In this document: positions 1 through 64,000 of the stretch, piece by piece
Layout: the number at the start of each line of letters is the position of its first letter
Numbering within the stretch: the stretch's first letter is position 1
Assembly: GCF_051622035.1 (NCBI RefSeq)
Contig: NC_135355.1
Coordinates: 39,351,986 to 39,415,985, forward strand
Length of the DNA: 64,000 nt
Reading direction: 5' to 3'
DNA from: Arctopsyche grandis
Taxonomy: Eukaryota; Arthropoda; Insecta; Trichoptera; Hydropsychidae
Made by a program: the position numbers and the translations under genes
Notes under the pieces: model-generated
Database searches by the model: none
The model's input: the letters and a program-made list of their open reading frames with translations, nothing else
What the model was told of the DNA's origin: nothing

Positions 1-470
1 CTCATGTCCATACAAAAATAAAATGTCTAAAGTAGCAAGAGACACAATTGACTACGAATAACAACGACGGATTTCCTATATAATGTACTAGACAAAAAAA
101 ATAGTATTGACGAAAAAACATATAACAGCTACCAAGAATACTGTATCCACCAAACATTCTTCATATGAACATAAGAAACATAGAACGGAACATAGCTGAA
201 TTTTTATCAACTATTAATAATGGTCTCAAGAAGCCGGCATGCATAGTGTTAACAGAAACTCATTCAAATAGTGAAGTGACGTACTATATACCGGGATATA
301 TGTACTTATGTATCAACTACTAACCGTATAAATAAAAACAGTGAGATCGCTATGCTCATACTAGATAATTGTGACATATTGTGCGAGGAAGAAATTCATA
401 TAAATGGAACAAACTGCCTACATGTACAAATAAGTATTATAACAAAAACATTATATTATCCCTCTATATA
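1..470 (+). mobile_element. Non-LTR retrotransposon (Jockey-like) endonuclease remnant
   Basis: From 165 the plus strand reads a short ORF with the segment PACIVLTETHS, typical of the start of the apurinic endonuclease domain of Jockey/CR1-type LINEs. A stop falls at 321-323, and a shifted frame continues with INGTNCLHVQI to about 470. Both pieces fit one broken endonuclease. The 5' and 3' parts are missing (window edge on the left, unrelated sequence on the right), so this is a dead fragment. The clade assignment is inferred from motif style only. Confidence 0.65.
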
Positions 471-512
471 GAACGGTGACACGACAACTCGTTCACAGAT
501 TTTCGGTAAACC

Positions 513-662
513 GAGGACGCGCTCCAGGCATTACGTATACGGCCATCTCTTTCTCAGCCCGTCTGTTCACCAAGATCTCGTTTACTGACGCGGCGCTCTA
601 GTCATTACGTATGCGGCCATCTCTTTCACAGACCGTTCGTTCACCCATATCTTCGTTCGCGG
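513..662. repeat. Imperfect tandem duplication, about 75 bp unit
   Basis: Two adjacent units (about 513-583 and 584-660) share a CATTACGTAT(A/G)CGGCCATCTC core followed by a CCGTxxGTTCACC stretch. The function is unknown. The stretch 663-1190 that follows is AT-rich and holds nothing recognisable. Confidence 0.6.
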
Positions 663-1193
663 AACTCGAATAATTTTTTTCGGCTTTTCCCACAATTAAA
701 GTATTACATCGGTTAGGATTCGCAGAAGCAATTCTCGAAAAAATTAGCTTTATAAAGCAATTTTAAAGATAACCACTAACATCTCCCGTTCTATGGTTAT
801 TGTTGAAAATTATGCGTTTTTAAATAATTATTTAATAACGAGTCCATAATGTTATGATGCGTTTAGGTGCATAAAAATATAGACATTTTCATCACATTAA
901 AAACTATATGATAGTTTTATTAAATGGTAAAAGATGAGGACGAATTTTTCAAATAGTTTACTTTTGGGAGATTTGTAAAGAGACTAAATTTTAATGCGAA
1001 TTAAAAATTTACATCTTAGCTAAAAGACAATTTTTTTTTATTTTTCAAATTTGACATTCGTTATAAAGATCTCTTTTGAAATCGCTAATTTTGTACATTA
1101 TATAAATATAGTATATTATTCAGTTTCGAATTTGAAATTTTCATACACACATAGCAGGTAGCCAAACGTAACCATTTTTTTTACCCCATACTC

Positions 1194-2195
1194 GTTTTTT
1201 ACTTTATCTATGTACGTAGTAACAATATGTAAATGAAGTTTTGTGATCAAGCGAAAATTCGAACACGAGATTTTGACTGATTCGAACTCAGAATCGATCA
1301 CTGATCACGTTTTCATGATCTAGAAAAAATGTGTGTGTGTGTCTGTGTGTGTGTGTGTGTGGCTGTGTGTGTGTCTGTGTGTGTGTGTATTTTGGGGATA
1401 TTTTAAACACTGTTAGTCCTATCGAACTGAAACTTAGTATCAATTACTGAAATTCTTATCGACACGACGTAAACTTTTTTCAAATTCTTAAGTCGACCGA
1501 AAATGGTACCACCCCTTATAGGTGTCCTCTTTTTTTTAAGTTTTTGAATTCAATTATCTCCCAAACCACTAACTTAATCAGACTGAATTTTTTTTTAAAT
1601 ATGATAGAAATAATAATTTTTATAACCTAATATTTTTTAAATATTTCTATCTGAACCGGAAGTAGTACTTTTACTCTAGAGAATCGAGGTTTTTTATGTT
1701 TTTTTCAAAAACTTTTTGGTTTATTGAACTGAAATTTCATATCTAGAAGTTTAAACTTAATACCAAGTTATTTATAAAATTTAGTAAGCATCTGTCAACC
1801 GGAAGTGGCAGTTTACTCTTGTTCGATTTTTCTTCCACTATTTTTTTCGACCCCTTAGACATGTGTGTTCGTCACAAAAAATGTTGTGCCGACTACTCTG
1901 TCCACACCCCTGAACGTATTAAGCTGAAAATTTATATTTCTATCCTTAATGTACTAACTTAGAGCTGGTAGGGTTTTGGTCAGAATTCGTAAACCGGAAG
2001 TAATAATTTTTTTTAAAACAATATTTCATTATTTTATTTTGACCTGTAAAATTATTTTTATTTTTTTGATATTTAATGAGTATAATACTGATAGTGATTT
2101 TTAGTAATAAAAAAAATTTGAACAAAATCTAACAACCAGAAGTAGAACTTTTGTTTTGTGCAAGTTTCCATAAATTTGCGCTCAATTTGTATCGC
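1194..2195 (+). repeat. Dispersed ACCGGAAGT repeat family, copy A
   Basis: A noncoding interspersed repeat beginning near TTTATCTATGTACGTAGTA, with a GT-rich tract at 1330-1388 and internal sub-blocks that each carry a CCGGAAGT-like core (near 1655, 1800, 1993 and 2135). The same order of blocks recurs at 8730-9600, 33960-34438 and 59568-60975, and a short 5' piece at 47755-47820. I see no coding sequence. It may be a Helitron-like or other nonautonomous element; its class is undetermined. Confidence 0.75.
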
Positions 2196-2354
2196 TATCA
2201 TAGTCATCAGTTCAATATCGAATTTTATTTTGTAATCGATTTATTCCGGTAAGTGAATGATCCCATTGGTAGATAATATATTTTTTAAATTTATTTGTGA
2301 CTAAACTTTTTAATGATTAGATAAACAAATAGGTGCGCCCAACCCGTGACTTTA

Positions 2355-2435
2355 TCTAATATATAATATGTATGTAACGGCCATTTTTAAGCGGTTTATA
2401 TTAAAATACCCAGCAAAGCCGGGTAAAACCACTAG
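2355..2435 (+). mobile_element. 81-bp mini-Helitron
   Basis: The element starts TCTAATATATAA after an A and ends with a hairpin (ACCCAGC..GCCGGGT) followed about 7 nt later by CTAG and then T. These are the hallmarks of Helitron insertion between A and T without target duplication. The two other copies of the surrounding block, near 5575 and 16157, lack it, giving an empty-site comparison. It is too short to code for anything and shares its 5' end with the longer elements at 3649 and 34439. Confidence 0.75.
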
Positions 2436-2748
2436 TATATTATACTTTAAGACCGTTATCTTTTAGAGATTAGTATATTTATTTCATATTCGAACGAGTA
2501 TGTATAATTCAGCAGAACAAATTGAACTTAAAAGAAGACCGAATTTATTACATGCATATATTGTGATGCAAAATTTTAGTTTCGTACTATTATAATACTT
2601 TTTTTTGTAAATATGATCTAACAAAAAAATACATATGTACAATGGTCCTTACTTGTTATTAATAAGTAGTGGAGACCGGATCTGTTTGCCTCACTTTCAA
2701 ATTAATAATTATTCTTTTTATAATAATTAAGAATTTAGTAGACTTACA

Positions 2749-3060
2749 ATGATCCTATTCATAAAAGTCGAAATGCATCAAGTGATTAGAACCATTCAAA
2801 TGAAACATTTAGCAAAAATCGAACGTTCGACGAATAACTCCAGTTCCTGGTTGCATCTAAACACACTGTATGGATTGGAAACCAATTTTGAACATACATT
2901 TTATTATCAATTTGAACTTTACTTATGTAAGTTTGCACAGAAAAATGGCGTAAGTGACAAATCGACCCTACTTCATTTTGATATCGATCTGAAAACACGT
3001 GAAAAGATAAGATACGAATTCGTCTATAAAAGAGCGATTGAATTATTCGTCAGCCATTAG
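2749..3060 (+). CDS. Possible MRGBP/EAF7-like domain ORF (103 codons)
   Basis: The ORF sits 67 bp upstream of the start codon of the STAND gene. From its H11 the stretch H-x-x-I-x-x-I-x-x-K...I-x-R...W-x-H-L-x-T-L-Y-x-L-E-x-x-x-E aligns without gaps to the pattern I know for the MRGBP/EAF7 subunit of the NuA4/TIP60 acetyltransferase, including the W-x-H-L-x-T-x-Y core. The rest is unrecognised. It may be a captured exon, a pseudogene or an upstream ORF. The homologous stretch of the duplicated block, near 6340-6440, is broken. No splice signals decide the matter. Confidence 0.35.
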   Translation: MILFIKVEMHQVIRTIQMKHLAKIERSTNNSSSWLHLNTLYGLETNFEHTFYYQFELYLCKFAQKNGVSDKSTLLHFDIDLKTREKIRYEFVYKRAIELFVSH

Positions 3061-3127
3061 CCTAGTGTGCAATTCATAAGAGCTATTGAAATCTTTATAT
3101 GTAAGTTTCTGTGGTAAAATCAGTGGG

Positions 3128-6100
3128 ATGGAGACTTCACAATCTAATAACTCCGAAGAAGCGACTGCAAGTTCAACCGAAGAAGCGGGTCCAAGGTTTG
3201 TTTTCAATGTAATTTTACATGATTAAATCTATGTATACGAGATTCAAAAATATTAGCTTGATTAATTTAAATTTTAATAAGTTTAATTTCCAAATATTAC
3301 ATAAATTGTATGCATGTATCGACATTAATGTTCTAAATATCACGATGTTTTTTTGATGAATTAAGAAATATTATATTAGATTTTAATTCTTAAATATTAA
3401 TAGTTTTCTGATTATTCGTATTGTATCTTTAAAATATAATTATTATTATCCCAAAATATTATTTTTAAATACAAATATAAATTACTTCTATGTGATTCGA
3501 TTTTATGCCAAAAATAAATGTTCCATTTCTAAAGATTTTCGACGCGACAGTGTGATATTCGAAACTTGGTGAAATTTTATTTTATTAGAAAATGTGTCAT
3601 TTTTTGTTTCCTGCTATAAATTATAACTTATATACATACATATGTTCATCTAATATATAATTTCTAGAGAGACATTGTATGTAACTATATATAGGTATAT
3701 AAGGTTTAATGTAAGTATTTAAGGTTTGTGTCCGAGACGTTATCGAATAAATCTAATTTTCTATGCGACAATATTTTTATCTGTTCCGATTTCTACGACG
3801 ATCATTTTTTCAGTGCCGGTTCCGGATTCCTTTTTTAAATTCCGGTTCCAGTTTCCTTTTTAAGATTCCTTTTCAGTTCCGTATCCGGAGTTTGGGTGGT
3901 AGAATCTGTGATTTTATACAAAAAATCTAATTTTCTATGATATCTTTATCAGTTCCAATTACGATGACGACTACTTTTTCAGTTTCAGTTTCGGATTATT
4001 TTTTCAGTTCCACCTCTGAATGCCTTTTTCAGTCCCGGGTCCGGATTCCTATTCAGATCCGTATCCGGATTCTTGTTTCTATTCCGAATCCGGATTCCTT
4101 TTTCAGACCGGATCAGGACTATTTTTACAACTTGGGTTCCCTTATATAAAAAAAATCTTTAAATGTTATTTTTTTCGATTCAAATAAATTTAATAAAAAA
4201 AAAACAAATTAATATATACTATTAGATTAGCCATGTTTAAGCGGTTTATACATATTACAAATACCTAAAAAAAAAATTGAAACCTTTCGAATTTTTTTGA
4301 AAAAAAAGATAAAAATTTTCCTGAAATAATTGTCACTTTTGAATAGACAAAAGATCCTTCATAACCTGTATTCAAATAATCTCTAAAATGCAGAAGAAAA
4401 TTTCATAAATTTGAGTTATATTTACATATTTCAAACCCGTCCAAAATATGTAGTTAACATACATACATATGTATGTACGGAAAAAAGTTTTAAAATCACT
4501 TGTTTTACAGAAGACATCAATGCCTTAAATCGTTTTTCTTTAAATAAAATTGTCATTCTATCATACTAGATATTTTAGTATGATAGAATGTAAATTTTAT
4601 TATGTACGGGTGGAAAATTCTAGTCAACAAACTTTTCATTTCTTACATACATTTTTATATATTTTTGAGCTTAAACGGTTGAAAACACATCTTTAAAATT
4701 CGGATTTTTTAATTTCAGATTTCGATGAAATGAAAATATATTTGATTACAGTAAAATCAATATTTTAAAATATATATTTGACAAAAAACAGAAATATCGT
4801 TAAACGCATTACGTAAAAGAACTATGTATATAAGATAAAAGTTTACAAAAAGTGATTGTTTTCAAAATAAATTTTCATCAGAACAGCCTGTTATTGTATT
4901 GAAAATGACCATCCACATGAAAATATTTCATAATATTTTAATATAAATTTATAAAATCGACTAAATTCGATAACATATAAAGTGAGATAAACGATAAGCT
5001 GAAAATTTTGCTTGAAAAATTGAGATATGAATCGTATTCTAGAATGTTCGAGAGCTGCTATTTTTATATATATCATACATACATATGTTTAGTATATGAT
5101 TATAAATATATAAAAATAATGGCGATTTAATAGCGACAGCAAATTTTGTAGCGTTAGAAATTTTGAAAAATTTGTTTGTTAATAATTTGGCAAATATATC
5201 TCATTTGATATTTTCTAATTCATTCTCGATTGCAAACACTAATAAATACAGGCTTCTATTAGCTAACCTTTTTTTTTTGAGGTTTGGGTAATTTTACTAC
5301 TTCCGTGGTAAATTAAAAATACGTATATATGTACAGTATACATTTTATACGATATTAACCGAAGTTGGCCAAATTATTTGATAATTATTACAAACAAATT
5401 TTCCAAAATTTCTAATGCTACAAAATTAATGTCATTGTTACTGTGCAATTTTTTCCGATAAGTGAATGAAAAACACTTGAAATTGATCTTATTGGGAGAT
5501 ATATCGTATTAAATTTATTTATGACTGAACTAATAATGATTATATAAAAAAGGGTGCGCCTAATACATGACGATATTTTTGAGGAGTTTTTATCTTTAAG
5601 TGAGTATTATTGATGTATGTATGTATGTACATAGTATTCGAATGAAAATAATTGGGCAGAGAAATTTACACATTAAAGTAGACTGAATTAACCCCTACAG
5701 ACCCAGTGTACATTGCAATGTACAGTAATTTGAATGTGTTTTTGTGGTCTAGTTGACGTATTATTATATTTTGGGCCTTTTGTACATCGTGTGTACATCT
5801 TATTAATTCAGTTAGCATTGACAGTGCTGCCATCAAAGGTAAGAGAACTGAGTTACATGACAGTTTGTCAACGATGTTACGGTCCGAGCGCACGGATCCC
5901 GGTATGTCAGATTTGTTTTCGCTGTTTTGTTGCAAAGAAATCAATTTTTTTGCATTATTTTGACATGATATCTATGCTTTATTTATTATTACTACATCTT
6001 TATCATCTCAAGATTTTTATAAACTGCTTGAAATTTTTGGTAAGATAATTTGTACATTTATACAGACCATTTTTAAATTACAATGTACGTGCTGTATTTT

Positions 6101-9100
6101 CCAAAAAAATTGTCTTAAAAAAACTCACTTAATAGAATTCTATAAAAAATATTTTTTTCATCCAAAGATAAAAAGTCACGTCTGTAAGGGTTAATAATTA
6201 ATCTTTAAACACTTAAAATGGTTTAAAACTGTAACAGCTTAAAAATGGTTTTTATTTGCTAATATTAAATAGGGGAGGCCGGCGCTGTTTTCTACAATTT
6301 TCAATTTATGATTTTTCTATTAATTGGAGGTATATAAATATCAACTGATTATAACCATTCAAAACTATAATTCAAAACATATACATATCACATTTTACAA
6401 ATAACCTGGAACAGTTCTAATATGGATGGTTGCCATAAGTAGAACCAAGAAATCGGAAAAAGCACAATACAAAAAAAATACATTATTTATAAAAATCGGA
6501 AAACAGTCTGAAACATATAATACACACATATTTTTATAATATGTACATTGAGCAGGAAATTAACATTGATCTAAATAGCAAACCATACTGAAGTAAACAT
6601 ATAATACAAATAAAAATTCAAAAACAAATTATATATTGTAGTAAAAAATAATAAAAATCGAAATTAAAGTTATCAGAGTTAATGTAGGTGGAAAAATATT
6701 TTTTAATTTTAGTTTTTTCGCTAAAATCTATTTAAAACACAGAATAAAAAACAATCAGAAACATATTTAAAATTCATTGTATGTAAATCACTATAACAAT
6801 AAACAAGTAATACAACTAATACAAGTTCATTAAATTCTTATTAATCACTACAATAATAAACAAATATTCAACAATATACAAAACTAAATAAAATACGACT
6901 ATTTAACTAAAGGATAACGTCTCTGTTTTATACTAGCAAACTTATCAATAACTTTCTCAATATCGATATTTTTGGTATCCTCTTGTTGACTTGATTATAT
7001 TTTGCGTGCAAAGTAAGCTAATGGGTCGATAATTGGCCGGGATTTTTGGGCTTTTGTCGGGCTAAGGTATGGGAATTACGTTGGCTGTTTTATTCAACGG
7101 GTATTCTGGGAAATACCCGTTGAATATTTTAGATAATGAGACTAAAGCTTTAAATGGAAGTTGTTTGATTATGATGTTATCTATTGAATCTCGCCCAGGT
7201 GCCTTTTTATTTTTAAATTACGTATTATATTTTGGATTTCACACGGATGCACCAATATTATATTTTTAGTACTATTAGTGGGAGTTTTTGTGATGATTTT
7301 AAAGGACCGGTTGACTTTATTATGCGTTGGTATGTGATTGTAATGGTATAAAGATTTGGAAAGATAACTTATATATGCTTATACCTAATAAGAATCACAT
7401 AGTTTGTTATTGAAGTTGACAAATTTTGATGGTAAATAACAAAAATTATCGTGATTTATGAAAAATTAGAACTATTCGATAGTTTATGTTAAAAATTTCC
7501 CAGATCAAATAACTCTTTGGAAATAATTTTCCTGAATTAAATGACAATTTTTGGATGGACAAAAAATCCTTCCTCGCCTGTATAGAAATAATGTCTAAAA
7601 TGCAGAAGAAAAGTTCATAAATAAATACATTTGAGTTATATCTATGTATTTCAAACCGGTCCAATATATATATGTATGTATGTATGTAGTTTATAATATA
7701 TGCATTGTTGTGATAAAATCTCTCGTTTTACAGAAAATCGTTTTTCTTTCAATAAAATTTATATTCTATCATACTAGAACGTCATGTTCATTAAAATGAA
7801 TATAGTTGGAAATTCTAGTCAACTCAGAATTCGTATGCTAAAGACAAAAATAGTTTTATTGAAACATTATTCTTATAATTACGACTTTTAAGATAATTCA
7901 AAGAATTATAAGCATTGTATTCATCCCTTTTATTATTTACTTTTCAATCATATCCATATTTAATTGAATATTTCGATCAAAAAAATGACAAAACTATAAT
8001 TCTAATTATTCACATTCTACTTCAATAAGCAGAAAACACAATGTGTTCACATTTTTGTAGCTAGTCGACATTTTGGCGGTTTGAGAATTATATACGTGTG
8101 AAATATAGTGGTAAAAATTCGCGTTAAAATCAGAGGGATGGCGCTTTTACAATCTAGTAACATCAAACCAGATTTTTCAGCTGAAAAAGTGGGTCCAGCG
8201 GAAAAGTTTTTATAGATACATAAAAATATTTAAAAAAGTATCGGATGACCGATTTAATTTATTTATATTAATATCCTAACATATGTAGTATATTTTTTCA
8301 AAAATTTAAACCGTTAACGGATTGTATTTTTTTTTCTCGAAATTGATGCTCTCAATATATTTATTTTGTTAGATTTAAAAAAATATATATAAGATTTGTT
8401 TTTCTGAAAATTCAATTCTTTCTCATCCTGATAATTTGATTGTTATTTATGAATTCAATTTTATTTTGAAAACTGACTTTATCCCAAAAGTTAGATTCAT
8501 TCTAGTAAATTCAATTTACATGTATATGATATGTGTTCATTAACTGAAATGTGATTTTATTCTGCAATGAAAAATTATTGACTGATTTTTCTGAAAATTC
8601 AATTGTATCTTTTATTAATATTGATTATATTCCTATAGTTTTTCGAAACTTTGTCATTAAAAGCTTTTTTTATTTATTAACTGCTTTTTATCGTCATACT
8701 CTGGAACGTTTATGATAATAAGTTTTAACTGATTCAAACTGTGTGTGTGTGTGTATTTTGAGGATATTTTGAACTCCGTTAGTCCTGTCGAGTTGAAACT
8801 TGGTATCGGTTATTAAAATGCTAATCGATATGACGTATATTTTTTCAAATTTTTAAGTTGATGGGAAATGGTATCTTCCTTTATAGGTATCCCCTTTTTT
8901 AAGTTTAAGTTTCACGATAAATTATAAATCATGATATTTATTATTTGATGAGATTATTCAGAGTGAAAAAAAAAAAAAAAAGACAAACATCATAGTTAAA
9001 TATTTGTTTATATTTCAAAAAGTTGACCAAATAGAAAAACGTAGGGAAAATTTCACAAGACAAAAATTATACTTTTGGCTGTCGGATGTTGTTTAAAATG

Positions 9101-12100
9101 CTATTATTATTATTAAAATCACTATAAATATCAGAAACAAAAAATACCAAGAAGATAAAAATAATTTAAAAGGTCTAATTAAAATAATGAAATATTGTTT
9201 TCAAAAAATATTACTTCTGGCTTACGATTCTAGCCAAAACTTTGTCAACTTTAAGTAAGTCCATGAAAAATACCAACATTTCAGATTGATACCTTCAAAA
9301 ATTCTGTTTCATAGGACTAACGGTGTTCCAAAAATCCCCAAAATACTGAATGATCCACACATACCCACTTTTAAGTAATTAAATATTTTATGAAGAAATA
9401 AAAAATTTTGAACAAAATCCAACAAAACGAATAGAAGCTTTGTCTTGTGTCTGTTTCCGTATATATACATAAGTGATAAAACTTGTATAGAAAAAGTTCT
9501 CATTGGCGGTATGCGTGAATGTAATTATATGTGTCTTTGTCGAATTTTGTTTTTTAAAGTCATGGGTTGGTTACATCGGATTTTTTTTTAAAAACAAATG
9601 TTTCCACTTATATTATAAATAAATTGCTTGGTTAATGTATCATCCGACTGTAAATATAACATGTTTTATCTTAATTCCATTACAGAGCATTAGAGAATAC
9701 GGGAGAAAAAGAGGGAGAAAAACCTACAAACAAAAGTAAGCATTTCACGAAAATTAAATTTAAATATAAGAAGTCACGGAGAGATTGTCACGATTATATA
9801 ACTTTAATTTCTAGAAGCACCAGCCAGACAAATTCAAGAAGGTCGCAATTATGAGGGCTACATTGCCATGTTGTTTATCATGAGAGCCGTTTTTAGCAAA
9901 TTCATATTTAAAATCGGCGTCGAGATAGAACCAGCCAGAAAGTTCGACGATCTTGTCTTTTTGCGAGAAGAAGGAGAAAAGCAAACCAGTCGCTGTTTGC
10001 AAGCTAAACACAATGCGACTGGGAAGAAGAAGATCGACTCGATGAGTTTACTAACTGGTGACGATAGCGATTTTAGTATCATCAAATACTTTTTCGCTTA
10101 CAAAGATATGGTAGGAGACGATTACTTCAAGGGGATAGAACAGGAAGATCTCATCGTATACACCAACATCCCGTTAGATATGGAAAGCAGTATAGGTCCC
10201 AAAATGATTCTGACCGACCAGTTGATGACATTCGATCCAATTGACGTTAATTCTAAACCCAAAAAGCTCAAAGATTTATTTGAACGCGTAACTGATCAAG
10301 ATAGTATTCTCGACGTAACAAAGGAAGAATCTTGTCGTTATAAATTTAACGATAAACTAATACATATTTTGTTATGTAAAGCCAACGAATATAATGTTAC
10401 AAGACTTGCACAAGCACTGAAGGATTGGATTACGGGACAAAAGAGTTTACAACAGGTGGAGGACGTCATAAGACCATATTGGAAGTTTTTGACAGAAGAA
10501 ATCATTGACGTCGATCAAAAAAAATTCTACGGCGGCTTTTTAAAATTGAATAAGAAAGTCGCGTCAAAGGAAGCTCAGCTGTTTCACAAGAAAATAACCG
10601 AGGAATGTGTTCGTAAAAACAAACAAAACCAAAAGAAAGACGACAACTTTAAAACTGATGATATAAGTGTTGAATATTTAAATCAACGAATGGGGGAAAT
10701 ATCGGAGTATCCCATTTGGGAATTACCTTTAAAAGACGTCAAGATGAATAGCGTCATTAAAGTGGAAGAGATACAAGCATTTTTTGGACTATTTGTTTTT
10801 GCAGTAAACCAACCGGATCAATCGGAATTAAAGGAAATCATTAAACAAGATATATTACAGGAACACAAAAGAAAATATGGCGATGATGACTTCCACAAAG
10901 AAGACATTGACCGATACGTGGATGACATATTGCAGTATTTTCACTCTGAAGTGTTCAATTGGACGGGAGAGGAAGTAGTTAGGATAAAGAAGAAAGAAAA
11001 AGAAATAAAATACAAGACCTTTGAAAACAGTCACCAATTATTAGAATGGAAGGCGGTGAAATTCAACGTCCAAAATCCTGTGAAATCATTCATGGGCCGG
11101 GACAAAGAAATCGAAGATTTAAGCAGCAAAATTCGGATGGGAAAAATAAAGAACGAGCACACGAACGTGATTTGCGGACTTCCGGGAATGGGAAAGTCAG
11201 AACTGGTTCGTGGATATATTCAAAAATACCACAGGCAGCACGAAAATATAATTATTTGGATCGATGCAGGATCCCGTGAATCCATGGAGGACTCTTTTCG
11301 ACGATTGGCCGAGATATTGAACAAAACCACAAAGCAACCGGACGAAACATTAGAAAACATCGACAAAGTTGTAGAGCACGTCTACCGTGAGTTCTATCCG
11401 AAAAAGTGCCTCTTCGTCTTTGACGATGCTTGCAATATGGATAGTATCGATCCATTTATGCCCAAGGAGAGTGATTTTGGAACAAAGTTGCCATTTGTAA
11501 TTATAACTACGGCGACCTCAGATTGGAAATTCAAAACGGACCTGACGGTATTGAGTCCTGAAAACGCAAAGAAACTAGTGGAAAATCAAATCAGTGTTAA
11601 AGATAAACTGGATACAGATCGCGTAAAACTACTTGTTCAAATGTTGGAATTTTTCCCATTGGCGATTCAACAAGTGGCAGTATATATTGAAAAAAAATTA
11701 GAAGAAAATAGCGAGTATACAGTTTCAAAATGTATTGACGAGTTTAATGAAAGTTCGGGGGTAATATTAAAAATGGAGTTACCGGAAGAAATAAGTTCTT
11801 ACAAGAAAAATACATTCACAAATTTCAGGAATATTCTCCAAAGCATTTTGAATTATGAAAATATTGGTAAAAAGGCCATTGAGGTTATCAACGTGATTTC
11901 TTTCTTGGCTACGAAAGACATTAAAACAGAATGGTTGGAAAGCTTTTTTAAAGTAAAATTGGAAGAAGAATTCGGGATTTTAATAGAGTACTCGATCATT
12001 AAGATTGAATCTGGAAATATTACTATTCACAGTTTGGTGCAGTTAGTGACGCGGCTGATGATGAAGGAGCAAAATTTGGAAGAAACCTTCATTGAAAAAA

Positions 12101-14073
12101 CGATAGAGTTTATGGAACACGTTCATCCAAAAAAATATTCCATGAGTGACTTTCATACGAAACGTGAATTAACTTTTCATTTGGAGGCTTTTATATTGTG
12201 TGTCGACGAAATTTATGCATCCGGGTCTGATGATAATCACACGTTCTATATTGAAGAAATATTATGGACTTTGGGGAATTGCTATTCCGTCACACAAAAC
12301 CATAAAAAGGGAAAGGAAGTTTATGAGCGATTGGAATCAATTGTGAGGCATAAATATGGCAAAGACGACGTGAAAACGATCAATGCTCGGATGAATTTGG
12401 CGACTGCAGAACGCAATTTGGGAAATTACGCCATCGCAAAATCTCATTACGACGAGGTTTTTGCCGCCCTGAAGAAAATTTACGGCGAAGATCATGTGCA
12501 AACGGTCAAAGCTCGGATGAATTTGGCGAATGCAGAAAGAAATTTAGGAAATTACGCCATCGCAAAATCTCATTACGACGAGGTTTTTGCCGCCCTGAAG
12601 AAAATTTACGGCGAAGATCATGCGGAAACGGTCAAAGCTCGGATGAATTTGGCGAATGCAGAAAGAAATTTAGGAAATTACGCCATCGCAAAATCTCATT
12701 ACGACGAGGTTTTTGCCGCCCTGAAGAAAATTTACGGCGAAGATCATGCGGAAACGGTCACAGCTCGGATGAATTTGGCGAATGCAGAAAGAAATTTAGG
12801 AAATTACGCCATCGCAAAATCTCATTACGACGAGGTTTTTGCCGCCCTGAAGAAAATTTACGGCGAAGATCATGCGGAAACGGTCACAGCTCGGATGAAT
12901 TTGGCGAATGCAGAAAGAAATTTAGGAAATTACGCCATCGCAAAATCTCATTACGACGAGGTTTTTGCCGCCCTGAAGAAAATTTACGGCGAAGATCATG
13001 CGGAAACGGTCAAAGCTCGGATGAATTTGGCGAATGCAGAAAGAAATTTAGGAAATTACGCCATCGCAAAATCTCATTACGACGAGGTTTTTGCCACCCG
13101 GAAGAAAATTTACGGCGAAGATCATGTGGAAACGGTCACAGCTCGGATGGGTTTGGCGAATGCAGAAAGCGATTTAGGAAATTACGCCATCGCAAAATCT
13201 CATTACGACGAGGTTTTTGCCGCCCGGAAGAAAATTTACGGCGAAGATCATGTGGAAACGGTCTCAGCTCGGAACAATTTGGCTGTCGCAGAAGGGTTTT
13301 TAGGAAATTACGCCATCGCAAAATCTCATTACGACGAGGTTTTTGCCGCCCTGAAGAAAATTTACGGCGAAGATCATGTGAAAACGGTCACAGCTCGGAT
13401 GAATTTGGCGACTGCAGAAAGCGATTTAGGAAATTACGCCATCGCAAAATCTCATTACGACGAGGTTTTTGCCGCCCTGAAGAAAATTTACGGCGAAGAT
13501 CATGTGGAAACGGTCACAGCTCGGATGGGTTTGGCGACTGCAGAAAGCGATTTAGGAAATTACGCCATCGCAAAATCTCATTACGATGAGGTTTTTGCCG
13601 CCCTGAAGAAAATTTACGGCGAAGATCATGTGGAAACGGTCACAGCTCGGATGAATTTGGCGATTGCAGAACGCAATTTGGGAAATTACGCCATCGCAAA
13701 ATCTCATTACGACGAGGTTTTTGCCGCCCGGAAGAAAATTTACGGCGAAGATCATGTGCAAACGGTCACAGCTCGGATGAATTTGGCGAATGCCGAAAGC
13801 GATTTAGGAAATTACGCCATCGCAAAATCTCATTACGACGAGGTTTTTGCCGCCCGGAAGAAAATTTACGGCGAAGATCATGTGGCAACGGCAACAGTTA
13901 TTTATAATATGGGATGTTTGGAACAAAGTTTGAAAAATTACACGGCAGCTAAAATGTATTACGAGAAGGCTTTGAAAGTGTATGTCGAATTTTATGGTGA
14001 ACAACATGAGAGGACAGTTAATATTCATAAAAAGTTCAAATCAACGTGCCATCGTAGTTGCACTATAATATAG
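3128..14073 (+). CDS. STAND NTPase: PD-(D/E)xK-like nuclease + NB-ARC + TPR array
   Basis: The exons are 3128-3195, 9686-9735 and 9815-14073, joined at GT/AG sites in matching phase (2, then 1), giving 1458 residues. Residues 47-120 read as a nuclease fold: E53 in helix A, D84-D85, then Q102-x-K104-H105, a PD-(D/E)xK-type site as in Mrr/Cap4-like nucleases. A helical region of unknown type follows. The ATPase shows Walker A GLPGMGKS (494-501), Walker B LFVFDD (572-577), VIITT (601-605), a GLPLA-like FFPLAI (652-657) and an MHD-like IHS (777-779). TPR units fill 906-1409, with degenerate units on both sides. The ATG at 9868 is internal, because the conserved nuclease segment begins upstream of it. 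By analogy with bacterial Avs proteins and NLRs, the TPRs would sense a ligand, the ATPase would oligomerise and the nuclease would act. That role is inference. The protein ends CTII, a possible prenylation box. Confidence 0.85.
3649..4265 (+). mobile_element. Degenerate Helitron-like element
   Basis: It begins A|TCTAATATATAATTTCTAGAGAGACATTG, like the Helitrons at 2355 and 34439, and its right part has the AAGCGGTTTATA segment that precedes the 3' hairpin in the 2355 copy. The terminal hairpin and CTAG have decayed. The interior (about 3790-4110) is a set of diverged short repeats with TCCGGATTCCTTTTTCAG. It lies in intron 1 of the STAND gene. Confidence 0.55.
4270..4660. repeat. Intron 1 duplication, copy 1 (partner at 7480-7830)
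   Basis: The blocks CTGAAATAATTGTCACTTTTG, AATGCAGAAGAAAA, TTTGAGTTATAT, TTCTATCATACTAGA and GGAAAATTCTAGTCAAC recur in the same order at 7480-7830. Together with the promoter block it shows tandem duplication of intron 1 material with a period near 3.2 kb. It also holds a short inverted repeat around 4555-4590 (TTCTATCATACTAGA/TAGTATGATAGAA). Confidence 0.65.
5133..5434. mobile_element. Inverted-repeat MITE in intron 1
   Basis: The left end GACAGCAAATTTTGTAGCGT and the right end (TGCTACAAAATTAATGTC) are inverted copies, and the match continues inward for about 50 bp. The interior is AT-rich without an ORF. The superfamily is not determined. Confidence 0.6.
5455..6440 (+). repeat. Promoter/first-exon duplication unit, copy 2
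   Basis: It shows the same ordered landmarks as copy 1: GATAAGTGAATGA, GGGTGCGCCTAA, TTTATCTTTAAGTGA, GGAGGCCGGCGCTGTTT near 6275 and CAACTGATTATAACCATTCAA near 6340. It is interrupted by the TTAA MITE at 5688-6194. The stretch matching the 2749 ORF is broken. No exon follows directly; the related exon 1B lies further on at 8138. Confidence 0.55.
5688..6194. mobile_element. TTAA-flanked MITE (ACCCCTACAGAC family)
   Basis: The ends read TTAACCCCTACAGAC and GTCTGTAAGGGTTAA, which are terminal inverted repeats with TTAA at both borders as for piggyBac-type insertions. The ORFs inside (for example 5734-6048) resemble nothing I know and are taken as chance. Confidence 0.75.
6441..8137. other. Intron 1 stretch with partial duplication, otherwise unassigned
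   Basis: It is AT-rich. The block 7480-7830 duplicates 4270-4660. A perfect 15-bp stem with a 6-nt loop (CTGGGA) lies at 7088-7123, inside GC-richer sequence that could be a decayed LINE piece. No gene is supported. Confidence 0.5.
8138..8205 (+). other. Alternative or relic first exon (exon 1B)
   Basis: An ATG at 8138 opens 68 bases, the same length and phase as exon 1 at 3128-3195, and both follow an AAAATCAGxGGGATGG context. The encoded peptides share M...QSxN...GP. Splicing after 8205 (AA|GTTTTT) onto 9686 would give an in-frame isoform of equal length. The donor is weak (GTTTTT against GTTTGT in exon 1), so this may be a true alternative start exon or a decaying duplicate. Confidence 0.45.
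8730..9600 (+). repeat. Dispersed ACCGGAAGT repeat family, copy B (partial)
   Basis: It begins with GTGTGTGTATTTTGAGGATA and the segment TTAGTCCTGTCGAGTTGAA seen in the other copies. It lacks middle blocks and ends in the GTCATGGGTTGGTTACATC block that also ends copy D. It lies just upstream of exon 2 of the STAND gene. Confidence 0.65.
9686..9735 (+). other. Short second exon of the STAND gene
   Basis: The 50-bp exon lies between acceptor TTACAG and donor GTAAGC. It starts in phase 2 (A completes the AG of exon 1 to give AGA) and ends in phase 1 (A joins AA of exon 3). It encodes a charged linker, ALENTGEKEGEKPTNK. The exact in-phase fit to both neighbours is the main evidence. Confidence 0.7.
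9815..14073 (+). CDS. Main coding exon of the STAND gene
   Basis: This exon carries 97% of the coding sequence and is open for 4259 bases. The acceptor ends TTTCTAG at 9814. The frame runs from AA|GCA through the in-frame ATG at 9868 to TAG at 14071-14073. The part before 9868 encodes a GxxYEGYIA segment, which belongs to the first helix of the nuclease fold, so translation does not start at 9868. The absence of introns across the NB-ARC and TPR parts is unusual beside the heavily split NAPRT gene. It would fit a retroposed or horizontally acquired ancestor, but codon use is not obviously foreign. Confidence 0.85.
12412..13923 (+). repeat. Twelve-unit 126-bp tandem array coding TPRs
   Basis: Twelve consecutive in-frame 42-codon units, counted by the repeated GNYAIAKSHYDEVFA block, with no length change between units. 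Each is a TPR hairpin of the kinesin-light-chain-like 42-residue type. Residues 3-18 and 21-28 are constant. Units 2-5 differ only by K or T at residue 33. Degenerate units lie just before (KGKEVYERLESI) and after (TAAKMYYEKALKVY). Confidence 0.95.
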
Positions 14074-14172
14074 CAGTATATGTATGTACAAATTGACTTA
14101 TCTTACTTTAACGACCTATCATACTATGTTTACGTTTACTACTGATTCTACGTAGAAACGGAAATTAATTAA

Positions 14173-14178
14173 AATAAA
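14173..14178 (+). other. Polyadenylation signal of the STAND gene
   Basis: AATAAA lies 100 bases after the stop codon in an AT-rich tail. It is the nearest canonical signal downstream of the gene. Confidence 0.5.
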
Positions 14179-14179
14179 T

Positions 14180-15565
14180 AACAATACTTTATTTGTACAA
14201 CACTTTGTTGGATTATATGGCATTCAATTTTTCACATAAATTTTATAATTAGTCCGTTAAATTTATATTTTATCTTTACATTCAATATTTTTTCAATGTA
14301 TCTAATAATTGTGAATTTACTATTGCATAACAGATATGTACATTTCATCTCCACATTATTATATCAAATTCCCAGATATATTACAACTGATTTATTGAAT
14401 GATTTATTTGTACAAATATATTATGTATGATATGTGTCGTTAATCAAAATGACCTTTTACTAAAATGGTAAAAAATTAAACTAAATATCAATCAATATAT
14501 GTATATGTATGCACATTTAAATTAATTAAAAACTTTGATATCCTTAAATTTTATGTCAAACGAGATGTAAAAATTTCTCATGGGTCATTTGTAGTCTTTT
14601 GTCGTCATGGTGGACCACATTTTCCAGTCATGAAGTATATTATAAATGCAAGGATCCTCTCCAGTAAACTTGATTTAATCATATGCACTTAAATTTTTAG
14701 AAATACATTGCAAATGAATATTATTCATACCAATTTGTGTTCAATAATCAGTTAACCAAAATTATGTTTTCCACATCTAAATAACTGTATTATATTTTCT
14801 AAATAACTATTGCAATATATTATTCTATATAACTATTGTAATATAGTATTACATTTTCTAATAATTATTGTAATTATATTTTCCAAATGCATGCAAAATA
14901 TATTTTTTTGTTTATTTATTTTATTTCACTGTAGTAAATTGCTAATTACTACATTTATGAAATTGAATCTGTCAAGGATTTCATATGCAGAGGATTTATC
15001 AATATCACAAAGATACTAGAATTTTTCATGTGTTCAAAAAAATTTTCATATTTGTGTTAAATTTTAAGATTTCATTTCTCTCCCTAATAACATAATAATG
15101 TACTTGAACTAATTGAAATATTTTATCATCAAATTCTTATATTATTTATGCATATACAAATTAAAAATGTATCATTAAAAATTCAACCAATTTTATTCGT
15201 TAATTATCTCATTTATAAATGTTAGTTTAAATTAATTAATTTTTTATGTATGAAACCTATATTTATTTGTATCATTGACTTATGTACGTATGTTGTTTTA
15301 TGTTTTACAATGATTAACAGAATTTGCAATGCAATCTGTGAATTGCACAATAAAAAACAAATTTGATTAAATTTGGCCAAAGTATTCTCAATCCAAGAAA
15401 AGCCATGTTTTGACTATAAGTTTTTACTATAACGATTTACTATTTGTGATTAATTCTATTTGCCAGATTTTTGCATGTGCAAAAATATATAAATGTGTAT
15501 ATATGTGCATATGTAAATGTGTTTTTTTCTTATTTATTCAATGTTTTATACTTTTTTTTTGTAAT
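14180..15565. other. AT-rich downstream region, nothing recognised
   Basis: This is very AT-rich sequence with short runs of ATGTATGTAC. No ORF with family resemblance and no inverted-repeat element were recognised. Confidence 0.5.
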
Positions 15566-15612
15566 TGCCTAGGAAGACGCATTGTGTTTACCTGTTAGGC
15601 CTTCCTGGTATA
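15566..15612 (+). mobile_element. SINE 3' end fragment
   Basis: AAGACGCATTGTGTTTACCT followed by GTTAGGCCTTCCTGGTA matches the 3' terminus of the tRNA-like SINEs at 43295-43735 and 51848-52262. The tRNA-like head is absent. Confidence 0.6.
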
Positions 15613-15884
15613 TATATATATGAATAAAATAAAAATGTACATACAGACATTGTAGATAAATTGTTGTTTTATTTAGCCACAGTGACCCGAAACCGACCTG
15701 AACCCATGGGGTATACAAAATATTGGACCTGGCATCGATGGGTTTTAAGAACTGGGTTTTTCAAAAACCCTCACACACAGTCTTGTAGACTTGGAAGTTT
15801 AAAGTTTTATTTCACATACATATACATACATAGATAGCATACGTTTAATTGTTAATATTAATTATTTTGTATACATATGTGTTT

Positions 15885-16066
15885 ATTTTTAGCAATACAT
15901 GAAAATGTAATATGGCAAGTATCACAAACGATATTTTTCAGTCAATTTCTGCGTGAATTTTCACAATAGATTTAGTGTGAGCGGGTGGGTGGGGGTGGGT
16001 GGTGAAAATTTCAGGTGAAAGATGATCGTGGCCGCAAGAGATCATCGACTGATGCGGCCAAATTCC
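15885..16066 (+). repeat. GGCAAGTATCACAAA repeat (partner at 18890-19035)
   Basis: It shares GGCAAGTATCACAAA, TTTCTGCGTGAATTTT and TGCGGCCAAATT in the same order with 18890-19035. Here it carries an extra G-rich insert (GGGTGGGTGGGGGTGGGTGG near 15980) and abuts promoter copy 3. Its class is unknown. Confidence 0.6.
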
Positions 16067-16370
16067 GGTAAGTTATCCTTTTGGTAGGTAATATTTATTT
16101 ATGACTCAACTTTTTAATGATTACATAAAAATAGGTGCGCGCCCAAACCGTGACTTGTTATCTTTAAGTGATAAGTAATTTTATTTCACATTCAATCGAT
16201 TATTATTCGGCAGAAAGTTTTACATTTAAAAGGAGATTGAATTTACTGCATACGTATTGTGATGAAAAATTACAATTCCATACTTTTAAAATACATTTTT
16301 TTGTAAATTCGTGCTAATAAAAAGAGATATATGAGTCTTTATAATAATTAAAAGTGGCGTCAGTCCATAA
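16067..16370 (+). repeat. Promoter duplication unit, copy 3 (truncated)
   Basis: It contains GGTAAGTTATCCTTTTGGTA, TGACTCAACTTTTTAATGATTA, AATAGGTGCGCGCCCAAACC, TTATCTTTAAGTGATAAG, GAAAGTTTTACATTTAAAAG and CATACGTATTGTGATGAAAA, parallel to 2246-2600 and 5457-5690. No first exon is attached. It lies 2 kb downstream of the STAND gene stop. Confidence 0.6.
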
Positions 16371-16439
16371 AATAAATGAGTTTTTGTGGTTCTTCATTTA
16401 TTTTTAGAGCTAATTTTTTGTATATTTTCTCTTTTTTAT

Positions 16440-16640
16440 TTTATTTTCGCCAATTTTGATTGGTTTATATTTTTTGTTTTTGGTTTTCTTTTTTGATTTT
16501 TATTTTCACTATCATATTTAATATTTATATTTCTGTACTGAAATATTTTACTGTACTTAATATTTTTATTTCTACTGTTTAATTATTTATCAGACATCTT
16601 GGGTTCATCTTGGGTTCATATTCTTAAATAAATAAATAAA
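16440..16640. repeat. T-rich repeat (partner at 18040-18215)
   Basis: TTTTGATTGGTTTATATTTT, followed by TGATTTTTATTTTCA, ATTTAATATTT and a tail of TATTCTTAAATAAATAAAT, recurs at 18040-18215. It could be the 3' end of a retroelement. It has no coding content. Confidence 0.45.
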
Positions 16641-16771
16641 TTATATCATAGGTGCCATGAAAGGAATTACCTCAAGGTGACACATACATACATATGTATA
16701 GTGAGATTATTTTTTGTACATAAGTACTAACAATTTCAAAAAGTACAGTACGTTTATATAATACAATAGAG

Positions 16772-17934
<1,163 letters not shown>

Positions 17935-18439
17935 CAATAGAGACATCTATGTTACAATCAACACATTTTTTATACATAGCAAATTTGCAAAAAAGACATT
18001 GCGTATTTATAATAATCAACAATTTTGAATCTTGGTATCATTTTGACTGGTTCATATTTTCTTTTTTTTAGTTTTTCGTTGTTGATTTTTATTTTCATTT
18101 GATTCTTTCATTGTGTTATTTAATATTTGTATTTATGAAATATTGTATGATTATCAAACCCGTTGGGTCCATTGGCTTTTCCGTCTTTCTCAAGTATTCT
18201 TAAGTAAATAAATATACATCGCTTTTGTTAGTTTGGATCAATAAGAATTTCATAAATGTAGAGTGAAAAAATAAATAGTTATAGGCGTTCAAGCAATTAA
18301 AGCTAGATGACGGTGAAAAGGGATATTCATCAAGAAAACGCCGAGGCGAGCGCAGTGGGCGATCAATGCCACTGAACATTTAGGGCGATTAACGTCAGGA
18401 AGAATGTCGGCGGGCAGATTACAAACGCATCTTACACGA

Positions 18440-18600
18440 TATATTTGCACCATCGTAATGGCGGAGGCTTCATTTACTTATATTGATGAACAAAATGAGC
18501 AATATGGCAAAGTATGAAAACGATCGGATAAGAGGCAAACTTTTTCCTGAGTTGTAATCGTAAGTGAGACGTAAAAGAGGTTTGTAATAAAAGAAAACAT
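18440..18600 (+). mobile_element. RTE-like LINE 3' fragment
   Basis: CAAAATGAGCAATATGGCAA followed by AGTATGAAAACGATCGGATA matches, in reverse, 28540-28640 and 57860-57935. The segment belongs to the dispersed element whose minus-strand copy at 28340 reads GRPQGRWVDKI. Confidence 0.5.
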
Positions 18601-18889
18601 ATTTTTATAATTATTTATCAATCATACAGAGAAAAATGATGGAAAATGTTGGACAACACTCACCTAAGTGACGTTATCTTCAAAAGATAAGAGATATAAA
18701 AAAGTCGTTTTAATGTGAAACGTAAAGGTGGTTTGTAAAAATAAGCATAGTTCTGTCCTATAAACTATAGAATAACAAAAAATTATCAATATATACATAC
18801 ATACATACATACTCGTATGTACATAGCAACCGTTGATATAATTTCAATTCATCCTATTATATACGTATGTATATGTATGCATTTTAAAT

Positions 18890-19035
18890 AAAAATTTAAG
18901 AAATTTACTATGGCAAGTATCACAAAAATACTATTTGCAGTCCGTTTCTGCGTGAATTTTTTGTGTGGCCGCAAAAGCTCACAGGCTAATGCGGCCAAAT
19001 TGCGGCCCAGTAGCCTAGCCTTAATTTCGGCCATA
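18890..19035 (+). repeat. GGCAAGTATCACAAA repeat, second copy
   Basis: It pairs with 15885-16066. It is followed at 19036-19215 by sequence in which I recognise nothing. Confidence 0.6.
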
Positions 19036-19216
19036 CTATTATAACATGTAATTGCTCTCGACAACACTTTTATCCGCAGATTAAAACGTGGGCCACTTTT
19101 TACAAGCCTCTTCTATGTTTTCCTTCGCTCTGACAACATTTTGGTTTTGACATCCTACATTCTTCCGATCGTTTTGAAACTTCGCCATTTTTACAATCAA
19201 TGCTGCAATCATATTA

Positions 19217-20155
19217 GACAAGCCAAGTTCAGATCTGAAAATCCCCTCTGGGGAAAGTCTGAAATGGCAGTCAGTAATAAAATATTTAGGAGTAACGTTT
19301 GATAAAAGAATGAGATGGGCACCTCACATTGAGGCAGCGAAATGCAAGGCGATGCGGGGTATATCCTCAATATATCCAATATTTAATCGCCATAGTTCTT
19401 TATCAACGCTAAATAAAATAAAATTATATCGCGCGCTCATATTACCATTATTAACCTATGCTTCACATGTATGGAATAACGCCTCGAATACTAACATTTC
19501 CAAGCTCCAAGTAATACAAAATAAATCCCTAAAAATAATTTATAATACACCCATATATACTAACCTGAAAAAACTGCATGCCATATATAATATTCCGTTT
19601 GTTACAGACATTACTAACAAACTAACCAGTAGATTCTATGACAGAATCACTAATAACTAAAGAGCGGACCCAGAGCGCGCTGTTCATTGTTCACATGATG
19701 TAAATGCATTGTTAAAGGTTTGCCGAACCTTTTTTACAAAAGCATTTACAAAAATGGAACAATAGACGGCGCGCTTCCGGTCCTACCTCTACTAATAACC
19801 ATACTAACACATTTGTGAAGAGTCTCGGTGATTACAACAAAATGTCTATACCCGTCAGGTATAAACACAGATTACCAAAACACAATCTGCTTTAGGTCAT
19901 CGACTTTAGATAGTCTTTAATTAATATTATGTATTAGATGTATTATGAACATTTATAAGGATTGTAAATAGGTTTTTGAGCTCTTTTTCCTATTATGCTT
20001 TAGATTAACATTAAAATAATATAATACTGTGATTACTAACCAAATTAAATTAAATTGTAAAATAGAAAATGATTAGTAGATTAGTAGCTATTAAAATAGA
20101 TATAAGATGTATTGTGAACATAATTTCGTAATAATAAAAAGCATTTAAAAATCAA
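19217..20155 (+). mobile_element. Jockey-like LINE 3' fragment (RT C-terminus + 3' UTR)
   Basis: The frame is open upstream of the ATG at 19310 and reads SVIKYLGVTFDKRMRWAPHI, a hallmark of the end of the reverse transcriptase of Jockey-type non-LTR elements, then LTYASHVWNNASNTNISKLQ and a stop at 19660. The 3' UTR runs to an A-rich tail near 20155. It is 5'-truncated, the usual result of incomplete reverse transcription. Confidence 0.85.
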
Positions 20156-20411
20156 AAATATTAAACAAATTTTCCACAGCGAAACATGAAACAACCTACA
20201 GTAGGTTTTGTTATTAAATTACAAACAATCAAATGTTGTTTAATAGAAGCACTTTATCAATTTTGTCTATTATTTTCTTAAAAAAAAATTACGAAAATTT
20301 AATCATAACAGGGTTTTTTTATTAGTTTCACTTCGTTTGACAAACTTCAAGTATGTTGAACAAAACGAGCTTTTGCATTAATTTACGATCAAGAAATAAT
20401 TTGATTTTGAT

Positions 20412-20830
20412 TTTGATTTTTAAATGCTTTTATTATTACGAAATCATGTTCACAATACATCTTATATCAATTTAGCTACTGATCTACTTATCATTTTCTA
20501 TTTTACAATTTTAATTTAATTTTGTTATAAATCATATATTATTCCAACGTACAGCATGATAGGAAAAAAAGCTCAAAAACCTATTTACAATTCTTATAAA
20601 TGCTCATAATACATCTAATACATAATATTAATTAAATACTCTCTAAAGTCGATGACCTAAAGCAGATTGTGTTTAGGTAATCTGTGTGTTATACCTGAAG
20701 GGTATAGACATTTTGTTGTAATCACCGAGACTCTTCACAAGTGTGTTAGAATGGTTATTAGTGATTCTGCCATAGAATCCACTGCTTAGTTTGTTAGTAA
20801 TGTCTGTAACAAACATGTTTGACTTTCCAC
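20412..20830 (-). mobile_element. Same Jockey-like LINE, 3' end, inverted
   Basis: Reverse-complement match to the 3' UTR and last codons of the element at 19217-20155: ATTTTTAAATGCTTTTATTA at the tail, TTTAGCTACTGATCTACTTA inside, and CTTAGTTTGTTAGTAATGTC at the coding end. With the first copy it forms a head-to-head palindrome separated by about 250 bp. Confidence 0.75.
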
Positions 20831-21071
20831 CCCTGACTCGTTTTGGCAGATTTTAATTGTTTAAACGCCTATAAATTTATCATTTTCACACTATATCTTA
20901 TATAATTTACATTATAGACTCTCATTATCCCTTATTATTTTTATTCCAGGAATAGGTTATGTAATGAATGATAAAAATATGTTAATATAAATTGAGATTG
21001 TTGCGCGACTTTTTTGAAATTTCTATTTTCGATCTCACCTGTGTACATATCTGTGTTTCAGATTTCTTCTC

Positions 21072-21885
21072 CAGTGCTACTCAAACTTTTTCAGCTGGCA
21101 GACCAGTTTATATTTTTCAGTAATTCTCACGGACCAGCATCATATTTTAAAATAAAAAGGTTACATATATATGTATATGCTTGAAAACATGTAAAAAAAT
21201 AAAAATAAAATAAAATCTAAGTAGTAAAATTATTTTATTGAATTCAAAGAAGTACTTAGACAAAGATAAAAAATGAAAATACAAAAAAAACTAATGATAC
21301 ATACATATAAGCTTGTTTGTTATTAGATAACTTATCCAGTCGTGGTTTAATCGATGACAATGCCATACGCAATGGATCACAAATATCCCCACTATTACGA
21401 TGTTTTGTTTTAATTATACTCATGGTTGAGAAACCAGTCTCGCAAAGGTAAGTTGATGCAAATGGTAAAAGAGTTTTCACTGCAAGTTCATAAATATATG
21501 GGAATTCTACTTTTAATTTGATCCAAAAGCCTGTAAGTGAAGTTGTTGTTTCAAAACATTTTTTTTTAATTCTTGATTTGCAGTCAGATCAATTAGTTTA
21601 TCTTCCAAATTGGGTGATATTTCATCATTCCATGGCAAAAATTGATTTCGTATCCATCCTTTTCCCTTTTGTGGATCGTCATCTGGTGGAAAATAGAAAT
21701 CGAATCGCTCTGAGAAATTTGTCAAATGACAACTAATTATATCGCGCAAAGACGTCATATTAAGCTCCTCTCCTCCTTCGTAAATAATATCGCCAAATTG
21801 TGAAACATGTCATAGCAATCGTTTGAAACACGAATCTTCCATGTTTTTAGTTTCGTTTCAACCCATCTGTATTGTCTACCATTGT
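21072..21885 (-). mobile_element. hAT element, ZBED5-like, one end missing
   Basis: It starts with CAGTGCTACTCAAACTTTTT like the 16772 copy and lacks the TA expansion. Minus-strand relics are FPPDDDPQKGKGWIRN and LIDLTANQELKK (21560-21700) and LPFASTYLCETGFSTM (21410-21480). The other terminus is gone: sequence after about 21885 is unrelated. It is over 90% alike to the first copy by eye. Confidence 0.85.
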
Positions 21886-22735
21886 AATTGCCACAATAGC
21901 CATAACCATTTTGAAATGCTTTGGCAACAGATTCATTTATGGTAGATAAGTATTAGATAAGTGAATTAAATAGTTATCTCAAAAATATTTACCTACAATG
22001 CAAATCTGAGTATTTGCAATTTATTTTGTAGCGTATTTCCTAGAATTTCACTGTAATATCCTACATATATTTAGTTCGCATAAATTCCAATGTTAAACGT
22101 ATAGCCACTTTACACATTTATATACATACATATAAATAATATTTTCAAAAAAGATGTATACAAGGTTTGGATGAACAATTAGGGACAGATTCGCAAATCA
22201 TAATAATTTAATAATTAATTTTAAAGCTGATAAAGTAAATACTGCTATCGATGAGGAGTGAATTAGAGAACCATTTTATTTAATAACTAAAGTTTTTTTT
22301 AAATAATTTTCTTCCAACATTATGTAATTTAATTTTCCACCATCTATCCCAGCAAATCAAAAGCTTGTTGTAATCTAATTTCCTACTTTAACCATTTTAT
22401 AGTTAGCATTAAGATCAACAGATGGCAATAGTACACCAATACAAGTCAGATATGTATGACGTTGTACTAAAAAACTTTTTTTAATTCGTATTATTTCATT
22501 TTCTGTACGTTAAAAAACACATTAGTACTACACGATGAAATTTTATTTTATTTTATTTTTTCATTTGAAATATAAGAAAATAATTATATTTTACAATGTG
22601 TACTTAAAAAAAATCAGCTCTTCTCTTAAAAGACACTATTATGACAAAATCATATTTTGTCGTCAAAGGACGTTTAGCCATTATTTTTAATTTCCTTAGT
22701 GTTTATAAAATAAACTTTAATGTACATATGTTGAT

Positions 22736-22990
22736 TAAAACGAGAATTTGCATTAATTTACGATCAAGAAATAATTTGATTTTGATTTTTAAATGCTTTT
22801 ATTATTACGAAATTATGTTCACAATACATCTTATATCTATTTGAATAGCTACTGATCTACTGATCATTTTCTATTTTACAATTTTATTTTATTTGGTTAG
22901 TAATCATAGTATTATATTATTCTAATGTTAATGTACAGCATAATAGGAAAAAGAGCTCAAAAACCTATTTACAATTTAAATTAAGAAATA
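22736..22990 (-). mobile_element. Third Jockey-like LINE 3' fragment, inverted
   Basis: It repeats the tail and 3' UTR of the 20412 copy, including an identical flank before the tail (TGCATTAATTTACGATCAAG at 20378 and 22752). The shared flank suggests segmental duplication rather than two insertions. Confidence 0.65.
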
Positions 22991-23846
22991 ATTTAAAATT
23001 ATTCATACTCATCTAAAAAAGAAGAAATAGAATACACAACTTGTAGTATGAAACTTGTTCTACATATAAAGAAAATTAAAAAAAAAATCAAAAAGTTTTT
23101 TCTAATATGAACTTTCTATATTGAGGAATCTGAAATAATATATATTATATACATATATGTATACATTCGTATTGAACAATGATACATTCGACATATCGAT
23201 CATTCAAGAATAGGTCACCACACAGTGACGAATATATGAATACAAAATTGTATTGCACATAATGCAGTTGATATGTTATTATGCATTTCATTTAAAAAAC
23301 CAGAATTTCTAAGACATATTCATTCTAAAATCATCGACTTTCGATTTCTGTTGGCTGATACGAACGATACTTCAATGGAGTCGATTGGCGATGATGCATA
23401 TACAATGACACATTTCAAGGGCAAGAACATCTTATCGCATGCATATTTTTCTTATCGCTGCGTGTCAAATTCTCCTCGACGATAAAGTGTAATTTCATCC
23501 GAGCAAAAAAGGAATCCCCCTCCGGTAATAATGTATGTATTGTATTTGCAATGCGAGCATGTTTATGGAAAATAGATGGTTCGCCAAAGGGCACTTCCAT
23601 GCACTTCGATAACGTTCGATAATAGCAATTAGTGGCCAGAGGCACGTCCTATCATCGATAAGCGCTTATTAAAAACAATTTACAGCATGTATTATCAATG
23701 TACTATGTGTGATGTTTACTATATCCGACTAAGTTACGTCAGCTACTGTTTATAACAGTGCTCGTAGTATGATTGACGAGGCCACAGTGGTAGAACTTTT
23801 AGAATCAATTTTAAGAAGACACATTTTAGGCTTCTATGTATTTACT
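22991..23846. other. No recognised feature
   Basis: It is AT-rich with a GC-richer patch at 23330-23670. The short ORFs on both strands of that patch have no family resemblance. Confidence 0.4.
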
Positions 23847-24084
23847 TTAACACATTCAGCCCGGCGCATGATTTCATACATTTGCCCATGTGACGGCACT
23901 GTCACGCGTATCGGCACCCAATTACGCGTGACGGCATTAAATCACTCTATATAATGAGTTGTCCCTAAATCTTTATAGGAATTTTAGTGTTGGGGTGCTC
24001 AATGGAGTGGAACAGTAAAATTATAGTCTGCTATAGCACTATCCGCGTGGCCACCGGTGGTACACGCCGGGTTGAACGTGTTAA
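23847..24084. mobile_element. TTAA-flanked MITE (CACATTCAGCCCGGCG family)
   Basis: The ends TTAACACATTCAGCCCGGCG and CGCCGGGTTGAACGTGTTAA are inverted repeats about 20 bp long with TTAA borders. The interior is noncoding. Confidence 0.8.
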
Positions 24085-24351
24085 ATAAATTAATGAAATG
24101 AAAAGTACTGTATAAGTTTTTATGAATACAGTGTACTCTCGATTATCCGGGTGCGGATTATCCGGTTTGCGGATTATCCGTGCTTGAAAAGTATTAATTA
24201 ATATTTTAAAATTAATTAAATTTTGTTCTTATATGGTAATGAGACGCACCGATTGATTGCGACCGTAAACATGCGTGTTATTTGAAACGAATGATGTCAC
24301 ACAGAAATGTTTTCCGTTCCCCTTTTAAATGTATTGTAACGTACGGTTTGG

Positions 24352-24604
24352 TGATTACTAGTCAAATGTGAACCGGTCACAAGACAACCGGTCGCTCTAG
24401 ATCGGTCACACGTGATCACCCGTCACACTAAAACTGGTCACGAGAAAACTGGTGACACCCTAAATTCGGTCAATCAGTTTTATCGTGATCGATTTTATGG
24501 TGTGACCAGTTTTCTCGTGACCAGTTTTAGTGTGACGGGTGATCACGTGTGACCGATCTAGCGCGACCGGTTGTCCTGTGACTGGTTTACATATGACTAG
24601 TAGT
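24352..24604. mobile_element. Fold-back element built of GGTCAC subrepeats
   Basis: Two arms of about 105 bp are inverted copies (ACTAGTCAAATGTGAACCGG...CCGATCTAGCGCGACCGGTT...TGACTAGT). Each arm is itself made of direct and inverted repeats of GGTCAC/GTGACC spaced 12-18 bp, with an embedded GTGATCAC palindrome. The loop is about 35 bp. There is no coding content. Confidence 0.8.
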
Positions 24605-24612
24605 CCGTTTAC

Positions 24613-24997
24613 CGTTACGTACACCGCCGAGTAAGGGCAATCGGATTAGGCCGAGTAGCATCCCAGAGACTGTGTGACCGTTATAATTGGTTTCGAGGAT
24701 TATCGGGTAACAATGAGATACCCCCGAATGCACTTAGCGGCGATAGCGGTACTCGGTCGCATTCCCGTGGAGTTCTTAGAACTAACAACGCCAAAGCGTG
24801 GGACTGCACATCCGAGTACGTGACCATAACAATAGGTAAACAAACCGGACGTCGAGTGACCTATAAGGCGGTACTTAGGCGATATCAAGCCATTTTGGAC
24901 GGAGCACTGCCAGTGTGTGCATCTCCTTAATCATCAATAAATGCTGTGACACGACTTTGGCCTTTTACTTGGATCCTCCACCCACCCCTACGCAACA
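24613..24997 (+). mobile_element. Solo LTR (gypsy-like), plus orientation
   Basis: It is homologous, in opposite orientation, to the bordered LTR at 47835-48278: GTTACGTAC at one end, CCCAGAGACT(G/A)TGTGACCG inside, and TCATCAATAAATGCTGTGA, GGATCCTCCACCCACCCCTA and CGCAACA at the other end. AATAAA supplies the R-region polyadenylation signal. No internal retroelement genes remain. Confidence 0.75.
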
Positions 24998-26046
24998 GTA
25001 TTTTAATATTGCGTCAATTCTTTCAGTCGCTTTTGATCATCGAAGAAGTAACAAGTGCGTGTATTCAGAGCAGATTTTTTCGAACATACGTATGTTTAAT
25101 TATTATCAATTATAATACTTTGTGTGTGAAATTATTTCCTTTGCTATTAACTTGAAAATATTTCAGATGTACATACCTGTTCGAAATATACCTAGTGAAA
25201 CAAAAAAAATAAGTTAGAGGCGTTCGCGAGAGATTGTGATAGTTCTGCGGATCAAGATACGAAGATTTGCTTGCAACTATACTTGAATAGTTAAATCAAA
25301 AATAAGCAGAAGGAATACCAAATAGCGGTCAAATGTTTTCATGGAAACAGCCAAGTTTTTCCATGAAAAATTAGGATTAGTAGACAATTTCAATGCTTCG
25401 TCTGACTGGTTGACTAGATTTTTTTTATATTTTGGCAACAGTAGTACTAACTACTAATGGCCACTCATAAATAATGAGTATTAAAATTATGAAACAAAAA
25501 TTTGTGTTGTTAATATGATATTATACTTGAAACCAAGTCAAAATTTGATGATTCGGATTATCCGTGTTTTTCAATTATCCGTGCCCTCCCTCACCAGCAT
25601 TAGCTCGGATAATCGAGAGTATACTGTATGTCTATGTAAGTGGCAGAAATACTACAGTCGTTGGCCGTGCGATAGTCATTGATCATTTGGATTAAAATAG
25701 CACATTAACACCAATTGGCGGTAATTAATATATTGCTATCAGCTAATTATATATAATTGAGTATTACATCCATTAAACCCCCCCCCAAGATTAGATTCTG
25801 TGTTCACCACTGCTTTGTAATCAGAATTAGAATTCAATTGACCAACGACCCAGTAAGCATGGTTCTCGACTAGTGTTTCCCCTGCCCCCGTTTATGTAAC
25901 GGTTTGGTACTGGCTTACAAATCCAAAGCTGAAAGTTGAACTATATTGATTTAATTACCAATGACTTTAGATTGGGTGTGTCCAAATTTTTTAGCCAAAT
26001 ATGAATATTTTATGAGTGGAGTTAGGTTCGATTCTAGAACATTCTA

Positions 26047-26860
26047 GAAATTTACTGGAGTAAGGGCGAAATCACACAGGGAAGAATGATACGTCGTGTG
26101 CTTGGCTCCCCGCTGTGGGGGTTCTCCTACATTTATTCAAATATGGGATACAACGTTATCGATCACTGTCAATCAAGGATATAATTTTACCGAAAACACT
26201 CCAGGGGGTGATTTTGGAACGGTGTGTGCTGGGTGTGGCATGAGTATGTGCTTGGGCGGGTCTAACTCACGGCACCAAAAGCTGAAAGATCGAAAATCGA
26301 AAGATCAAAAAAAAAATGGTGCATGGTAAACGGTACGTATATATATATAATATATGTATATGAGTGGCATGCGGTGAAATTATCTCTCTTTTTGTCATAC
26401 AGCCTTGTTTAATGTGCGCGCGCAGGATACGGGAGGAAAAGCCTGTTCCTCTTGTTCCTGTTGTATCCTGCTCGCGCAAATTAAGTAATGATGTACGTCG
26501 GGGGGGGGGGGGGGAGAGAGTTTTACCGCACGCCACTGATATATATATATACTAACCGTTTTTCATATGTATGTATGCATGGTAAACGAACATTATCGAC
26601 TTTTTTACGGTTTCCCGTGCTGGGCATGCCACATTGTTTTCGCATGTTTAAAAGTATCTAAAAAAAACCACGTGCCACGTTCCTTGCTGTGTGTTTTCGC
26701 CTTGAGTTTATTAAAGGGCGAAATCACACAGAAAGGCACGTGGCACATGATTTTTTTTAGATATTTTTAAACATGCGAAAAAAATGCAGCACGCCAAACA
26801 CGTATTCATGGCACATGGCCCAAAAATCACCCCCTGGAGTGTTTTCGGTGATATTTTATC
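26047..26860. mobile_element. Composite of GGGCGAAATCACACAG MITEs
   Basis: It begins AAGGGCGAAATCACACAGGG and contains CTTGGCTCCCCGCTGTGGGG, ATCACTGTCAATCAAGGATA and AACACTCCAGGGGGTGATTT. Related pieces recur at 26670-26720 and 26818-26880, and in a second composite at 36424-37110. A CAGTGGCGTGCGG MITE (26361-26538) is nested in it. No ORF is supported. Confidence 0.6.
26361..26538. mobile_element. hAT-like MITE (CAGTGGCGTGCGG family), copy 1
   Basis: Terminal repeats GTGGCATGCGGTGAAATTAT and AGTTTTACCGCACGCCACTG sit in TATA-rich flanks. Internal blocks GTGCGCGCGCAGGATACGGG and GTATCCTGCTCGCGCAAATT are also inverted. The copies at 32098 and 36767 have the same plan. Confidence 0.75.
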
Positions 26861-26914
26861 GATAACTGTGTATCCCATAGATATTTGAAAGAACTTGTCG
26901 AAATAATAACGACA

Positions 26915-27446
26915 TTAAGAGGGCTGGACAGCAGCGCTTTGTCCATACAAACGTACTATACTTCTCCCTTCCTCAATTATGGCACTAGAGAAATTATTTT
27001 TTAATATGCTATGGATATCCACCATTGGGGTGCATCTATCGTTTTATTTTTTTGATTAATTATTTTTATAGGAGCTAGGAGCCGCCAAACATCTATAAAA
27101 TCGCCTCTTTTTTACACCCACGAAACGAGTCCAGCGTGTTTATTTAACGGTCGATTTTAAAAAAAATACGCCGATAGATGCACAGAAAGTATCTTTCTCA
27201 TACCGATGATGAAATTTTTTTTAAAATTGGTCCAGTTTTGGAGGAGAAAATAGGAGAATACGAAACCTCAATTTTGTCAATTTAAAATAAGTTTTATCTG
27301 GTCGAAGCGCAACTGTCGCATTCACTCAATATATATATATATTGATATATATTGTCGCATTCACACAATATATACATACACTCAATATATATATCGAAGA
27401 AAGGAACGGTAACAAAATTAAGGTTTCGGGTGTACAGCCCTCTTAA
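26915..27446. mobile_element. TTAA-flanked MITE (GAGGGCTG family), copy 1
   Basis: The ends TTAAGAGGGCTGGACAGC and GTGTACAGCCCTCTTAA are inverted with TTAA borders. The interior has TATATTGAGTG repeats. Copies in the opposite orientation are at 42055-42585 and 49284-50522. Confidence 0.85.
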
Positions 27447-28339
27447 CCACTTATGTTCTTTGTGGAGATTCTTCCGATTTGAGATTTATTTGTGGACCAG
27501 ACAAACAGCGTAGTTTAGGAACCTCTGCTGTAGACCAAAGAATCAATTTAAGCTCAGATAAGATCTTAATTTAATCTAATTAACAACTCAGATTATATCC
27601 AAGTGAAAAATACACATTTTTTTAATTAAAAACAACTTCCATACGAGATGCGAATATTTTTACTATATCTTCTAATTATTTCTGCTTTGTCTTTGACTGA
27701 TGTTACATTTTGTATATGCAATACAAAAATTGAACGTTTGGCTACATTAAGTTTCAACGCAGTTTTGGTTATATTTTCATTACAGAAAAAACGTCGTAGT
27801 AAAATATCGACATTGTATTCTGACCGAATTAGTGAAGTTTTACACGTTTTTGCTGAAATGCATAAAAAAAGCAACAAACTATTTTCCGGGTCAAATTCAC
27901 AATTTGAAAATACATACGTGTTGGTTATAATTCGAGTTTCAGAAACAGAATCGTTAGAAATTGTGGCAAAATCATCACGAACCAGTAGTTTTACTTGAGA
28001 ACAACAATGCGTGTTCGTTCTAATTATATCGCGACCACTGTCTCGTTACTCCTAATGTTTTATTTGGCTTCCCTGGAATTTTATTAACTTTTATTATCAT
28101 GTACGCTGAAATGTGAAACATGCTATAATAAAATAATAAAAAAAATGTACTTTTTACATATCTTTTGGTAGACTGTTTAGTTTTCATAGCACTTACGGTT
28201 TCTGCGTGTTTGTTCTGACATACTCATAATAAAACCACAATACAAAAGATGTCTCATTTAAAGTTGCACTTCCTATTGTTTTAAAAATAGTGTACATCTG
28301 TATATGTCTAACTTAGCGTGACTATATTTACATCATCAT
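27447..28339. other. No recognised gene; unidentified reading frame at 27648-27998
   Basis: The plus-strand 116-codon ORF starts with a hydrophobic stretch resembling a signal peptide. The minus strand (27626-27877) reads KTALKLNVAKRSIF, which looks like a helix-turn-helix of a transposase. The second reading seems likelier, but neither is firm. Confidence 0.3.
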
Positions 28340-28660
28340 CATCATTCACAGCCATTCATCATCCACTGTTGGATTAAGGTCTCTCCAGCATACTTCAATT
28401 CGTCTCCATTTTAATCAACTCTCATCCCTTTTTTCTTAATTAATTTTTCTGATTTTATCTACCCATCTCCCCTGTGGTCTCCCTTGCACTCTTTTTTTTA
28501 CATACCTCCTTTGCATTTCACATGGCTTTCGTGTTGGTGGTCATTTTTATCTCTTATCCGATCGTTTTCATACTTTGCCATATTGCTCATTTTGGTCATC
28601 AATATACGTTAATGTATCGTCTGCCATTACGTTGGAGATAAAATATCCTATACAACGCGT
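28330..28660 (-). mobile_element. RTE-like LINE 3' fragment
   Basis: The minus strand reads GRPQGRWVDKI followed by WRRIEVCWRDLNPTVDDEW and ends in (ATG/CAT)n near 28335, the usual 3' end of RTE-type elements in insects. Frames are broken. A relative occurs at 48284-48640, and the upstream part recurs at 18440 and 57786. Confidence 0.65.
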
Positions 28661-28717
28661 CTTAAAAACGGGGCCCGTAAATCTTCCTGACGTTTAACAA
28701 GCGTTGTTTAACAAGGC

Positions 28718-29102
28718 GCCTTCCTGGCCAATTACAAATATTGCAGCACTTTTTATTCATTATATAAGTAACTGAATTACGAGACACTGAAAAACTCGCA
28801 AATCAATGAGACATCTATCAAATCGTACACAACCTTATTCATTGCACATTAATCAAACACAAATTATTGGTGACATATTGTATATATAATGGCCAATTTT
28901 TACCGGGAACCGTTTCAACAATGAAATCAGAGAAAATTGGCAAACTCTGATAGGAAACGATCAACCTGGAGTCACAAATCCAGGTCTAACCAGCAGCATA
29001 CTCTGAAAAATTCATTTTCACTCGAGGCTCGGCCCTGGGATCGAACCCGGCACCTCACGACGCTAAGCAGAAGCTTAACAACCGAGCTATGCTGCTGGCT
29101 TT
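28718..29102 (-). mobile_element. tRNA-derived SINE, copy 1
   Basis: Read on the minus strand it starts with a tRNA-like head: A box TAGCTCGGTTGTTAAGC and B box GGTTCGATCCC. The body includes GTTGAAACGGTTCCCGGTAA, and the end is ...GCCTTCCTGG-like. It is a pol III retroposon, not a functional tRNA, because the cloverleaf arms do not close. Confidence 0.85.
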
Positions 29103-29353
29103 TACATTCTCTCGGGTACCCAAGCCTTAGCCAGGGTTAAATTAAAAAAATAATATATTATAATAACGTTAATTTAGTATTTTTTATTGTATCTTTGAAA
29201 ACGTATTTTTTGAGAAAACAGCAAATTTAATTTGATAATTTGGTCCGAAAAAGTCATTATTCATACATATAACGAAAAATCGATTTTTCTATTTAACTTA
29301 ATATTCTAGTTGTATAAATTCCCTGTATAAATATTTCTTTTAAATATGCCGAA

Positions 29354-29513
29354 CAGTGGCGGCTCGTCCATATGGGCTGCAGCCCTTCTAACATACATAG
29401 TACATATGTATGCCATTTTTGTTTGCATTTGGTCACTGGTTTGGTCAACGAGATACTACAGCTCGATTCATATCTGCAGTCCTCCCACTGGTAATTCTCA
29501 CGAGCCGCCACTG
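29354..29513. mobile_element. hAT-like MITE (CAGTGGCGGCTCGT family)
   Basis: CAGTGGCGGCTCGTC and CACGAGCCGCCACTG terminate a 160-bp element. The flanking 8-mers ATGCCGAA and GTGCTGAA look like a decayed 8-bp target duplication. A second copy, split by later insertions, spans about 51176-52937. Confidence 0.8.
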
Positions 29514-29521
29514 GTGCTGAA

Positions 29522-30635
29522 GAATATGTACCTAATATTTAAATATTTTACAGTTGAAGTTGGAATATATTCCGTCTAACCCACGTAAATTGATTCATGT
29601 GCCGAACTAAATTCCAACTGGTCAAAATATATTACAACTGAAAATTCAATTCGAATATAAATTGGTACCAGGTTACAATGGAGACGCTAGGCTACGTTTA
29701 TTGGAAAATCGAGAGAATAGTTTTTTCACAGAATATTAATCGAATAATCATCGTCATTTTAATAATGCCATTATAGAATACAAATGGAACCAATATAATT
29801 ACAATCCATAAAAAAATGGCTTGAAATCATATTCTCCACCCCAATTTCTTTGCATTTTTGTAGTCATTTAGTTACATTTTGATTCTTCAACTCCTTATTG
29901 TTGTCAAACATATCTTACTAGAAGTCGGAAGTCATAATGTGTTATAAATAGTAATTTATTCGTGTTTAATTCTCTGATTTAAACCATCGATTGAAAACCG
30001 AACCAGAATGTGACCTTGAAAATATCAATGCTCCAAAGGTTCAAGTCGTTTTTGATTTAATTTTTATATTCAAGGTCCACTTCTCAAAACTACGGTTCAA
30101 CTTTGTTGATCCAATCTGACGTATGCGTTACAAATCAGTTACAAATTTGGACAATTATATTCTAAAGATAGCTTCGGTACAAATTTGAGTATTTTCGCCG
30201 ATGACGAAGATTCAATTTGGAAGGGGGAAAAAACTAGTTTAAAAACTTTCGCAAGGCTTAATTATTTCGAGAACTCCCTCGTCGTGGACAACATTGCTCC
30301 ATCATATGAAGTCTCTTGTGAATGGCACTTGGTGGCAAGACCACGACGATGGAAACTGCTGCTGCCAGCGGCTAGGTCACGGTTACTTCGACCCAGATAT
30401 GACGTTATTCGCTTTTGAAAATATCAACATACGAAGAGGTGAGTGAGGTCAGTTTGTGGTGTGGCCCCTGTGCTGGACCACTACGTCGTTTGAGACTTAA
30501 CTGACCTCGTAGTGGTAGTATTATGTGGGAACCTGGGAATAGACCGCAAGTTGCAGGAGATGTTACGGTCTATCATTATGGGTGACTGTGAAATATTCAG
30601 TCGAAAATATTCGTTTATTATGCATACATTCTAAG
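29522..30635. other. No recognised feature
   Basis: Mixed sequence with a GC-richer patch at 30250-30600. A short inverted repeat CACTACG..CGTAGTG lies at about 30478-30515. No gene family is recognised. Confidence 0.4.
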
Positions 30636-30945
30636 CCCGCTTTAAAGGTCAAGGAATTTGACCCTTAAAGCCCTCAACATTAAGCCACCCCCCCCCCCCC
30701 CAACGAATACAGTCTAAGAGACCCTTTCGTCGGAGAACGAGACGGTTGTTCATGAATATCGCACAAGAACAACCGCACATCATTGTTCTAATAAAAAAAC
30801 CACACTGTACATAACCAAGTACAAAATAAACAACAACGCATGAACACATAAAGCGCGCATGCGTTAGGAAATAATACCTGAAATGTGCCGTGCGAATGCA
30901 CGCACACCTCAAGTGAACATACATGTACATATGTATGTTTATACG
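30636..30945 (-). repeat. Dispersed repeat, inverted partner of 52585-52905
   Basis: The reverse complement matches 52585-52905: CCTTTAAAGTGAGCTTAG-like end, a poly-G/poly-C run, TCTCTTAGACTGTATTCGTT, GTACTTGGTTATGTACAGTG and GTGCGTGC near the end. It is followed by a CA-repeat tract here. The class is unknown. Confidence 0.75.
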
Positions 30946-30956
30946 TGCATAAACAC

Positions 30957-31030
30957 GCACACACACACACACACACAAACACACACAAACACACACACAG
31001 ACACAAACCACAAAAACATACACACACCTA
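30957..31030. repeat. (CA)n-rich tract
   Basis: Interrupted CACACA run. Together with the run at 31997-32020 it brackets the fold-back 31045-31995. Confidence 0.9.
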
Positions 31031-31044
31031 AACAGCAAACGCAC

Positions 31045-31995
31045 ACTCATGGTGCTTACGGACTAAACCAACGACGATTTTGGGCCAACTTTTTAACCAG
31101 CAGTAGCGTACAAAATATCGAAATAAAAATTAAATTTTAAAATTGAAATTAAATATCAAAATCAAGCTAAAGAGCGAGATTGAGCTAAAATTAGATCATC
31201 GTTTATGTTTTGAATTACAACAATGTTTTGAATTACGACGATACCGCATTTAAAACCAGAGAAATATTATAATTTCTCTGATTACGAGCGAAAAAAAATA
31301 TTGTTAATGTCGTCACGAGATGTTACTGTATTTCCACGTGGATGATCGATAAAAAAAAAAACAATTCATAAAAAAACGCGGTGTCGGATGTCGGTGATTT
31401 GTCAAAGGGTTTTTTTTCTTTCGTCGAAATAAAATTAATAATCACACATTATCCGATAAATTTTACCTCTGAAATGATTTAATTACTTGATTTATTTCGA
31501 CGAGAGAAACAATTGAAGAATAAAAAAATCCGTTTGATGTGACCGACAACACCCCGGGTTAGCAAAAATCGTTGGATCACCCATACTAATATATGATATA
31601 TTCTCAGTAACTGCGCATTACGGGGAAGTAAAAATAATAATTCTTTGATTTTTTTTCGATCTTAGTGCGTATCTTCGTAAGTCAAAACATCTTCGACAAA
31701 CAAAAGTCGAGGATTACCTGTATGTGATTGTTGATGATCTAATTTTAGGTCAATCTCGAAAATTTATTTAAATTGTGCATGTTCTGTTTTAACTTTCAAT
31801 ATTTAATTTTAATTTTAATATAATGATTATAATTTTATTTTGATACTTGAATTTAATTTTAATATAATAATAATAGTTTTAATTTTGATATTTAATTTCA
31901 ATTTTTAAATTTAATTTTTATTTCGATATTTTGTACGCTACTGGTTTTAAAAGTTGGCCTGTGGGCCGTTCGTTGGCTTGGTGCGTACGCACCAT
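31045..31995. mobile_element. Large fold-back element, about 950 bp
   Basis: The left arm (GGTGCTTACGGACTAAACCA...AGTAGCGTACAAAATATCGA...) is inverted in the right arm (...TCGATATTTTGTACGCTACT...TTGGTGCGTACGCACC) over roughly 115 bp. AATTTAATTTT stretches extend the pairing inward. The centre contains no recognisable ORF. Confidence 0.7.
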
Positions 31996-32097
31996 CACAC
32001 ACACACACACACACATTCACAGAATTAAAAAAAAAAAAAATAATAATAATAAATTATTAAATTATGCATACATATGAAAAACTGTTAGTATATATAT

Positions 32098-32250
32098 CAG
32101 TGGCGTGCGGTAAAACTACATCCTCACTTAATTTGCGCGAGCAGGATACAACAGGAACAAGAGGAAAAGGCTTTTCCTCCCGTATCCTGCGCGCGCACAT
32201 TAAACAAGGCTGTATGACGAAAAGAGAGATAATTTCACCGCATGCCACTG
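32098..32250. mobile_element. hAT-like MITE (CAGTGGCGTGCGG family), copy 2
   Basis: CAGTGGCGTGCGGTAAAACT and TTTCACCGCATGCCACTG bound a 153-bp element flanked by TATATAT/ATATATA. It is in reverse orientation relative to the copies at 26361 and 36767. Confidence 0.8.
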
Positions 32251-32514
32251 ATATATATTATATGTATATAGTACATAGTACCGTTTACCATGCACCCTTT
32301 TTTTATCTTTCGACTTAAGATCTTTCGATTTTCAATCTTTGCCTTCCGATTTTTGCTTTTTCGACCTTTTTACTTTCGGTCCCGTGAGGTAGACCCCTAT
32401 CATGATATGTTCAATTAATTTAAAAATCGTAATAAACCCGAAAGACTGTCTTTCAATTGTAAAGTTCCTTTAGATTTTGTTATATTTATTTTATTTTATT
32501 TTTACATAGATATA

Positions 32515-32942
32515 TACCGGGAAGACCTCAAAAGTAGACCCCAATGCGCCTTCCCAGACAATTAATTACAAACATTACAGCATTTTTATTACATAAATCG
32601 CTGTATTTCGAACACGAAATTAACAATTAATTCATTAATGAATTAATCCATAGAAACATTATAATATATGGGTTTAGACTTGTACACAATTTTTTACACA
32701 CTGTACATAAATCAAATTCAGATATTTGTGACATAGCGGGTAGGATGATTTTTGCCAATTTTATGGAGGAACCGTTTCAACAATGAAAATCAGATAAATT
32801 GACAAACTCTGATAAAAAACGATCGACTTGCAGTCACAAATATCCCAGTCTGACCAGCAGTATTACAGATTAGTACGGGATCGAACCCGGTAAACTCTCG
32901 GTGCTAAACATAAACGCAACCACCGAGCCATACTGCTGGCTT
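32515..32942 (-). mobile_element. tRNA-derived SINE, copy 2
   Basis: The minus strand carries an A-box-like TATGGCTCGGTGGTTGCG and a B box GGTTCGATCCC, the same GTTGAAACGGTTCCTCC block and a 3' end near 32515. It is more diverged than the copy at 28718. Confidence 0.8.
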
Positions 32943-33955
32943 TATAATAGTGTTTTTTCCGCTGACTTTTCAACTAGTAGTGATTTCAAACTTAAGTTAA
33001 AACTTTGAGTGAGGTTTATTTTAAAAAGTAATCTATCACTATCACTATCTGCTTTGATAGGATAATAAAAAAAATTCAATATCCCAATTTGGCCACATCA
33101 TCTTATTAATATTTATAACATTACATTCGAAGGATGTGATTGTTAAAAAAGTTTGTTGCCATTTAAAACAAATATTAGACTTAGTGTTAGTCATTTTCAG
33201 GTATCCAATGTGATTTGATTGATTATAACTAATAAAAAAAAATCACTTTGATATTGAACTATTTGTCTCATACTAAAATAACATTTTACGAATGTTGCAA
33301 TGAATAAAAATTCTACTTCAGGACAAACGGTTTAGTAAACGAGTTTATTCGTAATGTTATTATCATTCAGTGACTAATGATAAAACAATATCCAATGTCA
33401 AAAGATAGATGAAGCCTAGTTATTTTAACGATTTAAATTCAACGATTTTATTACTTATTTTTTTCAATATGATAAAAAACAAAACAACTCGTATTTTAAT
33501 TAAAATAAAACTTCATTTCATAAAAATTAATACATTATATTGTCATAACGGATGAAGGTTAAAGGTATTTACATCACCATTGGATAATTAATGATATCAT
33601 TGCTCAAAAGTGTGAACTTTGTAGGAACATTGACACAATAGTGACACTACTGACGATGCGTATGTGAAATACGAGCATTAGAGTGGGGCAAAATCATCAA
33701 CAAGCTTTATATATGCAAGAAAGTATGGAATACATCATGCGACCCGTCATGGTATAAAAAATGCGATGGTATAAAAAACTATGACAACAATAATATAATT
33801 CGACTTGAAAGAGTCTGGAGTACCTCTAGGCTCTGTTTTGTCAGTAAAGCAAAAAAAAAACGGTAAACCTTTGTGGAAGAGATGCAAGTAATTCAACAGT
33901 TTTAAATTCAAAACTAGCAAGGTTAGCAAACTACGGCTACAAATCATTTTTACTT
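32943..33955. other. AT-rich, no recognised feature
   Basis: No open frame with family resemblance and no long inverted repeat was seen. Confidence 0.4.
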
Positions 33956-33959
33956 TATC

Positions 33960-34438
33960 TATGTTTGTAATAATAATAGATGAAGTTTTGTGAGCATGCG
34001 AAAATTCAAAGTCGAGATTATGATTCAGAATCGATCACTAATCACGTTTTCATGATCTAGAAAAAATATGTATGTGTATTTTGGGGATTTTTTGAACACC
34101 GTTCGTCCTATCGAATAGAAACTTATCGTATCGATTACTAAAATTCTTATCGATACGATGTAAATTTTTAAGTTGATAGGAAATGATACCTCCCCTTATA
34201 GGTGTCCTCTTTTTATAAGTTTTTGAATTCAATTCTCTCCCAAACCGCTGACCGAATCGGACTGAATATTTTTACATGTAACAGATAATATAAATTTTAT
34301 GCCTTAATATTTTAAAAATATTTTTACCTCAACCAGAAGTAGTACTTTTACACTAGAGGATTGAGGTTTTTCTCGAATGCCTTTGGGCGTATTGAACTGA
34401 GATTTTATACCTGGAAGTTTAAGCTTAATACCAAGTTA
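33960..34438 (+). repeat. Dispersed ACCGGAAGT repeat family, copy C (5' part)
   Basis: TTTACTTTATCTATGTTTGT through TTAAGCTTAATACCAAGTTA, parallel to copies A and D. It is cut at 34438 by a Helitron. A short stretch after the Helitron (TATGTATAATTTGG) resumes the repeat. Confidence 0.8.
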
Positions 34439-34879
34439 TCTAATATATAATTTAGAAAGAGACTTTGTATATATGTATGTATGTATCCTTCGTTCGTTCG
34501 TAGATCCGTGACGTCATCGAACAAATGATTCGATTTTTTTTTTTTCGATTCATAGGCGCCGATTCGATTTTTTCGATTCAATGGATTCAAAGTCCCCGCA
34601 GGGGGCGCAGGGGGCGCAAGGGGTGCAGGGGGCGCAAGGGGCGGAGGGGGCGCAAGGGGCGCAGCCTTATGGGGTGCAGTCGCATGGGGCCTCGAAGGGG
34701 CCGCAGGGGGCGCAGCTGTCATTTTCGATTCATAGGCGCCGATTCAATTTATTTTTTAAAGGGCAAAGACTCAGGGGGGCACCAAGAGCGAAGCCCTAGA
34801 AGACAAAGGCTCAGGGGGGCGCCGAGGGCGAAGCCCTAGAAGGTAAAGGCTCAGGAGGGTGCCGAGGGCGAAGCCCTAG
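34439..34879 (+). mobile_element. Helitron with GC-rich minisatellite and triplicated 3' end
   Basis: It starts TCTAATATATAATTTAG after A and ends GGGCGAAGCCCTAG before T. The interior (34594-34725) is a minisatellite of GGGGGCGCA-type 9-mers, with TCGATTCATAGGCGCCGATT on both sides. The 3' part carries three tandem about 48-bp units, each ending in a GGGCGAAGCCC-type hairpin plus TAG (the first has AGCGAAGCCC). The flanking repeat provides an empty-site comparison. Confidence 0.85.
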
Positions 34880-34903
34880 TATATGTATAATTTGGTGATT
34901 ACC

Positions 34904-35068
34904 AGTTTTTTTGATGTTCTAAGTTATTTATGTATATCTTCTTGATATTTAATGTGTATGTATAATATATGTATATATAGTGATTAGTAGAATTTTTAAC
35001 TTGATGATGTTCGTGGTTGAGATTTTAGTGACTTGCTCGAGATCACTTTTTGCGGAATAATCACTGAA
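34904..35068. mobile_element. Short GGTGATTA/TAATCAC element
   Basis: TTTGGTGATTACC at the left and GCGGAATAATCACTGAA at the right resemble the termini of the larger element at 39140-39825. It is weak; it may be a deletion derivative. Confidence 0.35.
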
Positions 35069-35957
35069 CCGTATTTATATTAGGTACATTCATTGTGTTT
35101 AAAAAATTAAGCCAGTCAGTATTTGCTTATATGTAGAAATAAGTGTAATGACTTGTTCTGCAAATACTGTTAAAATTTTTAGTATTTGAACAATTCAAGT
35201 TTTTTTGTTTAATTCCGTCATATATGTACATACATACGTCCAATGTATGTACATACTAATACCTTAATTCTGAGATCAAGATAATGAAAAATCATCCTAG
35301 CAATAATAGGCATCATAAATATATGTATGCAACTTAAATTTATTTCCTTGCCTTAAATGTACATAGATATTAAAATTAATTTATGATTCTTGAATGCACG
35401 TTGCACACACATATATGTACCATAATAATGGGCAATGAAGTACATACATACATACATAATCTCACCGTAACAAAATTTAATTCACACGTAAGATGATTGA
35501 TTATGTCATTTGCCGGTGGATTGATAACGTCAAATGGGAAAATGCATTAATTTAGAGAATAATCTGTGAAAGATTATTCAGTTTTTCTCAGATTAAAATT
35601 ATATTTAACCATGTAAACAATTAGATAACAATGTCAAAAAAATAATTACAATTATGCGTCACTGGTTCACTAGCATTTGATGAACCTTTGATATAAAAAT
35701 ACTAGGAAAAATATATATAAAAAACAAAAACAAAAAAACTAGCAGATACCCGGCTTCTTCCGTTTATTATATGTATATGGATTTACGTATGTATATGTTA
35801 ATATAATCGTTTGTAATACATACGAAATGCGTATATAATACAATAATATAATTAATAAATTACATTCAATATATTAATGTATAATATGTCCATTGTTCAA
35901 GGATAAACAAAATATGGGAAAAATAGATTATCATATACGGTTGACAGAAGCTTAAAG
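35069..35957. other. AT-rich spacer with a possible Helitron 3' end
   Basis: At 35739 the plus strand reads CTAGCAGATACCCGGCTTCT. The reverse complement is a GCCGGGTATCTGCTAG-like Helitron terminus, but no matching 5' end was found. Otherwise it is simple ATGTAC-type sequence. Confidence 0.35.
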
Positions 35958-36427
35958 GTCTGACCGTACTATACGACAAACGAACGATCCGACACTTCAC
36001 AACAGTGTGCGACAATATTAGGTAAACCGCACTTGAACGACAGCGATGCGACACTCTGCAGTAAATTACGTCAATCATTCGTTCGGTACCTCGGAGCAAA
36101 ATGGACGAAACGGACGCTATTATAGTATCTTTGATATGCAAGGAAGAAGAACAATCGAGAAAAACCAAAATATTGAAATAGCATGTAGCCATAAAGTCAT
36201 GATATGAAGAAGGAGAATAATTGTCGCAAGGCAACCCCCCACTCACGTCGCAAACGACACCTTGCGTCAAAGTTGGTCGAAAAGTCAACTTTAACGCAAG
36301 GTGTCGTTCTACGTCAGGCGGCTGTCGCGCAGTGCGTTATGTCTCATACAATTTCATACAAACAATATTTGGTCGCGTACTGTTGTGAAGTGTCGGATCA
36401 TTGGGTTGTTGTATAGTGCGATCAGAC
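35958..36427 (+). mobile_element. PIF/Harbinger-like MITE
   Basis: The ends GTCTGACCGTACTATACGAC and GTTGTATAGTGCGATCAGAC are inverted, and the match continues inward to CACTTCACAACAGT/ACTGTTGTGAAGTG. At 36101 a short frame MDETDAIIVSLICKEEEQS resembles the N-terminus of Harbinger transposases. The central CGCAAGGTGTCGTT segments also form an inverted pair. It is noncoding overall. Confidence 0.75.
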
Positions 36428-37110
36428 ATTAAGGGTGAAAACACACAGCAAGGAACGTGGCACATAGTTTTTTTTTTGGTAATTTTAAACATTAATAAAA
36501 AAAAATATTCCCAAAATCACCCCCCTGGAGTGTTTTCGGTAAAATTGTATCCTTGCTTGACAGTGATCGATAACGGTGTATCCCATATTTGGAGAAATGT
36601 AGGAGAACCCCCACAGCGGGGAGCCAAGCACACGACGTGCCGTTCTTCCCTGTGTGATTTCGCTCTAACATGGATCTACCTCACGGCACCGAAAGTCAAA
36701 GATCTTAAGTCGAAAGATAAAAAAAGGCTGCGTGGTAAACAGTACTATGTATATATAATAATATATCAGTGGCATGCGGTTAAATTATCTCTCTTTTTGT
36801 CATACAGCCTTGTTTAATGTGCGCGCGCAGGATACGAGAGGAAAAGCCTGTTCCTCTTGTTCCTCTTGTATCCTGCTCGCGCAAATTAAGTGAGGATGTA
36901 CGACGTGGGGGAAGAGAGAGTTTTACCGCACGCCACTTATATATATACTAGTCGTTTTTCATATGTATGCATGGTAAACGAACATTTTAGATTTTTTGAC
37001 TGTCGGTGTGGTGACGGTCACCCCCCATATTTGGAGAAATGTAGGAGAACCCCCACAGCGGGGAGCGAAGCACACGACGTGCCGTTCTTCCCTGTGTGAT
37101 TTGGCCTTAA
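36424..37110. mobile_element. Second composite of GGGCGAAATCACACAG MITEs
   Basis: AAGGGTGAAAACACACAGCA opens it and CTGTGTGATTTGGCCTTAA closes it. Internal blocks match 26047-26860 in reverse order. It abuts the Harbinger MITE. The CAGTGGCATGCGG MITE (36767-36937) is nested in it. Confidence 0.6.
36767..36937. mobile_element. hAT-like MITE (CAGTGGCGTGCGG family), copy 3
   Basis: CAGTGGCATGCGGTTAAATT and AGTTTTACCGCACGCCACTT, flanked by ATATAT. The internal structure matches 26361-26538. Confidence 0.8.
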
Positions 37111-37680
37111 CATTTCTAAAGGATAACCCGACAGTTTATATTTAAAACCATTGTTTCCGCACGATAACAATATTTATACTTTTTGCTTTATTCAATTTAT
37201 TATGCTACATACCTATTAGTGGTTTTGGATTTAATTAAAAAGACATGTACATAGAATTATTTAACAAAATTTACATTGACAGTTTGATACTTAAATGTTA
37301 ATAATTTGAATTAATGCTTTTTCGAAAACTACAAATGTTCATAGTTTTCAATTGCTTCGCGTGACGGTGACAGTGCCAAAATACTTTTTTTTTAGCAATT
37401 TGTAACTGCGTTGTTATTATATATTATATATATGATTACATCAATTAGGGTTACAATTAGATTGCTCAATCTATTAAGAATAAATTTGATTAAAATTAGA
37501 AAACTTTTATTTAACTATTATTACCTGTCATTTTTGTAAACATTTTAACGACGCGTACGTCTACGGATAATGAAGTCATTAAAATTTAAAGTCATACGAA
37601 TTCTTCTATTATGTTTTATATTTATTTTGGGTAGTAAATCCAAACTGACCGATGGCATAAATGTAAGTTTCTTCATAATA
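37111..37680. other. AT-rich, no recognised feature
   Basis: No coding or repeat structure was recognised. Confidence 0.4.
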
Positions 37681-37681
37681 T

Positions 37682-38002
37682 TGTAACGTGGGAACATGAA
37701 TGAGAGTAACAATAGAGACCCCAGATTAGGCTAATGGGACTCAGTAAGTGCCCGAACAAAGGATTCGCTGGAATTCTCACAGACCTGGGCGAGCGCGTGC
37801 GTCAAGAATAGACTCGCTACAGTAGACCTTTAAGTGCCTAGTAAATAGACACATTAACGGATAGGGGAAGCTGTGCTGTGCAACTTGTCCTTTATAAGGA
37901 GTTACACACGGTAGTTCCATGTGAACCTCTGGGATCGTTGAATAAATGCTGTGAAGCGACTTTGGCCTTTCATTTGGATTCTGAACCCATCCCTACGCAA
38001 CA
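37682..38002 (+). mobile_element. Solo LTR with ATAT target duplication
   Basis: TGTAACGTGGGAACATG...CCTACGCAACA, bounded TG..CA, with ATAT at 37678-37681 and 38003-38006. It contains AATAAA before GCTGTGAAGCGACTTTGGCC, a block shared with the LTRs at 24613 and 47835, so it belongs to a related gypsy-like family. Confidence 0.85.
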
Positions 38003-38264
38003 ATATCCTTATAAATGAAATGATATGTAAATCCTTTTAAGTATCTGAAATTATAAATATAGTTTTGTTAATGTTGGGTCGATTGCCCAACTGTAGATTG
38101 AGCTCATCCGATTTTCACAACAACTACTGAGTCGTCCTACCGGTCTTTTTTATGTCTTTCATTAATTTGTGCAATAAATTATTTTCCCTTCAATATACAT
38201 ACATTGCTCATTTTTAGCGTAAAATTTTACTTTACAGGAGACATTTAAATATAGCCATTTCGCA

Positions 38265-38855
38265 ATGCATTCATTTTATATAATGAGGACTTACATAGCA
38301 AAACGAGTATGTATAGGTTTACGGTTTAACCACTCCAATGGAGAGGTTAAAAGACAATTATGTATGTCCTTTTGTACTAGCCTCTATACTGGAAAACTAT
38401 GGACCAGATACAAGCGGGAGACGATGAGGAAGATAAAGATTCAATATAACAACTGCTACCGTGCTCTTTTCAGGCTACCAAGGGGTTGCAAAACGTCGCA
38501 AATGTTCGTGGAGGGGCACGTGCCTCACTTTGAGGCCATTCTCAGGGTGAGAGCGGCCTCTCTACGTCTTCGTGTATTTTTATCGTCTAATTGTCTTCTT
38601 GCTGCTGCGTCTTCTCATTTGCACTTTTAATTGTATGTTCGATGGATGGAAATACTCCACCGACCGCCTTAAATAGACATTAAATTAATTAATTAATAAT
38701 TCTTATCAATATAATTTATTATTATTATTTTTTTTACTTTATTTTTTATTATTATTCAGCACTATTGTATTGATTATCTATATATTATGTATATGGACGA
38801 TGGGGATTGCACTATTCTCCCTATGGTCTGGAATAAAAAAGTTATTATTATTACA
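38265..38855 (+). mobile_element. CR1/Rex1-like LINE 3' fragment
   Basis: The frame at 38265-38630 reads LCMSFCTSLYTGKLWTRYK and NNCYRALFRLPRGCKTSQMF, the C-terminal conserved block of reverse transcriptases of this group. The 3' UTR ends with GGTCTGGAATAAAAAAG and an (ATT)n tail near 38850, typical of the group. It is 5'-truncated. Confidence 0.8.
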
Positions 38856-39139
38856 ATAATACATATGTATGTACTTTCCATATGTACATTACATATACCT
38901 AAACGATATAATCGTTCATCGAATTATGAATTCAGACTGCTGTAAGAATAGAATAAGCTCAAATATAGTATGTACATACATACATACATATGTACTAGTG
39001 ATAACCCTATTATATGTATATATGTATATTATACTATTTTAAATTCTGAAAAATTAACTTTTCTTCAGTATCCATGACCTTGCGTGTTCAATTCCTACAT
39101 ACATATATAAGAAATAGATATAGGGGTGAGTTTATGGAT

Positions 39140-39825
39140 CTTTGGTGATTTTCCGAGTGGCGGTACCTATTAGCGAGTTAAAAGTTTAGCAGGGACGGGG
39201 GTGTCAGGGGTTGCGGTGAAAACTCGCAACCCCCTCGGAGACGCGCGCCCCTGGAACGGATTTTCGCGCCTTGACGACGCCATATATTGATATAACTTGT
39301 CCTTCAAAATTTGACCTTTCGCTCACGTGTGGTCGATATAGCATTTCGTGAATGCGTCTCAGTGTTGCCACAGTTGAATAATGAGCAAAAGCATTTCAGC
39401 AATCCCGCCATTTGTTTGTTTACATTTTCTACGTAAACTATTGGTATTTGGATTCAATTGTTACTATCATTGTGTTCGGGATGATTGGTTGAAACGAAAA
39501 AAAACGTTCATATGTACCTATATATGTATTTACTTTCTTAACATAATAGGGAAAACATTAAATGTCGGTTATGCCAAGTTTATTAATTTTATAGCTAAAG
39601 AATAGAACCCAGTGACATTACCGAGTGCCTTTTGTGCCATTAATGGTGCTCCTGTTCAATACTAACATCAGATATCAGATACTTACCACCAATTGGCATC
39701 ACCGCATTACATTTTTAGGTAAACGGATCATTCCGCAAATTGCGATCGCGCGCACGACAAATGTTGCCGAAAAAATCGCAAATACGGAATATTTGGTATC
39801 GCTTTTTGCGGAATAATCACCAAAG
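39140..39825. mobile_element. Inverted-repeat element (CTTTGGTGATT family)
   Basis: CTTTGGTGATTTTCCG at the left and CGGAATAATCACCAAAG at the right. The interior has a GC-rich patch with the hairpin GGGGTTGCG..CGCAACCCC near 39211. Small ORFs are unrecognised. Confidence 0.6.
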
Positions 39826-40302
39826 CACATTTTTAATCTACTATATACATACATAAGTGATCTATATTTTGCAATATATAGTATATATAGTCAACATAAT
39901 AATATATAGTCAACAACTATTATTTTTTCTTTAGATTGATGATAATCCACGTATGGTTAACACATTCCGGCAATAATTGATAATAACGTAGTATTTTATC
40001 AAAATAAATTAAGTCCTATAATATAATAAAGAGGAAAAAAATAGTGGATTAATTGAATGTCTAAGACTTATGAAATTAAAAAAAAAAAAGTCTATAAAGT
40101 ATTTGGAGAAGAAAATTCATCCTGATATGCTGCATCGCAGAAATAAGCAAGTGATACTTACTATGTAAGTTCACCTTCATTCTGGGTTTTATTGTAATTT
40201 AGCGTTCAGAATTCATCGATCGATACCTATCGACCAACGAATAAAAGTGAAACCGAGTTTCATTATTATAATCATCCTCGGGCAGTTGACTATCGACTGT
40301 CT

Positions 40303-40577
40303 ATTAGGCCACATAAGTTCACAAAGCTGTATATTTTAGTCGGTTCGGTGATTACATCGCAAAATTGAATAGCTACTAGGATAACCGCCGCTACGAAAAT
40401 CGTGTGCGCGGATCTCCCGGCGCACGAAAATAAAATTTGCGCAGTTTTCTGTACGCTGAATTTTCGTGCGCCGGGAGATCCGCGCACGCGATTTTCGTAG
40501 CGGCGGTTATCCTGGTAGCTATTCAGCTATCACCGAACCGACTAAAATATACAGCTTTGTGAACATATTCAGCCTAA
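40303..40577. mobile_element. Near-perfect fold-back, about 115-bp arms
   Basis: ACCGCCGCTACGAAAATCGT...GATCTCCCGGCGCACGAAAAT in the left arm is mirrored by ATTTTCGTGCGCCGGGAGAT...GATTTTCGTAGCGGCGGTTA in the right arm. The loop is about 35 bp. The two arms are much more GC-rich than the surroundings. No ORF is supported. Confidence 0.85.
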
Positions 40578-40892
40578 CTTGTGTAGCCGCTTAGCGAGTA
40601 CTGTTGAACGTAGCGTTGTCAGTTATGTATTGGGTTCAGAAAAAATATTAGCAACGTACGGTTCCTGGAAACAGTGACATCAAATCCGAGATTAAGTCTC
40701 GTATAGCAATAAAACTTTTATAATCGAATAGAGCGAGAAAAATTACAAGGAGTTGACTTGGTGATTTAGAGCCAGTTCATGGAATTCCTTCTCTTAGAAC
40801 AAAAAATCAATAAATTAGAAATGTATAGCAACGATGCAACTACGTATGATATTTTCATGTTCACAAGAATTCCCAAGCTCAGCCTTAAGGCG

Positions 40893-41270
40893 CTCTTCCA
40901 CCGAATACGTTGACGCACACGTATCGTATTTGCGCCAAAGTATGCAACTTACGTACGTGGTTTGTAATGGGAGTGCGCGCACCGCCACAGGACGGTGACG
41001 CATACGAATACATATAGGCCGCATTGACGGACTTCTGCCGCCGTCATCATTCACGATAGCCGATGGAGCTCTCGGGAAATTCTTTCTAAACACCCTTAGA
41101 AAGAACTTTCGCCTTTGGCACTCTAATCTAAAATTTTTAATGGCTTTTGGCGCTCTAATTTTAAATTTTAAAGCGTCTTTGGCGCATCGTTCGGCGCCCT
41201 AACTTATTTGGCGACCTAGCCCCCCCCTAAAACCGGCACTACGTGTGCGTCAACGTATTCGGTGGAAGAG
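40893..41270. mobile_element. Inverted-repeat MITE carrying a nested hAT-like MITE
   Basis: CTCTTCCACCGAATACGTTG and CAACGTATTCGGTGGAAGAG are perfect inverted ends, extended by ACGCACACGTA/TACGTGTGCGT. The right half (from about 41095) matches the CAGTGCCGGC MITE at 63454-63642 (GGCGCTCTAAT repeats, AAAACCGGCACT). Confidence 0.8.
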
Positions 41271-41361
41271 TGTCCTCAGTTCGCAGTCGTACGTCTTAGG
41301 ACAGGGGATGTATCCAGTGGTGTCACCCTAATGGTTTCCATGGGTTTCCGGAAACCCGTTG

Positions 41362-42058
41362 TTAAGGGGGTATTCTAGTCTAGAAATTTGAAAATATCGA
41401 TTTTTTTTTTGTTTCATATTTTCAAAGTTTAAACCTTTAAAAATATGTCCTTAAGAGGATTTTTCAAAATTCAAATTATTTTCGGAGATATAGCTGTTTT
41501 AGTGACGTGGCATCCAACCGGCGCGTAACGTTACCCGAAACTTTAAACGCGTTTTTATCGAAACTACTTTTTCCAACGAGTTTGACATGATATCTCAAGT
41601 TCTAATGGGCCAATTAACTTAAAATTTGGCGTGGTTCTTTTTTATATATCCCTCTATGGTCCGTATCAGAATTATGTAAAAATATTGTTTTTTAATATTT
41701 TTAAAAAATTCAAAACTAAAAAAATTTAAAAAAAAAAGGCCAAAAAATTACTTTTTTTTTTATTTTTTTCCAAAGTACGGACCATAGCGACACTCTTATT
41801 AATTAAGAATCTTTTTTTTTTTTTTTTCGGATGACTAGAAGGTTTGGAATCGTGTCAAGATGGAGGCACCCTTTTTTTTACCTCCCCCACTTTACCAGCC
41901 TATTATTTTTTTCCATTTTTAATGTTTTTTTTATTTATTTTTGTTATGTATTGAAATATTAATAAAAAAATGCATATGAAAAATGTTGTTAGTTTTTGTT
42001 TTATTGAATTTTAAAAAACGCCCAAAATTTGTCCCTCTAGACTAGAATACCTCCTTAA
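41362..42058. mobile_element. TTAA-flanked MITE (GGGGGTATTCTAGTCTAGA family)
   Basis: TTAAGGGGGTATTCTAGTCT and AGACTAGAATACCTCCTTAA are inverted ends with TTAA borders. The interior contains T-rich runs and an inverted pair around GGACCATAG/CTATGGTCC. Confidence 0.85.
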
Positions 42059-42585
42059 GAGGGCTGTACACCCGAAACCTTAATTTTGTTACCGTTCCTT
42101 TTTCGATATATATATTGAGTGTATGTATATATTGAGTGAATGCGACAATATATATCAATATATATATATTGAGTGAATACGACAGTTGCGCTTTGACCAG
42201 ATAAAACGTGTTTTAAATTGACAAAATCGAGGGTTCATATTCTACTATTTTCTCCTCCAAAACTGGACCAATTTTAAAAACAATTTCAGCATCGGTATGA
42301 GAAAGATATTTTCTGTGCATCCATTGGCGTATTTTTTTTTAAATCGACCGTTAAATAACCACGCTAGACTCTTTTCGTGGGTGTAAAAAAGAGGCGATTT
42401 TATAGATGTTTGGCGGCTCCTAGCTCCTATAAAAAATAATTAATTAAAAAAAATAAAACGATAGATGCACCCCAATGGTGGATATCCATAGCATATTAAA
42501 AAATAATTTCTCTAGTGCCATAATTGAGGTAGGGAGAAGTATAGTACGTTTGTATGGACAAGGCGCTGCTGTCCAGCCCTCTTAA
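42055..42585. mobile_element. TTAA-flanked MITE (GAGGGCTG family), copy 2
   Basis: TTAAGAGGGCTGTACACC at the left and GCTGTCCAGCCCTCTTAA at the right, in reverse orientation relative to 26915-27446. It shares its left TTAA (42055-42058) with the right TTAA of the preceding element. Confidence 0.85.
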
Positions 42586-42660
42586 GAATCAAAATTTTCC
42601 GGAAACCCGTTATTTAATTTAAAAATTCATATAATTTTTATCAAAAATTATACACCACTG

Positions 42661-42947
42661 GTTGCATCTACTGGAAGTGGCCAAGAAGTGTCGCATGTCC
42701 TAAAACTGCGATATTTTCCGAATTGCAATTCGATATTTGACAGTTGGGCGCTGGCCGCTAACAGTGGTGTTTGGTGGTGTTACCGAAGCGTGCGAGACGA
42801 GTGTGGGGGAAGTCTGGTAAGTTTGACATTTGAGCGGCGCGCGGACGTCAGTAGGCGGTTGACGGCCGTGCAGCGAGGTCGCGTCCTCAGATGCCACGGT
42901 CTTCTCTCGATCTGGGTTCGGAAGCGAACCGTCGCACATCGTCAGTC
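42661..42947 (+). promoter_or_regulatory. NAPRT promoter and 5' UTR region
   Basis: A CpG- and GC-rich stretch (GCGGCGCGCGGACGTCAG near 42833, GACGGCCGTGCAGCGAGGTC near 42860), sharply unlike the AT-rich flanks, directly upstream of the first ATG. No TATA box is seen, so this looks like a housekeeping-type promoter. The start site is not determinable. Confidence 0.5.
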
Positions 42948-61353
<18,406 letters not shown>

Positions 61354-61708
61354 GGTAGAAGTATGCACGTATTTTGATTTGAACTATGAAGGATGCAATC
61401 AACTTTTTATTATATAACATTCACCGACGCAAATCAAACGTTTGCTTTAAAAAATACGATCAGACCTCGGACTTGTGCAAGTAGACCGAGTACGAGCGTG
61501 GAATATATATAATAAGAGGTTGTTTTTTTTTATTATGAAACGTAGTGACATTTGAAATGTCGATAAATTTTCATATCTGTTTTCCCGATTTGTTCTTTTT
61601 GAAACGCAAAAGTATATGTATTTCATTACTTTTATTGCGCGCTTTAAAATTTCATCCAAAAATTCTATTTTTATTTTCTTTTATCTCATTTTAAGGCTAG
61701 TCTGTATT

Positions 61709-61714
61709 AATAAA
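61709..61714 (+). other. Candidate polyadenylation signal of NAPRT
   Basis: AATAAA 356 bases after the stop codon; no canonical AATAAA was noticed earlier in the 3' flank. Confidence 0.45.
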
Positions 61715-62246
61715 ACAAAATACACATATCTATTCTAGCTACACATTATAATATTTATATGTATGTATACTGGCGTCGAACAGGCGCTAGTTTAAAAAAT
61801 GTTGAAAAAATTATGCACATACGTATTTGTTAAGTCGAATTAAAATTTTTATATAATTTATTGCATATATAGTTTATTTTTTTATATTTTGATAATGTAT
61901 ATCACACAAATAATGTAAGTTTATCCTAAGCAATTGAAAACATATATTTTTTAATATATATTCTTTTAATGTTGATGCAAAACATTCTTAATTTTCATTT
62001 TTTTTTTTTAAATATATGTACATACATACATATAACATTTCGTTTCTAAATTTTTATCATTAATTTTAATTCATTAAAAAATAATTTATCCAAACTTTAT
62101 CGATTTTCTATGTTGTAGTCTATTTTTTTTTGGCCTATTCTGTATAAAAACAGATTCTTATATGTGTACTGATTTTAGACATTCAGTAAGTTCTGCTTCT
62201 CTGATACAGCGTGTCAGAGCCAGGTTTCGGTAAATCAGCACATCCA

Positions 62247-62763
62247 TTAACCCTTTGCCCGTGGCAATAAATATAGCGAACAAGCCCTGTACATGGCGGC
62301 ACCTTTTTCGCGAATTTGGCAATCGAGTTTTCGACCTTAAATACACATTTTAATATTTACTCAAGTAACCAGATATGTTAATTAACACATAAAGTATTAT
62401 TTTAAACAATAAAATACATAATATATCTCGTAGTTTTGGCTTAATTGTCAAATAATCATTCTTCATACAATTGAGACGTATCGTCGCCATTGTTCAACAG
62501 ACGTGACGTCACATTAACGAGGTTTCACTATGGTTCTACAAAAAACTAATTTTGACTGGTATATATTCATTTTAAGCAAATTGAATAGATGGCATTCAAC
62601 TCTCAGTAATATATTCAACCAATTTTGAACCTTAAAACAGTTGAAATAGGCGCATATAAGGCTCAAAATCCCGTGCAAAGTTCAGAAATTCTATGGAAGA
62701 CAGCCGCGCTACAGACTTGTCGCGCAAAGCTTCCATAGAAGACGGCCGCGGGCAAACGGTTAA
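62247..62763. mobile_element. TTAA-flanked MITE (CCCTTTGCCCGCG family), copy 4
   Basis: TTAACCCTTTGCCCGTGGCA and GGCCGCGGGCAAACGGTTAA, intact TTAA borders. This is the best-preserved copy and lies downstream of NAPRT. Confidence 0.9.
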
Positions 62764-63453
62764 TCATTCTATAGAACCTTCTAAGTGTCTAGAGATAATC
62801 ACAATTGATTGTATACATGTGAATACACCTGAATTTGCTATTGGATGTTCAAAAGTGTTAATTCAGAAGTGAATTTGCCTTCTTAAATATAACTTGCATA
62901 GTTTCTAACTACCATGATATGCGTTGTTGGTTAAATTTGCTTGCCATGATTCGGATTCGTCGGAATTTTTATAGATAAGGAGTTGTTTTGTTAAAATATT
63001 TAACAAATTATCTGTCTAAGTGTACGTAGCATAGTGTTTTTATCTCACAAAAGTACATGTATTCAACAAATTTTATCGGGCAACTTGTAATGTATGCACA
63101 GGAGACAAATTCGAGTGCATTGAAACTGTATTATTATTACAAGGTGTTTTGACCAATAGTTTTAAAAGCCTTATATATTGTACGAATAATTTTTAAAAGG
63201 TAAAATATCCTCTTTTTTATGTACTAGTGCAGAATTACGGCACTATTTGGTTCGGCTCAACCTTCGATGTGTCGGGTTTGTCGGTCTGTTTTCTTTTTGT
63301 TTTAAATTGTGCCTTTTAAAACGATACAGATTCAAAAATATACATGTAATATTCTTGTAGCCTTGAATTTTTTCTAATTGATTTTGATATGTATGTACGT
63401 ATTATATATTTTATGATAGATGTAAGACTACTTGTGTAATGAAACATTATTAC
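62764..63453. other. AT-rich downstream region, nothing recognised
   Basis: No coding or structured element was recognised. The same holds for 63643-64000. Confidence 0.4.
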
Positions 63454-63642
63454 CAGTGCCGGCCTTACACCCAATGGCGCCCTCGGGCATTTTTTTCTTA
63501 AGACCCAAAGGAAAAATATTTCGCCTTTGGCGCTCTAATCTAAAATTTTGTATGGCTTTAGGCGCTCTAATTTTAAAATTTTAAGCGCCATTGACGCATC
63601 GAGCGGCGCCCTTACTTATTTGGCGCCCTAAAACCGGCATTG
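63454..63642. mobile_element. hAT-like MITE (CAGTGCCGGC family)
   Basis: CAGTGCCGGCCTTAC at the left and CTAAAACCGGCATTG at the right; the interior has GGCGCTCTAAT-type repeats. A related copy is nested in 40893-41270. Confidence 0.65.
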
Positions 63643-64000
63643 ATTATTACGTAGATGAAACTAAGTATGTAAATGCCTAAATAAAGACGAAAAATATTTA
63701 TAATTGTTAATCAGGCATCCAATGTCACATTACATATATTCTGCGTGTTGATTTTTTATAATCTAATTCAGCTACCATTTTGTTTAAAACTTAGATGTTT
63801 ATAAATTTTGTGGGACCATTTGTTATCAAATTATCTCCCAACAATAATATTTGTTCTTTTTTTTTATTTGCTTTCTTTTGTTTTAATTCTCATTGTATAT
63901 TTTTAAGTTTTCAATATAATTTCAATGTAAAAAAAAAAAGAAAAGATTCTATCGTGTGTTTTATTTAGATGCTCAATGTTTCTATTCGTCTGCCGACACA

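Follow-up and report, generated by a model that had tools for sequence, protein, structure and literature searches.

A spliced, duplicated eukaryotic gene family joining a predicted Cap4-type nuclease to NB-ARC and TPR domains

A three-exon gene and its surroundings

The window analyzed here is a 64,000-nucleotide stretch of DNA (C1:39351986-39415985) on a 42.7-Mb contig, C1, of an assembly of 475,669,232 bases (475.7 Mb) in 189 contigs. Joined in frame, three exons bounded by GT-AG splice sites encode a single protein of 1,458 residues, in agreement with the first-pass annotation, which had described one intact protein of that length. The features of the gene, with the evidence for each in parentheses, are:

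3128..3195, + strand: exon 1, with the ATG start and an S/E/T-rich N-terminus (in-frame join, GT donor at 3196)
9686..9735, + strand: exon 2 (flanked by an AG acceptor and a GT donor; counterpart exon with its splice sites in both L009 and L010)
9815..14073, + strand: exon 3, encoding nuclease, linker, NB-ARC, winged-helix region, TPR array, and stop (single 1,421-codon open frame from 9808)
9844..10197, + strand: predicted Cap4-type PD-(D/E)xK nuclease core (20-row alignment A2, PADLOC models of Cap4-type effectors and LmuA, profile-profile match with controls)
9853-9855 and 9922-9924 (Glu), 9946-9951 (Asp-Asp), 10000-10008 (Gln-x-Lys), + strand: putative catalytic codons of the nuclease (A2)
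10198..11067, + strand: conserved remainder of the nuclease region, including NEYNxTRLA and PYWKFL, plus linker (conserved columns of alignments A1 and A2; no Pfam match)
11068..12087, + strand: STAND/NB-ARC ATPase with its winged-helix region (matches to Pfam nSTAND6 and AAA_22; NCBIfam FxSxx_TPR in all 15 members; motif table)
11176-11199 (P-loop), 11404-11427 (Walker B), 12028-12030 (MHD-like His), + strand: ATPase motifs (motif table)
12355..13992, + strand: TPR array of 13 complete 42-residue units, TPR_12/TPR_10 (Pfam, Tandem Repeats Finder, translation)

The close paralogues L009 and L010 also carry exon 2, with its AG/GT borders, upstream of their exon 3; this comparison covers exons 2 and 3, with exon 1 lying beyond the stretches compared. 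The window also contains exons of a nicotinate phosphoribosyltransferase (NAPRT) gene, recognized by Pfam at 58471-58794 and 61036-61350. Because both genes are spliced, the window gene is a nuclear gene of a eukaryote. Judging by the size of the genome, the spliced genes, the neighbors, and the LINE-like frames, this eukaryote is probably an animal.

Several other elements were observed in the window. A frame at 53149-53658 resembles nicotinate phosphoribosyltransferase by eye only, and a tandem 276-base unit (two copies, 89% matches) lies upstream of the NAPRT exons at 54012-54571. Frames at 16934-21809 look by eye like remnants of hAT-type transposases, and one at 19178-19657 like a LINE-like reverse transcriptase; the four such frames scanned had no Pfam match.

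A large family of related genes

Searching the genome's own contigs yielded at least 61 matching stretches. The nuclease is present at at least 24 places on eight large contigs (C1, C3, C6, C9, C10, C11, C12, and C13), one of these being only a 77-residue piece; beyond them, two places have later parts of the protein only, and 20 have the STAND part only (26-31% identity). We fetched 21 of the 24 nuclease places (the window and L009 to L028), and at 13 of these a single open frame spans the nuclease, NB-ARC, and five or more TPR units, with further TPR units in a second frame in L009 and L015. In the other eight, the frame is shifted, stopped, or truncated, or a domain is missing: NB-ARC in L027, and any detected TPRs in L020. 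The same set of domains is found at many places in the genome, and its co-occurrence is therefore more than chance.

Three of the 20 STAND-only places (L031, L032, and L033) were examined, the 17 further ones being on C3, C6, C11, C12, and C13. All three have ankyrin repeats after NB-ARC instead of TPRs (by Pfam in L031 and L032, by eye in L033), and none has a nuclease match. About 400 residues precede NB-ARC in L031 and L033, with no convincing Pfam match, and hardly any do so in the L032 open frame. Measured from an end, the outer 15% of the contigs holds most places, 21 of the 24 with the nuclease and 17 of the 20 with STAND only, although these counts are not independent because the places cluster.

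Downstream of close copies, the flanking sequence remains alike over 1.4 kb, with no sharp border in the part examined, a gradual pattern that fits segmental duplication. The best explanation of the family is that it is large and fast-changing, shaped by duplication and by gain, loss, and homogenization of TPR repeats, with the nuclease remaining constant. That it is instead a selfish gene family or cargo of a mobile element, spread by mobility and acting on rivals or non-carriers, appears improbable: copies do occur on eight contigs and some are broken, reverse-transcriptase frames lie near L012 and L027 (by eye), and short repeats are shared upstream, but the gradual downstream similarity and the retention of exon 2 in close copies argue against it.

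The nuclease domain and its catalytic residues

The first ~120 residues of exon 3 contain the series R-x-Y-E ... G-V-E-I ... F-D-D-L-V-F ... C-L-Q-x-K-H. The first-pass annotation had picked out E53, D84-D85, Q102, and K104 as nuclease residues (E16, D47-D48, Q65, and K67 of the frame from 9808, a difference of 37), and it read them correctly. In alignment A2, comprising 20 of the 21 fetched places (L024, with a stop codon, was left out) with nucleases 46-94% identical to that of the window, both Asp residues, the Gln, and the Lys are identical in all 20 members; position 53 is Glu in 19 of 20, as is position 76.

The ratio of nonsynonymous to synonymous change (dN/dS) in the nuclease core is 0.12 between the window gene and L009, 0.35 in the young pair L022 and L023, and 0.05-0.15 in six older pairs, for which dS (1.4-2.1) is near saturation. 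Among the eight usable pairs, the core has the lowest dN/dS of five regions in six, and another region is slightly lower in two; three further pairs, without usable dS, are outside these counts. Judged by these ratios, the nuclease core is under purifying selection, and the low dN/dS and the invariance of the D, D, Q, and K residues together point to active catalysis. We infer the fold of the N-terminal domain, which we describe as a predicted PD-(D/E)xK nuclease; AlphaFold run on the single sequence without an alignment gave a pLDDT of 34 for the nuclease, and 51 for the TPRs.

Relationship to bacterial Cap4 and LmuA nucleases

Among the 20 aligned members, PADLOC models match at E ≤ 1 as follows: SAVED_PDDEXK in 11 (best 2.6e-6), a CBASS endonuclease effector in eight (best 1.1e-5), and LmuA in one (3.7e-6). 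The match covers the catalytic stretch wherever positions were given. When ten members were scanned singly, six had no PADLOC match, and a Cmr3 match in one of the 20 members (9.1e-4) indicates that stray matches of moderate E-value happen. The Pfam nuclease models gave no direct match to the nuclease region, and the Pfam Cap4 model, PF14130, matched none of the 20 members at E-values up to 10, a search in which filters drop most matches above 0.1.

For comparison we collected bacterial PF14130 loci, which were matched in 5 of 200 and 9 of 299 genomes. Alignment A3 contains 13 of the 15 loci (the nuclease core was not recovered in L036 and L047), and the D, Q, and K residues are invariant across its 13 rows. 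Profile-profile comparison pairs the E, D-D, and Q-x-K of the two nuclease sets. A packaged tool reported a probability of 28 and an E-value of 6e-4, and a second run gave a score of 37.5, an E-value of 5e-5, and a probability of 67.5; among the controls, scores did not exceed 22.0 over 200 column shuffles, a reversed profile gave 14.8, and nine other segments of these proteins gave 10.3-14.0.

Other searches had a different yield. The nuclease profile found nothing in 299 proteobacterial genomes, in a search run without a positive control, and against sequences of solved structures it gave six matches (best E 0.14), five to NEMO/IKK-gamma chains, one to an ATPase, and none to a nuclease. The nuclease region had no tblastn match in phages and plasmids, and no relatives were found in viral contigs, phages, or plasmids.

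We conclude from the aligned motifs and profile matches that the predicted nuclease is a distant homologue of the Cap4 and LmuA nucleases of bacterial anti-phage systems. The PD-(D/E)xK-like nuclease of the first-pass annotation is thus borne out as akin to Cap4/LmuA by PADLOC and by profile-profile comparison; because these methods match where PF14130 does not, we call it homologous to that family rather than a member of PF14130. The likeness to Cap4 (a CBASS effector) and LmuA (Lamassu) consists of a homologous nuclease domain with aligned catalytic residues, and the difference is that the window nuclease is fused to STAND and TPR parts, whereas Cap4 has a SAVED domain and LmuA acts with partner proteins.

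The STAND switch

On the window protein, Pfam reports nSTAND6 above its cut-off, AAA_22 at its cut-off, and TPR_12 at E 4.8e-122. Pfam NB-ARC does not appear among the window protein's matches, but six of 15 paralogues reach that model at E ≤ 0.1 (best 3.9e-14). NCBIfam FxSxx_TPR (NF040586) matches all 15 members of alignment A1 (best 2.2e-48), with the window protein at 111.5 bits versus a curated cut-off of 300. A1 comprises 15 of the 21 fetched places, L010, L012, L017, L024, L025, and L028 being broken or short in this region and left out. Most of the 15 retain the P-loop, Walker B, sensor, GLPL-like motif, and an IHxLVQ where MHD would stand: the P-loop Lys is present in 14, the exception being L027, which is without NB-ARC, and the second Asp of Walker B in 12, with Gly there in L022 and L023. 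On these motifs, the central domain classifies as a STAND ATPase of the NB-ARC (AP-ATPase) clade. The NB-ARC motifs and the TPR array of the first-pass annotation are accordingly both present in the window protein, which has the P-loop, Walker B, GLPL-like motif, and IHxLVQ as well as 13 complete TPR units.

In L022 and L023 (C11:27.85-27.89 Mb), the nuclease residues are intact, and the Walker B Asp, GLPL, and MHD-like His are gone; these are perhaps helper, decoy, or constitutive forms. In L027 (L027:1415-4372), the nuclease is fused straight to TPR units in one 985-codon open frame, with NB-ARC absent. Not every copy, therefore, can be a regulated switch.

The L027 arrangement, in which the nuclease is joined directly to TPRs, lends some weight to an effector that cuts RNA, its PD-(D/E)xK domain acting on that substrate, or is mainly regulatory, the TPRs serving chiefly as a scaffold, as does the fact that the substrate of such a domain is not readable from sequence. 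Nonetheless, we regard an RNA-cutting or mainly regulatory effector as quite unlikely, given the constant D, D, Q, and K, the low dN/dS, and the description of a DUF4297 relative as a DNA nuclease in the portion available of PMC11291478.

Two known groups of proteins resemble the switch. The plant NLR Roq1 shares NB-ARC, with a weak sequence match (E 5e-4); it has LRRs rather than TPRs, and a TIR domain rather than a nuclease. The bacterial FxSxx-COOH AP-ATPase-TPR proteins (NF040586) are alike in that their model matches all 15 members, and differ in that the window protein scores below the model's cut-off and in that the AP-ATPase of the FxSxx-COOH system has an N-terminal TIR, according to the accessible text of PMC7159879.

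Phylogeny of the NB-ARC domain

An NB-ARC tree of 33 rows was built from 19 of the 21 family members (L024 and L027 fell out), the three ankyrin-family genes, and 11 of the 19 bacterial loci offered. All 19 family rows form one clade with support of 100/100. A fork (100/99) places the nuclease family, the three ankyrin genes, and L029, a bacterial row on a long branch, on one side and the ten other bacterial rows on the other; the tree gives no firm order within the family's side, its root is placed by midpoint only, and nine bacterial rows deviate in composition.

These data speak to the origin of the gene. The nuclease and NB-ARC-TPR parts have bacterial relatives, as would be expected under bacterial contamination or recent transfer from an endosymbiont, but such an origin is extremely improbable given the introns, the 42.7-Mb contig, the NAPRT gene in the same window, the 24 nuclease places, the single fully supported clade, and the lack of a tblastn match of the nuclease region in phages and plasmids. 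The first-pass annotation had allowed that the NB-ARC tree might reveal a contaminating contig; with a spliced gene in a 475.7-Mb genome, contamination is excluded, and we rejected it also on the spread of the family over eight large contigs with one NB-ARC clade. Ancient transfer is possible.

Scanning prokaryote genomes with the 15-row alignment gave 508 pattern matches, of which two encode a relative (L029 and L030), both by the STAND part. The proteobacterial L029 (L029:3183-8990) encodes a protein of 1,935 residues whose N-terminus looks lipase-like by eye and which also has NB-ARC and TPRs; on its domain content, this is a bacterial STAND protein with another effector. Two further bacterial proteins, L049 (1,992 residues; Avs1b 6.9e-12, LmuA 2e-6, SAVED_PDDEXK 2.8e-6) and L050 (1,981 residues; LmuA 6.1e-9), share the overall plan of the window protein, having a Cap4-type nuclease, a P-loop ATPase, and a long C-terminal region, with STAND and sensor parts that differ from its own.

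Variation within the TPR array

The array consists of 13 complete 42-residue units and one partial unit, and Tandem Repeats Finder reports a period of 126 with 12.1 copies and 95% matches. Over 286 units from 22 open frames, the most variable unit positions are 20, 17, 10, and 21. These correspond to TPR positions 12, 9, 2, and 13, all within the set (2, 5, 9, 12, and 13) that we take to be ligand-facing.

We compared changes at these five TPR positions with those elsewhere in eight of the 22 frames, which were picked for having like units, four of the eight coming from three broken genes. Minimal amino-acid changes number 129 at the five positions versus 392 elsewhere, and synonymous changes 31 versus 190, an enrichment of amino-acid change with an odds ratio of 2.0 (p 0.0012); column permutation gave p 1e-4 for amino-acid changes and 0.36 for synonymous changes. 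This was not a blind test, because the repeats of the window had been seen before the positions were named. On repetition the odds ratio was 2.5 (p 0.0076) with unbroken genes only and 2.1 with all 22 frames, the second frame of L009 being outside the first test and inside the repeat. Among units at least 90% identical, pN/pS is 2.41 at the presumed ligand-facing positions and 0.44 elsewhere, the pairs not being independent; at an identity limit of 85% the values are 1.04 and 0.50, and at 80% they are 0.85 and 0.58.

The pattern of TPR changes is suggestive of selection on recognition, although tolerance for change at surface positions could yield the same pattern. Variable repeats with a constant effector would fit equally well a cell-death or self/non-self switch, in which a STAND-nuclease self-destructs upon non-self or developmental cues, as has been proposed for fungal NLR-like proteins; the available part of a fungal NLR survey notes earlier indications of NLR-like genes in non-self recognition (PMC4986451). 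We consider such a switch unlikely, and favor a receptor for invaders.

A candidate receptor with a built-in nuclease

The account that we judge the likelier one, with moderate confidence, is that the window gene encodes an NLR-like intracellular receptor with a built-in nuclease effector, working as Avs3 does. At rest, the STAND ATPase would be closed. The TPR array would bind a ligand, which is probably either an invader protein or a self protein in modified form, and exchange of ADP for ATP would then let several copies assemble. Assembly would bring the N-terminal Cap4-type nucleases together in pairs to cut DNA (RNA being less likely), and this cutting would either destroy the genome of the invader or kill the infected cell. 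We infer the oligomerization, DNA cutting, ligand binding, and immune function, like the fold, from the likeness of the plan to that of bacterial Avs proteins, by analogy with which the TPRs would sense, NB-ARC would oligomerize, and paired nucleases would cut.

For SeAvs3, the accessible part of PMC11291478 describes binding of a viral protein leading to tetramerization, pairing of nuclease domains, and DNA cutting, with a nuclease of the same PD-(D/E)xK group as Cap4. Avs1 to Avs4 kill through cutting of phage and host DNA, and TPRs are present in the sensor of some Avs5 proteins, as given in the available sections of PMC12931631. Avs3 (AVAST type 3) and other nuclease-STAND anti-phage proteins, as far as described in these portions, resemble the window protein in their order of nuclease, STAND ATPase, and C-terminal sensor. 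Unlike Avs3, the window protein has an NB-ARC module near FxSxx_TPR and kinesin-light-chain-like TPRs, and is eukaryotic, spliced, and strongly duplicated. When exon-3 residues 1 to 864 were compared with PADLOC at E ≤ 1, mad8 (0.0044) was the sole match and no Avs model appeared, whereas the Avs1b model does match the bacterial L049. By analogy the window protein may act like Avs3, and we do not file it as an Avs.

The architecture of effector, NOD, and repeat sensor that marks animal NLR-like proteins is present in the window protein, whose host is probably an animal. The first-pass annotation had set its domain order apart from animal NLRs, which were said usually to carry death-fold effectors and NACHT-LRR. 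This contrast was too strong. Hydra and Acropora have NB-ARC/NACHT proteins whose repeats are TPR, WD40, or ankyrin, Trichoplax has ones with TPR or WD40, and the effectors are of the death-fold, CARD, or TIR kind (PMC7642931, PMC6321704); cnidarians have a HEPN nuclease domain together with NACHT (PMC8260672), all according to the accessible text of these papers. What stands is the effector, since the literature searched, which included few subscription papers, reports no Cap4-type nuclease on an animal NB-ARC-TPR protein. The Hydra, Acropora, and Trichoplax proteins are like the window protein in their central NB-ARC, TPR or ankyrin repeats, and expansion in some lineages, and differ in that the available portions of PMC7642931 and PMC6321704 describe no Cap4-type nuclease, which the window protein is predicted to have. 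The accessible parts of PMC8195603 and PMC7159879 describe bacterial conflict systems that have both STAND-related parts and restriction-endonuclease effectors. A Cap4-type nuclease as an effector in such a host thus seems undescribed, and the nuclease-NB-ARC-TPR architecture may already be present, unremarked, in annotated genomes.

More tentatively, and with a chance that we would put a little short of even, the family could be an animal counterpart of Avs: a repertoire, mostly at chromosome ends, of single-protein receptors with rapidly re-sculpted TPR sensors, a second arm of ankyrin STAND proteins, and direct cutting of nucleic acid that needs neither a death-fold adaptor nor a kinase cascade. 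If so, the bacterial logic of sensing, oligomerizing, and cutting would be contained within one eukaryotic, probably animal, polypeptide, and a catalytic DNA-cutting effector would join the animal NLR repertoire, raising the question of how a cell could tolerate such an enzyme alongside chromosomes of its own. Invertebrate NB-ARC-TPR genes would gain a testable function, and the family's many natural variants, in which the blade is constant and the sensors vary, would be useful for finding ligands.
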